IMG/VR virus record: IMGVR_UViG_3300035698_006191
Span: 1-51,682 of that record
Length of the DNA stretch: 51,682 nucleotides
Strand: one strand, 5' to 3'
Origin: a virus
Under the pieces are notes generated by a model. It was not told the origin of the DNA, ran no database searches, and worked only from the letters and a program-made list of their open reading frames with translations. The position numbers were made by a program, and so were the translations under genes. Positions 1-51,682 of this stretch are shown in pieces. Position 1 is the stretch's first letter, and each line of letters opens with the position of its first letter.

Positions 1-585
1 CAGATCGCCGCCCTTCAATCCAGCGTCTCTTCCTTCAGTGATGGCTTGATTAGCTTCAGTAGCGGCAGCTTGCCCTATGATTGCATAGGGGCCAGCAGGG
101 CCAGCTAGCACGGCCATCGGTAGCGTTTGACCGACACCTCGTAGCCCGCGCTTAACGGACCTTGTGACAGGTCCGCCAACATCCGTTTCGGCTTTAGCTT
201 GCGCGAATGCTTCTGCAAAACGGTTAATGAAGTCAGCCTTCTCATCTTGTCCAGTGGCACGAGCCACCATGCTCGTTGGCGCAGCCGCTAATCCGATAGC
301 AGTTGCCTTTAATCCAGGGAACCATGATTCATCAAGACTTTTACGAGCGTGTTCAACCATGCCCTGCTTCTGGTCCTCTATGGCACTTCGCTTCTCTGAG
401 TCAATTGCTTCGCCGGAACTGGATATCAACTGGTCAATGAACTCGTTAGACTCCACGTTCGGAACCTGCTTCTTCTTAATGTCCGGGCCAGCACCAACAA
501 TCAGAGCATCAATCTCATTGTTCTGTTCACTGTTAACCCCTTTGGATTGCAGCAGCAGTTCGTCTATCTCGTCATTAGTTGGCAT
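1..585 (-). CDS. Giant virion ejection protein, N-terminal part (cut by window edge)
   Basis: The start ATG lies two bases after the stop of the preceding leftward gene. The 195 visible residues begin with an acidic segment (MPTNDEIDELLL). They end in a Gly/Ala-rich, weakly hydrophobic stretch (GPAGPYAIIGQAAATEA), a composition common in phage ejection proteins. No stop occurs before base 1 and the frame reaches the edge on a codon boundary. The leftward frame entering at the other end of the window (48092-51682) is open to its edge in the matching phase, so together they would encode about 1391 residues. By position after the tail and small internal-protein genes it corresponds to the largest internal virion protein of T7-like phages. 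That role is inferred from context and size, not from a catalytic motif. Confidence 0.8.
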   Translation of the reverse strand, partial: MPTNDEIDELLLQSKGVNSEQNNEIDALIVGAGPDIKKKQVPNVESNEFIDQLISSSGEAIDSEKRSAIEDQKQGMVEHARKSLDESWFPGLKATAIGLAAAPTSMVARATGQDEKADFINRFAEAFAQAKAETDVGGPVTRSVKRGLRGVGQTLPMAVLAGPAGPYAIIGQAAATEANQAITEGRDAGLKGGDL

Positions 586-587
586 AG

Positions 588-1667
588 TTATTTTCTCTGC
601 CTTCTGTATTCCATAAGTTTCTCGCGCGATTCTCTAAAGGCCGACTTGACATGCGACGGCATCTGCTGATAACTACCGTACCTATTGTTCATGGTTTGCA
701 TATAAACCTTAGCCATCCCGATATCCTTCGGGAGTGAAATATCAGACTCAGATACATCAAAACCAGACTGCGCAGCTTGCTCATACCACGGAAGCTCTTT
801 CGGCCTATCCTCCGGGTACGCAGACCACATGGCCTCTTGAACTTCATCAGGTGTACGTGAACGCTTTCCAGCCAGGCCCTCTTCGATGGAACTCTTAATC
901 AATTCCTTGCGGAAACCGCGCTTCTCTTTTTCTAGCGCAGCTTCATTTGAAGCCCGTGACTGCGTGGCCTTCAATTCAGTTTCATTGTTTTGCCACTCGG
1001 CGGTTTTTCTAACATCAATTTGCCAAGTCTCGCCATTCGCCTTCCTACTTGTCTTTACACCATTATTATCCCACACATCGCCAACCCCCTGCCCTTTTGG
1101 CCAAGGCGTAGTCTTCGGGAGATCAGATGGCTTGATTCCAATTATCTTGAGATCGGCAGCGCGCTTGACGGCAACCTTCTCTTGGTCAGAAAAATCTGGA
1201 TTCGCATCCATATCCTCTTTTACTCTTTTCCATTTCGCAATGCCAGACTTTTGTTTTGCTGTGTATTGCAACTCGAAATTATCAGCGTCAAAGCGTGCCT
1301 TTGCTCGCATTTCCTCCATCTCTGGGGTAACGCTAACAGTTTGAAAGCCGCCAACAGTTCGGGACATCCACCCAAGCGGGTTCTCCCAATCCTTGGTCTG
1401 CTCATATTGCTGCCGACTGACACGTCTCTGCTCGTCAGTGAACTCAGGGTCAGACTGAATAGGAACACGCTCGGTCGGAAGACTAGCCTTGGCGGTTTTT
1501 GCATCACGCTCCTCGAATTGTCTTGCGCGCGCCTGCTGGTGAATGTCGGAACGCTGAGCGTTTTCGCGCGCCTTGCGCGCATTCATCATTCGCACATACT
1601 CTTCCTCGCGCCTTCTGTTTAGGTCATATTGCGAATGACCTAACTGTGTGCGACTATTTCTCGCCAT
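588..1667 (-). CDS. Candidate internal virion / ejectosome protein (359 aa)
   Basis: A hydrophilic, highly charged protein rich in Arg, Glu, Lys and Gln. The N-terminal 90 residues look largely helical or coiled-coil (for example NRRREEEYVRMMNARKAR), followed by short basic repeats and a helical C-terminus. I see no enzymatic motif, signal peptide or membrane segment. The ATG follows a purine stretch (AAGGATAAC). It sits between a Gln-rich small protein and the giant ejection protein, the same relative place as the middle internal virion protein in T7-like phages. That assignment rests on synteny and composition only. Confidence 0.6.
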   Translation of the reverse strand: MARNSRTQLGHSQYDLNRRREEEYVRMMNARKARENAQRSDIHQQARARQFEERDAKTAKASLPTERVPIQSDPEFTDEQRRVSRQQYEQTKDWENPLGWMSRTVGGFQTVSVTPEMEEMRAKARFDADNFELQYTAKQKSGIAKWKRVKEDMDANPDFSDQEKVAVKRAADLKIIGIKPSDLPKTTPWPKGQGVGDVWDNNGVKTSRKANGETWQIDVRKTAEWQNNETELKATQSRASNEAALEKEKRGFRKELIKSSIEEGLAGKRSRTPDEVQEAMWSAYPEDRPKELPWYEQAAQSGFDVSESDISLPKDIGMAKVYMQTMNNRYGSYQQMPSHVKSAFRESREKLMEYRRQRK

Positions 1668-1677
1668 TATGTTATCC

Positions 1678-2274
1678 TTAGAAAGACGGGAAGTTGTATT
1701 TCGGAGTGGCTGCCTGTATCCTGGCCTGCATCACTCCAGAATCCGGGGCCTGATAATTAAAACCCTGCATTACGCCAATCTTCTGCGCCTGCATCTGGTC
1801 AGCCAGCCTATTCAACGAAGATTGCTGCTCTCGTTGAATACCCATACTCATGGTAGGGGCTACAGTAGTATTAGACATACCAAGGCGAGCTAGGTTCTGC
1901 ATCCCACTGGCTTCCTGAGCACCATACGAACTGCGAATATCAGCAGAGCGCTGTCCAGTTGAGGCATCTACAACGCCTAGCTGCTGCTGGTACTTCGCTT
2001 CGTTGCTTGCCTGCGCTTCAGCAAAAGCTCGGTTATACTCGCCCATCATTGTACCAAGCCCGGTTTGCTGCTGCTGTTGCATCCCGAACATTTCACGATA
2101 CAACTGCATCTGCTGACCAAATTGATCCTGTTGGGCCTGTTGGGCTTGCTCCTGAAGTTTCAGTTGATCGAAAGAAAGATCAACACCGGGCCCCTTATGT
2201 GGTGCAGCGCCGCCAGTCCAGTACCCTAGCCCCTGCGCCGGTGTGTTCGATGGTCCGTGTGCGAAATTTGCCAT
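1678..2274 (-). CDS. Gln-rich candidate internal virion protein (198 aa)
   Basis: Residues about 35-75 are extremely Gln-rich (QEQAQQAQQDQFGQQMQLY, then a run of five Gln). They are followed by an Ala/Gln helical region and a Met/Gln-rich C-terminus. This low-complexity helical composition, the size and the place directly before two further candidate ejection proteins resemble the smallest internal virion protein of podoviruses. No catalytic motif is visible. The ATG is preceded by GGTGG at a normal distance. It could instead be a tail-completion or virion structural protein. Confidence 0.6.
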   Translation of the reverse strand: MANFAHGPSNTPAQGLGYWTGGAAPHKGPGVDLSFDQLKLQEQAQQAQQDQFGQQMQLYREMFGMQQQQQTGLGTMMGEYNRAFAEAQASNEAKYQQQLGVVDASTGQRSADIRSSYGAQEASGMQNLARLGMSNTTVAPTMSMGIQREQQSSLNRLADQMQAQKIGVMQGFNYQAPDSGVMQARIQAATPKYNFPSF

Positions 2275-2301
2275 AATTATCCACCTTTAGCTAATGTGTT
2301 T

Positions 2302-3264
2302 TTAGTAGTCGTACGTATTTTCACTAGACGAAAAACTGACCGATCCGCCATCCAAGCTAACGCGCGCTGTACCAATTACCCCGACCGTACTAACATCCCC
2401 AAAGCCAGTCGCCGTAGAATTGTAATTATACGTAATGGTATTTAAATCTATTAGAGCGTCACTGTTGTCATAGACACGAATCGTAAATGACAAATTTGCT
2501 GCACATTCACCAGTTGTATCGTCGTATCCGCTGCCATTCCAGTGCATTCCACCAACCGAGCGGGCCTCGCACTTAAAATACACCGTTGCGGAACTAGTAA
2601 GCGGGGTTTTTTTATACAGCCTAGAGCTTTCTATCGAATACCCAACACCATCAGCCGCAACAGTCTCAAGAAGATCGTAATCGCCAATCTGACCATAAAA
2701 TATCAAGCCAGCATAGCCATTGATATAACACTTTATTTCAGAATCACCATACGCAGAATGAAAACCGTCAACATGCGAATTTGACGTTTGTGATACAGTG
2801 CAACTTACCGTAACATAGTAAGTTGTCGGGGAACCGGCAACAACATTTATCGCTGCCGTCTCCTCGATTGGCCAGTCTTCCCCGAACGGCTCGGTGATTA
2901 CAGTAATGTTAATTGTATCGCCAATCTCCACATCATGGAATGCATATGTTCCATTATCCTCCCAGAATTCACCGCTCTCTGTAAACGTGCCACCAGGGCC
3001 GCCAGTTGAAGTTACATCAACTGACCATGTAGCAGAATTACTCGTTGGCCTACCGGTGGCGTATGTAACATGATCCGTTAATGTGAATTCAATATCGGCA
3101 GTTGGGTCGCTAATAGATATTTCGGACGGAGCCTCCAGAGTACCGCCATACGATGGAACATATCCAGGCGGCAACACCCCAGGAAACGGCCAGTAGGCAT
3201 TCCAGTCATCGGGGTAATCTGGCTCGGCATCGGCGTCGGGTTTTGCTGTGTATGCACCTGACAT
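2302..3264 (-). CDS. Ig-like/beta-rich virion-associated protein (320 aa)
   Basis: The protein opens with a Pro/Asp/Tyr-rich linker (PDADAEPDYPDDWNAYWPFP). After residue 45 it is dominated by Thr/Ser/Gly/Val beta-strand repeats, with segments that read like Ig-like or invasin-like folds (TFTESGEFWEDNGTYAFHDV). Its start abuts the stop of the large fibre gene, so the two are probably translated together. I do not recognise a precise family. Its place after two tail-fibre genes suggests a fibre-tip, chaperone or adhesion accessory. Confidence 0.6.
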   Translation of the reverse strand: MSGAYTAKPDADAEPDYPDDWNAYWPFPGVLPPGYVPSYGGTLEAPSEISISDPTADIEFTLTDHVTYATGRPTSNSATWSVDVTSTGGPGGTFTESGEFWEDNGTYAFHDVEIGDTINITVITEPFGEDWPIEETAAINVVAGSPTTYYVTVSCTVSQTSNSHVDGFHSAYGDSEIKCYINGYAGLIFYGQIGDYDLLETVAADGVGYSIESSRLYKKTPLTSSATVYFKCEARSVGGMHWNGSGYDDTTGECAANLSFTIRVYDNSDALIDLNTITYNYNSTATGFGDVSTVGVIGTARVSLDGGSVSFSSSENTYDY

Positions 3265-5928
3265 TTATGCACCCAATTCCGTTCTACTGCCAATTCTAGT
3301 TCTCTCTAAGTGCATACCGACCTGCGTAATGTACACGTCGTCGCCATACTCAGTTCCGCCGGTTGCCGCAATTCTCTTGATTCGCACTTTCACTTGCGCA
3401 CCGATGAGGTAGTTGGTTAGTGTAACGTTGCCAAGATCAAGGTAAAAGTTCGTTAGCGCAGCACTGCCAGTTGGTATTGTATCTTCCGCCGTCAATACAG
3501 CTTGTTCCACCCACACCTCATCAGTATCGGCATATGCTACCCACACAGAAAACTTAGCATACTGATTTACTCCAGTAGACTGCGCAGTCTTAATGGTGAA
3601 ATGCACATGCAAATGACCTGCGGTTCCTTCTTTCCACCAATGCGGAATTTCATTAGCCTGAAGGTCAAGATATTCATCAATACTAAATGCCCATTCATTC
3701 GTATTAGTTGTGAATGTTTCCCAATTCGGTTCGCCGGAGGCCGGTGTAACCTTTCCAGTTGACACAGGAAACTGTAAGTCTTCATACGTGGAAGTCGCCA
3801 GCACAAGCGTCTTCGCTGCACCCGTAGTTATCGTCAAATCAGTTGGAGCTGAAGCGTCTGTTTTAATTTCAGGCGCAAGAACCTTAGCGGTAGTTAAATC
3901 CTCAAGTGCAGTGAGATGTCCATTGACAGTGAGATATTGAGCGGCTGTAGTGGCAGCAAAGATACCATACACCAATGCCTTAACTTTACCGTCAGCTAAA
4001 TTTGTCCTCCACGCATTGTCTATATATAAACTGTTCCCGGCTGTTTCGTAGAACCCTGCACCGTATCCAATGAATACACCGGCGCTTCCGGTGGACGTTA
4101 CGCCAGCCAATACTCCGATTGCAACATTATTATCGCCAGACACACAAGCATTTAGCGCACTTCCGCCAATAGCAGTATTCTGGTGGCCATCTACAATTAC
4201 ACTGCCAGCCTGCGCGCCGACCAAGGCATTGTTGTAGCCATCAATAATTTTAGTACCGGCTGAATATCCAATTGCCGTATTATTATCTGCCGTAGTTTGT
4301 ACTTTCAATGCCGATGGGCCAATTGCGACATTGTAATTGCCAGATGTCATCGCTGCACCAGCATTATATCCAATCATCGCGTTGGCAATACCGCCTTCGA
4401 GATTACTGCCAGCACTATATCCAATTCCGATATTCGTGTTGCCAGTCAATGTGAAATTACCAGCATAAGGCCCAAGGAATAAGTTATTTTCTCCATAAGC
4501 GTGAAAATATCTAACTCCATTCACCCGAATTGTCCCGACAGCAAGTTCTGCCGTTGTTGGCAATGCGATCGACTGCACAGATAGCGTAACACCATCGAAA
4601 GTAAAGCCATCAATGTCGGTTAGTTTGGCATTCACAGTTCCCGTAGCTGAATAAATAACCCTACCTGCCGTCAGAGCGAGTGGCTCCAGGTCTCCATTTA
4701 CTGCCAAAAACTGGCTTGCTGGCGTAGCATCAAAAAGCCCGTAGAGCAATGAGTTTGATCTGTCATTTGCTTCTGATGCTTGGTCTATTGAATTGACGAA
4801 AAATTTATAGGATGCCGTCTCGTAGCTACCTGCATAATAACCCAAACCTACATTATAAGCCGTGGAGCCCGTGTTGCCAGCCATCCTACCGATAAGCGTG
4901 TTCCCCGATCCAAGCGTACCACTGCGCCCAGCGCTGTCACCAAACAAAGCATTTCCTTCACTAGCCGCTCCAGTGCCATATCCAGCGAATGCACCGCATG
5001 CAGTATTAGCGACACCTGTGTCCATATCATGTATTGCACCCCATCCAGCAGCCGTATTGTAATTACCAGTTGTGTTCAAACTGGCAGCCGCGTTACCAAT
5101 AAAAGTATTATACGAACCTTCACTGTTATTGATTCCGCAATCTGCGCCAATACAAACATCCCAACTGCCGGTGGTGGTATTTTGCCCAGCACCAGAGCCA
5201 ACGAAAACATTAGCTCCTCCAGTAGTTTGCTCCCTACCGGCATATGCTCCTATAAAAGTACATTGATCGCACGTTGTAGCATCTTCGCCAGTCTTAACAC
5301 CCAAGAATGTATTATACTGTCCAGTTAGCCCCGTGGTGTGACTTATTGAGCCACCACCGTCCGAGAAGATTATCGTTCCAATGAAATCAGTTTGATCTGG
5401 CAGATATATTGTCTGGACGCTATTGATAAACAGCCTTCCAGTAAGATCGAGTACACTTTCGGTAAAAGTTAAGTTGGCACTATCGACAAGAGTGTTAGGA
5501 TCACTCGCATACGGAATTCTCGTAGCGGTCAGCCCAGCGGTATCAACATAGCCACCGCTTGCGTGATCGCCCCATCCATAAGCAGTATCGTAGTTCGCAT
5601 GATTATAGGTCGTCTCGTGGTTCGCCGCTAACCATGTAGCTGCCCTTCCGTCAGTGTGATAGCTTGTGTGGTCGTCATCACCCAACCCGCCAATACTGCC
5701 ATGATCCACGCTCGACTGGTCGAGACTGAGCGTATCATTAGTTAACACAATTGGCGAAGTCACGGCCAGGTTAGTATCCACCGATATGTCAATACCACTA
5801 AGGCTAGCTCCGGTGTGCGTATGCCCAGGATCAGCACCGCTATTTATGTTTGTACCAATAACAGCATCAGCAGCAGGTGAATCCTGAAGCAATCCGTCGA
5901 TCATTACTGCTGGGTATCTGTCTGCCAC
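3265..5928 (-). CDS. Large tail fibre with trimeric-adhesin-like NxxIG repeats (887 aa)
   Basis: The N-terminal 130 residues share the motifs GLGDDDHT and YGWGDH with the neighbouring fibre. The central region, roughly residues 200-640, carries many degenerate repeats such as NTFIG, NTAIGYSAG and NNVAIGVLAG, spaced about 15-25 residues apart. These resemble the left-handed beta-roll of YadA-type adhesins and phage fibres. The C-terminal 170 residues are beta-rich and include a segment naming glycan-binding-like folds only by composition. A GTG start follows AAGGTAG. The role would be receptor recognition at the tail. It directly precedes the Ig-like protein and follows the discoidin-domain fibre. 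Confidence 0.75.
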   Translation of the reverse strand: MADRYPAVMIDGLLQDSPAADAVIGTNINSGADPGHTHTGASLSGIDISVDTNLAVTSPIVLTNDTLSLDQSSVDHGSIGGLGDDDHTSYHTDGRAATWLAANHETTYNHANYDTAYGWGDHASGGYVDTAGLTATRIPYASDPNTLVDSANLTFTESVLDLTGRLFINSVQTIYLPDQTDFIGTIIFSDGGGSISHTTGLTGQYNTFLGVKTGEDATTCDQCTFIGAYAGREQTTGGANVFVGSGAGQNTTTGSWDVCIGADCGINNSEGSYNTFIGNAAASLNTTGNYNTAAGWGAIHDMDTGVANTACGAFAGYGTGAASEGNALFGDSAGRSGTLGSGNTLIGRMAGNTGSTAYNVGLGYYAGSYETASYKFFVNSIDQASEANDRSNSLLYGLFDATPASQFLAVNGDLEPLALTAGRVIYSATGTVNAKLTDIDGFTFDGVTLSVQSIALPTTAELAVGTIRVNGVRYFHAYGENNLFLGPYAGNFTLTGNTNIGIGYSAGSNLEGGIANAMIGYNAGAAMTSGNYNVAIGPSALKVQTTADNNTAIGYSAGTKIIDGYNNALVGAQAGSVIVDGHQNTAIGGSALNACVSGDNNVAIGVLAGVTSTGSAGVFIGYGAGFYETAGNSLYIDNAWRTNLADGKVKALVYGIFAATTAAQYLTVNGHLTALEDLTTAKVLAPEIKTDASAPTDLTITTGAAKTLVLATSTYEDLQFPVSTGKVTPASGEPNWETFTTNTNEWAFSIDEYLDLQANEIPHWWKEGTAGHLHVHFTIKTAQSTGVNQYAKFSVWVAYADTDEVWVEQAVLTAEDTIPTGSAALTNFYLDLGNVTLTNYLIGAQVKVRIKRIAATGGTEYGDDVYITQVGMHLERTRIGSRTELGA

Positions 5929-5932
5929 GAGG

Positions 5933-7522
5933 CTACCTTAGTAAGTATGGTTGTCCGATTTCAATGTCTAGCGTATCCACTAGTGTTGCTATACCAATAC
6001 GAACCACATAATTCCCCGAGGCGGTGGGAGCGGTTTTAGAAAGTTGCCCAGCGCCCGTAGCTGGTACATAATCATCAATTTCAAACTCGACCTCCCTAAT
6101 GCTCGGGTAATTTGATCCCTGGCCGCTTACCCCCAATAGCTGATAATACCTGTAACCTGCGGTATTCCCATTTAATTCCGTTTGGGTCTGCGTGGTTGCA
6201 CCAGCAAGAACAAACGAGTTGCCTATATTCGTCCAGTCAGTGCCATTATTAGAACCCTGCCAGCGCCAGTACCCATGATTCGAGATATCGTTCTGATACC
6301 AAATAGCTTCTGTAATATGTTTAGATTCCCCCGCCCCGAAATCAAATCGTAGATATTCCCCAACAATTAAGTCTTCACCAGGGCCGCACCAGTTAATACC
6401 ACCTGAACCAGTTGCCCCGTCTACTAGTTCTGATAAAGCACCGCTGTTGATATTTACTATTGAGGTTACTGTTATTGATCCCGTTCTATCGCCAGTTCCA
6501 CCAGAATTCCCGTAGTCTGGAGTGTCGCCACCAACCCCAGATGCATCTAAAAAATAAGCTGCGCCCGGGGTCAGCGTACCCGTGCCAGTCACCGACGACC
6601 AATCAGCGCTAGTAAGTGGTCCACTTGTCTGGATCGTCGCCGTTACACCAGAACTATAATCATCTATTAGTAAGCCAGTGACGAGGTGCGTTAATGCTGA
6701 CGAAGCCTCGGCTAAATCGACATGCTCCGTTACTAATGAATAAACAGGCTGTCCCTTAGCGCCATTACTATCTATTTCAGCGTCGAATTGAGGGACAGCA
6801 CCAGCGACCTCAGTATCAACGTAGCCCTTTGTGGCTAGGTCAGCATCGGCCACTGGATCAACGCCTCCAACTACGCCAGAAAATGCCCTGGTCCCATCTA
6901 CTAACGAGTAAATGGTATGATCGTCATCCCCGAGTCCGTTAATCGCCCCATGATCTATATCGGTTGTTAGATTATGCGTATTCGCAAGCGCGTTATGGTC
7001 TATCTCTCCGTCGTTTGTTGTCAGCGTGACAAAGTTGCCGCCATCAGTAAATGTAATACCCGTACTAGTTCGTAGGATTCCATCACTAAATGCAGCGCCA
7101 AGATAGTCGGCAGTTGCGGCAGAATCAATCTTAGCTTTACCTGCATCGCTGACCAAGGTATCGAGCGCTGCGCCGTCTACGGAAATATCCCTTCCGTCAA
7201 TTGTAATGGCAGCGGTTACTGTCAAGTTGCCAGTGAGTTCTATAGTTCCATCGGCAAGGAGATACCCAGCAGCGCCATGGTCGCCCCACCCGTATGCCGT
7301 GTCCCAATCCGTTGAGTTGTCGGCAGTAACAGAATAAACTCCAGCACCATCACATATAAGTATTCCATCTAGCGCATCCAGCGTAGTCCAGTTAGCTTCG
7401 AGGACAACTATAGCTGCCTCAACTACAACTAAGTCGGCGCTAGACTCATCACTGTCAGACCGCAATCTCTGGATTGCCCTGCGAACTTCTACTGTACTAT
7501 TTGGGTTTGGAGCTTTTTGCAT
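5933..7522 (-). CDS. Tail fibre with discoidin (F5/8 type C)-like domain (529 aa)
   Basis: Residues about 205-225 carry GLGDDDHT and then ADLATKGYVD, a motif recurrent in phage tail fibres. Residues about 375-490 look like an F5/8 type C (discoidin) carbohydrate-binding fold, with LRFDFGAGESKHITEAIWY, WRWQGSNNGTDWTNIG and YRYYQLLG as characteristic strands. The N-terminus has a short helical region and the YGWGDH motif also found in the next fibre. The function is probably host-surface glycan binding. The domain call is from sequence pattern only. Confidence 0.75.
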   Translation of the reverse strand: MQKAPNPNSTVEVRRAIQRLRSDSDESSADLVVVEAAIVVLEANWTTLDALDGILICDGAGVYSVTADNSTDWDTAYGWGDHGAAGYLLADGTIELTGNLTVTAAITIDGRDISVDGAALDTLVSDAGKAKIDSAATADYLGAAFSDGILRTSTGITFTDGGNFVTLTTNDGEIDHNALANTHNLTTDIDHGAINGLGDDDHTIYSLVDGTRAFSGVVGGVDPVADADLATKGYVDTEVAGAVPQFDAEIDSNGAKGQPVYSLVTEHVDLAEASSALTHLVTGLLIDDYSSGVTATIQTSGPLTSADWSSVTGTGTLTPGAAYFLDASGVGGDTPDYGNSGGTGDRTGSITVTSIVNINSGALSELVDGATGSGGINWCGPGEDLIVGEYLRFDFGAGESKHITEAIWYQNDISNHGYWRWQGSNNGTDWTNIGNSFVLAGATTQTQTELNGNTAGYRYYQLLGVSGQGSNYPSIREVEFEIDDYVPATGAGQLSKTAPTASGNYVVRIGIATLVDTLDIEIGQPYLLR

Positions 7523-9859
7523 TTACGGTATACGCCTCTTGCCGCTCTCTTGGAGAACAGCAGAAATAGTCTCTACTGCCCATTTGCGCTTCGAGGTTCC
7601 GGTCATCTTTAGCGTAAACGCCTGACCTCGCCCCACTGGTCGAACAGTCGCATTTAATCCCTCTTCCCATGTTCCAGAATCAGATGCATCAGCACTAGAC
7701 GCACCCTCAAACGTATTGGCTGTCGCCACTTCCCAATCGACATCGCCGCTTCCATCGGCTATTACGGCGTCAATGGAATTCAGTATCCCAACTTGCGAAT
7801 CTTTCGCAAGAGCAATCGGACCAATAACAGTATACGTTTCATAGGATGTACCGCAGTCGCTTTCCGCTAGATCATTCAGTCTTCGCAACGTTCCGTCACG
7901 CCCGCCAAGGATTATGCCAGAATCCTCGATTGCTATTGACTGCAATGCGCACGTAGCAGTTGGCTCGTGATCCGAAGCTAGCGTGACTGGCCAGAAGGTC
8001 TTGCGCTCCCAGTCCATCCACCAATGTACACGAGTGTTGGACGACTCGGGCGTTAAGTAGACATGGATTCCGCGTCCCTGCACGTCATACTCAAGCGAAA
8101 CCGAGAGCATGTCTGGGTTGATATTCAGAAATTCCCGTGGCAGCGTTTCCCTTGAGAGCGAGATTGGGAACGTGTCGCCACCAGGGGGAAGCGAATACAA
8201 TCCATCTAACGAAAGGAAGACAAGCTCTCCCGCTGGCCCAAGACACCATGCGTCCTGGCCGATGATCCCAACCGTATGGCTCAAGGCATCTAGCGCACCG
8301 CCGAACGCCGGATCACCACGCAACCTCCACAGAGAGTCCCTACACCCCATGATTAGGTAGTCGTCGCTATGCGGTATCAGCGCCGTGATGGGAGTGCCGG
8401 GCACACCAGCCTCGCTGAGCGTCCCAGCGACCGCCCTCTGCGTGTCCTCTTGCGCATAGTCCCAATCTAGGGTATCGCCCTGGCGGCTCATATACCAGAC
8501 GTGTGGAGCTATCTCAGCCCCGGCGATAACGATGCGATCCAGGTAGCGGCAGATTAGCGGACAACCAGTAGGAACCTGCCCCACCCCATCGGTGGCAACC
8601 ATTATGACTACAGTTCCGGCAGACGGGTCATAGACCTTTGGCGCTCGCTCGATGCGGAACGAGCATGTTCCGTCCCCAGGAGAAGATGCGAGCGTCAAGG
8701 CACCTGCGGCCACGCTGTCGATCTTGTACGTCTGGGCAGCCGTTAAACCACCAACACTAGAGATAACTACAACATCATCGTCGGTTAATATACCAAGGGC
8801 ATTCCACGTTGGATTAACCGTAGCCGTCAGTTGGTCCCCGGTAACAATGCCATCCGTCTGCGTGACCCTGAGATCACCGTAGTCTGCGATGTACAAGTCC
8901 TGACCACTCTGCGCGGATTGCACCGGAACGTCGTCACGAATCGTAAGGTCGGTCGTCACGACCGTTAGGCGTCCATAGGTCGTCTCGTTGTAGATATCGC
9001 CACTAGCAGAGGCGACAAGCATAGACCTAAGAACTGGTACGCTTCCAGTAGAAAAATACTGAACGCGGAAGGTATTCGCAAGACAAACACCGCCATCTAC
9101 CGTACACTCCATTCCGAAGCCTACGGTAACACCTGCCTGCGTATCCACCGTGCCCGACAAGATTGCGGTTCCATTCCAGTAGACCGTAACGGCATCGCCA
9201 ACCACGGTAGCAGACAACCATCCAGGCTGGGGTAGAATGGTCCCGGTGTCGGTGTCTACTGAAGTTGCGGTTGTTGCGAGATACGAAATCAGACTGGCCG
9301 TATACGCCCCAGTTGAGCCAGTCTGAACCAACTCAATTACAACACCTTCTGTTGCGATTGCTGGAGTCGTATCGTCCAGACGGAGGTACAGCCTATAATC
9401 GCCATGCCATTCACCGGCCCACGGAACGAGATAGACCTCTACTGTGTACGCTTCGGCTGTATCAATTGGAAGTGCGTCAAGAACTACTTCGCCTTCGGCT
9501 ACGGTAGTATCGACGCTAGCCACGGCGGCGGGTAGAATAAGCGGAACGTCGTCCGCCCATGCCGCCTGGGACCAAGCGGCAGCTAATGACAGTCCGCTAA
9601 AATTATCCGACCAGGACGAAAATCCATCCCCTAGAGCCAAGACCATCGGGGAAAGCAACCTAATCGAATCACCTAAATTGTCAATATGAGACACCGCGAG
9701 GCCCGGCCTACTACCGAATCGTTCCCGCCCCTCTAGGGTAGCAACAGCCCTCACGTTCAACAAATCCGGAGAGGTGAAAGGAGGCTGCTGCTTGTAAGCA
9801 CCCTTCTTATTTAATCCGCCAAGTGGTGCTTGGATTTCAATCTGCCTTTTCTTCGCCAT
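7523..9859 (-). CDS. Tail nozzle / stabilisation protein (T7 gp12 / P22 gp10-like role)
   Basis: The N-terminus (APLGGLNKKGAYKQQPPFT, then EGRERFGSRPGL) matches the recurrent opening of large phage tail-tube or stabilisation proteins. The rest of the 778 residues is a beta-strand-rich array consistent with a beta-propeller, including WMDWERKTFWP and a late GGRDGTLRRL blade-like repeat. In podoviruses this protein forms the tail nozzle below the adaptor ring. The ATG overlaps the region of the upstream stop with an AAGGATG ribosome site. The beta-propeller and role are inferred from the family resemblance. Confidence 0.75.
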   Translation of the reverse strand: MAKKRQIEIQAPLGGLNKKGAYKQQPPFTSPDLLNVRAVATLEGRERFGSRPGLAVSHIDNLGDSIRLLSPMVLALGDGFSSWSDNFSGLSLAAAWSQAAWADDVPLILPAAVASVDTTVAEGEVVLDALPIDTAEAYTVEVYLVPWAGEWHGDYRLYLRLDDTTPAIATEGVVIELVQTGSTGAYTASLISYLATTATSVDTDTGTILPQPGWLSATVVGDAVTVYWNGTAILSGTVDTQAGVTVGFGMECTVDGGVCLANTFRVQYFSTGSVPVLRSMLVASASGDIYNETTYGRLTVVTTDLTIRDDVPVQSAQSGQDLYIADYGDLRVTQTDGIVTGDQLTATVNPTWNALGILTDDDVVVISSVGGLTAAQTYKIDSVAAGALTLASSPGDGTCSFRIERAPKVYDPSAGTVVIMVATDGVGQVPTGCPLICRYLDRIVIAGAEIAPHVWYMSRQGDTLDWDYAQEDTQRAVAGTLSEAGVPGTPITALIPHSDDYLIMGCRDSLWRLRGDPAFGGALDALSHTVGIIGQDAWCLGPAGELVFLSLDGLYSLPPGGDTFPISLSRETLPREFLNINPDMLSVSLEYDVQGRGIHVYLTPESSNTRVHWWMDWERKTFWPVTLASDHEPTATCALQSIAIEDSGIILGGRDGTLRRLNDLAESDCGTSYETYTVIGPIALAKDSQVGILNSIDAVIADGSGDVDWEVATANTFEGASSADASDSGTWEEGLNATVRPVGRGQAFTLKMTGTSKRKWAVETISAVLQESGKRRIP

Positions 9860-10180
9860 CTACACATCCTTGTTCTCGACAAAGCTCTCATAGAGTGACA
9901 AGTGCTGCTGGGTGTGTTTCTTCTCCGTGTCGAGTTTCTTTAGTGCAGCCACGACAATATCTGTCGCTTTCTCCCCAACCTCGACATCCTTGCCGTCTCC
10001 ATCCTTCACGGCGTTCCAGACGACACGTCCATCTGCCTGCTTGATCTCCAGGTTCTCTAGCTCAACCTCAGTGAAAGACAGCGCCTCGCGGAGCTTCCTA
10101 ACGATCTTCAAAGTCAAAAAGTCTCCGCTTTCGGGGAGGATACCCAGCAGTGTCAGACGGTCGATAACTTTCAGTAACAT
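9860..10180 (-). CDS. Small conserved phage structural-region protein (106 aa)
   Basis: A compact alpha/beta protein with LGILPESGDFLTLKIVRKL near the start, VVWN around residue 55 and a C-terminal helix ending HLSLYESF. This pattern (ILP..G.F.TL, W.., LY..F) occurs in a small protein family often encoded beside tail genes in phages. Its function is unknown to me. It has its own strong promoter and a GAGAGG ribosome site after the shared TACACTTT leader, so it may begin a transcription unit that includes the tail genes. Confidence 0.65.
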   Translation of the reverse strand: MLLKVIDRLTLLGILPESGDFLTLKIVRKLREALSFTEVELENLEIKQADGRVVWNAVKDGDGKDVEVGEKATDIVVAALKKLDTEKKHTQQHLSLYESFVENKDV

Positions 10181-10197
10181 AATAGAACCTCTCTTCT

Positions 10198-10206
10198 AAA
10201 GTGTAA
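10198..10206 (-). promoter_or_regulatory. TACACTTT leader motif
   Basis: Leftward leader reading TTACACTTT followed by AGAAGAGAGG. Closely similar leaders occur upstream of the genes starting at 25873, 27724 and 46320. Confidence 0.4.
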
Positions 10207-10210
10207 AAAT

Positions 10211-10246
10211 AACCTACGGCAGTATTACATTATACCACCGTAGGTT
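10211..10246 (-). terminator. Hairpin terminator overlapping a promoter
   Basis: In leftward RNA, AACCTACGG pairs perfectly with CCGTAGGTT (9 bp, 18-base loop) and is followed at once by ATTTTTA. This would end read-through from the 10263-12410 gene. The same bases contain the -10 element of the next promoter in the loop. Confidence 0.5.
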
Positions 10247-10257
10247 GTGAAAGTCAA
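10229..10257 (-). promoter_or_regulatory. Sigma70-type extended -10 promoter
   Basis: On the leftward strand TTGACT is followed by 17 bases and TATAAT, with TGG directly upstream of the -10 (extended -10). It reads toward the 106-residue gene and the tail-nozzle and fibre genes. The -10 lies inside a 9-bp inverted repeat. Confidence 0.75.
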
Positions 10258-10262
10258 GCGAA

Positions 10263-12410
10263 TTACGACGGTCCGCCGCTGTAAAGATTTATGTAGCGAG
10301 TCGATGTACCAATTACAATCTTTAACCATCCAGCGCTGGTGGCCGAGATTTCCGCTGCGTCGGAAGCAGTAACCTCATCGTCAGGCAGCCGTAACACGGC
10401 AGTACCCAGTAAATCGGTGTCAACTCCGCCATCCAGAAGATAGGCAGCAGCCTTAATGCCACCACCCATTGTAGATGGCTTAGCTTTAATGAACGAATTC
10501 ATCTGGCGACCCGTGCTAACGACTGCCTCATTTTCCAGCAGAATGACCTCATCCTCACCAGCGATAGTTTCATCGCCACGAGTCTGTACGCGAAAATGAC
10601 CAGCGCATACCTGAGTATTGCAGGTAAATGTAGCACCCGTTGAAATGTGACCCCTAACACCACAGAGGTAATCTACATTACAACCTCCGGCTGCTACCTC
10701 ACCGACGGCCAAAACACCAGTAACAAGACCAGCATGTTTGCTAGCACCGCAAATACCTTGAGCATAGACAGCACGAACATCTGCACCTACGCTAGCCGAA
10801 TTGCTCGTTACCTCAGATCGAACACCAGAGCAGTCGCCGGATGTAACTGTTGACCCGAGCGTAATCCACATTCCGTTAGTTGCAACAGTTTCTGCTGAAC
10901 AGCTAATATAAATAGCCTGCTCACCAGAAGCCAGAATAGCAGTACCAGAAATTTTCAGTTGCGCGCTAGAAGCCGTGCCATCTAGCAGGATTCCTTGTGT
11001 AGTGCAATTGCCAATATGTAGACCGGTCGTGCAGGCACCGTCTTGCATATCAATACCAACTGCCCATGCCTTGCCAGCGGTACTCTTATTGATATACACA
11101 CCGAACAAGTCGCCAGTAATGATCGCGCTTGCGTGAACACTCGAATTAACGATGACACCACACAAGAACCCAGTGGTAAGCTCAAAGTTAGTGTCTGTTT
11201 CGATTGCAAAATGCCCAGCAGCCGTTGACGTGGTAGCAGTACCGCTAATAACGGTGCCGACTCCAGAAATCTCGACATAGCCGTATACGCCAGCGTGAGC
11301 GCCGTCAGCAAGATCAGCCTTAACGCGCAGTTTGCCGAACACCGAAATATGGCCGGTGCCAGAAGTCTGGTCAGAAGTAACCTCGTAGCGTGAGTACACA
11401 CCAGCAGTTGCTCCAGTATCCCCGGCAACAATGTCAGCAGCCGATTCGCAGTGAACTTCCACTGCGAACGGATACGTAGTTGACACAGGTACGCCAGTTC
11501 CCTGGACGCCAATACGCACGACACCAGAATTAGAAATGTCAAGCGCATAGCCAGTGACGCTGGACATCGTAATGCCCGTTGTGCAATCGCTGATCTCAAT
11601 ACAAGTTGCAGCACCACTGATGTATACGCCAGTAGTCAGAATCGCATCGGAATCAAGAAACAGACCATACTGCCACTTCGATGTTCCACCTGAAATGTTA
11701 GCTAGGAACGCAGCGCTAATACCGCCACCAATGAAAGTACCGCTGGAATTTAGCGTAGCCTCGAAACCAGCAAGCGAACTACCGAGGGTATGCGCACCGG
11801 CTCCAGTTTCAAGAGCAGCGCGAACACACGCGACGTGGCCGTTCAGCGTTCGAGCACCAGCGCCATCCAACTCCAGGTAGCCACTTATGGGAGCGGTAAC
11901 GGCATCAGCGTGTGTAATGTCAACGAGGTTATTAGCCTTGATCTGGCCCCTGACGGCGTTGATCGTAGCCTGTGCTGTCTGGTCAACTGACAGTAGAATG
12001 CGAGTTAACATGCCGCGATAAACATCACCAGCAACGAACGTAACTCCGCCATCGTCGTATAGCAGCGAGAACGGTCGCGTGTTAGTAGTGCTTAGCACAA
12101 CGCCACTATCGGCAATACTGGCATACGTACCAGTCTCAATGATGCGAGTAGCAAAACCGTCAGCAACGTCAGCTAACTCGGCCAACGTCAGGGTGTCACC
12201 ACCCTCAGGATTGTCGAAATCGCACGACGTGATTGACCCGTTATTGATATGAACAACGTCCCCAGCGTCACCATCGGTATGCTGAAAAATACATCCAGTC
12301 TGGTAGCCGTCGGTGCCTACTTCCGGAACGACTGACCCGGACGCAAAAAGCAATCCGCGATTCATCTCCGGCTTCTGCATCTTAATTAAATGACAAATCC
12401 TATCAATCAT
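10263..12410 (-). CDS. Head-fibre-like / structural beta-repeat protein (715 aa)
   Basis: A long Gly/Ala/Thr/Ser-rich protein with a short N-terminal helix (MIDRICHLIKMQKPEMNRG) and then dozens of irregular beta repeats. Repeated elements such as GVYSRYEVTS, GVYGYVEISG and GVYINKSTAG recur about every 50-70 residues. This composition is typical of head fibres and decoration fibres. It ends ATSAGWLKIVIGTSTRYINL, a segment resembling a capsid-attachment or fibre-tip strand. The gene is bounded downstream by a hairpin and by the strong promoter of the next unit. No enzyme motif is visible. A tail fibre is the alternative. Confidence 0.65.
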   Translation of the reverse strand: MIDRICHLIKMQKPEMNRGLLFASGSVVPEVGTDGYQTGCIFQHTDGDAGDVVHINNGSITSCDFDNPEGGDTLTLAELADVADGFATRIIETGTYASIADSGVVLSTTNTRPFSLLYDDGGVTFVAGDVYRGMLTRILLSVDQTAQATINAVRGQIKANNLVDITHADAVTAPISGYLELDGAGARTLNGHVACVRAALETGAGAHTLGSSLAGFEATLNSSGTFIGGGISAAFLANISGGTSKWQYGLFLDSDAILTTGVYISGAATCIEISDCTTGITMSSVTGYALDISNSGVVRIGVQGTGVPVSTTYPFAVEVHCESAADIVAGDTGATAGVYSRYEVTSDQTSGTGHISVFGKLRVKADLADGAHAGVYGYVEISGVGTVISGTATTSTAAGHFAIETDTNFELTTGFLCGVIVNSSVHASAIITGDLFGVYINKSTAGKAWAVGIDMQDGACTTGLHIGNCTTQGILLDGTASSAQLKISGTAILASGEQAIYISCSAETVATNGMWITLGSTVTSGDCSGVRSEVTSNSASVGADVRAVYAQGICGASKHAGLVTGVLAVGEVAAGGCNVDYLCGVRGHISTGATFTCNTQVCAGHFRVQTRGDETIAGEDEVILLENEAVVSTGRQMNSFIKAKPSTMGGGIKAAAYLLDGGVDTDLLGTAVLRLPDDEVTASDAAEISATSAGWLKIVIGTSTRYINLYSGGPS

Positions 12411-12479
12411 CTTTGCGCCCTTTCAAGGAACGAGGTTAAAAATAGCGGTACTTTTTTCCCGCCAGTTGATTACGAGTTT

Positions 12480-12845
12480 CTATGATCCAGGTTTCTGTGG
12501 CCAGTACGGATATTTCTGTTGATCCTCGAAGTACGGTGGCCAATTCGGAGTATGTCTGTATTCAATGCTTGTGTGTGTTTCGATTCCACCAGCAACTACA
12601 CCAGCAGCGATAGCATTAACAGCGAGTCTAGCCTTCGCCCCGAGTACCCTTACTGTGTGCCCCTGATTTCCAAGACAAATCCCAACACCATCTACTGGCG
12701 TTTCGCCAAACCCCAAATACACCGGATTCCCAGCTTCAGTAAATCCGCCAGTATACGATTGGACAACAAGCTCATCCCTGTATCCGTCAGCAGGGATAAT
12801 TTCTTTCGCTATGCCAGCTTCTAATTCCCAGGAATATGCAGACAT
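12480..12845 (-). CDS. Tandem paralogue 3 of a small virion-like protein (121 aa)
   Basis: I place the start at MSAYSWELEAG, where ATG shares one base with the upstream stop (TAATG); a longer reading exists but would overlap the neighbour. The core aligns by eye with the two preceding genes: a YRD near residue 22, VYLGFGETPVDG, VRVLGAKARLAV and GIETHTSIEYR. It differs by a longer aromatic/Pro-rich C-terminus (PNWPPYFEDQQKYPYWP). Function unknown; probably a small decoration or fibre-associated protein. Confidence 0.7.
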   Translation of the reverse strand: MSAYSWELEAGIAKEIIPADGYRDELVVQSYTGGFTEAGNPVYLGFGETPVDGVGICLGNQGHTVRVLGAKARLAVNAIAAGVVAGGIETHTSIEYRHTPNWPPYFEDQQKYPYWPQKPGS

Positions 12846-13150
12846 TATAAAAATGGGAACCAAATAAATGATCCTGGTCTGTACTCGATATCTTCGCATG
12901 TTTCAATGCCGACTGTAGTTGCACCTGCGGCCCATCCGTAGATTGCAAGCCTTGACTTCGCCCCCATGATCCTAACCGAACACCCAGGAACGATCAGCAT
13001 GATTCCAGTTGCATCGACAGCAGCTTCTCCAATTCCAAGGTAAACACTATTAAAAGCCTGCAATTGCAAAGTAATGAAATCACGATGCTCATTAGCAGCG
13101 ATAATCAATTCGCTTGCGCCGCCAGTTAATGCAGCAGTAGCAGCAGACAT
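12845..13150 (-). CDS. Tandem paralogue 2 of a small virion-like protein (101 aa)
   Basis: The middle copy of three related genes. It shares HRDF, VYLGIGEAAVD, VRIMGAKSRLAIY and GIETCEDIEYRPG with its neighbours, arranged in the same order and spacing. The protein is beta-rich with no membrane segment or catalytic motif. Its stop overlaps the start of the next copy by one base, implying translational coupling. Confidence 0.7.
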   Translation of the reverse strand: MSAATAALTGGASELIIAANEHRDFITLQLQAFNSVYLGIGEAAVDATGIMLIVPGCSVRIMGAKSRLAIYGWAAGATTVGIETCEDIEYRPGSFIWFPFL

Positions 13151-13171
13151 TATTCCACTTTCCAGTAAAGG

Positions 13172-13432
13172 TTAAGCAGCGTAACCGTCTTGGTAAGTAC
13201 CAGTCGCACCGTTACCGAGTACATATATTGCCCTACGGGATTGCTCTCCAGTTAAAATAACCGTATCACCAGTAACTAATAATTGCAGCCCCTTGCCAGC
13301 TACGGCGGCTTCACCTATTCCCAATGCAGCGACAATGGCATTCGTGTGTTGTATTACAACCAGGCCACGATGTGCATCTGCCTCTATTAGTTCGGTGCTT
13401 GCCGCTTCCCCTGTCCACGAACCTTTAGCCAT
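13172..13432 (-). CDS. Tandem paralogue 1 of a small virion-like protein (86 aa)
   Basis: The shortest copy: HRGLVVIQ, ALGIGEAAVAG, GDTVILTGEQSRRAIYVLG. It lacks the C-terminal IEYRP tail of the other two. An AGGAG site precedes the ATG at the right distance. It lies between a beta-rich structural gene and the other paralogues, so a decoration role is plausible but unproven. Confidence 0.65.
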   Translation of the reverse strand: MAKGSWTGEAASTELIEADAHRGLVVIQHTNAIVAALGIGEAAVAGKGLQLLVTGDTVILTGEQSRRAIYVLGNGATGTYQDGYAA

Positions 13433-13442
13433 GATTGACTCC

Positions 13443-13955
13443 TTATCCTACGTAAATTACAGATGCACCACGTTCAGCCGTCACGCAGTCAGTTAGAGTG
13501 CTGCCAGTCCCCAAGGCAGTGACAACAGCAGCAGCATCATGAATTGACGCAGCAGCCGTGCTGCCGACATAGATGCCAAATGTTACACCAGCAACGCACG
13601 TTATACTTTGCGTCTTAATTGTATGCACGTCCACCTTTTGCAAGGTAGCCGTAGCAGACACGAGCGTCACACCGGCAGCATCCTCCGCGAGGTTCGACTG
13701 AACTGTAACAACAACTAGCTCACCAGCGGCAGCCGTAATAGGCACCACGATACAGGCAGTTGTTACCGTAAGGTCTTTAGTAATAGCCCCCGAACCTCCA
13801 TTAACCTGATAGCCGCCGACTGTTGCCCTCACAGTTAAAGCCGAGGCAGCGGCGTCAAGACCAGCAAGAATAAACCGGATATTCCAATCTCCAGCACCGG
13901 GCGTTGCTGAATATACTTCAGATGGTGCCCCATTGATATCTTCTGCAAATGCCAT
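13443..13955 (-). CDS. Beta-rich structural-region protein (170 aa)
   Basis: Starts at MAFAEDINGAPSEVY after GGGGTGTGTG; a TTG four codons upstream is less likely. The protein is almost entirely Ala/Val/Thr/Gly beta strands (ASALTVRATVGGYQV, GELVVVTVQSNL), and could pair with other small head or tail proteins here. I do not recognise the family. No signal peptide or membrane helix. Confidence 0.65.
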   Translation of the reverse strand: MAFAEDINGAPSEVYSATPGAGDWNIRFILAGLDAAASALTVRATVGGYQVNGGSGAITKDLTVTTACIVVPITAAAGELVVVTVQSNLAEDAAGVTLVSATATLQKVDVHTIKTQSITCVAGVTFGIYVGSTAAASIHDAAAVVTALGTGSTLTDCVTAERGASVIYVG

Positions 13956-13970
13956 CACACACCCCAATCA

Positions 13971-14258
13971 TTATGCAAGAGCGGACAATACATCAGTAAC
14001 TCTCGCCTTAGCAACAACAAACTCAGCAACCAGTAAATCCTTTTCAGCCTTCGCTGTCAGTATCGCTGGATCACTACTATTAGCAGCAACAGCGTCCACC
14101 GCCTCGATCATATCGAGGTATGTACCTGGGGAAGAAAGTGCGTCCAGCGAATTCCCAATCGTCATTACGATTGGCACCAAATTTCTCACGCGACCATCCA
14201 GTGAATTAATTTCACCGGCGAGCGCGTCTATACTTGTTTTGATTTCAGAAAACTGCAT
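13971..14258 (-). CDS. Small helical protein of the structural region (95 aa)
   Basis: Predicted from sequence to be mostly helical (MQFSEIKTSIDALAGEINSLDGRV), with heptad-like spacing in the first 30 residues and an Ala-rich second half. No known motif. It fits the structural cluster by spacing (15 bases before the next start, 21 after the LamG gene). Function unknown. Confidence 0.55.
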   Translation of the reverse strand: MQFSEIKTSIDALAGEINSLDGRVRNLVPIVMTIGNSLDALSSPGTYLDMIEAVDAVAANSSDPAILTAKAEKDLLVAEFVVAKARVTDVLSALA

Positions 14259-14279
14259 TACATTTCTTTCATTGAAAAG

Positions 14280-14960
14280 TTAAACGGTGAGTATCACCGG
14301 CTGTATCACTCGCTTAATCGTTCGCTGCCACGGCTCCAATTCCCCCGTGCCCTTGCCGAAATTATAGATCGCTCGAATCTTCCAGAGCGGCAGCACCTCG
14401 TCGTAAACGCGCAGATCGTCAATGAGCCCCTTAAACTTTCGATTAACGCCGTCCACTCGATCGCCAATACACATGGCGGACGCACTATTTGCGAGAACAC
14501 CAAGAATATCAGCCAAACTCTGCTTCAACAAACCGTTGATATAACCATGAATAAACGCACCGTCGTAAACCCATGTACAGTGAACCCAGGTGTCAACGGG
14601 TACAGGAGCACTAATAAGAGAGGTATCATCATTACCTACCGTCCCCCAAATGGACATGCCAATGCAGTTAGACGTATCAGTGATGTAGGCGGTAAACTGG
14701 CTATTCCAAGTTCGATCAAGTATACGAGGCCAAGTCGTTCCGGAGATGCCGTTACGATACACCCAAGCACAAACCGTGACATACTTTCCGTCCAACACGT
14801 CACCTGGATTGGCAACGTCGATTCTAGAAGTCACACCGTTGAACGATCCAGCGTTAGCGGCCCTACCAGTAGGATATGTCATGGCTGTCGCCGAACCATC
14901 GTGGCTGTTTCCGCTGGAATCGGTTGCATCTTCTAGTTTCCACCAGCCCACCAATGACAT
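14280..14960 (-). CDS. LamG / concanavalin A-like lectin-fold protein (226 aa)
   Basis: The segments LVGWWKLEDATDSSGNSHDG near the N-terminus, GSFNGVTSRIDV, VTVCAWVYRN, DTWVHCTWVYDG and the C-terminal FKGLIDDLRVYDEVLP are the standard signature of LamG/pentraxin-like jelly-roll domains. These are common on phage particles as carbohydrate-binding decorations. The 25-residue tail after the domain is basic. The gene begins five bases before the stop-side boundary of its upstream neighbour, so the two are tightly linked. Confidence 0.85.
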   Translation of the reverse strand: MSLVGWWKLEDATDSSGNSHDGSATAMTYPTGRAANAGSFNGVTSRIDVANPGDVLDGKYVTVCAWVYRNGISGTTWPRILDRTWNSQFTAYITDTSNCIGMSIWGTVGNDDTSLISAPVPVDTWVHCTWVYDGAFIHGYINGLLKQSLADILGVLANSASAMCIGDRVDGVNRKFKGLIDDLRVYDEVLPLWKIRAIYNFGKGTGELEPWQRTIKRVIQPVILTV

Positions 14961-14964
14961 CTGC

Positions 14965-15486
14965 CTACTTCCCTTTCTTCTGAATCGTTTTCCCGCTCAG
15001 CGTATCGTATAAATTTCTAAATCCCTGCCCAAGGATATTTATCGAAGTTGGATACTTGCGTTGCGCTGTCGGCTTTTTCGCAGCGCGAAGCTCAACCTTC
15101 TTGGCAGCCATGAAATCGTCAACGCGCTTACGCTCGGCTGTGTGAATTTGCTGCGCGGTGAGTTTCTTCTTCGCCATATCTGATTTCTCCGCCCAAACTG
15201 ATCGACCTGCTCGCATTCGCCCCTTCGCGTGATCCACTGACTTTTGCATAATCTGCTGCCCAATAGCAGATTGCCACATTTCCGGGCTCAGTTCACTCGC
15301 CAATAAATACTGCTTCTGCTTGCTACTCAACGTGGGAACAAGTGTCGGAATTTCCGTCTCTACGCCATCAAAATTAACGCCAACGGAAATCTCAGTCGAT
15401 GATCGACCGTCGGGTCTATTCAATGGCCCGAAATACCCTAACCCCTTAGCCGTTCCGTCAGCCCGTAAGCTATTCGGCTTCACCAT
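14965..15486 (-). CDS. Phage protein with GRSSTEISVGV motif (173 aa)
   Basis: Residues about 20-50 read RPDGRSSTEISVGVNFDG then ETEIPTLVPTLS. This short beta module recurs in many phage structural and large polyvalent proteins (the related form is DGSISTVRTISF). The remainder is basic and Lys-rich. The start ATG shares one base with the stop of the adaptor gene (TAATG). It may be a head-tail joining or virion accessory protein; no enzyme motif is seen. Confidence 0.65.
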   Translation of the reverse strand: MVKPNSLRADGTAKGLGYFGPLNRPDGRSSTEISVGVNFDGVETEIPTLVPTLSSKQKQYLLASELSPEMWQSAIGQQIMQKSVDHAKGRMRAGRSVWAEKSDMAKKKLTAQQIHTAERKRVDDFMAAKKVELRAAKKPTAQRKYPTSINILGQGFRNLYDTLSGKTIQKKGK

Positions 15487-16271
15487 TAAATATCTTCCCC
15501 GCCGTAAGTTATCGGGTATGTCGAGCTAGTCCAGCCGCGTCGAAACTCCGCCTGCTTGGTTTCCTTGTGCCCCATTGGACCGAAATACTTCGCGCCATTT
15601 TTTCTGTCCCTCGCCACGGCGTCTATCAGAAGCGCCTGGAAGGTCTGTGTATGTATGCCAAGTTCGTCATTCGGACGACTCTCAGCCACCGCCAAGCACG
15701 ACTCAATATACAACTCACTTAACTTCATTCCACCGAGTGGATATGGGTAGTCACTCGAAAGCGCGCTACTATATGCCTCATACTCATACAACACAGTCCA
15801 ATCGGCGTCAGGCTCAGGGTAAAACAGCACTTCCTGCTTCTGGCCAGCCGTGCCATCGTAAGCCTTAAACCGAACCGCAAATATCGTTGGGTGTCCAGTC
15901 TGGTTGGAATGCGCTCGTTGCTCAAGCACCTTGCTAACCGACGCTTGTACGATGCCGCCAAGATACTCCTCGGCGGGGTAATGAAAATCACCTAAAATTC
16001 TCCCGAAGTCGTCCGGGAAATCGTATTCAGCAGTGCCAGACACAATCTCAAGTTCCGTAGTTGGCTTCAGCCACGACCACTCGTACCCAACCACACTCGT
16101 ATCAATCGCAGGTGGATAGTACACTCGGCGAACGCCAGACTGCACAATCCTACTCAGCTTCGCTTGGTTCGCTGTCGAGTAGCTAGCATACGCCTTGTAG
16201 CCAAGCCCAAGAAACTCGCCAGCTTCTCCGATCAATTCAGGGAACCCGACACTGAGAGATGACTCTGCCAT
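15486..16271 (-). CDS. Head-tail adaptor (T7 gp11 / P22 gp4-like role)
   Basis: The 261-residue protein has a helical N-terminus with SRIVQSGVRRVYYPP, then W..LKP, and LEIVSGTAEYDFPDDFGRIL. This layout occurs in phage adaptor proteins that dock under the portal. Later come VLYEYEAYSS and helical YIESCLAVAESRPNDELG, also typical. Its place between the head genes and small tail genes fits. Family identity is from pattern recognition; the ring role is established for the family. Confidence 0.7.
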   Translation of the reverse strand: MAESSLSVGFPELIGEAGEFLGLGYKAYASYSTANQAKLSRIVQSGVRRVYYPPAIDTSVVGYEWSWLKPTTELEIVSGTAEYDFPDDFGRILGDFHYPAEEYLGGIVQASVSKVLEQRAHSNQTGHPTIFAVRFKAYDGTAGQKQEVLFYPEPDADWTVLYEYEAYSSALSSDYPYPLGGMKLSELYIESCLAVAESRPNDELGIHTQTFQALLIDAVARDRKNGAKYFGPMGHKETKQAEFRRGWTSSTYPITYGGEDI

Positions 16272-16348
16272 TTAGCCGGTCCCCTGGAATAAAAGTATAA
16301 AGGCAGCGCTCCTAGCCCAAGAAGAGAGTATTGAGCCAAGAGCGCACC

Positions 16349-16371
16349 ATAGCCATCTTTCGATGGTCTAT
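16349..16371 (-). other. Hairpin with GAAA tetraloop after the decoration gene
   Basis: In leftward RNA a nine-pair stem with a one-base bulge closes a GAAA loop three bases after the stop of the 16375-16848 gene. There is no U tract, so it looks more like an RNA-stability or processing element than a terminator. A second pairing GCGCTC/GAGCGC lies in the rest of the 103-base gap. Confidence 0.35.
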
Positions 16372-16374
16372 TTG

Positions 16375-16848
16375 CTAGTCAGCAAGCCCGACACTCGGAA
16401 GCCCCTCTTGCAAAACAGCCATGCACGGCAATGCAGCAGCGCCGCCCGTAATCGTCTGTAGAGCAATAGCTGCACCCTTGCCGTCGTTTGTGGCAGCCTT
16501 GAACGTACCAGCAGTGTAAGTACACTCCAGGATCGTTACACCAACAACAGCGCTGACGCCGATTGCCAAGAGTATAATACAAACACTCCCAGGGGTATTG
16601 ATCTCGATATACTGCCCACCAGTAGTAGCGTCGTAATCACGCGCAGCAACACCAGCAAAATGGATTCTGTTGGCATTACTAGGCATCTCGACACGGTTGT
16701 ACCGACGTGCATCAACAGCAGTGGCCGTGCCATAATCGTAATTATAGCAAACTCCCATGCCTTCCGTCAGCGCCGTGTCGCCCTCAAACCAAACCCACGC
16801 GGGAACGGTGTTCATCTTTTTTTCGTAAGCATTCAAACTGCGATTCAT
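16375..16848 (-). CDS. Capsid decoration-like protein (157 aa)
   Basis: Located directly after the major capsid protein. It is beta-rich with Gly/Ala/Thr strands (FAGVAARDYDATTGGQYIEI, GSVCIILLAIGVSAVVGVTIL), a pattern like DUF2190-type capsid-associated proteins. The hydrophobic middle looks like a buried strand pair rather than a membrane helix. The ATG follows AAGGATG. The assignment rests on position and composition. Confidence 0.6.
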   Translation of the reverse strand: MNRSLNAYEKKMNTVPAWVWFEGDTALTEGMGVCYNYDYGTATAVDARRYNRVEMPSNANRIHFAGVAARDYDATTGGQYIEINTPGSVCIILLAIGVSAVVGVTILECTYTAGTFKAATNDGKGAAIALQTITGGAAALPCMAVLQEGLPSVGLAD

Positions 16849-16894
16849 TATGTCATCCTTCTTTTGTGTTCAACGTAAAAAACCAAGACAAAGA

Positions 16895-17941
16895 CTAAGT
16901 AATCTGCGCAAACACAGATTGACGGCGAAGATTCGTGCAGACCAACTCGAAAGTCGCATCGAGATCAACACGTCGCACGTTATGCCGGTCGGGCACCATG
17001 TACGGCTTCGTGAGATTCTTTTCCCAACCGGGCATAACGCCGCATGCCATCCAATTCCAGTCGATCATATAGACCGGGTTGTCGGTATCGGCATCCAACT
17101 TAGGAGCAAATGTCAACGGCGTACCCTTGAACAACGTGCGACCATCCTTGCTCGCAAGATCATTCCCGAGGTTCATGTTCTGAGACTCAAGAACCTCCTC
17201 GCAGATACCAATCACAGTATCGTTGGTGTAGATGCCATTTCGCATTCCGCCGAGCTTCGGCTGTGCGTGAGAAACAGGAGAGCGAAAGTTAGTCTGACGG
17301 ACGCCCTTACGCATCTTACGCACTAAGTCTTCCTTGGTAATCGCAGCATAATCTGCTGCATAGTTCGCCCAACGCGACTGCTCCGAAGACAAAATATGAG
17401 CACGGCCAATAGCCTCGTAGCCAACGGGGTCAACACCCTTGAAACCCTCTTCACCGGCAGCACACTTCTGAATCCAGTAAGAGATTCCATGTGGAGTCTT
17501 GTCGTCAGTAGCCGCCGGGCTGCCCCAAAGATAAGATTCCATTGTCGTATAGAACGAAACCATCATGGCGACATAGCGAGAGTAGACAAGATCAACGATA
17601 GCCTTGCCGCCCTGCTGAAACGCCTTCTCGCGCAATTCGTAAATATAATGCGCGTTGACATGCCTCGGGCGAACGTAACCCTCAATCAGGGTGTCAGTCA
17701 TGGCCGATCCATCAGTCTCGTACAGACCAACAGCGCGAGCGCTATGGTTGTGGTCAACCTGCGCCTGAAATTGCCAGTCATCACCACCGGAAAATTTCTT
17801 CTGCTTGCCCTGCCACACTTCCCTGACGGCAACATGGTCCGTCAAGTCGGTTTGGAGATCAAGAAACGCACCCTTTCTGATAAGGTGTTCCTGTGTTGCG
17901 ATGACAGCATCGTCGATATCAGCATACTGAAGAGTAGCCAT
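16895..17941 (-). CDS. Major capsid protein (348 aa)
   Basis: Follows the scaffold gene and is of the right size. The C-terminal third, VYMIDWNWMACGVMPGWEKN then DRHNVRRVDLD and LVCTNLRRQSVF, matches a widespread phage major capsid family with an HK97 fold that ends in a conserved arginine-rich strand. The N-terminal half is helical (AVREVWQGKQKKFSGGDDW). No protease domain is fused, consistent with a separate scaffold. The HK97 fold is inferred from family resemblance. Confidence 0.85.
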   Translation of the reverse strand: MATLQYADIDDAVIATQEHLIRKGAFLDLQTDLTDHVAVREVWQGKQKKFSGGDDWQFQAQVDHNHSARAVGLYETDGSAMTDTLIEGYVRPRHVNAHYIYELREKAFQQGGKAIVDLVYSRYVAMMVSFYTTMESYLWGSPAATDDKTPHGISYWIQKCAAGEEGFKGVDPVGYEAIGRAHILSSEQSRWANYAADYAAITKEDLVRKMRKGVRQTNFRSPVSHAQPKLGGMRNGIYTNDTVIGICEEVLESQNMNLGNDLASKDGRTLFKGTPLTFAPKLDADTDNPVYMIDWNWMACGVMPGWEKNLTKPYMVPDRHNVRRVDLDATFELVCTNLRRQSVFAQIT

Positions 17942-17972
17942 TTTGTTTCCTTAGTATTCCAAAAACGTAACA

Positions 17973-18917
17973 CTACTTGCCAAGAAAGCGCTTCTCAAGC
18001 ATAGCAGCAGCTTCGTCCAATGGATCGGTTGTTGCTTTATGTTTATTCCCACCCGCGCGATGCAAATGCTGCTTGCCTCGCTTTTCGAGATCACTAGAAA
18101 TCTTCTTCTCACGAGAAGCCTGAAATTCATCCGACAGCACGGACTTCGCGGCTGTCGCAAAAACCTCTTCGCGCGAAGGTAACTGCACGCCCCTGGCCTG
18201 ATAGCCAGCCCAAAGTGTAGTCATATAATCTACAATCTCACCGCGTTTCGCATGTTGCGAACTTCCTTTTACTAGCGTCTTAGACTCACCAGCGCCAAGG
18301 GTATCGTGGTATTCATCGCCCAAGTTACTAACCTGAGAATCAAACCACGCTTCTAATTCACGTTCGGCAACATCAGCATTTGCGCGAACGGATGATTCAT
18401 TGTATTCACGCGACTGCTTCGCGTTGTAATTAATCGTTTGTTGCTGCTTCTTAACAACATCAACAATAGCCCCGAACATCTTGATCGTGTCAGCATCGTA
18501 AACTTCTGGATCAAGCTCGGGGATGCCAGCAAGCGGGTCTTCCTCCTCCTCTTGCTTTTTTGCATTCTGCTTTGTACTTTTCTCGCTTACCTCTTCTTGT
18601 AGCGATTCGATATTTGCTATAACAGATAATAGCGCTTCTTCGCTAACGAAATGCCTTGCATTTCCTAGTGTAAATCCAGCCCTAGCTGCGCGCTCCAAGG
18701 CGCTATCGCTGATTCCTATTGGTTCTGGATCAGGATCAGGCTCGGGATCAGGCTCGGGATCAGGCTCGGGATCAGGCTCGGGATCAGGCTCCGGCTCGGG
18801 GCTCGGTTCCTGGTTATCATTCGGTTCCGGATCGAGGTTTGGTTCCGGGTTCTGTTCCTCAACCAACACATCAACTGCACCAGTAACCTCAGCATCAAAG
18901 CTCTCTTCAAGCGACAT
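17973..18917 (-). CDS. Scaffolding protein with DPEP repeat (314 aa)
   Basis: Acidic and Pro-rich at the N-terminus: a run of EPEPDPEP units (residues about 35-65) encoded by tandem 12-base repeats. This is followed by a long Gln/Glu/Lys helical region (ESLQEEVSEKSTKQNAKKQE), and a basic C-terminus (HRAGGNKHKATTDPLDEAA). Acidic start, helical middle and basic tail is the typical layout of phage scaffolds, and it directly precedes the capsid gene. ATG is preceded by AAGAAGAGAG. Confidence 0.8.
   Translation of the reverse strand: MSLEESFDAEVTGAVDVLVEEQNPEPNLDPEPNDNQEPSPEPEPDPEPDPEPDPEPDPEPDPDPEPIGISDSALERAARAGFTLGNARHFVSEEALLSVIANIESLQEEVSEKSTKQNAKKQEEEEDPLAGIPELDPEVYDADTIKMFGAIVDVVKKQQQTINYNAKQSREYNESSVRANADVAERELEAWFDSQVSNLGDEYHDTLGAGESKTLVKGSSQHAKRGEIVDYMTTLWAGYQARGVQLPSREEVFATAAKSVLSDEFQASREKKISSDLEKRGKQHLHRAGGNKHKATTDPLDEAAAMLEKRFLGK
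18733..18795. repeat. 12-base tandem repeat coding the DPEP tract
   Basis: About five copies of GGATCAGGCTCG (reading on the + strand) with minor variation encode Asp-Pro-Glu-Pro units of the scaffold. Such repeats can expand or contract by slippage. Confidence 0.8.
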
Positions 18918-18935
18918 AGTATTCTCTCTTCTTGT

Positions 18936-19205
18936 TTAACAAAACGCTGACTTATCACACAGGCCACGAGCCTTTAGTGCTTTCTTTCGATGTGACGAAG
19001 TACGGTAAACCGGATCGCCACTCTCGGTAACTTCGGTAGAACAACCAGCCCGATCGAAGAAATCCCGCAACTCCTGCGCCTGACTCGGCGCGACGCCGCT
19101 GCCAAGACAAGGAGGCATTGGCCACTGCGCACCACGCGCCTCGTGGGGTGTGCGCCCCTCAACTACTTCCCCACTCTCTCTATCATAATGGAAAAATCGG
19201 CTCAT
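18936..19205 (-). CDS. Small conserved protein between portal and scaffold (89 aa)
   Basis: I start at MSRFFHYD, because the family opens with a similar R-F-H-Y-D segment; an upstream GTG would add six residues that include the promoter-encoded WYNI. Features: FHYDRESGEVVEG, the WPMPP core, SQAQELRDFF and a C-terminal HRKKALKARGLCD. Small proteins with a WP...SQ...HRK arrangement sit between portal and capsid genes in many phages; their function is unknown. The predicted transcription start coincides with the ATG, so this may be a leaderless message. Confidence 0.7.
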   Translation of the reverse strand: MSRFFHYDRESGEVVEGRTPHEARGAQWPMPPCLGSGVAPSQAQELRDFFDRAGCSTEVTESGDPVYRTSSHRKKALKARGLCDKSAFC

Positions 19206-19211
19206 AGCTAT

Positions 19212-19220
19212 ATTATACCA
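19212..19220 (-). promoter_or_regulatory. Extended -10 promoter placing +1 on the ATG
   Basis: Leftward TGGTATAATATAG followed by CTATG: the seventh base after TATAAT is the A of the start codon. There is no good -35 at the standard distance. The same sequence and spacing recur before the gene starting at 48044. Confidence 0.55.
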
Positions 19221-19270
19221 CACTTAGTGAAGGGAAAAGTTTTATCATTAACGAAAATACATATAAAGCG

Positions 19271-21037
19271 TTACCCAGCATCACCTTCCGCCCCGCCTTC
19301 GGATATTAGCTGCTGAACCATATCATCAGTTCCTCCGCCCTGTTGCGCTGGTTCACTCGAATGAACGTATTCGCGCGGCTCACTGGACGTGCTGCCACCA
19401 GCGCCGCCTGGAGTATCACCCTGTGGCTGATCCACAAAAGTCACATATTCATTAACCTCCTGCATATCCGAGTATTTCGCAACATCGCGCAGAATAGCTT
19501 GCACATCCACAGAACCGTTCTGCTGTCGGATCAGTGGCTCCAGCGGAATGATGTATGTACTCATAATCGCGCCCAGCTTTTGCAACTTCAAACTAGGTGA
19601 ATCATCCTGAAGCGAATAAACATCAATGTCAAGGTCATACGAATCAAAAGACCCCCGCTTAGATTGCTGATCCCACTGCACGGGAAGCACGATATCAGTG
19701 CCAGGAACCTTCTTCTCTAGTAATCTCTTACTTAGCGGATTGTCCCATTCGTACCAAACCAACGACTGAAACACTTCCCTCACCGTGTCAATTGTCTGAG
19801 CAGCCATGTCGCGCAACTGCGCGCCAGCAGCTTCGCCAAGGAGCTTGTCCTGCCCAATTGTGTTAGACATCGGTGACAATCCACCAAGGCTATCGAGATT
19901 GCCGGCAAAGTACGAAGAGACATCCTTATTGACAGACCAGAAAGCCAGGGTGCGTGGATCAACCCCACCTGCGGTCAACTTCTTCGGTTCTTGCCCAGCA
20001 TAGCTAATGCCATCACCATCTTTAGCATTCTTGAACTGTTGCACAGATGGATCATCACCACCAGGGAAACCCAGCACTGTCTTTTGTGCATCAGCTTGCC
20101 CGCCAAGTTTACGATAAAGAGCATTTGACAACTCATGCAGATCACGCCAAACGGCTACAGGGGGAAGCGGCATTATGTTACCAGGAACCTCAGAGAATCT
20201 CAGCTTTGGATACGGACCACGTCCCGGTCCTTTCCACTCAATGACATTTAGCTTCAATCCACTCGTAATAGCGTACGTAACCATCAATTGTTCCGCTGGA
20301 AGCCAAACGTCGCGAAGATGCAAGCGATCCTTAAATAGATCAGGCGAACCGCCGCCAGCGATTCCTTCAGCGCGATCTTCTCCATTCGGTCCAATCATAG
20401 TAACTTCGTCAGGCTTCAAAACATCCTTAGATTTCTTTTCACCCCAACCGGAATCCATAAACTCCTCGTAGTCAAGCCAGTAATCATTCCCCTCATACTG
20501 AAAGAGGTCGGGATTCCTGGCTGACATATCGCAGAAATAATCGTCAATGGTGATATTATCAACGAATGACTCGCCATAAGGATGACCAAGCGCATCACCA
20601 ACAGTATGTATCCCAACCTTCAGAATACCAATAGAAAAAAGAGCTTCCAAAACCAGACGCCTGAGAGTCTTCGCAAGTTGAATCTCCTTTGGTATTTGGT
20701 TGACCGCCAACTCCAGATTGACAGCGGTAGGGCGCAGATTAGGGTAGCGAGTAGTAATCATTGCACGAGGCGCGCGAGCCGCAAGCTGCCTAATGTAAAT
20801 ATCAACAGCTAGCTTCAAGACATTCACGGGCATAATCTTCTCGCTGCCATCCTCCATGTAATGCGTACCTACAAGCAACTTGATCGCATCAATTCGCTGC
20901 GCGCGTGGATAGCTCAACTGGCCATTCGACCACTCGATACTTTTCTTTAGCTGACTGAAGTGCTTGTCGCTTAGTGGATTCACTCCGCCGCCTCGAATCT
21001 GCTTCTTATCGCTATCGCCTATTTGACTCTCTGGCAT
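19271..21037 (-). CDS. Portal protein (588 aa)
   Basis: Lies immediately after the large terminase and has the size of a podovirus-type portal. The middle is rich in helices and carries DAIKLLVGTHYMEDGSEKIM, then LFSIGILKVGIH and FVDNITIDDYFCDMSARNP, segments typical of the portal clip and wing regions. The C-terminus is Pro/Gly-rich and disordered. The start ATG is one base after the terminase stop. Expected to form the dodecameric ring at the packaging vertex. Confidence 0.85.
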   Translation of the reverse strand: MPESQIGDSDKKQIRGGGVNPLSDKHFSQLKKSIEWSNGQLSYPRAQRIDAIKLLVGTHYMEDGSEKIMPVNVLKLAVDIYIRQLAARAPRAMITTRYPNLRPTAVNLELAVNQIPKEIQLAKTLRRLVLEALFSIGILKVGIHTVGDALGHPYGESFVDNITIDDYFCDMSARNPDLFQYEGNDYWLDYEEFMDSGWGEKKSKDVLKPDEVTMIGPNGEDRAEGIAGGGSPDLFKDRLHLRDVWLPAEQLMVTYAITSGLKLNVIEWKGPGRGPYPKLRFSEVPGNIMPLPPVAVWRDLHELSNALYRKLGGQADAQKTVLGFPGGDDPSVQQFKNAKDGDGISYAGQEPKKLTAGGVDPRTLAFWSVNKDVSSYFAGNLDSLGGLSPMSNTIGQDKLLGEAAGAQLRDMAAQTIDTVREVFQSLVWYEWDNPLSKRLLEKKVPGTDIVLPVQWDQQSKRGSFDSYDLDIDVYSLQDDSPSLKLQKLGAIMSTYIIPLEPLIRQQNGSVDVQAILRDVAKYSDMQEVNEYVTFVDQPQGDTPGGAGGSTSSEPREYVHSSEPAQQGGGTDDMVQQLISEGGAEGDAG

Positions 21038-21038
21038 A

Positions 21039-22850
21039 TTAGCACCATTCTTTCCCTAATTCTCGGTTCGATTGTCGTTTTTCTGATTCTCGCATTTGAT
21101 TCCTCCAGGCAAGGCAACCGGGTGGAATCTCTGGCTTGGATAGTTGCGCCGCTACAGGTCTGCCGGTCAGCCCCTTCCAGGCAAGTGCGTCTGCCATTGC
21201 CCTGTCGCCGTGATTCGATTTTGCGCCAGTTGGATCGTCCTTATTGTTAGCGCGAATATGCACGACCTCGCCGTTAGGACCATGCACATATTCAAGTGTT
21301 TCATCCATAGCTTCTTTGGAGCGATTGATTGCAACCCCCTTTTCAACGGCAGTACGATATTCCCCCATCATTACCAGCTTCCCTTCCTTAGTGGAACCCC
21401 ACCCAGGAACATTACTCACCTTACCGGAAATACCCTCCGTGCGCCTACCATAATAAACATTAGTATAGCGAAGTTCCATTAGCCTACTCCCGAACTGACT
21501 GCCAGGTCCATTTTTCTCCCATATAACGTGGGCATTATTAAGCCACTTTCCAATCGCGCACGTCTGTTTTGCAAATTGCTCAGGGCGAATATACGGACTA
21601 GTGAATTCTAGAATCTTTTCGAGTGTCGTGGTATTCCAACCAGCGCAACATGAATTCGACGCTCCACTTCCCGTTGAAATATCATTTCCTAAAACTACCT
21701 TATGTTCGATTGATGGCCAACCTTGCTTATTCAAGAAGAACCACAGCCGCAAGTTACCATTTAGATTTTCAACAAAACGTATTGGTTCACCGGTAGTGTC
21801 GTCGTATTCTAAGTCACCAATCAGAAGCGGCGGTTTAGCAAACTCTCGAATCCTTGCGAGAATTTCAGGTGCATCAAAAAACTGGAAACCGCTACCAAGG
21901 TAATCAATATCCAATTCCTGCGCAATCTCGTGCGCGGATGGAGTACGACTACACTCTTCGTCGTACCACGGGCTGCGTAGTTTTTTGTCGAGTATAGGCT
22001 GGAAGTCGCAGGGATAGCCAGCGAGATCGAGAACTTGCAAATTGCCATCACCGTCGGTTTTATATAAACCGGCAGCTTTAGATGGATGTGAAGACCAATG
22101 TAAACGCATCGTCTCGATGCCTAGCTGCTTGACATCGTAGAACGCATTGCCAGTCCCCTTGGGAGTGGAATTAAACAAGCGGCATCTAGTTGCATCACGA
22201 GTGGCCGACAAAACCTGATGACCCTGCTCCACGGCGGCAAACTCATCCAACAGGATTGCTGTACGTCGATCACCGCGCGCAAAATCCTTCGTCGTCGCCT
22301 CGCCGTCAATCACCGATCCGTTCTCAGGATTCTCAATATGTAGATGCTTGCGATGTTCATTTGCATTGTAACCATCCGGCTGAAGCCAAACCGGCAGATT
22401 CATAAGAATGTAATCCACCTTCCAGAATAGCGCTTTCGGATTGCCCTTTTTATCAACGTAATCCTCGACACGCGACCCAAGTAAGAAAGACAACCCCTTC
22501 TTGAAATTCCAGCACCAGAAGATTGCCGTAAGATCAACCCACGACGCGCCCATATCACGACTCTTCTCTATTAAGAGATCGTGGCTGCCTATGGCGCGCA
22601 AGACATCCAGAATCGCATCCTCCTGAAACGGATACAGAATAAATGGAATCTTCGTAAATGGTTCGCACCGTGGATCGTAAGTCCACACGAAACCGTTTAT
22701 AAAAAAGAGTGGGTCTCTTTCGCAACATTCGCGGATAACCGCAGCGTATTTGGGGTCTTCGCGTACTTTACGATGCACTAACGCGCGCCAGCGAAGATTC
22801 GCCTTGACGTCTTTTGGAACGCGACTGTTAAGCGGTGTCGCTGTTTTCAC
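21039..22850 (-). CDS. terL: Terminase large subunit (ATPase-nuclease)
   Basis: A typical terminase of 603 residues from the GTG that overlaps the previous stop (TAGTG). The packaging ATPase shows IEKSRDMGASW as the Walker A-like loop in the first 110 residues, then TAILLDEFAAV as Walker B, and SATRDATRCRLFNSTPKGTG as the coupling region. The nuclease domain has LGNDISTGSGA with an acidic pair and HGDRAMADALAW near the end. It cuts concatemers and pumps DNA into the prohead with the portal. An ATG further upstream would overlap the neighbouring zinc gene and is less likely. Confidence 0.93.
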   Translation of the reverse strand: MKTATPLNSRVPKDVKANLRWRALVHRKVREDPKYAAVIRECCERDPLFFINGFVWTYDPRCEPFTKIPFILYPFQEDAILDVLRAIGSHDLLIEKSRDMGASWVDLTAIFWCWNFKKGLSFLLGSRVEDYVDKKGNPKALFWKVDYILMNLPVWLQPDGYNANEHRKHLHIENPENGSVIDGEATTKDFARGDRRTAILLDEFAAVEQGHQVLSATRDATRCRLFNSTPKGTGNAFYDVKQLGIETMRLHWSSHPSKAAGLYKTDGDGNLQVLDLAGYPCDFQPILDKKLRSPWYDEECSRTPSAHEIAQELDIDYLGSGFQFFDAPEILARIREFAKPPLLIGDLEYDDTTGEPIRFVENLNGNLRLWFFLNKQGWPSIEHKVVLGNDISTGSGASNSCCAGWNTTTLEKILEFTSPYIRPEQFAKQTCAIGKWLNNAHVIWEKNGPGSQFGSRLMELRYTNVYYGRRTEGISGKVSNVPGWGSTKEGKLVMMGEYRTAVEKGVAINRSKEAMDETLEYVHGPNGEVVHIRANNKDDPTGAKSNHGDRAMADALAWKGLTGRPVAAQLSKPEIPPGCLAWRNQMRESEKRQSNRELGKEWC

Positions 22851-23053
22851 TACGGTTGCCTGTAAAACAAATCCATGCACTCCCGATCGCACCAGAACTT
22901 CGTTTCGCTATAGTTAACCGCCAACCTATCGCCAGCGGCACACACGCACGAGTTGACTGTTCTTACATGCGACACATTAAACCTTTTACCGCACTGATCG
23001 CAACCAGTTACTAACTCCGGATAAACCTTAACTCTTTTCTTTCCCTTCGCCAT
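22850..23053 (-). CDS. Small zinc-ribbon-like protein 1 of 3 (67 aa)
   Basis: Cysteines in CDQCGK and FWCDREC form a C-x2-C...C-x3-C pattern, with an extra CVC pair between them. The flanking gene starts share the K/W-F-C-x2-x-C ending. The stop overlaps the terminase GTG by one base. Likely zinc binding, possibly a nucleic-acid or protein adaptor. The family is not recognised. Confidence 0.7.
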   Translation of the reverse strand: MAKGKKRVKVYPELVTGCDQCGKRFNVSHVRTVNSCVCAAGDRLAVNYSETKFWCDRECMDLFYRQP

Positions 23054-23237
23054 AATACCCTTTCATTACATATGCACTACAACATTTGACAGAACAGAAA
23101 AATTTCCATCCTTTGCAGTCCGCAGACAAGACCCCGCATCTACCAACCTTAAAATGTGAAGACTCGTCCCTGTCGCATTTTATTCCAAGTGGATCGCCGC
23201 AATGGTCACAGTGGTCGGTCGTCTCTAGTTTTCTCAT
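23028..23237 (-). CDS. Small zinc-ribbon-like protein 2 of 3 (69 aa)
   Basis: CDHCGDPLG and FFCSVKC repeat the metal-site pattern of the neighbours. It overlaps the next gene by 26 bases, so the pair is translationally coupled. The similarity TDxCDxC to the 23260 gene supports a duplication. Confidence 0.7.
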   Translation of the reverse strand: MRKLETTDHCDHCGDPLGIKCDRDESSHFKVGRCGVLSADCKGWKFFCSVKCCSAYVMKGYYGEGKEKS

Positions 23238-23259
23238 TTTGAACCCCGGCCATCTAGCC

Positions 23260-23460
23260 TCACTTCATCTTGGACATGAACTCACTATAACATTTCTCGC
23301 TACAAAAAAACAGCCATACGCTCATTTCCGGAATGGCAAAATTCCTAGCGAAAATGCCATTTTCCATAGCGCGAAGCGCTGAAGATGTTTCACGTTTGCA
23401 TACCTCCGTGAGTGGCCCATCGCATAAATCGCAAAAGTCAGTTGCCCACAATGTTTTCAT
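23260..23460 (-). CDS. Small zinc-ribbon-like protein 3 of 3 (66 aa)
   Basis: TDFCDLCDGPL and LFFCSEKC give four cysteines spaced as in the two following genes. Basic/hydrophobic middle, no membrane segment. Together the three genes form a tandem set directly upstream of the terminase. Function unknown. Confidence 0.7.
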   Translation of the reverse strand: MKTLWATDFCDLCDGPLTEVCKRETSSALRAMENGIFARNFAIPEMSVWLFFCSEKCYSEFMSKMK

Positions 23461-23461
23461 C

Positions 23462-23665
23462 CTACGCTTCTCTTTCTACTAAACGCACTTCACGCGGTTC
23501 AAGCAAAACCGAGTGTCGATCTCCGTGATACCACCAAACGACTTCCCACTCAACGAGCCTGACTTGCCCGGTAATGCAAATACGAGAAATCAAAGCGTCT
23601 CCGCCATCACGCAAAACAACATAGCGCCCAATTGAATCAAGCGAACACATTTCATTAGGCGTCAT
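23462..23665 (-). CDS. Small hypothetical protein (67 aa)
   Basis: A short protein of beta-like composition (RYVVLRDGGDALISRICI, VEWEVVWWYHGD), with no recognised motif. It overlaps the upstream gene by 11 bases and almost abuts the next one, so it is part of the same leftward message. WEVVWWYHGDRHSVLLEPREV reads like an SH3-like small barrel, but that is only a resemblance. Confidence 0.55.
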   Translation of the reverse strand: MTPNEMCSLDSIGRYVVLRDGGDALISRICITGQVRLVEWEVVWWYHGDRHSVLLEPREVRLVEREA

Positions 23666-24440
23666 GTGTTTCGTGGTTGTGCTTTTCGTTTTCCCTCTTC
23701 CCTTCTGACAGTTCCTTCAGCATTAAGTCCAATTCGTCAATTGTACGTGTACTCTTACGTAAGTTGGCATCATCCTTACCTGCATCCTTTTCAACTTTCG
23801 ATTCGACCTGACCAACCTTACCTAAGAAATCCTTCGGATCGGCTACCGCCTGCTCGTATAGATACCACGCAGCATCGCACGGGCACACGGCTGGCGCTTC
23901 CCTGGTTCGCAAATAATTGCCAGCAGCTTCTATCGCCCACTGCAAGCTTTGCTTGTACGTCAGCTTTTTATTTTCACAGATAGCCTTTGGTTCGCCAACA
24001 GGGCTTACGCTACCAACCTTAACTGCATGGCTTCCTGGATTCGGATCATGCGCGCTCAGATCGTATTCCCTGGTCAATCTGTCGAGACAGCGATAATCCT
24101 TCGACGCCTGGACAACCGCCTGCGCATAAGTGTATCCGGCACCATCCTCTAACTGATATTGCTCGACGGCATCCTTCCACTTGTTATAGGTCTTTTTCAA
24201 CGACCCCCCATCCATACGCCACAGTACAGATTTCGCACGGGATGCGAATTCAGATATGCTTCCGTTCACGCTGATTGGCTCCTTCTGCGGACGCTTAGCA
24301 CCCATTTCAATGGCAATATGCCTAATGCGCTGACGAGAGACGCCGAACCTGGAGGCAATATCCTGCACCTTTTGTCCAGCAGAATAGCGCTTGGCAATTT
24401 CACATCGCTGCCCCTCATTCATTGCTGTGGGGTTCCCCAT
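23655..24440 (-). CDS. HTH protein, candidate small terminase subunit (261 aa)
   Basis: Residues 8-45 form a helix-turn-helix: GQKVQDIASRFGVSRQRIRHI. The rest is helical with a conserved-looking CPCDAAWYLYEQAV around residue 190, and an acidic/basic C-terminus. The order (HTH protein, small genes, large terminase, portal) and size fit a small terminase that recognises packaging DNA. No direct family match can be shown. The ATG follows GGAGGGGGG and sits 17 bases below its own -10. Alternative: a transcription regulator of the late arm. Confidence 0.55.
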   Translation of the reverse strand: MGNPTAMNEGQRCEIAKRYSAGQKVQDIASRFGVSRQRIRHIAIEMGAKRPQKEPISVNGSISEFASRAKSVLWRMDGGSLKKTYNKWKDAVEQYQLEDGAGYTYAQAVVQASKDYRCLDRLTREYDLSAHDPNPGSHAVKVGSVSPVGEPKAICENKKLTYKQSLQWAIEAAGNYLRTREAPAVCPCDAAWYLYEQAVADPKDFLGKVGQVESKVEKDAGKDDANLRKSTRTIDELDLMLKELSEGKRENEKHNHETHDA

Positions 24441-24457
24441 AAACTATACCCCCCTCC

Positions 24458-24466
24458 ATTATACCA
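24458..24466 (-). promoter_or_regulatory. Extended -10 promoter (TGGTATAAT)
   Basis: Leftward TTTTGGTATAAT followed by GGAGGGGGG and the ATG of the HTH gene. The -35 region is not recognisable. The same extended -10 occurs at 10229, 19212 and 48051. Confidence 0.5.
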
Positions 24467-24487
24467 AAAGAACCGCACCAAAAAGCA

Positions 24488-24787
24488 CTACCCAGAACGC
24501 TCGCGGTAAAACCGTGATGTCTTATCTCGCATTAACTCATCCACATCTCGATATATATCACGCGCCCTAGAAGCCTCCAGGGCAAGCTCCCGCCTCTTCG
24601 CTGTCGTGTATTCGTGATAACACCTAGCCTTGCCAGCCTTGCTATCCTTTACTAGCTGACCCCACGTCGTCGTGCCACGCTGCACCCTACGACAAAGTCG
24701 AGAGTAACAACGATAGCACAACCCACGGACATGAACTGACCCGGGGCAACCTGGAGTCAGGCAACAGCCCATTGCCTTATTCATCAT
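24488..24787 (-). CDS. Zinc-ribbon protein, paralogue B (99 aa)
   Basis: Shares C-x4-C, VRGLCYRCY and TTWGQLV with the next upstream gene, so the two are paralogues. Start chosen at the ATG seven bases after GGAG; an earlier ATG exists. The second half is basic and helical (AKRRELALEASRARDIYRDV). Small proteins with an RGLC-x2-CY core are common in phages. Function unknown. Confidence 0.7.
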   Translation of the reverse strand: MMNKAMGCCLTPGCPGSVHVRGLCYRCYSRLCRRVQRGTTTWGQLVKDSKAGKARCYHEYTTAKRRELALEASRARDIYRDVDELMRDKTSRFYRERSG

Positions 24788-25184
24788 TAAGACACTCCTC
24801 ATGTTGCGTCACAACTTCCATGTTACCAATGAAATCCGGCACGCCGTTAATAACATACGGCTTTCGATTGGCGACCTCCGCTGCATTTGCGGCATTGTTT
24901 ATATCGTACTGAGTCGAAAGCTCATCAAACGCAACATCCTCGACGGCATCGGCAGCGTGCATCACATCATCAACCTTCACTGGCTGCCCGTACTCTTTGT
25001 ACGCTGTGGTTAAAGCGTTCGGCCCGCTTGAGGCGCACATCCCATACTTCGCAAGCCCCTTGTTCACCAACCCGCCCCAGGTTTCCTTACCGCTTCCCAC
25101 TATCCGGCGAGCGGCCTGATAGCAGTGGATGCACAAACCGCGCACCTTCGCCTGACGCTCACACTTTTTGATTATGCACTTCAT
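24777..25184 (-). CDS. Zinc-ribbon protein, paralogue A (135 aa)
   Basis: Opens MKCIIKKCERQAKVRGLC then CYQAARRIV, a compact cysteine cluster, followed by TWGGLVNKGLAKYG. The C-terminal 70 residues are acidic, Ala/Asn-rich and probably disordered. Its ATG overlaps the preceding stop as ATGA, so it is coupled to the coiled-coil gene. DNA- or protein-binding is possible. Confidence 0.7.
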   Translation of the reverse strand: MKCIIKKCERQAKVRGLCIHCYQAARRIVGSGKETWGGLVNKGLAKYGMCASSGPNALTTAYKEYGQPVKVDDVMHAADAVEDVAFDELSTQYDINNAANAAEVANRKPYVINGVPDFIGNMEVVTQHEECLNDE

Positions 25185-25873
25185 TTAACAGGAATCTCCT
25201 TAATACCGAAAGTCTTAGTGATGTTCGCTCCGATGTTCTCCATGCACTGAAGCCACTCGTCACGATCTACAACTGAAGTAGGCAGATTGCATTGGACTCC
25301 ATCCTCCATTGTTGAACTTTGCTTGCGTGAATCGTAACACCCACGCCACTCATCACAAGCCTTGCGGAGCGATATAATTTCGCGCCCAACTCTCTGATAC
25401 TCAAGTTTAAAATCCTCGAAAGCATTTCGGTAGGCTTTTGCGCGTAAGTTAGCCATGTCGCACTCAGCAGACTTCTCATCGCAGGCTTTTACCGCATCTC
25501 GCATTATTACACTCTGTTTATCATACGCGATGCAATATCGGTTGCGCGCATCCCTGACGACACTCAGTTCATTCTCGTGTTCTTCTTTACACGTAGCAAG
25601 CTTCTCTTGCGCCTTGCCTACATCTTGACAAGCATCACAACACCTATCCTCGTAATGCTCGCACTCATTGACCGATTCCGCATGCAATTTCCCGACGTGT
25701 TCAAGCTGTTGTTTTGCATGTCCAAGCTGTTGTGCTGAATGATATTCATTCACTACGCTAGTATCCAATGCTCTGCGCGCAGCTTCATACTTGTCACACT
25801 CTAATGATACGATCTCTTTTAGATTATCAACTTTTTCAAGCAACTTATTATACGTATTCCTGCGAATGAACAT
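25181..25873 (-). CDS. Coiled-coil protein, first gene of the leftward arm (230 aa)
   Basis: Nearly the whole protein is helical with heptad-like Leu/Glu/Lys spacing (KLLEKVDNLKEIVSLECDKY), and many cysteines spread through the helices (CEHYEDRCCDACQDV). It lies under the strongest leftward promoter and precedes two zinc proteins. No catalytic motif. A regulatory or scaffold role is only a guess. Confidence 0.6.
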   Translation of the reverse strand: MFIRRNTYNKLLEKVDNLKEIVSLECDKYEAARRALDTSVVNEYHSAQQLGHAKQQLEHVGKLHAESVNECEHYEDRCCDACQDVGKAQEKLATCKEEHENELSVVRDARNRYCIAYDKQSVIMRDAVKACDEKSAECDMANLRAKAYRNAFEDFKLEYQRVGREIISLRKACDEWRGCYDSRKQSSTMEDGVQCNLPTSVVDRDEWLQCMENIGANITKTFGIKEIPVK

Positions 25874-25883
25874 AAAATCCCCT

Positions 25884-25892
25884 AAAGTGTAG
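25884..25892 (-). promoter_or_regulatory. CTACACTTT leader motif
   Basis: Leftward CTACACTTT lies just upstream of the AGGGGATTTT ribosome site of the coiled-coil gene. The same motif recurs at 10198, 27743 and 46336. Confidence 0.4.
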
Positions 25893-25912
25893 TTTTCAGT
25901 ATCGACTATTAT

Positions 25913-25941
25913 AGTATACCACGCATCCAGCGCAATGTCAA
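25913..25941 (-). promoter_or_regulatory. Strong sigma70-type promoter, start of leftward arm
   Basis: TTGACA, 17 bases, TATACT with TGG before the -10. A near-consensus promoter reading into the 25873 gene and probably the whole leftward arm. Confidence 0.8.
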
Positions 25942-26150
25942 GGAAGAAATAACACGTATTCTACTATCACTAATAAGAACCATTACTAATAACGGACTAA
26001 GATTACTTCTGGCGCGCGAACACCGAAAACAGCCATACCGGCAATCCAATTGAGTAGTGGTCAGACTACCCGCATTCCCTGGGTGAATCGAAGGTATTCG
26101 CTGCACACGAGCCTAGGCTTACTGCGTATAGTCGTCAGCAAAGGTGGGGC
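25942..26150. other. Gene-free stretch left of the iterons
   Basis: No convincing gene on either strand. I see no clear hairpin or promoter here beyond the edge of the leftward promoter, and a CGCATC core at 25922 just before it. Confidence 0.4.
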
Positions 26151-26187
26151 GGGTGGTTCGCATCCCCCGCACACAAAAAATCGAGTC

Positions 26188-26236
26188 CTTGATGCGGACT
26201 GATGCGGACTGATGCGGACATACTACTCGCATCCCC
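26188..26236 (+). repeat. Left arm of a perfect 49-base inverted repeat
   Basis: Starts CTTGATGCGG, carries GATGCGGACT units, then ATACTACTCGCATCCCC. It is the exact reverse complement of 26319-26367. Confidence 0.95.
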
Positions 26237-26241
26237 CTCAA

Positions 26242-26295
26242 ACGTGGCGAAAATGCGAAAAGTACAACTAATGGGCTATTTAGTTGATAGCCACG
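26242..26295. repeat. Inner hairpins in the palindrome loop
   Basis: Within the 82-base loop, CGTGGC pairs with GCCACG, and inside that GGCTAT pairs with ATAGCC around a 7-base loop. Confidence 0.55.
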
Positions 26296-26318
26296 GGGTA
26301 AAAAGTAATACTTGTGCA

Positions 26319-26367
26319 GGGGATGCGAGTAGTATGTCCGCATCAGTCCGCATCAGTCCGCATCAAG
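26319..26367 (-). repeat. Right arm of the perfect 49-base inverted repeat
   Basis: Reverse complement of 26188-26236, separated by an 82-base loop. In single-stranded form it would make a very stable stem. Confidence 0.95.
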
Positions 26368-26382
26368 ACGATTTTACGGGTG

Positions 26383-26406
26383 TCGGGTGGTAACTGAGCC
26401 ACCCGA
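26383..26406. repeat. 8-bp inverted repeat next to the origin arm
   Basis: TCGGGTGG and CCACCCGA around an 8-base loop (TAACTGAG), just right of the giant palindrome. Confidence 0.6.
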
Positions 26407-26436
26407 ACATAAGTGTTTAGATGGTAAGGAGTTAAG

Positions 26437-26460
26437 TATATAATATATATATATATATAT
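26437..26460. repeat. AT-dinucleotide tract, possible unwinding element
   Basis: A 24-base stretch of only A and T, the last 17 an alternating AT run. AT-rich tracts beside iterons are typical opening sites. A slippage-prone simple repeat is the alternative. Confidence 0.6.
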
Positions 26461-26599
26461 GTACTATTATACCCAACTTCAAGACTTCAAGGCACCACCG
26501 CTCATATTTTCATTTTCTTTCAATATAGTCACTGTGGTGTTTTTTTCCATGTATATACCCACCCAATCCGAAAATCTTGATGCGGACAAATTTTTGGTA

Positions 26600-27150
26600 C
26601 ATTTTGGCGAGTAGCACACTATTCATTTATACGTATATACGCTTAGCTAATTACCAAAGGTGGGGTATACACAAAATTCGAAAATGTGTGTATTTCTGGG
26701 GGTCAGGCTACATATATACGACTTGAGCGGCAAGGCCCTGTAGGTTTTAAGGAAATAGGACTAATGGGGCCCCCCCTTATTGCTTGTATTGCCTATACTA
26801 TCTTACCTAACTCCCCTATGTATAGCCTATTGTGGCACGAGACGAGTCGTTGCGGGCCACATTATGCCACGTGGTGTATATAGATCACTAAGTTAATCAT
26901 GATTCGCGTGTACAGGCAGGGTGTTGTGGCTGTTGGAATGTAGCCCCAGGAACCAACTAAGCAGTAGCATAGCCCCACTATCCAACAGCCCCACCACTAC
27001 ACGCTACACCATGCTAACACACACAACCACCACACTCCATACTCCGTTGACCTACCCTGCCATAATGGCAGCCATCACGCTTCCATTAGAGCGATGCAAT
27101 ACCTGATGATGTATTGCACATGGTCAGTATCGAGTGGCCACTGGTTGGCC
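26600..27150. other. Gene-free stretch with three hairpins
   Basis: No convincing gene: short open frames here have skewed composition and no ribosome site. Three inverted repeats are visible: TGTGGC/GCCACA (26831-26861), GGCTGTTGGA/TCCAACAGCC (26928-26990, extendable by GU pairs) and TGCAATAC/GTATTGCA (27095-27118). I see no clear promoter that would transcribe them. Confidence 0.45.
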
Positions 27151-27155
27151 GATCC

Positions 27156-27204
27156 AAAAAGAATGCCCCTGCCATGTTCTGGAGAAACATGGCAAGGGCA
27201 GGGG
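27156..27204 (-). terminator. Rho-independent terminator for the short leftward unit
   Basis: Leftward RNA: GCCATGTT pairs with AACATGGC around a 7-base loop, extended by CCCCT/AGGGG, followed by CATTCTTTTT. It lies just below the 27228 stop. Confidence 0.75.
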
Positions 27205-27227
27205 TGGGAGGGATAGTCGAGTAATTG

Positions 27228-27530
27228 TTAGTTGTAATGATCCAAACGTTGTCGATTGTCTGTAGGCAGGATGATATCCTCCACTAGCACACAAATACTG
27301 ATATCGTTATTTCCACCATGTTCATGGGTAGAAAATCCCAGTTCCCTTATATTGGGATGGTTTCCTAAAACTAGCTTGCCGGTATCCCGATCTAGATAGG
27401 CAAGCATGGCAGACATTGGACGGTATCGACTCGTTGCCCATAATCGTACACAGCTATCGAAACTATCGAGGGAAATATCCACTATCTCCTTAGTCTCATG
27501 TTTCCTGTCCCTTTGTAATTCTAATCTCAT
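27228..27530 (-). CDS. Small hypothetical protein next to the origin (100 aa)
   Basis: A mixed alpha/beta protein (RPMSAMLAYLDRDTGKLVLG, GGNNDISICVLVED) with no known motif. The ATG overlaps the upstream stop as ATGA, and a terminator follows the gene. The two-gene unit has its own promoter and may control early functions, but nothing in the sequence proves this. Confidence 0.6.
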   Translation of the reverse strand: MRLELQRDRKHETKEIVDISLDSFDSCVRLWATSRYRPMSAMLAYLDRDTGKLVLGNHPNIRELGFSTHEHGGNNDISICVLVEDIILPTDNRQRLDHYN

Positions 27531-27724
27531 AGCTTGACCTCCTCGGCGAAAACGATTGGCAGACCGTTACGGATCACAACAGCCCCGTTATCCCATGTGG
27601 CCATTCGTCCATAATCACTCGCCCTCCGTTCGCATTCCTTGCTGAAAAATGTCTTGCGCATCGCATGCTCGTTATCGGCACTACATACAATTACGTCATC
27701 CCTACTAATATAAACCACCAACAT
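27527..27724 (-). CDS. Small hypothetical protein, first of a two-gene leftward unit (65 aa)
   Basis: I start at MLVVYISRDDVIV, because a strong ribosome site (AGGGGG) lies at the right distance and the -10 is further upstream; longer readings would pass through the promoter. The protein is short, with YGRMATWDNGAVVIRNGLP in the middle. Function unknown. Confidence 0.6.
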   Translation of the reverse strand: MLVVYISRDDVIVCSADNEHAMRKTFFSKECERRASDYGRMATWDNGAVVIRNGLPIVFAEEVKL

Positions 27725-27742
27725 AAAACATTTCCCCCTGTG

Positions 27743-27751
27743 AAAGTGTAG
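27743..27751 (-). promoter_or_regulatory. CTACACTTT leader motif
   Basis: Leftward CTACACTTT followed by CACAGGGGG, the ribosome site for the 27724 start. Confidence 0.4.
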
Positions 27752-27771
27752 CTGTTTCTCTTGAATATGTA

Positions 27772-27799
27772 ATTCTACCACGCAATAGCTGGCTGTCAA
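27772..27799 (-). promoter_or_regulatory. Leftward promoter of the two-gene unit
   Basis: TTGACA, 16 bases, TAGAAT with TGG before the -10. It diverges from the rightward early promoter at 27850. Confidence 0.7.
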
Positions 27800-27849
27800 G
27801 CAATAATCCGAGAATAATCCTAGCTGTAGTATAATGTCAAATTTTTTGC

Positions 27850-27878
27850 TTGACAATCATGGAATAACGTGCTAGGGT
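27850..27878 (+). promoter_or_regulatory. Rightward early promoter 1
   Basis: TTGACA, 17 bases, TAGGGT preceded by TGC (extended -10). It shares the 11-base sequence TAACGTGCTAG with the promoter at 30652. Confidence 0.65.
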
Positions 27879-27978
27879 TTATTTGTACGCACTACAGGCT
27901 GATATAGCGAAAGCAAAAGGCGGATTAGTTGTACATTGTAACCGGCAACCCTAGTGGTGCATTTTCCAGGGATAAAAA

Positions 27979-28170
27979 ATGATTCGTATATTTGTTCAAA
28001 CTAGAGCCTATGGAGAGGTTATCGACACTATATACCGTGCAGTGCGATATCATGCCGGATGGAGGTCTATTCGCTACGATGGAAAGCGTTTTCAGCTATT
28101 CGGCGGGGTGTACGTTGACAATTTTATTTGTATTGATCGGCCTATTATCGGGCGGGGCGTTCGACTATAA
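27979..28170 (+). CDS. First early gene, small hypothetical protein (63 aa)
   Basis: Follows the early promoter by about 100 bases and has AGGGA before the ATG. The sequence (MIRIFVQTRAYGEVIDTIYR, then YDGKRFQLFGGVYVDNF) is basic and beta-like, with no known motif. First-expressed phage genes of this size often target host functions, but no specific target can be read from it. Confidence 0.55.
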   Translation: MIRIFVQTRAYGEVIDTIYRAVRYHAGWRSIRYDGKRFQLFGGVYVDNFICIDRPIIGRGVRL

Positions 28171-28473
28171 GTGTACAAAGGGGGGGGAAGACCATTCTAT
28201 TATATCATGAGCCCTGCCGGGGCGGTTGGACGCTAAGAATTGGCCGACTCCATTATATTGGATTGTCAGCCACTGCCGTTTTATTACTTTGCCCTGCCGA
28301 CATGAGAAGTCAAGCAATCAATATACTGCACCCCAATCAGGGGGGGCCATGCAAGGAACGATAACAAAACAAACGATTATTCGCCACCCGGCCTTGATAG
28401 TTCAACTGTTCGGATGGCGTGTTCTTTTTGGTGGGCTGTTCCGAAACCACAAAACTTTCCTGGAGTTAACGCA
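28171..28473 (+). other. Gap with no convincing gene
   Basis: About 300 bases after the first early gene. Possible short frames exist, the best being MQGTITKQTIIRHP from 28349 to 28522 after a G-rich stretch. It would overlap the next gene by 49 bases and is not supported enough to call. Confidence 0.35.
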
Positions 28474-28788
28474 ATGGCATGTGATAATCTTGCTAGTTTT
28501 TTTACAATTGGGGCAGTATTAGACCATAAAGCAAAGCTACACTCCCGTAAGCTATTGGTGGATAGTTATTGGGAAGCAGCAACAAAGAATAATCTAGAAA
28601 TCTTCCACTGTCCTGGAGATTATGATCTAGAGGGCGGAGACGAAGAAGGCGAAGCATACGAAGACGGATGGTACTGGTGGTCCTGTTCCCCTGGTTATCT
28701 CCCAGACGATGAACCCAACGGGCCATTCGAGACCGAGGGGGAAGCGTTATCCGATGCAGTTGAACCATTTCTAGAGGAGATAGAATGA
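28474..28788 (+). CDS. Early hypothetical protein with acidic Trp-rich core (104 aa)
   Basis: I start at MACDNLASFFTIG after TGGAG; a longer reading begins at 28414. The core EGEAYEDGWYWWSCSPGYLP is rich in acidic and aromatic residues, followed by EGEALSDAVEPFLEEIE. Similar acidic, Trp-rich small proteins are seen in several phage early regions. A role is not known. The stop overlaps the next ATG. Confidence 0.6.
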   Translation: MACDNLASFFTIGAVLDHKAKLHSRKLLVDSYWEAATKNNLEIFHCPGDYDLEGGDEEGEAYEDGWYWWSCSPGYLPDDEPNGPFETEGEALSDAVEPFLEEIE

Positions 28789-28961
28789 GATATAAAGTTT
28801 TCAAGACCGGATTGTACAATTTACGTGGAAACGTACAAGAGTTAGTGGCTGGATTTCAAACCCTAGCCTATGCCCTAATGTTTGTAGAAAACTCTCCACT
28901 GACATCAGGCAACCAGTGGAGTATAGTGGATAGTTTGGCAGGGGAAATCATTTACGGATAA
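28785..28961 (+). CDS. Small early protein (58 aa)
   Basis: ATG overlaps the preceding TGA as ATGA. Reads MRYKVFKTGLYNLRGNVQEL and then helical AYALMFVENSPL. Unrecognised. Confidence 0.55.
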   Translation: MRYKVFKTGLYNLRGNVQELVAGFQTLAYALMFVENSPLTSGNQWSIVDSLAGEIIYG

Positions 28962-28971
28962 GGGGGAAATA

Positions 28972-29631
28972 ATGCAGATTGAATTATTCGGCAATCCGAA
29001 ACGGGTTGCAATGTCGAGAGTGGAGTTACTATTAGCCATAGCCGAAAGGATGGGCCACTATATCCACCTGGCGGAAGGATGTTGCGAACCAGGCTATGAT
29101 GATAAGCCGGTTGCATTAGGCAACTGGAACAGCCGAACTAAATACGACAAAGAAACAAACACCCATGAGACACTCGACGAAACCATGCCACGTCTAGCCA
29201 AGCTATTCGAGAGGCTTGGCTATGTCGTCGAATGGGAAGATGAGTGGTGTACTTGCGAAGATTGCTGTAAAGCCTTCCGCAATTCCCCCGATAGCTATTC
29301 ATGGAAACCCTATTATCTCATGGGTGACGGGTGGGTTGTATGCAGGAATTGCGTAGAAAATGACCCGGAATCATACCTGGAGGAGTATGTCGGCAACCCC
29401 AGCAAGTGTTTGACTTTTGACATTGACCTAGAGCAGTTTGGCTATTTGTTACACAGTGGGGATCATGAAAGTGGGTATCACCCCGGCCAAAACGCCAACC
29501 CGGAGGAAATTGCCAAGCAGTTGCGGGAGGAGAAAATCGACGATTTTATTTTCGTTTTGGATGAAAACAGTCAATTCTATTCTAGCTTTTCTGTGTGGGT
29601 CAAGCTAGGGGAAGATGGAGGGGACGACTAA
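28972..29631 (+). CDS. Zinc-binding hypothetical protein (219 aa)
   Basis: Contains CTCEDCCKAF and VVCRNC about 50 residues apart, a possible zinc site, in a mixed helical protein with an acidic C-terminus (GEDGGDD). Start after AGGGGGAAATA. Possibly a nucleic-acid or protein-binding early protein. The family is not recognised. Confidence 0.6.
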   Translation: MQIELFGNPKRVAMSRVELLLAIAERMGHYIHLAEGCCEPGYDDKPVALGNWNSRTKYDKETNTHETLDETMPRLAKLFERLGYVVEWEDEWCTCEDCCKAFRNSPDSYSWKPYYLMGDGWVVCRNCVENDPESYLEEYVGNPSKCLTFDIDLEQFGYLLHSGDHESGYHPGQNANPEEIAKQLREEKIDDFIFVLDENSQFYSSFSVWVKLGEDGGDD

Positions 29632-29633
29632 TT

Positions 29634-29831
29634 ATGTTCGCCGTCAAGGTATTCAATGAGGTATGGTGGTATCATTCCTTGCATAAGACAATCGAGGGGG
29701 CCAGTCGAGAGTGCAAGGACTTGCGGTGGGAAATCCACAGGTCTTATCCTCTAGTTGACCCGAAGATTGTACGTGCCTCCAAGCGAACGATTAACCTTTT
29801 CTTGTCATTCGGGAATACAATCCATGGATAG
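29634..29831 (+). CDS. Small early protein (65 aa)
   Basis: Starts MFAVKVFNEVWWYHSL two bases after the preceding stop. Helical, basic C-terminus, no motif. An upstream alternative start lies inside the previous gene and is less likely. Confidence 0.5.
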   Translation: MFAVKVFNEVWWYHSLHKTIEGASRECKDLRWEIHRSYPLVDPKIVRASKRTINLFLSFGNTIHG

Positions 29832-29840
29832 GGGGCGACA

Positions 29841-30047
29841 ATGTACGCTATCAATCGACAATTGCACACAGTGGAACGTGACAAAAACGGATTTTCTCTG
29901 TTAGTGGACGGCTACCCACTATGGAAGGGGCTATCGGAAACGGGGGCAAGAAATCTGATGTTTAGATTATTCTATCGTGAGATAGATCAATTGGACGAAC
30001 TACTCGCAAACCTATTGGGGGAGGGGTTATGTCAACGAAAAGCGTAG
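29841..30047 (+). CDS. Small early protein (68 aa)
   Basis: MYAINRQLHTVERDKNGFSL with a helical, acidic second half ending in LLGEGLCQRKA. It has GATAGGGGG before the ATG and overlaps the next gene by 19 bases. No motif. Confidence 0.5.
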   Translation: MYAINRQLHTVERDKNGFSLLVDGYPLWKGLSETGARNLMFRLFYREIDQLDELLANLLGEGLCQRKA

Positions 30048-30238
30048 AGTGTTTTTGTAATGTGTGTCTCATGCCTATGACCACGACTAGCTATATTCGT
30101 GGCCATAACTACTGTTGTGGAACATGCCGAACCATCGGCCACACGCCGAAGGCAAAGAAGGCTACAATCTATGACTGTGGCTATGTGAGACAATCGCGTG
30201 TTCCGGTTGCCGCTAGAATGTCACTCGGATTATCATAG
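30029..30238 (+). CDS. Zinc-finger-like small protein (69 aa)
   Basis: CFCNVC, then YCCGTC, then a basic Lys-rich middle (TPKAKKATIYDCG). The four-cysteine pattern with a short spacing suggests a small zinc ribbon, probably DNA-binding or adaptor. A GGGGAGGGG site precedes the ATG. Confidence 0.65.
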   Translation: MSTKSVECFCNVCLMPMTTTSYIRGHNYCCGTCRTIGHTPKAKKATIYDCGYVRQSRVPVAARMSLGLS

Positions 30239-30239
30239 G

Positions 30240-30314
30240 CGATAACACTGCCCCCCCCCGTTAGTTATCGGAACCCAAACCGATTAGTTGTGGGATAGCA
30301 CACAAGCTAACGGG
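30240..30314 (+). other. Possible H-type pseudoknot leader
   Basis: CGATAAC pairs with GTTATCG (30240-30246 with 30264-30270), while CCCGTTA, lying inside that loop, pairs with TAACGGG downstream (30308-30314). The two stems interlock as a pseudoknot ahead of the 30362 gene. Confidence 0.35.
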
Positions 30315-30361
30315 TGGTGTCGGAGGTTATGTCTACTCGATTTTACTTAGGGGGTGTTGTT

Positions 30362-30505
30362 ATGTCAAGTGTTTGGTTTTGCCCACAATGTGGGCACATA
30401 GAGGAAGGTATTACTTACGAGTGGTTAGCCGATCATGGCGAACCAATTTGTCCGGAATGCGACGACAACATGAAACTATTGAAGGGGCCATGCAATGATG
30501 AATAG
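30362..30505 (+). CDS. Small zinc-ribbon protein (47 aa)
   Basis: MSSVWFCPQCGHIEE and a second ICPECDDN form a CPxC...CPxC zinc ribbon. I start at the ATG seven bases after AGGGGG; an upstream start would add eleven residues. It is followed by a second, Cys-rich small gene. Function unknown. Confidence 0.6.
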   Translation: MSSVWFCPQCGHIEEGITYEWLADHGEPICPECDDNMKLLKGPCNDE

Positions 30506-30644
30506 CAAAAAATGTGCGGAATGCAAAAAGGTTAAACCGGTTTCCGCCTTCTTACGCAACCCAATTGCAAAAGACGGCTTGAATAAAAAATGCTCTAATT
30601 GCAATGTCGAACGGACTAGGGCAATCCGAGGGGATTGGTTGTAG
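30495..30644 (+). CDS. Small zinc-finger protein of the CxEC...KDGL...CxxC type (49 aa)
   Basis: Reads CAECKKVKPVSAF, then KDGLNKKCSNC. Small phage and HNH-associated proteins carry this arrangement, here with four metal-binding cysteines. It overlaps the previous gene by 11 bases. Possibly DNA- or RNA-binding. Confidence 0.65.
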   Translation: MMNSKKCAECKKVKPVSAFLRNPIAKDGLNKKCSNCNVERTRAIRGDWL

Positions 30645-30651
30645 TTTTCCC

Positions 30652-30681
30652 TTGACAATAGAGGTCTTAACGTGCTAGACT
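30652..30681 (+). promoter_or_regulatory. Rightward early promoter 2
   Basis: TTGACA, 18 bases, TAGACT with TGC before the -10. The element repeats TTGACAAT and TAACGTGCTAG of the promoter at 27850. It drives the genes from 30754 onward. Confidence 0.65.
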
Positions 30682-30753
30682 TACTAATCCTGATTCCGTG
30701 TCTCGTTGGCATAGTTTACATTTTGGCAACTGAAAATCCATATATAGGGTCGA

Positions 30754-31083
30754 ATGATAAAAGTTACAATCATCATACCAAAGTTTGATAACAATGGGTA
30801 TCCCGCCCAGCAGTCGTTTATTGACGGATGTCTGGAGGTTATTGTCAATCATTGCGGAGGTTACACGCTGGAGGGTGCGTGTAGCGGGGCGTGTCGTATG
30901 GATAGCGGAATGATCATGCGAGAGGATGTTCAAAAAGTATGGACTGTATGCGGCATCGAGCACTTGCCAACCTTACGGTTAGTTGCGGCAGATGTCGCTA
31001 AGTTTCTTGGGCAAGAGTGCGTTTATTTGGAATGGCATAACGTCAATGTCGAGTTTATAACAAAGAATGGGGGAATTACCTAA
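30754..31083 (+). CDS. Conserved small protein of a phage/plasmid family (109 aa)
   Basis: MIKVTIIIPKFDNNGYPAQQ, GGYTLEGACSG and a C-terminal FLGQECVYLEWHNV match, by eye, a small family that has an N-terminal IIP-FDN strand, a GGYT core and a C-terminal GQE-VYLE segment. Its biochemical role is not known to me. The stop overlaps the next ATG by one base. Confidence 0.65.
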   Translation: MIKVTIIIPKFDNNGYPAQQSFIDGCLEVIVNHCGGYTLEGACSGACRMDSGMIMREDVQKVWTVCGIEHLPTLRLVAADVAKFLGQECVYLEWHNVNVEFITKNGGIT

Positions 31084-31292
31084 TGCCGAACGTGCAAAAC
31101 ATTATCGACTACGAGAATGGAGGATTATCGGATGAAGACACTATCAAGTTTTTCCAAGAGATGATTGATTCCGGCGTCGTCTGGAAATTACAAGGAAGCT
31201 ATAGCCGGACTGCGGCTAACATGATTAAAAACGGCTATTGTACCTTAGCACGGCAAAAAGGCGAATCAGGCGGGACTTCCACGATTCCATAG
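31083..31292 (+). CDS. Small conserved phage protein (69 aa)
   Basis: Reads MPNVQNIIDYENG, DEDTIKFFQEMIDSGVVWKL and QGSYSRTAANMI. Small proteins with this opening and a VWxLQGSYxRTA segment are widespread in phages (I believe the family is called DUF7417). The function is unknown. ATG overlaps the previous TAA. Confidence 0.7.
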   Translation: MPNVQNIIDYENGGLSDEDTIKFFQEMIDSGVVWKLQGSYSRTAANMIKNGYCTLARQKGESGGTSTIP

Positions 31293-31387
31293 GAAGGCTG
31301 CCGCACAAGCATTCGCTGAGAGGCTACTGCTTACGAGTACTCGGTTCAAGCGTAATGTGTTCCTGGAAGCGTGCGGAGTGAAAGTCA

Positions 31388-31642
31388 ATGACTGAGGAAA
31401 ACACCACCCCCGTTATCTTCCGGGTTTACAAGGATGGCACTCTGGGTAGCGAAATTATGAAAACAGAACCTCGGGCCGACGGGTGGTGGATTATTGATGT
31501 CCCAGACTGCGGCGATTGCGGCCCATATCTCAATCGGATCGCGGCGGAACAAGCTATGCGCGGGTTAATGCGTACTTTGCGTTATCGCGACGATCGTAAG
31601 TTTTTCACCACGGATATTGGCAATAACATCGAGGAGAAGTAA
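31388..31642 (+). CDS. Small hypothetical protein (84 aa)
   Basis: Opens MTEENTTPVIFRVYKDGTLG. A DCGDCGPY turn follows, then a helical stretch (RIAAEQAMRGLMRTLRYRD). Unrecognised. It starts about 95 bases after the preceding gene, an untranslated gap in which I see no clear signal. Confidence 0.6.
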   Translation: MTEENTTPVIFRVYKDGTLGSEIMKTEPRADGWWIIDVPDCGDCGPYLNRIAAEQAMRGLMRTLRYRDDRKFFTTDIGNNIEEK

Positions 31643-31645
31643 ATT

Positions 31646-32089
31646 ATGAACGAGCATACACCGGAACCTTGGGCATACAATCCAAGTACCGGAACGATAT
31701 ACGAAGCTGGACATAGATATGCAAGGGTAAGTGAGGTTGGGGACGATACAGAATGGAAAGGGCTGAATGAAAATAGTCTTCACGAGGTGTGCGTGGTTAT
31801 ACATCATCACGTTTGCAATTTCAGTCGCGGCAATACTAATCACGCAGCAAGACCGGATATTATTAGGCGTTCTAGAGCCAGAGATGAGGCTAATGCGGAG
31901 TTTATCGTCCGTGCTTGTAATGCCCACGCCGACCTACTGGAAGCGTGCAAGGAATTACTCGTCGCACTGGAAGATCACATAGCCACAACGGCTAATAAAT
32001 CCGGGCTATCCGTGTATAATGTTTGCCCGTGTTGCATATCCACAATCCCAATGGCCATTTCCGCCATAGCTAAGGCTACCGGTGCATAG
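31646..32089 (+). CDS. HTPEPW-type conserved phage protein (147 aa)
   Basis: Starts MNEHTPEPWAYNPSTG and later reads ANAEFIVRACNAHADLLEAC, then CPCCIS near the end. The HTPxPW opening and the ANA-FIV-ACN-H-LL helix mark a widespread phage family of unknown role. The protein is mostly helical in the second half. The stop overlaps the next GTG (TAGTG). Confidence 0.7.
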   Translation: MNEHTPEPWAYNPSTGTIYEAGHRYARVSEVGDDTEWKGLNENSLHEVCVVIHHHVCNFSRGNTNHAARPDIIRRSRARDEANAEFIVRACNAHADLLEACKELLVALEDHIATTANKSGLSVYNVCPCCISTIPMAISAIAKATGA

Positions 32090-32370
32090 TGGCCCCAACG
32101 AAACAATGCACGCATTGCAGGAGGATACTGCCTAGGTCGATATTTCGACATTGGAAAAAATGGGGGAATAACAGATCACACATGCGAGTGCAGACTGATT
32201 CTGTTTGTAAAACATGTAAGACGAAATACAGGGCTAATAAGCGAGCTAGGGATAGTGCGGCGAACGGAAACACTGACCGTTTTTTCAAGCAGGTCGAAAA
32301 CCGCGACGAACCGCGAGCCGATAGGTTACGCGAGTACTACGAAAAAGCGAAACGAGGTCTATCACTATAG
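32089..32370 (+). CDS. Basic zinc-finger protein (93 aa)
   Basis: CTHCRRILPRSIF then SVCKTCKTKYRANKRAR, with a strongly basic composition. This looks like a small DNA-binding zinc ribbon, similar in layout to the 30495 protein. A GTG start shares a base with the preceding stop. Confidence 0.6.
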   Translation: MAPTKQCTHCRRILPRSIFRHWKKWGNNRSHMRVQTDSVCKTCKTKYRANKRARDSAANGNTDRFFKQVENRDEPRADRLREYYEKAKRGLSL

Positions 32371-32380
32371 GGGGTATCGA

Positions 32381-33085
32381 ATGACAACTAGAGCAGTGAT
32401 CTATTGTAGGTTTTCACCAAGGCCGAAGGCCGTTGAATGCGAAAGTAATAGGCACCAGCGTTTCAGGTGTAATGCATATTGCCGAACGCGAAAGTATGAT
32501 GTTGTGAATACCTGGGAAGATGCCGCCGTGTCTGGAAGAACGCTTGATCGTCCGCAACTTAATGCGGCGATTGCGGCATTGGAGCCGGGGATGGTCTTGG
32601 TGGTCGATTCCTCGGATCGCTTGGCCCGAGATATGCTCGTGAATCTGACGATTCGCGGCGAAGTGGAGCGGGCCGGTTGCACAATAGAGTATGCCGATGG
32701 GTCGCCGTTGACCAACACTCCAGAAGGCGAGCTATTCCAAAACGTTATGGCGGCGTTTGCGGCATACGAGCGGGCGAAGTATTCATGTCGAACAAGCGCC
32801 GGAATCAAGAAAAAGCAAGCCGAGGGGAAACATTTCGGCGGTGTGCCGTATGGGTCTAAGCGTAACCACTCAGGGCAGCTTACGGATAGCGAATCAGAGC
32901 GAAACGTGATAGATCGTATAATGGAGCATTCGTCTCTCGGTTTTCATTCCGATTGGATCAGTGATTTCCTTAACTTACCGACAAATAACTTCCCGGCTTG
33001 CCGTGGCAACCCCTGGAAGGCTCGGACGGTGAGAAAAATAATCGCCCGCGAAAAGAAAAGACTTGACACTAAGCTGGAAGCATGA
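32381..33085 (+). CDS. Small serine recombinase (resolvase/invertase type, 234 aa)
   Basis: Start at MTTRAVIYCRFS after AGGGGGT; an upstream start would overlap the previous gene. S12 in YCRFS is the catalytic serine. SGRTLDRPQL and DSSDRLARD carry family arginines, FQNVMAAFAAYERAK is the long helix, and GKHFGGVPYG opens a short DNA-binding C-terminus. Without the long domains of large integrases it resembles resolvases. It may resolve multimers of replicating genomes or act as a site-specific switch. A lysogeny function cannot be read from the window. Confidence 0.85.
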   Translation: MTTRAVIYCRFSPRPKAVECESNRHQRFRCNAYCRTRKYDVVNTWEDAAVSGRTLDRPQLNAAIAALEPGMVLVVDSSDRLARDMLVNLTIRGEVERAGCTIEYADGSPLTNTPEGELFQNVMAAFAAYERAKYSCRTSAGIKKKQAEGKHFGGVPYGSKRNHSGQLTDSESERNVIDRIMEHSSLGFHSDWISDFLNLPTNNFPACRGNPWKARTVRKIIAREKKRLDTKLEA

Positions 33086-33091
33086 TACAAT
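33063..33091 (+). promoter_or_regulatory. Rightward promoter in the end of the recombinase gene
   Basis: TTGACA, 17 bases, TACAAT, then an AAGGAGAAAAGG ribosome site and the ATG at 33114. The last bases of the recombinase gene form its -35. Confidence 0.65.
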
Positions 33092-33113
33092 AGCTTAATT
33101 AAGGAGAAAAGGA

Positions 33114-33296
33114 ATGGAACGGGAAGTGATTTTAAGCGTCAACAGCGAAGAGTATTGCATCGGTAGAGTTAGCGAAATTCTCAATAACGAAAAGGTACTG
33201 CCAATGTTATATCTCGCTATACGCGATGTTGTCGATAACATTGCGTTCGATGATGACAGTAGCGATTATGCAGTATTCACAATTGAGGTGCGATAG
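33114..33296 (+). CDS. Small hypothetical protein (60 aa)
   Basis: MEREVILSVNSEEYCIGRVS is beta-like, followed by LYLAIRDVVDNIAFDDDSSD. No motif. The stop overlaps the next GTG as TAGTG. It starts directly after a strong promoter and ribosome site, so it is likely well expressed. Confidence 0.55.
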   Translation: MEREVILSVNSEEYCIGRVSEILNNEKVLPMLYLAIRDVVDNIAFDDDSSDYAVFTIEVR

Positions 33297-33463
33297 TGTC
33301 ATTTGTAGTTACCGCAGTACTGATTGTTTTACTATCTGTACTGATTTGCAGTTGCTGGATGGTGGGGGTTGTCGCCAACATGCTTTGCGACATTCTCGCC
33401 AACTGGAAGTATCTCCAGGAAATAAAAATACGAGAGTACAAGGAAAAGCACAATGTCGTTTAA
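33296..33463 (+). CDS. Small membrane protein (55 aa)
   Basis: GTG start overlapping the previous stop. Residues about 3-27 form one hydrophobic membrane helix (FVVTAVLIVLLSVLI then CSCWMVGVV), with a Lys/Glu-rich tail (LQEIKIREYKEKH). Probably a small anchored membrane protein. It overlaps the Sak4 gene by 11 bases. Function unknown. Confidence 0.55.
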   Translation: MSFVVTAVLIVLLSVLICSCWMVGVVANMLCDILANWKYLQEIKIREYKEKHNVV

Positions 33464-34250
33464 CTTAGATTCGATCACAAGCGATATCCGCATTCTACCT
33501 CCGCGTATTGTAATGTTGGGTGTCGAAAAGATCGGCAAGAGCACGTTCGCGGCGAATGCTGATCGCCCGATTTTTATTCCGATTCGTGGCGAAGAGGGAA
33601 TCGACTCCATCGCCATTCCGCAATTTCCTGTGTGCCGAACGCTACAAGATGTACTTAGATGTCTCGGAACGCTATACAATGAGAAGCACGATTACGGAAC
33701 GATCGTAATCGACTCGGCGAGCGCCCTGGAACCGCTAATATGGGCTGACGCTTGCAAGAAGAACGTCAATAAGAACGGCGGTGCGGAGCCTGTGGACAGC
33801 ATCGAGAAGGTGGGAGGAGGGTATGCTAAGGGTTACGTCGAGGCTGCTGCTACATGGAGGCTCATTACCGAGGCGCTCGATGTGTTGAGGACAGAGCGCC
33901 ACATGGCCAGCATTCTGATCGGCCACGTCAAGGTTAAGCGGTTCGACGATCCGACCGGGGAGTCCTACGATCAGTATCAGTTTGACATTAACGAAAGGGC
34001 CGCGAGTCTGCTGTATCGGTGGGCCGATGCTATCCTTTTCGCAAACACGAAGTCAGTTGTCAAGAAAGAAGACGTCGGTTTCAATAAGGATAAGAAGCGC
34101 GGGATTGACACAACCGGAGGATCGCGCTTTCTATATACACAGAAGCGACCCGCCCATCCTGGCGGTGGGAGGGGAAAATGGGGACAGCTTCCTTATGAAT
34201 TGCCCCTCGGATGGAGCCATTTAATGGATGCCGTGAGTGCAGTAAGTTAA
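33453..34250 (+). CDS. Sak4/AAA_24-type RecA-like ATPase (265 aa)
   Basis: Walker A is GVEKIGKST (residues 23-31) and Walker B ends at D87 in TIVIDSASAL. The rest matches the phage AAA_24/Sak4 family: a MASILIGHVKVKRF strand with a conserved His, then YRWADAILFANT. Sak4 proteins are RecA-fold ATPases proposed to promote single-strand annealing in phage recombination. The gene directly precedes the DUF669 binding protein and a Fe-S nuclease, a common recombination trio. Confidence 0.9.
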   Translation: MSFNLDSITSDIRILPPRIVMLGVEKIGKSTFAANADRPIFIPIRGEEGIDSIAIPQFPVCRTLQDVLRCLGTLYNEKHDYGTIVIDSASALEPLIWADACKKNVNKNGGAEPVDSIEKVGGGYAKGYVEAAATWRLITEALDVLRTERHMASILIGHVKVKRFDDPTGESYDQYQFDINERAASLLYRWADAILFANTKSVVKKEDVGFNKDKKRGIDTTGGSRFLYTQKRPAHPGGGRGKWGQLPYELPLGWSHLMDAVSAVS

Positions 34251-34283
34251 GTTTCGTAACACTAACTAGAAGAGAGGTTTTTT

Positions 34284-34790
34284 ATGAGTGGCTTATCTGA
34301 CGTGTTCGGTGGTGCTTTTGATGCCACCGCCGTAGAACCGCAGTCTGATTTCGATGTGATTCCGCCTGGAAAGTACCCAGTGCTAATAGAGAAGGTGGAG
34401 GTCAAGCAAACCAAAGCCAAAAATGGTCATTATTTGGAGATTACGCTCGACATCCTCGATGGTCCCCATAAGAACCGTAAGGTTTGGGACCGTATCAACA
34501 TTGATAACCCGAGTGAGAAGTGTGTAGAAATTGGTGTTAGGTGTCTTTCCGCACTGGGTCATGCAATCGGTGTCCTGAATATCAGTGACGAAAACCAATT
34601 GCTCGACAAGACATGCATTGCTTGTGTCAAGGTCAAAGGTGAGAACAACGAAGTTCGCACCTATGAAGCTCAATGTTCTGAGCCATCGACAGCCCCAGTG
34701 GATACCCGTCATAGCAATACTACAACGCCTGCCGCTGCCGCTGCCGACCCGTCGCCTAACGGCAAGGGAAAGCCGCCTTGGGTTAAGTGA
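34284..34790 (+). CDS. DUF669 family single-strand DNA binding protein candidate (168 aa)
   Basis: The core (DFDVIPPGKYPVLIEKVEVK, then YLEITLDILDGPHKNRKVWD) fits the DUF669 family. Proteins of that family have an OB-like fold and sit beside Sak4 ATPases, where they probably bind single-stranded DNA. The C-terminus after residue 135 is Pro/Ala/Thr-rich, likely flexible, ending PPWVK. The ribosome site is AGAAGAGAGG. Confidence 0.8.
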   Translation: MSGLSDVFGGAFDATAVEPQSDFDVIPPGKYPVLIEKVEVKQTKAKNGHYLEITLDILDGPHKNRKVWDRINIDNPSEKCVEIGVRCLSALGHAIGVLNISDENQLLDKTCIACVKVKGENNEVRTYEAQCSEPSTAPVDTRHSNTTTPAAAAADPSPNGKGKPPWVK

Positions 34791-34797
34791 GTGCTGC

Positions 34798-34900
34798 GCA
34801 TCCACCTGCATGGATGCGGGGGTGCCGATCGTATAATTGTCTGCCACTTTATTTTAGTCGAGCAAGTGGTGGCTACTAGCCAATCGGTGCCCCCGCGTTC
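34798..34900 (+). ncRNA. Structured leader RNA with an 18-bp stem
   Basis: The 5' strand (34812-34829) begins GGATGCGGGGG and pairs along all 18 bases, with four G-U pairs, with 34883-34900, which ends CCCCCGCGTTC. Inside, CCACTT pairs with AAGTGG. A competing stem GCATCC/GGATGC uses the same 5' bases. It occupies the 143-base gap before the 34934 gene, in an otherwise tightly packed region. Identity unknown; it could be an RNase processing site or a cis-regulatory element. Confidence 0.5.
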
Positions 34901-34933
34901 ATTCTATTTACTTTCGATGGGAGATGATATTAC

Positions 34934-35353
34934 GTGGATGATGACAACAAACCTGCTGGCGACACAGATGTTCAATTGCTCGGTTATGCTCGCATGTTAC
35001 AAGCTGCGAAGGATGCCGAAAACGCTGCGAAAGAAAGCCGTATCGCGGTGGAAGAACGTATTGCTGTATTGGTTCCCACGCCGGAAACCGGGCAAAGAAC
35101 TGTAACGCTTGACGACGGTACGAAGATAACCGTCAAGCGTGGTCTTAATTATAAGGCTCAAATTGACGCCTTGCGCTGTGCTGCGGAGCATCTTGAGTTG
35201 GATCACATCCCCATCAAGTCTAAGACTACATGGACGCTGGACGAGCAAGGTTATGAGTGGTTTCGAAATAACGACACTGCTGTTTTCAATGTGCTGACGC
35301 AGTACGTCACAGTGACACCCAAAAAAATTGCAGTGGAAGTGAGTATGAAATGA
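34934..35353 (+). CDS. Recombination-region protein with helical N-terminus (139 aa)
   Basis: GTG start. Residues 15-45 form a helix (YARMLQAAKDAENAAKESR), then TVTLDDGTKITVKRGLNYKA is a beta hairpin, followed by DHIPIKSKTTWTLDEQGYEW. Small proteins of this shape are often encoded with Sak4 and nuclease genes in phages. The exact role is unknown. The last codon overlaps the next start as ATGA. Confidence 0.65.
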   Translation: MDDDNKPAGDTDVQLLGYARMLQAAKDAENAAKESRIAVEERIAVLVPTPETGQRTVTLDDGTKITVKRGLNYKAQIDALRCAAEHLELDHIPIKSKTTWTLDEQGYEWFRNNDTAVFNVLTQYVTVTPKKIAVEVSMK

Positions 35354-35538
35354 ATATCAGGTTAATTGAGATTCCACACCCGATTGATAACAGTAATCTC
35401 GATATTTACGATTCATCATTGACCGTAATGGGACAACGTGTATTCATAGAATCAACAGGTCTACCCCGAAAGGATCGAAGTACGCGGGAACGGCTGAATT
35501 CGGCATTTAGGGAAATGTGTATTAGAAAATGGGGGTAG
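35350..35538 (+). CDS. Small hypothetical protein (62 aa)
   Basis: MNIRLIEIPHPIDNSN, followed by a basic helix near the end (RKDRSTRERLNSAFREMCIR). Coupled to the preceding gene by ATGA. Unrecognised. Confidence 0.55.
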   Translation: MNIRLIEIPHPIDNSNLDIYDSSLTVMGQRVFIESTGLPRKDRSTRERLNSAFREMCIRKWG

Positions 35539-35539
35539 C

Positions 35540-36862
35540 GTGACAAAACTAGCTGACGTACTCCCGCAAGGCTCGCAAACCGTAGATGCAATCTATGCCA
35601 GCTACAAGGAAGTTGGCGATGCTGAACCGACTCGCGGCTATCTCGGTGCATCTTCTATTGGGCACCATTGCGAACGCGCACTGTGGTATGGGTTTCGCCA
35701 TTGCTGTAAAATAAGTTTCGACGGTCGAATGAATCGTCTTCTCCAAACCGGACATTTGGAAGAGGCGCGTATGGTTGCCGACCTTCGGGCTATTAACTGC
35801 ACTGTCCATGATGTTGATGAGAATTCCCAGCAATTTACGTTTAGCACACTCGGTGGACATTTCGCTGGCCACATGGACGGCTGCGCCATTGGCGTACCGG
35901 GAGCGCTCAAGACTTGGCACGTCTTAGAATTTAAGACGCACAATACGAAGTCATTTGCGAAGCTAGTTAAGGAAGGCGTCGGAAAATCGAAACCACAGCA
36001 TTACGCGCAATGTCAGGTTTACATGCACCTTTCAGGCATGACACGAGCACTCTACTTAGCAGTAAATAAAAATACCGATGAACTATATTCCGAGCGAATC
36101 AAATATAACGCAACCGAGTCAACGCGTTACATTGGGATCGCTGAGCGCATTATTGCCTCCACTGAGCCCCCGCCAAGAATTTCAGAACGGCCAGATTATT
36201 ATCAGTGTCGGTTCTGTGACGCAAGGGCCATCTGCTTCGGGGTCCAGGAATTTGGAAAGCCACAAGCGTTAGCTGTGCCGTACATTTCATGTCGTCAGTG
36301 CTGCCACGCCACGCCAGTCATGGACGGAATTGGTAAATGGATTTGCGAAAAACACAAGCGTGGGCTTTCGACCAAAGACCAACTGGCAGCGTGCGACGAT
36401 CATCTCTGCTTGCCTGGATTGTTTGCTTTTGCGGAAGCGGTAAACTATAGTGACAACCACATTGAATTCCGGAATACTGATGGCCGCAAAGACGACACAT
36501 GGGGTCATGGCCGAGATGACGGCTGTTTTTCCACGAAAGAACTAATGCACCTGTCGCAACAGCAGCTTACGCTCGGCATGGTTAATGCAGTTAAAAAGGC
36601 ATTCGAAGCGAAGATCACTGGAGTATGCCAGAACGACATTCTAGATCGCTATCCAGAGAGCGACTGCGAGATTGTGTGGCGGGGTAGGATAAGTCGGCTA
36701 GAGGAAGCGTGGAAAGAACACTTCCAGCAGCCAATTACGTCAGAGGAGAAGGTATGCGAAAGCAATAGCTTCGGGTGTCAGGCCGTTGAGTTTATCGGAG
36801 GGTGCGCAGCCTTCATCTGGCCGGGCGACAAGAGCGCCGAAATCAGAAAGGGCAAGGAATAA
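35540..36862 (+). CDS. Cas4/AddB-like Fe-S PD-(D/E)XK nuclease with C-terminal Cys-rich extension (440 aa)
   Basis: Motif II D113 in GHMDG, motif III E130-K132 in LEFKT and Q153/Q157 in QHYAQ are those of RecB-type nucleases. C44 near the N-terminus and C223, C226 and C232 (YYQCRFCDARAIC) have the one-plus-three spacing of Cas4/AddB iron-sulfur clusters. Residues after 240 add about 200 residues with a further Cys cluster (CRQCCHATP, then ICEKHKRG) that I do not recognise. Likely an exonuclease working with the Sak4 ATPase. Start GTG after GGGGGTAGC. Confidence 0.85.
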   Translation: MTKLADVLPQGSQTVDAIYASYKEVGDAEPTRGYLGASSIGHHCERALWYGFRHCCKISFDGRMNRLLQTGHLEEARMVADLRAINCTVHDVDENSQQFTFSTLGGHFAGHMDGCAIGVPGALKTWHVLEFKTHNTKSFAKLVKEGVGKSKPQHYAQCQVYMHLSGMTRALYLAVNKNTDELYSERIKYNATESTRYIGIAERIIASTEPPPRISERPDYYQCRFCDARAICFGVQEFGKPQALAVPYISCRQCCHATPVMDGIGKWICEKHKRGLSTKDQLAACDDHLCLPGLFAFAEAVNYSDNHIEFRNTDGRKDDTWGHGRDDGCFSTKELMHLSQQQLTLGMVNAVKKAFEAKITGVCQNDILDRYPESDCEIVWRGRISRLEEAWKEHFQQPITSEEKVCESNSFGCQAVEFIGGCAAFIWPGDKSAEIRKGKE

Positions 36863-37032
36863 TGGCGAAGATCGAAATGCTGCACACGGGGGAGTCGGAT
36901 GGCAAAAAAGATGATGAGTCTGCGGAGAATATAGACAAATGTGAATGGTTAAAATGGTACGTTGGATACAACGCCGCCATTCGTAGAGGCGAGAAGCCAG
37001 AATATAGGACACGAGCATCTTTTGCTATATGA
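36862..37032 (+). CDS. Small hypothetical protein (56 aa)
   Basis: Chosen start MAKIEMLHTGE overlaps the preceding stop (TAATG). Acidic first half, then WLKWYVGYNAAIRRGEKPEY. Overlaps the helicase start by four bases. Unrecognised. Confidence 0.5.
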   Translation: MAKIEMLHTGESDGKKDDESAENIDKCEWLKWYVGYNAAIRRGEKPEYRTRASFAI

Positions 37033-38627
37033 TATTTCAGCATCGTCAATACCAGACTGACGCCGTTACTGCGGTACACGCACATATCTGCGAAAAGCAG
37101 ACTAATCCATGTGTTGTGCTGCCGACCGGAAGTGGGAAGTCTGTGGTGATGGCTAACACAATTAAACTATGGAAAGGGAGCGCCCCGTGGGTACGCGGGT
37201 GCATCCTAGCACATAGAAAGGAACTGGTTCTCCAGAATGCAGAGAAACTTAGAGCGTCTTATGGAGCGGATGATATCGGAATCTTTAGCGCCGGACTTGG
37301 CGAACGAGATTACGATTCGAGTATTCTCTTCGCCTCCGTTGATTCGATTTATAGGAAAGCTGGGGAATTCGCGCCTTTCGACTTTCTGTTCGTTGACGAA
37401 GCTCATAGAATCCCCCCTTCCGGTGAAGGAAAGTATCGAACTTTTATTGCAGAGGCGAAGAAGTTTAACTCATCTTTGCGAATCGTTGGATGGACCGCTA
37501 CTCCATTCCGAATGAGCTGTGGAGCAATCTGCCATAAAGACCACATTCTAAACGAGGTTTGCTATGAAGCCGGAATCGCCGAACTCATCAACGACGGATA
37601 CCTATGTAAACTTCGATCAAAAGTTGGTGCCATACAACCAGACCTTGACGGAGTTAAGCGAAATAGCGGAGGAGATTATATTATTGGCTCTTTGTCAAGG
37701 GCCACCAATAAGAAGTCCATCGTTAAGTCCGCCGTTGCTGAAGCAGCGAGAATTATTAAGGATGAGAATCGAAATCATGTCGTCTTTTTTTGCGTCGATA
37801 TCGAGCATTGCTGCAAAGTCTCTGCCGAATTGCGTTTGCATGGAATACATGCCCCATACATTACCGGCAAAACGAAGCAATACGAACGTGACGGAATAGT
37901 CAAGGGGTTCAAGGATAGCCGCATTCATGCAATTTGCAACGTAAATGTTTTAACGGAGGGATTCGATGCCCCACACATTGATTGTATCGTACTCTTGCGT
38001 CCTACTCTTAGCCCTGGTTTGTTTAGTCAGATGGTGGGGCGCGGCCTCAGACCATCTGCTGATAAAGCGGATTGCCTTGTGCTTGATTTCGCTAATTGTA
38101 TTGACGAACATGGGCCTATTGATACACTTGGCGAGAATAACCATGTAGTGATGGCAACATGCCAGCAGTGCAGGGAGTCTTTCAGTCGTGCTACAAGGCG
38201 CTGCCCGGCTTGCGATTGGGAAATCCCAAAGCTGGAAATAGAGCGGATGGAGCAGGCCGAGCGCGAGCGAAGGATGCACGGCGACAGGGCATCAAAAAAG
38301 TCGATCCTGTCTAGCGAGCCGGAAATATTGAAAGTGGAAACCGTCTACGTAGCACGACATCGTAAGCCCGGCTCGCTCGACTCTTTACGGGTGCAATACC
38401 GATGTGGGCTATCCATGTACAGGGAATGGGTGTGTCTTGACCATCCAGGTCAAGCCGGACATCTCGCAAAGAAATGGTGGAGTGTGCGCAAATTGCCGTC
38501 ATCGCAATCGACGGTGAATGGAGCATTGCAAAACATGCTGCTGAGTCAGGCGATTCTTGACTGGACGAAAACGATCACAGTCAGGAAAAACGGCAAGTAT
38601 TTCGAGATTATAAATTACAACCAATAG
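37029..38627 (+). CDS. SF2 DEAH-box DNA helicase (532 aa)
   Basis: Walker A LPTGSGKSVV (residues 31-40), Walker B VDEAHRI with DEAH at 123-126, GWTATPFR as motif III, and NVLTEGFDAPHID and QMVGRGLR as motifs V and VI. These mark a superfamily 2 helicase. The C-terminus carries CQQCRESF and RRCPACDW, a zinc ribbon. It probably unwinds or remodels DNA for replication or recombination. The start overlaps the previous gene as ATGA. Confidence 0.9.
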   Translation: MIFQHRQYQTDAVTAVHAHICEKQTNPCVVLPTGSGKSVVMANTIKLWKGSAPWVRGCILAHRKELVLQNAEKLRASYGADDIGIFSAGLGERDYDSSILFASVDSIYRKAGEFAPFDFLFVDEAHRIPPSGEGKYRTFIAEAKKFNSSLRIVGWTATPFRMSCGAICHKDHILNEVCYEAGIAELINDGYLCKLRSKVGAIQPDLDGVKRNSGGDYIIGSLSRATNKKSIVKSAVAEAARIIKDENRNHVVFFCVDIEHCCKVSAELRLHGIHAPYITGKTKQYERDGIVKGFKDSRIHAICNVNVLTEGFDAPHIDCIVLLRPTLSPGLFSQMVGRGLRPSADKADCLVLDFANCIDEHGPIDTLGENNHVVMATCQQCRESFSRATRRCPACDWEIPKLEIERMEQAERERRMHGDRASKKSILSSEPEILKVETVYVARHRKPGSLDSLRVQYRCGLSMYREWVCLDHPGQAGHLAKKWWSVRKLPSSQSTVNGALQNMLLSQAILDWTKTITVRKNGKYFEIINYNQ

Positions 38628-38635
38628 GGTCATGG

Positions 38636-40876
38636 ATGAATCCTCTACTTAAAGCTGCACTCGAGTACGCTAAGCACGGGTGGTGTATTCTTCCATGTTT
38701 GCCGGGTGAGAAGCGCCCAGCTACGACGCATGGTGTACATGATGCCACTACAGACGAAAAACAGATCATCGAATGGTGGGAACGAAACCCTAATTACAAT
38801 ATAGCCGTGGCTTGTGGAGAGGATAGCGGTATTACAGTTGTTGATATTGATAGCAACTGCGAAGAGTGGCTGACAAAGTTACCGAAAACACTTACACAAA
38901 ACACTCCAAGGGGGGGCTACCATGCGTTTTACTCTCACATTGACGGCGTCTCTAATTCTGTCAATGCTAAGCCCGGCATTGATTTTCGCAACGATGGCGG
39001 ATACGTTCTGTTGTCGCCATCTAGTTTGTTCTTACCTGGGGATAGTGCTCGTATTTACAGGTGGTGTGCTGGCGGGCTCACTGACAGAACAAACCTGTCA
39101 TCCTTCCCGGAATGGTTAATTCCAAGTAAAGGACAATTGTATGAGTCAAACGATTCTACGAGACCCGTTCATGATGATTCACACATACTTGAGCGAGCTA
39201 GGCTATATTTGGCAGAATGTGAACCAGCTATACAGGGGCAAGCTGGCCACGACAAGTTATTCTACGTAGCGGGCAGGATGGTGCATGGGTTCAATCTAAC
39301 TGATTCTCAAGCCTATGGGCTATTGCTACACGAGTATAATCCACGATGTATCCCGCCGTGGGACTTAACAAGTCTAAGAGACGAGAAAGACTTCCGCCGT
39401 AAAATCACCGAGGCGCGTAAAAATCCACCTAAAGACCACAAACCAGGATGGCTGTTAAATGATTATTCTCATGATAACAATAATGGCAATGTTACCGTTG
39501 ATATCGCTTCTATTATTTCGCATAGTATTCAGGCTGGATCAGGTAGGATCGACGCTACTGAAAATTCGATTGAAGTTAGCGCATCCAGAAATCTGGAACT
39601 AGATTTTCTGTGCCAACCAACTGGAATGTTAGGCGAGATGTGTTCATGGCTAAATGATACGGCGCTAGTTCGGCAGCCGTTCATCTCATTGGCGGCAAGC
39701 CTGACATTTCTTGGAGCGTTGTTCGGAAGGAAGATACGCGACAAGCTGGGGGGCCGAACGAACTTGTACTGCATGAGTATTGCGAACTCTTCTGCCGGAA
39801 AGAATCATGTTCTGACGCAAATACGCGAGTTGTGTATGGCCGCAGAATGTGTCGAGCTACTTGGCGGTTCTGACATTGCATCGGATACTGCTCTCGAAGA
39901 TCGCATGAGTATTAGCCCAACAACACTTTTTCTGTTGGATGAAATTGGGCACTACCTAATACACATAAAATCTGGAATCAGTGGCCACCACGCGCTAATT
40001 GTTTCCGCGCTAATGAAGCTGTATTCGTCTGCTGGAAGCATGTATCTAGGAAAAGAGTATGCAAGCAGGGAGCATCAGCGCACGATCATACAGCCATGCT
40101 GCTGCCTATACGGAACGTCCACGCCAGCTCGCTTCATAGAAGGATTATCCCCCGAGGAGCTTCAGGATGGATGGCTTAGTAGGTGCCTTGTTTTCAGCGC
40201 GACTGAGAACATAAGAAAAAGCCGTGAGGACAAAGATCGCGACTATATTCCAGATGCGCTAATCGAAAAGGTTAAGATGTGGAGGGCGTACAGAGTCGAG
40301 AATCAGATAGAGAACGAATTCGCTAAACACGCAAACCAAGTTGCGTTTTCTATCAAGCCGAAGCAATTCCTGATCCCAACTACGCAATCTGCAAATAGGA
40401 TTTTCCACGCTTTTGATGACGAGGCCCATGAGTACGGAGTTGGTCATCACCGATTAGCCTGCTTGTGGGGCAAGGCCGAAGAAAACGCGCGTCGCGTTGC
40501 GTTGAACGTAGCTGCCGGCAATCATTTTATTGACGGAGCAATAGATGTTCAAGAGGCTGATTATGCGTGTAGGCTAATACGCTTCCTGCTAGTTGATTTC
40601 TGTGATAGAATAGCCCCAGAGATCGTGGCAAGCGAAGCCGAGAGGAATAAACGAAAGGTGCGCAGTGCCATAGCTAGCGCTGGGATAAACGGCATGGCAC
40701 AAAGCGATCTTACGCGGGTTACACAGTGGACGGATCATAGAAGCAGAAATAGTATGCTGAATGATCTCGTTGAAGCTGGAGAAATCATCATGGAGAGGTT
40801 CGGCTCCACTTGCTATTACTGGACTGCCGGAAACGCTGCGGAGTATTCAAAAACGCTTAGAAAGGTAACGGAATGA
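38636..40876 (+). CDS. Prim-Pol primase fused to DUF3987 ATPase domain (746 aa)
   Basis: N-terminal part is a bifunctional primase/polymerase fold: GWCILPCLPGEKRPA, D70/D72 in VVDIDS, H96 in GGYHAFY and the following GIDFRNDGGYVLLSPSS. Residues about 350-550 match the DUF3987 helicase-like region, with ANSSAGKNH as a Walker A-like loop and LFLLDEIG as Walker B, then GTSTPARF. The C-terminus resembles a winged helix. It likely primes replication and may drive unwinding at the origin. Two ATGs lie four bases apart; the second is used here. Confidence 0.88.
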   Translation: MNPLLKAALEYAKHGWCILPCLPGEKRPATTHGVHDATTDEKQIIEWWERNPNYNIAVACGEDSGITVVDIDSNCEEWLTKLPKTLTQNTPRGGYHAFYSHIDGVSNSVNAKPGIDFRNDGGYVLLSPSSLFLPGDSARIYRWCAGGLTDRTNLSSFPEWLIPSKGQLYESNDSTRPVHDDSHILERARLYLAECEPAIQGQAGHDKLFYVAGRMVHGFNLTDSQAYGLLLHEYNPRCIPPWDLTSLRDEKDFRRKITEARKNPPKDHKPGWLLNDYSHDNNNGNVTVDIASIISHSIQAGSGRIDATENSIEVSASRNLELDFLCQPTGMLGEMCSWLNDTALVRQPFISLAASLTFLGALFGRKIRDKLGGRTNLYCMSIANSSAGKNHVLTQIRELCMAAECVELLGGSDIASDTALEDRMSISPTTLFLLDEIGHYLIHIKSGISGHHALIVSALMKLYSSAGSMYLGKEYASREHQRTIIQPCCCLYGTSTPARFIEGLSPEELQDGWLSRCLVFSATENIRKSREDKDRDYIPDALIEKVKMWRAYRVENQIENEFAKHANQVAFSIKPKQFLIPTTQSANRIFHAFDDEAHEYGVGHHRLACLWGKAEENARRVALNVAAGNHFIDGAIDVQEADYACRLIRFLLVDFCDRIAPEIVASEAERNKRKVRSAIASAGINGMAQSDLTRVTQWTDHRSRNSMLNDLVEAGEIIMERFGSTCYYWTAGNAAEYSKTLRKVTE

Positions 40877-40921
40877 TTCCAGAAAAAGAAATTGAAAATT
40901 TCCTAAAATTGCAGGAAAGAA

Positions 40922-41308
40922 ATGGTTGATGAATCGTTTTCTGTAGTCCTGCCATTGCCTGTAAAGTCATTGCAGCCTAATTGCACAATAGGCAGCGTAG
41001 GCGGGCGATTTATGAAAGCAACAGCAATAAAACGATATCGAAGATTAGCTTGCGAAGCTGTCCAAGCGGAGGGCGTTGAGTCATTCCCGTGGGGCAAGGT
41101 TCTAGTGACGGCTGCCTTCTTTCACAAGACAGACAGGACTCGGGATCAGGATAACGCAATGGGTTCCTTGAAGGCAGCCTATGACGGCCTAGTGGATGCT
41201 GGAGTAGTGGAGGATGACGATTTCATCCACATGGAGCGCGGTGTCCCAACGTTCGGATACGACAAAATATCACCACGAGTCGTTTTGACAATTAAAAGAT
41301 TGGAATAA
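40922..41308 (+). CDS. rusA: RusA-type Holliday junction resolvase (128 aa)
   Basis: The core DRTRDQDNAMGSLKAAYDGL then EDDDFI carries the RusA-family aspartates. VVLPLPVKSLQPN at the start forms the opening strand. RusA cuts branched junctions from recombination-dependent replication. A mini-frame of 18 codons (MIPEKEIENFLKL) lies between the primase stop and this start, overlapping both, and may only be a coupling device. Confidence 0.85.
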   Translation: MVDESFSVVLPLPVKSLQPNCTIGSVGGRFMKATAIKRYRRLACEAVQAEGVESFPWGKVLVTAAFFHKTDRTRDQDNAMGSLKAAYDGLVDAGVVEDDDFIHMERGVPTFGYDKISPRVVLTIKRLE

Positions 41309-41310
41309 TT

Positions 41311-41481
41311 ATGACAGATACTCAGTTTAAGTCAATGTTAAATTGGATGATCTGTAGTGATCCCTGGCCATGCTCTGCGTATGATTGTGCGCGAATGCAA
41401 GAATATCTAGATACGGAATCTAAAAAACGCGGATACAGATACTGGATTGAAGCATTACATAAAGAAGCGGTGAAAGTATGA
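41311..41481 (+). CDS. Small hypothetical protein (56 aa)
   Basis: MTDTQFKSMLNWMICSDPWP followed by SAYDCARMQEYLD. Coupled to the next gene by ATGA. It resembles small protein-protein adaptors only in size. Confidence 0.5.
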   Translation: MTDTQFKSMLNWMICSDPWPCSAYDCARMQEYLDTESKKRGYRYWIEALHKEAVKV

Positions 41482-42038
41482 AACTAATCACACCAGACCA
41501 GGAGGCGAATATCTGCCGTTTGTATGATTCGTCTCGTAGTGTAAAGAACATAGTGAAGATGCTTGACATTTCTCGCTATGCAGTGTATACTGTAATCAAC
41601 GCTCGTAATGCAATCGCGAACACGACGAACAGTAAGATTCGTCGCATATTAAGAATGCTTGAAGCGGAAATACCGATCGAGATCATCGAACTCAAAACAC
41701 TTACACCCGGGAATTATATTCGTGCGATCAGGGGGCTGTATAAACTGCGCGGGAAAACGCTCGATGGTGCGGAGCCGTTTGTATGCCCGGCTTGCGGGTC
41801 TATTGTGTCGTGGTCTATCAGCAAGTGTTATGACGCCAAGAGTGGTAAGAAGGCTTCACGAGATGACATTCCATACGGCTACAGTATTCAGTTTGCCATG
41901 TGCGACATGCTATGCAATCTCGTGAACCTGCATACGCTTGGTATTATCGACAATCCGTTATTTTGCAGCCTAGCTACAGAAACAAAAGATTTACTGGAGT
42001 ATGTTCATGGTAAAGAAAACACGACCAACACCAACTGA
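41478..42038 (+). CDS. HTH and zinc-binding protein (186 aa)
   Basis: Residues about 13-45 form a helix-turn-helix (SVKNIVKMLDISRYAVYTVI). FVCPACGSIVSW around residue 105 is a zinc ribbon half. A third segment has CDMLC. DNA-binding regulator or terminase-like protein are both possible. The last 32 bases overlap the next gene. A consensus promoter also lies inside this frame. Confidence 0.6.
   Translation: MKLITPDQEANICRLYDSSRSVKNIVKMLDISRYAVYTVINARNAIANTTNSKIRRILRMLEAEIPIEIIELKTLTPGNYIRAIRGLYKLRGKTLDGAEPFVCPACGSIVSWSISKCYDAKSGKKASRDDIPYGYSIQFAMCDMLCNLVNLHTLGIIDNPLFCSLATETKDLLEYVHGKENTTNTN
41563..41591 (+). promoter_or_regulatory. Near-consensus promoter inside the HTH gene
   Basis: TTGACA, 17 bases, TATACT. 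Codon constraints alone could produce it, but the match is strong. Would transcribe the genes from 42007 onward. Confidence 0.4.
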
Positions 42039-42243
42039 TCTGGTAAAATCAACAATTGCGAAGAAGAATTTGTCATGGCACGACAAGTTGAGTGATGACG
42101 ATAAGCAGTACGTGTATGAGGTAATTATCGCCATGCGGGCATGTGGTGCGTCTGCGCGATCTGTTGCTGTCGCATTGAAGAAAGAGTTGAATTTAACTGT
42201 GAGCGAAAATGCCATACGCGAAAAGATAGGGAAATTACTATGA
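42007..42243 (+). CDS. Small helical DNA-binding-like protein (78 aa)
   Basis: I start at MVKKTRPTPTDLV seven bases after GGAG rather than six bases earlier. A C-terminal helix-turn-helix-like segment (ASARSVAVALKKELNLTVSE) suggests DNA binding. The stop overlaps the next ATG as ATGA. Confidence 0.6.
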   Translation: MVKKTRPTPTDLVKSTIAKKNLSWHDKLSDDDKQYVYEVIIAMRACGASARSVAVALKKELNLTVSENAIREKIGKLL

Positions 42244-43295
42244 GAAAAAAAGCAGAAGCACTTGTGAACGATGCTGATAATGCCGTCATGGAGCAAGATT
42301 TAGCCAAGCGAGTCTTGGGCGAGGCAAAATGGAAGCATAAGCACAAGGAAGCTGTTGCCCATTCCCTGGTACTAGAGCAGCAACTTAACACAATGCTAGC
42401 TTTCGGTAGTAGGCCAATAGAGCGCGTCTGTCTGGGGGCCACGACACGAAACAGGTCCATTGATAAAGTGGCGGTTGTAGTTCCAGCAACCGACTGGCAT
42501 GTAGAGGAGCGCGTTGATAGTGATGGTGTGAACGGAAAAAATTACTTTAATCTAACTATAGCCGAAGTTAGAATCGAGCGCTTCTATAATAAGATTCTGG
42601 AACTTATCGAGTGGCAGAATCACCTCGCGCCTGTTGGGGAAATCTGGCACCCGTTGCTTGGCGACTTAATGAGCGGGTACATCCATGAGGAACTAATGGA
42701 GTCGAACGATTGCAGCCCAACTGAGGCTTGCGTTTTTCTCCAGGATATGCTTTGTTCCGGCATTGATCTCCTGTTAAAGAAAACAAAGCTGCCGATCTTC
42801 GTCCCGACTTGCGTTGGCAACCACGGCAGAACGACTCCGAAACGGCGTATTAAGACGAGTTGCAAGAACAGCTATGAGTGGCTGCTGTACATGACTATGG
42901 CGAAGCTGTACGCAAAGAACAGGCGCGTTCATTGGGACGTAGGCACCGGCTACCACAACATGCAGACTATTATGGGTCGAAAAGTGCGCTTCCATCACGG
43001 AGACGGTCTGCGGTACAACGGTGGCGTTGGCGGCATCACGATCCCAGTCAACAAGTCTATTGCGCAGTGGGATAAGCTCTCGCCTGTTGATTTTGACATC
43101 TTCGGTCACTACCATACCTTCATGGCGTGCTATCCCAAATGGGTATCGTGCGGCTCGTTGATTGGGTACACTGAATACGCCCTGTCAATTAAGGCGGATT
43201 TCCAGCACCCGACCCAAACCTTCATCGTGATTGATAGGCGTTACGGCCTAACTCAAGCAACTCCAATTTTCGTAACCAAACCAACAAGGGAATGA
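42240..43295 (+). CDS. Calcineurin-like metallophosphoesterase (351 aa)
   Basis: Coupled to the previous gene by ATGA. Metal-binding motifs in order: D85/H87 in TDWHVEE, D142 in LLGDLMSG, N194-H195 in VGNHGR, H253 in FHHGDG and H290/H292 in FGHYHT. The helical N-terminus of about 70 residues has no clear match. Phage calcineurin-like enzymes act on nucleic acids or nucleotides. The substrate cannot be told from sequence. Confidence 0.85.
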   Translation: MRKKAEALVNDADNAVMEQDLAKRVLGEAKWKHKHKEAVAHSLVLEQQLNTMLAFGSRPIERVCLGATTRNRSIDKVAVVVPATDWHVEERVDSDGVNGKNYFNLTIAEVRIERFYNKILELIEWQNHLAPVGEIWHPLLGDLMSGYIHEELMESNDCSPTEACVFLQDMLCSGIDLLLKKTKLPIFVPTCVGNHGRTTPKRRIKTSCKNSYEWLLYMTMAKLYAKNRRVHWDVGTGYHNMQTIMGRKVRFHHGDGLRYNGGVGGITIPVNKSIAQWDKLSPVDFDIFGHYHTFMACYPKWVSCGSLIGYTEYALSIKADFQHPTQTFIVIDRRYGLTQATPIFVTKPTRE

Positions 43296-43299
43296 AAGA

Positions 43300-43749
43300 A
43301 TGCGTATTTTCGACTCTGGTGCAACTAGGGATAGCGACTTAGCGAAAATCGACTACGACGGATTCCTTAGCCCTCTGGTCCTAAGGCGCTATGCTGAGTA
43401 CCTGAATAAACATCGTACTCAGGCGGACGGGAACGTGCGTGATAGCGACAACTGGCAGAAGGGAATCCCGCTTACCGTTTACATGAAATCGCTATGGCGA
43501 CATTTCATGGATATGTGGACTGCACACCGATGCACCGAGGACGGCGGCGGATGCGCAGGAGATCACCAAGAGGAAGCAATTTGCGCAGTGCTATTTAACG
43601 CTTCTGGATATTTGCATGAACTACTCAAGCAGAATAAAGCTTTCGAGGAGCGCGAACAATGCGATTGCGATAGCGGGTCAGAAGATTGCGATATGGGGCC
43701 ACAATGCGCCGGTTGCCCCATTCACGATGGCCGTGGGGTGGGGAAATAA
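43300..43749 (+). CDS. DUF5664 protein, dATP/dGTP diphosphohydrolase-like (149 aa)
   Basis: The segments MRIFDSGATRDSDLAKIDYD, NWQKGIPLTVYMKSLWRHF and AICAVLFNASGYLHELL fit the DUF5664 family, which I recall as the N-terminal domain of dATP/dGTP diphosphohydrolases related to MazZ. If active it would shift nucleotide pools. The C-terminus is Cys-rich (QCDCDSGSEDCDMG). No PurZ or other Z-genome gene is visible, so base substitution is not suggested. Confidence 0.65.
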   Translation: MRIFDSGATRDSDLAKIDYDGFLSPLVLRRYAEYLNKHRTQADGNVRDSDNWQKGIPLTVYMKSLWRHFMDMWTAHRCTEDGGGCAGDHQEEAICAVLFNASGYLHELLKQNKAFEEREQCDCDSGSEDCDMGPQCAGCPIHDGRGVGK

Positions 43750-44048
43750 TGCCGTACATTAAGCCGGAATACAGAGAAAGTTTCGACAAAGAAATCGAGG
43801 AGCTTGTATCGCGCCTCAGAGAGCATCCCCCTGAATCGAGATACGGGCCAGCTAATTATGTGATTACGCGAATTATCGCAGGATCGCTTAGGCCACGCTG
43901 TGGATGGTCATATACGTCTACTTCTCATGCAATTGCTGTATTGCGCGATGCAGCTACAGAAATGGAGCGCAGAATGATGACTTTGATTGAACATGATGCC
44001 ATCCACTGTAATGGGGACATCCCGGAATACGGAGGGTACGATGAATAA
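43749..44048 (+). CDS. MPYIK-type conserved phage protein (99 aa)
   Basis: Opens MPYIKPEYRESFDKEIEEL and ends CNGDIPEYGGYDE. I read this as the family known as DUF6899, with its MPYI opening, NYVITRII segment and closing NGD. Helical, no catalytic residues visible. The ATG shares a base with the preceding stop. Confidence 0.6.
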   Translation: MPYIKPEYRESFDKEIEELVSRLREHPPESRYGPANYVITRIIAGSLRPRCGWSYTSTSHAIAVLRDAATEMERRMMTLIEHDAIHCNGDIPEYGGYDE

Positions 44049-44256
44049 TCTCGAAAAGGCTTTAGAGAAAGCGCAAGCGTTAAATCAACGCTATGAAGGC
44101 ATGGCATCTATTAGCGTGCAGTACCAGCCTTATAATGGGCGATGGATCGCCGAAGCTAGTTGGTCGAGTGGATACAGGGTGCGGTGCAGTCACGAAGATT
44201 CATGTGACGCCATTGAATATCTGTGTTCCAAATTGGAGGGTGATCGCAATAAATAA
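44041..44256 (+). CDS. Small hypothetical protein (71 aa)
   Basis: Chosen start MNNLEKALEKAQALNQ overlaps the previous gene. The second half is beta-like (MASISVQYQPYNGRWIAEAS). Unrecognised. It overlaps the next gene by 17 bases. Confidence 0.5.
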   Translation: MNNLEKALEKAQALNQRYEGMASISVQYQPYNGRWIAEASWSSGYRVRCSHEDSCDAIEYLCSKLEGDRNK

Positions 44257-44800
44257 CCTCAAGAATACACGCTGCTATCTTGCCGGTGCTATCGAACACG
44301 ATGAAAATTGTGGCGTTGGGTGGCGCGAGGGCGTCAAGCTCACTATACCGCAATACGGCATCCATTGGCTTGATCCATGCGATAAGCCAATAGCAATAGG
44401 AAGGGAGACACCACAAACGCAGCTAGATTTGCATAGAGCGAGGGAATGTGGTGATCGCCAGAAAGTCATGGATATTATGCAACCCATTCGCTTAATTGAC
44501 TTGCGGATGGTTGATATCAGCGATTTTCTTATCGTTTACATCAATCCAGACCAGCCTACTTTCGGAACATGCGAAGAGGTCACGCGCGCAAGAGATCAGA
44601 ATAAGCCCATACTTGTTGTAATTGAGGGCGGTGTCCACAAAGCGCCGTTCTGGTGGTTTAGTGAACTTGATTCGAATTTGTTCTTTTCGACATTTACTGC
44701 TCTGTATATATATCTTGATGCGGTTAATAGCTGTCCGCCAGTGGCTTGTGTAAAAGCCAGTAAGGACAAGTGGCTATTCTTCGATTGGATGGGCGAATGA
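44240..44800 (+). CDS. Nucleoside 2-deoxyribosyltransferase-like protein (186 aa)
   Basis: CYLAGAIEHDENCGVGW near the start, DISDFLIVYINPDQPTFGT and CEEVTRARDQ match the core of the nucleoside 2-deoxyribosyltransferase superfamily, where a conserved Glu (E112 or E113) is catalytic. PFWW follows. It would exchange bases between deoxynucleosides or cleave nucleotide derivatives. A GTG start with GGAGG immediately upstream is used; a better start was not found. Confidence 0.7.
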   Translation: MIAINNLKNTRCYLAGAIEHDENCGVGWREGVKLTIPQYGIHWLDPCDKPIAIGRETPQTQLDLHRARECGDRQKVMDIMQPIRLIDLRMVDISDFLIVYINPDQPTFGTCEEVTRARDQNKPILVVIEGGVHKAPFWWFSELDSNLFFSTFTALYIYLDAVNSCPPVACVKASKDKWLFFDWMGE

Positions 44801-45129
44801 AGCTAACTCAAAATGAAAAGTGGCGTAAAACGCTACATTGGCTTCGCAAGACGTTCCCACCCAGGCTGCCCGTGCGTGTTCGCGTACTACCAATGAAACG
44901 CTTTTGTGGGCATTGTTCCAGCGACGATAAGAGTTTCGTGATTTGCATGAACTCGAAAAAGCCGCTCGGTGAGAAGTTGGATACTATTATCCACGAGTGG
45001 GCGCACGTCCTTACGTGGTGGGGCGCTGAAGAGGATCAGCCTCATAGCGGGGAATGGGGCCTCGCATACGCTAAAATTTATCGTGAATTTGTAGAATGGA
45101 ACTACGGGAGGGAGCAAAATGACACGTAA
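44797..45129 (+). CDS. HExxH zinc-protease-like protein (110 aa)
   Basis: HEWAH at residues 66-70 is the zinc HExxH motif. A downstream HSGEWGLAYAKIYREF can supply the third ligand. The short length and preceding CGHCSS segment resemble SprT-like proteins rather than secreted peptidases. Chosen start overlaps the preceding stop (ATGA). It may process proteins or bind DNA-protein complexes. Confidence 0.7.
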   Translation: MKLTQNEKWRKTLHWLRKTFPPRLPVRVRVLPMKRFCGHCSSDDKSFVICMNSKKPLGEKLDTIIHEWAHVLTWWGAEEDQPHSGEWGLAYAKIYREFVEWNYGREQNDT

Positions 45130-45475
45130 AGACTGGCTATGCCCAATATGTAACGCAGTGATGATCTCAACGAGCCCTACGTATATGATCTGCCATTGCG
45201 GAGTGAGTGGCTTCGCCTGTACACACGGCAAGCTGCACCCGAAATCTGGCTTGGTTGACCTTCCGCTGGCCGTCATTGCGTGTCGATCTGCTACGTCATG
45301 GAAACTTCGTGGATATCTCGGCTTGTGGGAATACATACCTCACGAGCATGTTGATGCACTTAATCACGCCCCCGCTGAAGGGGTAGTCGTCGCTAAGGTG
45401 CCTGGGAAGCGCGGTGGAGCGCGCTCGTTTAGAATGACTCGTAGATCATTAAAGCAGCTTGGGAGCTCCGAATGA
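45119..45475 (+). CDS. Zinc-ribbon protein, last gene of the rightward arm (118 aa)
   Basis: WLCPICNAVM, then ICHCGVSGFACTHG form a Cys-rich metal site; a basic C-terminus follows (GKRGGARSFRMTRRS). Overlaps the previous gene by 11 bases. The next gene, on the other strand, stops 17 bases away, and no terminator is visible between the convergent arms. Confidence 0.6.
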   Translation: MTRKDWLCPICNAVMISTSPTYMICHCGVSGFACTHGKLHPKSGLVDLPLAVIACRSATSWKLRGYLGLWEYIPHEHVDALNHAPAEGVVVAKVPGKRGGARSFRMTRRSLKQLGSSE

Positions 45476-45491
45476 ACGCGCTGCGGCCCAT

Positions 45492-45764
45492 CTAGATGAG
45501 TCTTGAGGCAATTGCGCCAAGGGTTATCGTAACCACGGTCCACATCCCGTACAACCCTATCTTAACGCGCCTCTTGAATCCGCGCAGATCACCGATGTGA
45601 TATAGGGCACCTGGATTGCCTTCCTTGTCTCCGGGCGTACCGTTTAGATCGAGGTCAATCTTATTGACCGTCTTAATGCAGTGGTCCATCTTTGTGCCCA
45701 TGACCTGAACAGCCGTGTGCATTCTCTCAAGTACCGCTGATTCTTTAGCTGTCATTTTCGTCAT
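45492..45764 (-). CDS. Small tail-anchored membrane protein, holin candidate (90 aa)
   Basis: A helical N-terminal half (ESAVLERMHTAVQVMGTKMD) ends in one membrane helix at residues about 70-90 (IGLYGMWTVVTITLGAIASR). Position in the lysis-like cluster and the single C-terminal membrane segment suggest a holin or XhlA-like protein. It is the last leftward gene, close to the convergent rightward stop. Confidence 0.55.
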   Translation of the reverse strand: MTKMTAKESAVLERMHTAVQVMGTKMDHCIKTVNKIDLDLNGTPGDKEGNPGALYHIGDLRGFKRRVKIGLYGMWTVVTITLGAIASRLI

Positions 45765-45780
45765 TCCTATCTATAAAACA

Positions 45781-45814
45781 TGCTAACCGAGGATTTCCGT
45801 TTCCTCAGTTAGCA
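45781..45814 (-). terminator. Hairpin between the two small membrane genes
   Basis: Arms TGCTAACcGAGGA and TCCTCaGTTAGCA (lower-case letters are the one mismatched pair), 8-base loop; followed on the leftward strand by TGTTTTATAG. Looks like a terminator or attenuator. A second stem CAGCCGA/TCGGCTG lies at 45838-45861. Confidence 0.55.
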
Positions 45815-45909
45815 AACCGCCCATGAAGCGGGTTCTCCAGCCGATGGTCCCTCCTCGGCTGCCGCAGGCGGGTATAATACTGCATCCACATGGAACGCAG
45901 GTGGGTATT

Positions 45910-46320
45910 CTACACAGTCCCAGCAACGGGTGCATTCGCAACCACGCTAGGGTCTGTAGCTTGTGCGGCGTCCGTCAACTTGGATGCGACATAAGCGCGC
46001 CCAGTCTCCGTGGACAGCTTGGCAGTCAAGCAACTCTCGAACACTTGGCTAAATTCCTCGATGACGGCAGCCTCGCCGTTAAGAAATAGCTTCGCAAGGT
46101 CATGAATCTTCTTAGCCATACCTGAGTAGTCACCCACCGAGTAGTCGATAAGAAAGGCCGGGGTCTTCCGTAATCCAAGGCCAGTCAGCACGGCTGCAAG
46201 CTCGGCAGCGCTACGCCGACGCCCCTCCTGTTCGGTGTCCTTCTTGAACAGCCATTTCACAGCAGCAAAAGCAACGATGGACGAAAGAACGCAGACAAGC
46301 ACGATTTCAAGAACGCTCAT
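45910..46320 (-). CDS. N-terminal membrane-anchored protein (136 aa)
   Basis: Residues 4-24 form a membrane helix (LEIVLVCVLSSIVAFAAV), then KKDTEQEGRRRSAAELA and a helical, acidic domain (DYSGMAKKIHDLAKLFL). I recall the DYSVGDYSGMA segment from small phage membrane proteins. Role possibly holin, spanin or anchor. It follows the protease gene in the lysis-like cluster and has its own CTACACTTT leader and GAGAGG ribosome site. Confidence 0.55.
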   Translation of the reverse strand: MSVLEIVLVCVLSSIVAFAAVKWLFKKDTEQEGRRRSAAELAAVLTGLGLRKTPAFLIDYSVGDYSGMAKKIHDLAKLFLNGEAAVIEEFSQVFESCLTAKLSTETGRAYVASKLTDAAQATDPSVVANAPVAGTV

Positions 46321-46335
46321 TTCAAAACCTCTCTA

Positions 46336-46344
46336 AAAGTGTAG
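46336..46344 (-). promoter_or_regulatory. CTACACTTT leader motif
   Basis: Leftward CTACACTTTTAGAGAGG precedes the 46320 start, matching the other leaders. Confidence 0.4.
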
Positions 46345-46356
46345 TTAAGTTAAGCT

Positions 46357-47469
46357 CTATTTAATGGTGCCATATGTCTTCTTCCATTGCGCTACCACGC
46401 CAATTAGGACGCCTAGTAGAACGCTAAGGGAAATACACACAACGGCAACTTTACGGAGGTCAATATCAACGGGGTCATCCGAGTTTACTGGCGGGTCAAT
46501 GACCACCACAACAGGTGGAGCTGGTCGAGGACGCGGTGCAACACGAGGTGGCCTCGGAGCCACGCGAAGAGGTGCTTGTTTACCCTCCCTGCGCTTCAGT
46601 CCGTCGATCTCGCGTTCGATCTTATCTCGCCACGGTGAAACAGGCAGATTGATACGAGGCGGTAGAACCGATCCCCAATTCTTGGGCTGCTTCCTCGGAA
46701 GCGGCCTCGGCTGGATAACCTGCGTCTGTGTTACGCCAATCTTGCTTGCGGCTTGCGTCAAAACAATATGAACTCGGCCACAAACAGATGCTATCACTTC
46801 AGACTGGAAATCCGATCCCCAGAGGATGCCGACCACCTGGTGTTTCTCATTGAAAATCGGGCACCCGGAGTCGCCTTGGCGACACTCGGAATCAATTGCC
46901 ATCCAATCGGTTGGGTAAGCAGACCTTGGGGACAAGAAGCGCTTGAATGTGCCAACACCTGCGTACAAAAGACCATTTTGACCAAAGCCAGCATTCTGCA
47001 GATTGTATTTTATCGCATTGTCACCATCCTTACCATAGGCCATGTAAGCTGTAATGTCTTCAGCATCATTTGGATGGCTAGTGAGCCCGAGAATAACTAC
47101 ATCGAATACCGCATCGGCAACAATGACTTTCGCTTCAATACTTCGCGGCTTTACTGATCCGAGGAATATAACAACAATACGGCGCGCTCCGCGCACAACA
47201 TGATTAGCCGTTGCTACGCAATACAATCCCTCGTAGTTGAGGTACACACCCGAACCATAGACCGTCATATTACCACCTTGGTCGCACGCAATACGAACAA
47301 CCGATTTCAAGTGCCCTGCCTGCTCGACCGGCCCGTAGTTTCCAATATTCCGCTCGATTCGCGGCAGATCACCAATGTCAATCGGACAAGAGCCACCTGG
47401 ACACTGCGCATATAATGGCGCAGTAAGCACCAATAAAGCCAAACAAATACCATAAATCTGTTTCCACAT
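46357..47469 (-). CDS. Secreted, membrane-anchored trypsin-like serine protease (370 aa)
   Basis: Residues 1-21 are a signal peptide (MWKQIYGICLALLVLTAPLY), giving a mature end QCPGGSCP. The catalytic triad fits: H90 in TANHVV, D123 in FDVVIL and S201 in GDSGCPIF. A Pro-rich linker (PRPPRVAPRPRPAPPVVV) leads to a C-terminal membrane helix at about 341-359. This is a chymotrypsin-fold protease held in the outer leaflet or periplasmic side. In the lysis-like cluster it could cleave host wall-associated proteins or mature a phage lysis factor. Confidence 0.85.
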   Translation of the reverse strand: MWKQIYGICLALLVLTAPLYAQCPGGSCPIDIGDLPRIERNIGNYGPVEQAGHLKSVVRIACDQGGNMTVYGSGVYLNYEGLYCVATANHVVRGARRIVVIFLGSVKPRSIEAKVIVADAVFDVVILGLTSHPNDAEDITAYMAYGKDGDNAIKYNLQNAGFGQNGLLYAGVGTFKRFLSPRSAYPTDWMAIDSECRQGDSGCPIFNEKHQVVGILWGSDFQSEVIASVCGRVHIVLTQAASKIGVTQTQVIQPRPLPRKQPKNWGSVLPPRINLPVSPWRDKIEREIDGLKRREGKQAPLRVAPRPPRVAPRPRPAPPVVVVIDPPVNSDDPVDIDLRKVAVVCISLSVLLGVLIGVVAQWKKTYGTIK

Positions 47470-47480
47470 TCGAGTCTCCC

Positions 47481-48044
47481 TTACTTGAGTTTTATTGCTT
47501 GTTTATACGTACCGCTGCGCACGAGTTTGCGCATTAGCTTATTTGGGGACCACTTACTCACATTATCAGTTTCAAAGATACCAAACTCCCGTAGTATGGT
47601 TGCAACGAATTCCGAACAAAAAAACGCAGACGTGTCTTCTTGCCTAAAGATTGCCTGAATGAATGACCACAGCTTTCCGCCTGCTCGCGTAGCGCCACGC
47701 CAGTCATATGGTGTACCCAGTTCCTCGCAGAGCGCAAGATATAATGTTGGGCATAATACCTGTCTACTGTAGTGCCACACTTTGCCACGATACCGCTCAA
47801 GCAATAATTCAAGCGAGTGCGCCTGAATGCCGTCGTGTTTCCTGTGAGTGACAGCACATTGCCACGGCACGTTTTCGTTCGCTTCAAAAACGAGCCACTT
47901 TGTCCGCTTGTTCTTTCGCGCTAGTATCCCCACATGCGAAAGTGAGTAGCGCGGTATTCCGTATGTCGATAGGTTAATCAGATCGCTACAAAAGTGACCG
48001 CCGCTAAATCCAATGATATCCCCATCTTTGTAATCTCTCTTCAT
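47481..48044 (-). CDS. YiiX/permuted NlpC/P60-like papain-fold protein (187 aa)
   Basis: Start at MKRDYKDGDIIGFSGG, which fits the usual family opening; a longer reading would start next to the previous stop. H37 in LSHVGI and C143 in FFCSEFV give the His-then-Cys order of the permuted NlpC/P60 (YiiX/DUF830) fold. The first FCSDL also holds a Cys (C19). It may act on peptidoglycan or on lipid-linked substrates. Precedes the protease gene by 11 bases in the lysis-like cluster. Confidence 0.75.
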   Translation of the reverse strand: MKRDYKDGDIIGFSGGHFCSDLINLSTYGIPRYSLSHVGILARKNKRTKWLVFEANENVPWQCAVTHRKHDGIQAHSLELLLERYRGKVWHYSRQVLCPTLYLALCEELGTPYDWRGATRAGGKLWSFIQAIFRQEDTSAFFCSEFVATILREFGIFETDNVSKWSPNKLMRKLVRSGTYKQAIKLK

Positions 48045-48050
48045 TTCTAT

Positions 48051-48059
48051 ATTATACCA
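48051..48059 (-). promoter_or_regulatory. Extended -10 promoter placing +1 on the ATG
   Basis: Leftward TGGTATAATATAG followed by AAATG; the seventh base after TATAAT is the start A, exactly as at 19212. No good -35. Confidence 0.55.
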
Positions 48060-48091
48060 TGAGTCTGGTACAAAAGCAAGTTTTTTCATTA

Positions 48092-51000
48092 TTACTGACT
48101 ATTAGGTTGGCTTATCAAGCCCTCAAGCACATTGAGCCTACCTTCAAACTCGCCTGGATTAGCCTTCTGCATGGATCGCACCTGGACCCGTGAAATCCTG
48201 CGCGGACTATAGACACCCCCCATAACGAAGGGTATATCCAATGCCGTTACGCCGTTTACCTTAAGTGTATTTTGCACTGTGTCGGACGGCACACCCTGAC
48301 GCACGGCAGCTTGAGCGATGTTCGACATCTCATCGAACAGCTTACGCCTCGCATTCTCGGAACGCTCGTGAGCTCCACGAATCTCGTCATCGCTCACATG
48401 CCCACCACGGGAGAGCGTAGACGATAATAGCGCATTAGCATCACGTATATTGCGGTTGAAGTCGCGCGCTCTCCACTTCAGGGATTGGGCGATGTCTAAA
48501 TCCTGTATTCGCTGCCCGGTAATGACTGCTACTGTCTCAATCCACGGATTATACACCCTGCCTGACGTGGTGGTAATACCCATCACCCCCTTGTATATTC
48601 TTTCGGCACTCGTAATCGTACCAGGCTCAAATGCCTCCCATAGGTGTGCTGCTATCTTAACTGCTTGCTGATTCACACTATCCTGCGGATTATATACCGG
48701 GATTCCGTTATCGCTGTTACTCCACGCATCAACAAACTTCCCAAAAAGAATATCCTCACCAATGAATGGCTCGGCAATATCCTTCAGCGCGTTCCAAATA
48801 CCCTCCTTTGGATCGCTACCACTTAGCAATGCTTTAATTGGTGTTACAAGAGTGTTATGCGGATCGCTATATGCCATATCTACGTAGCGAAACATACCAG
48901 CAGCCGTTCTACCAAGGTGCATGAATGCGCTGTTCCTCTGCCACGGAGGGACGAACCATCTGATATCGTCGTCGTCGTCCATAGACACACCGTATAAATA
49001 TCTTGAGGCTGCGGCAATGCCAGTAGATGCCGTCATCGCAAGTAAAGCACCAACGGCTCGCTCTGCACCAATCTTCTTGATTGCAGGATTTTGGCTACGA
49101 AGGTCCTGCTGCGCATAATTAACCGTGTGATATGAAGTTCGTATAATCTCGGCAGGGAAGGAAACGAATGCACCAACGAGAGGAAAGCGCCTGAGATTCC
49201 TTACGCCTTCAGACACGCGATTCCATGTTGGATAGGTATTCTGAATGATCTCAGCGCAATACTCTTCTAATTCCACCTTAGATAACTCTGGCTTAGCTGC
49301 GCCCTGCTTAATCTCCTCATTTAAGAAACCGTAGATTTTCCAAAAGTCATCCTCCGCAACATAAGCCTCTTGCGTTAGCGCTAATCCGCCCTTCGTGATG
49401 GCTTTAACGGCCCTCTTCGCTTTCCTTGCACGGCTTTCACGCTGTTCTTCTAAGCTGGAGTGTGCGTCATCTATGGTGTTTCCAGTAAAATCTTTAACGT
49501 GAGCGCGTAATTCACCGGCACGAACATCCTGACCAACTACACTAAGCTCGACCAGGCGAAGGTATCTGGCGCGTAGCTCCGGATCGCTACCCTTCGTTAT
49601 ATTGGCATAGGTAAGTTGCCAAGCGTCCTTTAGTTTACTGACATGGTAGTGCATCTGCATCGTTGCGAAACCAGGGCCAGCCGCGAAGTTCCTGACGTGC
49701 GTCATCAGCGACATAACAGTCTTATTTAACTTCACTGTCGCATTGGCACCAAGCGCGTATCTCACCCATGCTGGCATGTCGCCGCCCTTTTTGAGCGCAC
49801 GGGCGAAGGCATCCTTAATCTCCGGCGTAGTATACAATCCATTCAGTGGATTCATAGCCGAGGATTCATCAGCAGCTATGCGAGTCTTTAATTCTCCATA
49901 ATCATTAACAATAGGCGCGTCATTAAAAAACGTTCCCATCCCTAACTCGCGTACCTCAGCCAGAAATTGATGATTAGCAATAAGACTACCTAGCTTCGTT
50001 ACAGTCTTAGCGTAGTTTATAGCTGGGTCTTTGTACTCACCGAGTAGTGCACGAATCTCTCGCGGAATATCGCCACGCTTCTTGAGAATGGATAAATCCT
50101 TGCTACCAAGGCCAGCTTGCTTGATCGCTGCTATAGGAGACTCGGCGGCAGTGCCCTCGAAAAGCAGCTTCTCTATAAGCCCATGTATTTCAGGCTCGGT
50201 TTTATTCGGATACTCTTTCCTGAGCAACGCCTCGGCTTTATTGCGAATATCCTTCGGAACCTTATCCGCCCATTTCGGATCGTCGTGAATCCGGTACGAG
50301 CGATTGATATACATACCCTCGTTATCGAGAACAGTTCCAACCAAATCGCCTTGGATTGCACCAACTTCAATAGCACGACGCGTGAGGGCGTCAACATTAT
50401 TACGCTGAATGCCTATCTCCATGGCAACATCGACAGGCAGTGACTCAAGCGGAACCTCCCCCTTCAGCGCGCCATCGTAAGCCTGAATGATTTCCTTCGA
50501 CGGCTTGCCACCGGGAGTGGCAGCCTTCACGGCTTTCTTGTAGTCCTTCATCTTAAGGGCAAGTTCACGCTGAATACGAGAAATCCTACCGTCTTTTTTT
50601 ACATTCTCATTGTACACAGATTGCGGAAGCTCCCCGCGCGCAGTAAAAAATCGCTGGCCAACGTGTTTAAGGAAACCAACACCCTTACCAAGCGCCTGAA
50701 CGCTAACTCCGATATTGCCCCCAGAGCCCTCGATGAACTGCGCAACCTCGCCCTTCTGTTTTGGCGCTTCTATTGGTTGCCACGTCTCGCCTGCCGGTTG
50801 CATTACCTGTGCGGCAGCCACAGCTTTCTGAGCCATAGCCCAAGGAAACACTCCCGACCCGGCTTCACCACGAATGGCCTCAGTGGTCGTGCCCTGTTCG
50901 TACTTAGTTCCGCCTTTCCTGAATATATCGTCCTGACTAATGAATTTACCACCATAAGTCCATCCTGATTCCTGCACGTCCCCAGCGCCGAAACCTTGTC

Positions 51001-51682
51001 TAAGTGCTTCGGAATACGCATTTGCGTGTGTTCCTTTCTGAATGCTCGATTCAACAACTGTGCCGTCGGTGAATCTGATAGCAGGATGACTTTTTTCTCT
51101 AAAATCCGCTTGGAATTCCTCTTCCGTTGCCTGTTCCGCTTCCGGTTGCGCAACTGCCCCCTCTTCTGGCACAGCCTGCTCCGTGGGTTCCGGCACGGCC
51201 TCTGGCGGCGCTTCTGGCGCAACTTCAGTTGGTGGGGCAGCTTCCTGCTGAAGCTCGCTAACAACGGACCGAAGGCCCTCAGAGCGAGCCTTCGCCGTCT
51301 TGCCCTGCCCTGGATTAAAGCCCCACAACTTCCACTGCTTCCTACTGGGGGTCTTGCCTGCCTCGGCAGCGGCAAAAACATTTCGCTTCGTCTTAGCGCT
51401 GATGACCTGACCAACGCCAACGGCCCCCATTGTAAGGAGAGTCTGTACCGTAGTATCGGCGGCAGTCTGCGCTAGCTGTCCAGCTTTAGTAGCTTCGGGG
51501 TCTACACCAGAAACAGCACGAGCCACGCTATGCCCAAGCTCTGTGATAATTTCCTCGGGTAACTCTTGCATGGTGGCGATGCCCGTTTGCTTCAAGGCGC
51601 TTGAGACACCCGACGCAACAGCAGCCTTACCGCCGATGATCTTTTCGGCCCCACCGAGGCCGACTAACTGAAACGCCGCAGC
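48092..51682 (-). CDS. Giant virion ejection protein, C-terminal part with LPD38-like region
   Basis: This open frame runs off the right edge, so its true start lies in the other partial gene at the left edge; TTG at 51595 is only an internal codon. The first residues from the edge read AAAFQLVGLGG. A Glu-Pro-Ala-rich segment follows, then long helices. A segment IIQNTYPTWNRVSEGVRNLR followed by FPLVGAFVSFPAEIIR resembles the LPD38 module of large polyvalent phage proteins. Its very large size, helical content and position near internal virion genes fit an ejection protein that enters the host with the DNA. Confidence 0.8.
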   Translation of the reverse strand, partial: AAAFQLVGLGGAEKIIGGKAAVASGVSSALKQTGIATMQELPEEIITELGHSVARAVSGVDPEATKAGQLAQTAADTTVQTLLTMGAVGVGQVISAKTKRNVFAAAEAGKTPSRKQWKLWGFNPGQGKTAKARSEGLRSVVSELQQEAAPPTEVAPEAPPEAVPEPTEQAVPEEGAVAQPEAEQATEEEFQADFREKSHPAIRFTDGTVVESSIQKGTHANAYSEALRQGFGAGDVQESGWTYGGKFISQDDIFRKGGTKYEQGTTTEAIRGEAGSGVFPWAMAQKAVAAAQVMQPAGETWQPIEAPKQKGEVAQFIEGSGGNIGVSVQALGKGVGFLKHVGQRFFTARGELPQSVYNENVKKDGRISRIQRELALKMKDYKKAVKAATPGGKPSKEIIQAYDGALKGEVPLESLPVDVAMEIGIQRNNVDALTRRAIEVGAIQGDLVGTVLDNEGMYINRSYRIHDDPKWADKVPKDIRNKAEALLRKEYPNKTEPEIHGLIEKLLFEGTAAESPIAAIKQAGLGSKDLSILKKRGDIPREIRALLGEYKDPAINYAKTVTKLGSLIANHQFLAEVRELGMGTFFNDAPIVNDYGELKTRIAADESSAMNPLNGLYTTPEIKDAFARALKKGGDMPAWVRYALGANATVKLNKTVMSLMTHVRNFAAGPGFATMQMHYHVSKLKDAWQLTYANITKGSDPELRARYLRLVELSVVGQDVRAGELRAHVKDFTGNTIDDAHSSLEEQRESRARKAKRAVKAITKGGLALTQEAYVAEDDFWKIYGFLNEEIKQGAAKPELSKVELEEYCAEIIQNTYPTWNRVSEGVRNLRRFPLVGAFVSFPAEIIRTSYHTVNYAQQDLRSQNPAIKKIGAERAVGALLAMTASTGIAAASRYLYGVSMDDDDDIRWFVPPWQRNSAFMHLGRTAAGMFRYVDMAYSDPHNTLVTPIKALLSGSDPKEGIWNALKDIAEPFIGEDILFGKFVDAWSNSDNGIPVYNPQDSVNQQAVKIAAHLWEAFEPGTITSAERIYKGVMGITTTSGRVYNPWIETVAVITGQRIQDLDIAQSLKWRARDFNRNIRDANALLSSTLSRGGHVSDDEIRGAHERSENARRKLFDEMSNIAQAAVRQGVPSDTVQNTLKVNGVTALDIPFVMGGVYSPRRISRVQVRSMQKANPGEFEGRLNVLEGLISQPNSQ

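Follow-up and report, generated by a model that had tools for sequence, protein, structure and literature searches.

Replication of the archaeal plasmid pRN1 requires a 100-nt stem-loop, predicted at 75 °C to have a 21-nt stem and a 58-nt loop, and among relatives of pRN1 its sequence varies while its structure does not (Berkner et al. 2014, PMC4234260). A stem-loop origin has been proposed also for Bordetella phage BIP-1, and such origins have been linked with Prim-Pol initiators in some phages (PMC4234260). Iterons are absent from pRN1; the P4 alpha protein binds repeats via a winged helix (PMC4234260). SaPI Rep and SCCmec Cch2 are initiator helicases acting on short iterons, for which two hexamers have been proposed, and the Cch2 origin has direct as well as inverted repeats (PMC7581432).

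Here we analysed a 51.7-kb stretch of viral DNA (the window, an IMG/VR record of its own), a siphovirus-like genome from an uncultured group, which has relatives in Verrucomicrobiota/PVC bacteria, probably infects Verrucomicrobiota and has no DNA similarity to known phages. We infer, with a probability of about 0.62, that the region at 26.07-26.59 kb is the phage replication origin, with a PrimPol-DUF3987 protein as its probable binder. Such an origin would resemble that of P4 by its iterons and that of pRN1 by its stem-loop, and would combine the two.

The window shares with pRN1 and its ORF904 protein a Prim-Pol domain, a helicase region, a predicted C-terminal winged helix and a large stem-loop. 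However, its 49-bp stem consists mostly of iterons, the long stem is missing from many of its relatives, and the helicase part of its protein matches DUF3987. Moreover, the pRN1 stem-loop adjoins the replication gene, directly downstream of it, whereas the repeat in the window is 12 kb away from the PrimPol gene, and by this lack of gene adjacency the locus is not of the pRN1 type. The multidomain primase-helicase architecture and a winged helix for origin repeats, predicted in our case, recall P4 alpha (PMC4234260), but P4 has a bacterial-type (Toprim) primase, unlike the window, and the described P4 comparison includes no long inverted repeat. The likeness to SaPI Rep and SCCmec Cch2 lies in an initiator helicase on short iterons; these systems differ in having a separate primase and an origin that immediately follows the helicase gene (PMC7581432).

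Structure of the inverted repeat

The two arms, 26188-26236 and 26319-26367, pair over 49 nt without any mismatch and flank a spacer of 82 nt (26237-26318), and each carries three tandem units; in both respects the preliminary description of this DNA was correct. The left arm (+ strand) has GATGCGGAC units at 26191, 26201 and 26211 followed by the inner, non-iteron sequence ATACTACTCGCATCCCC, and the right arm has its GATGCGGAC units on the - strand at 26336, 26346 and 26356. In full, the units of each arm (n = 3) read GATGCGGACT, GATGCGGACT and GATGCGGACA. They are spaced by 10 bp, which is one helical turn, and form two facing arrays of three, with 17 nt of inner stem in each arm lying outside the iteron units.

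No other inverted repeat of the window comes close to this one in strength, and it is not due to chance. The next longest exact inverted repeat, when shifted registers of the main one are excluded, has 15 nt, and in 40 simulated windows (first-order Markov) the longest perfect arms were 10-14 nt at a span of up to 400. The DNA folding energy gave z = -17.7. We also considered a transposon or MITE origin and rejected it, as the flanks (...ATCGAGTC and ACGATTTT...) show no target-site duplication and the genome has no second copy. The unique flanks, the unique spacer and a collinear relative speak against an assembly artefact. The Rfam search gave no match.

Regarding the spacer, a loop folded by CGTGGC/GCCACG around GGCTAT/ATAGCC had been suggested. 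The two pairings cannot coexist, since ATAGCC (26287-26292) and GCCACG (26290-26295) share the letters GCC. CGTGGC/GCCACG can be combined with CAACTAA/TTAGTTG, but the spacer fold is not significantly stable, being matched or beaten by 15 of 200 shuffles (z = -1.69). The spacer also contains a weak promoter-like match on the + strand.

Other elements of the control region

Altogether there are seven copies of GATGCGGAC, none of them elsewhere in the genome, which makes it the strongest both-strand clustered motif of the window (log10E -17.6, clustered-motif scan). The solitary seventh copy (26579-26587, + strand) lies beyond a 34-bp TA tract (26438-26471), a candidate unwinding element that begins 70 bp from the right arm and aligns with that of the closest relative (TATATATATTATAnACTTAA). 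The relative has a solitary site at the same relative position (L030:1801). Clustered short repeats (seven copies of GATGCGGAC) and an adjacent AT-rich element, as expected of an iteron origin, were thus both found. No DnaA-like boxes were found.

On the - strand, two diverged copies of an inner-arm motif are present at 26159-26167 (GGGGATGCG) and 26071-26079 (GGGAATGCG). They belong to a series of ATGCG copies at 26228, 26159, 26071 and 25922 that runs toward a putative late promoter (see below), the last of them (25922-25926) within the promoter spacer. An element of the GGGGGCCCC type occurs at about 26767, and similar ones in the same intergenic region of the contigs L005 (five, at 1418-1670), L037, L048 and L053. 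Next in strength among the clustered motifs of the window are five tandem 12-bp units with GCCTGATCC, situated inside a late gene (about 18733-18789).

Genomic context

No convincing genes were recognised in the 1.35 kb that contain the repeat. To the left of the repeat, late genes run leftward from 25873 and include an HTH protein that is the putative small terminase (23655-24440), the large terminase (21039-22892) and the putative major capsid protein (MCP, 16895-17941), which is conserved in relatives and named from its position and conservation. To the right, two more ORFs (27228-27530 and 27527-27856) are also leftward, and the rightward genes begin at about 28 kb. This set comprises a serine recombinase of the resolvase family (32255-33085), a Sak4-like annealing protein, a DUF669/SSB-like protein, a Cas4-type exonuclease, a helicase, the PrimPol-DUF3987 protein, a RusA-like resolvase and an exonuclease. 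A further HTH protein is encoded at 41478-42038, and for the protein at 28972-29631 no relatives were found. The repeat had been placed exactly between the divergent arms of the genome; it does lie in the main intergenic region, but because of the leftward ORFs on its right, transcription diverges only at about 27.9-28.4 kb.

A sigma-70-like promoter for the leftward late genes was predicted by consensus match at 25913-25941 (- strand, TTGACA-17-TATACT, 11/12) and aligns with the promoter of the closest relative. An intrinsic-terminator-like hairpin, likewise a consensus match only (27164-27200, - strand, 16 pairs and a T run), comes directly after the leftward ORFs 27228-27856, against which it would insulate the origin-like region. 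As the predicted terminator (27200-27164) and promoter (25941-25913) bracket the region, the repeat would lie outside any leftward transcript.

Candidate initiator

The best candidate for an initiator is the PrimPol-DUF3987 primase-helicase of 746 aa, encoded at 38636-40876 on the + strand, 12.3 kb from the repeat. It matches the Pfam Prim-Pol family (archaeo-eukaryotic type) with E 1.6e-33, and the only solved sequence relatives found were structures of pRN1 ORF904, the nearest with a profile E of 7.3e-5, over the Prim-Pol domain. For the helicase part we obtained DUF3987 only, below the cut-off in the window protein and matched in all 12 members with E up to 0.1; none of the SF3 helicase families matched. 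The protein aligns well across these 12 sequences (window and 11 relatives).

AlphaFold2 predicted a C-terminal winged helix with the order helix-helix-helix-strand-strand at residues 667-730 (about 40634-40825). For this part, most pLDDT values exceeded 80 in both models and 90 in the model of the C-terminal fragment; the full model was poor (mean pLDDT 61), and a structure search with it returned largely winged-helix proteins, none at a significant E-value. Top matches of Foldseek against PDB were mostly winged-helix proteins as well, with E 0.018 or more and none below 0.001. The predicted winged helix is therefore suggested by its topology together with many concordant weak matches.

A PrimPol relative is encoded in all 13 genomes compared, those of G010 and G012 being less similar. 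In G009, G020 and G023, which have no PrimPol match, there was no comparable site cluster near the terminase; these three relatives are a small set, among the most distant and phylogenetically confounded. If the region is an origin, the PrimPol is quite likely the iteron-binding protein.

Inverted repeats in related genomes

The search with the MCP recovered 66 loci in viral contigs and five in bacteria, namely Cerasicoccus frondis, Lentisphaerae, Verrucomicrobia and Kiritimatiellae. No MCP relative was found in the 50,697 phage records of INPHARED, and replication in this group is thus apparently unstudied. In Cerasicoccus frondis, of the Verrucomicrobiota, a 272-kb contig (JAVDPC010000005.1) bears a related prophage-like region in which an MCP (61 %), a terminase and a PrimPol match were found; the orientation of its replication genes is not that of the window. 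Among more distant relatives (L006-L022, terminase about 45 % identical), most contigs begin upstream of the terminase gene at a distance of 0.5-2.1 kb, and these starts may mark fixed genome ends.

The closest relative, G001 (L285), has an MCP 72 % identical to that of the window. At the same place, ATGCGGAC occurs eight times next to a TA tract, together with an imperfect inverted repeat of 43 nt, and the two genomes are collinear here in solitary site, TA tract, facing arrays and late promoter. Its motif CATGCGGAC (8 copies, log10E -21.2) is the strongest both-strand cluster of that genome and does not occur elsewhere in it. The exact pattern GATGCGGACTGATGCGGAC had no match in the viral contigs. 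A looser one, ATGCGGACN{2,4}ATGCGGAC, returned 120 stretches, only two of which weakly matched a window protein, and was treated as chance.

A gapped inverted-repeat scan showed that the inverted repeat at this place is the genome's strongest only in the window (score 101, next in the genome 26), G001 (53, next 27) and G002 (61, next 32), the G002 hairpin being different, with a short loop and no iterons. The other ten genomes had no outstanding inverted repeat here. Arm pairs of 32 nt (score 46) and 25 nt (score 30) were detected in the partial contigs L053 and L005. The inner stem pairs at 17/17 positions in the window (ATACTACTCGCATCCCC) and at about 20/23 with one gap in G001 (AAAACTTTTCATACCACCTAAGA). 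The short stretch ATACTACT / ATACCACC may be homologous between the two, and the rest cannot be confidently aligned. A stem-loop without sequence conservation is thus seen between the window and G001, in shorter form in L053 and L005, and is absent from most other relatives. The expectation that the arms would be conserved in related phages with compensating changes is borne out only in that the inner stem of G001 differs and still pairs; two sequences are too few for a covariation test.

These comparisons bear on whether the perfect 49-nt pairing has any function. Strong selection had been argued from the instability of long perfect palindromes. The argument is weak, since the repeat has an 82-nt spacer and is not a spacer-less palindrome, and strong selection is hard to reconcile with an imperfect repeat in the closest relative (53 vs 101) and with no long one in most relatives. 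Nor need perfect arms mean selection, because template switching could homogenise them, a process described for inverted-repeat arms (PMC8604942). It is a serious possibility, if short of even odds, that the iterons are functional and that template switching turned imperfect facing arrays into a perfect pairing without function of its own. Both the imperfect arms of G001 and the lack of a long inverted repeat in most relatives would fit, but the window and G001 each pair beyond the iterons with largely different sequences. Such homogenisation is compatible with an origin and competes only with a role for the hairpin, so that its likelihood does not subtract from that of the origin.

Site clusters, TA tracts and GC skew

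We placed 13 long genomes in a common frame with the terminase start at 20,000. In 12 of them, the GC-skew minimum falls 1.5-5 kb upstream of the terminase start (21.5-25.0 kb in the frame), bracketing the repeat region; in the remaining one it is at 18.7 kb. The minimum of the window, at about 27.7 kb, coincides with the point where transcription diverges and is some 1.4 kb away from the repeat. GC skew is not independent evidence, since it follows gene orientation here. TA tracts were found at 21.8-23.8 kb of the frame in seven genomes.

Regarding clustered sites, (G/C)ATGCGGAC is common to the window and G001, and other both-strand clusters are ATGTTGC in G008 and GGGACAC in G005. GTGTC(C/A) peaks at this place in G002, G004, G005, G006, G010 and G011; the same holds for four partial contigs, namely L005, L037 (which nearly duplicates G002), L053 and L074. 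The counts reach 12 in G005 and L053, 11 in L005, 8 in G004, 7 in L074 and 6 each in G002 and G010, against a background mean of about 0.3-1 per 600 bp, and the clusters often surround the TA tract. In G014 a GTGTCC cluster lies elsewhere, at 31.6 kb, and G007, G013 and G015, all with PrimPol, showed no clear site cluster by these tests. In a control, we ordered 6,144 degenerate 6-mers according to the number of genomes clustering each of them here. GTGTC[CA] came 18th (6 genomes), behind TA repeats, C/G runs, GGGGC[CT] and TG repeats, and 4,110 patterns scored zero, which means that the region is marked also by TA, G/C-run and GT-rich sequence. The feature recurring among the relatives is a cluster of short sites, often with a TA tract.

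Alternative explanations

The repeats could instead be operators at which a phage repressor or activator controls the late promoter 25941-25913 and perhaps rightward transcription, possibly by looping between the arrays. The region does lie between opposing gene blocks in a genome that encodes HTH proteins, and four ATGCG copies outside the six iterons head to the late promoter, one entering its spacer. However, the main arrays are about 250-450 bp upstream of this promoter, beyond the usual distance of simple repression, and several relatives again have a TA tract next to the sites. We find a purely regulatory region unlikely. It is also only partly a rival, as dual use with an origin is possible: with an ATGCG in the promoter spacer, the iteron-binding protein could also act on late transcription.

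A site for DNA packaging (pac or cos), to which the small terminase would bind, seems less likely still. Facing sites about 120 bp apart recall the arrangement of lambda cosB, the region begins the late operon of a genome with a candidate HTH small terminase at 23655-24440, and three of six non-circular contigs (G002, G011 and G014) break close by, at 23.8-24.5 kb of the common frame. But hairpins or G runs can also cause contig breaks, and seven relatives close as circles through the region with scattered breakpoints, which argues against a fixed end there. The putative small terminase is also encoded some 1.75 kb away, and a TA tract would be unexpected in such a site.

It is very improbable that the region is a res site or invertible segment of the serine recombinase (32255-33085). 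The genome does encode this resolvase-family protein, and invertible segments can have inverted repeats at their ends. But tandem 10-bp iterons are atypical of res sites, the spacer was not seen in both orientations in the assembled sequences, and no recombinase match turned up in G002, G005, G010, G011 and others with the site cluster. Recombinase matches in L285 (G001) and at G012:47595-48287 have one in-frame TGA each.

Proposed origin and its mechanism

A replication origin, which the preliminary description had implied, is the best reading we found, from the facing arrays, the TA tract, the nearby GC-skew minima and the replication protein with its predicted winged helix; the strong selection invoked for it is unsupported. 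At such an origin, the initiator, most likely the PrimPol-helicase through its C-terminal winged helix, would bind the GATGCGGAC iterons and oligomerise, possibly as two opposed helicase rings. Either the TA tract at 26438-26471 or an extruded stem-loop would then open, the PrimPol domain would prime, and forks would depart in both directions. The hairpin itself may be functional, though we hold this to be somewhat doubtful, because most relatives have no hairpin and template switching can homogenise arms. It would be a further step, and a rather unlikely one, if iterons recognised by the winged helix were part of the stem of a hairpin that is itself extruded to open the strands or to serve in priming, and if iteron sequence and stem changed in concert while the initiator evolved in this group of Verrucomicrobiota phages. 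An origin of this type would unite the two known solutions for primase-helicase initiators.

For this phage group, a mappable origin and a named candidate initiator make replication open to testing, and Cerasicoccus frondis may represent a cultured host lineage. The group also offers natural variants with and without a stem-loop for studying the link with Prim-Pol initiators that pRN1 suggested.
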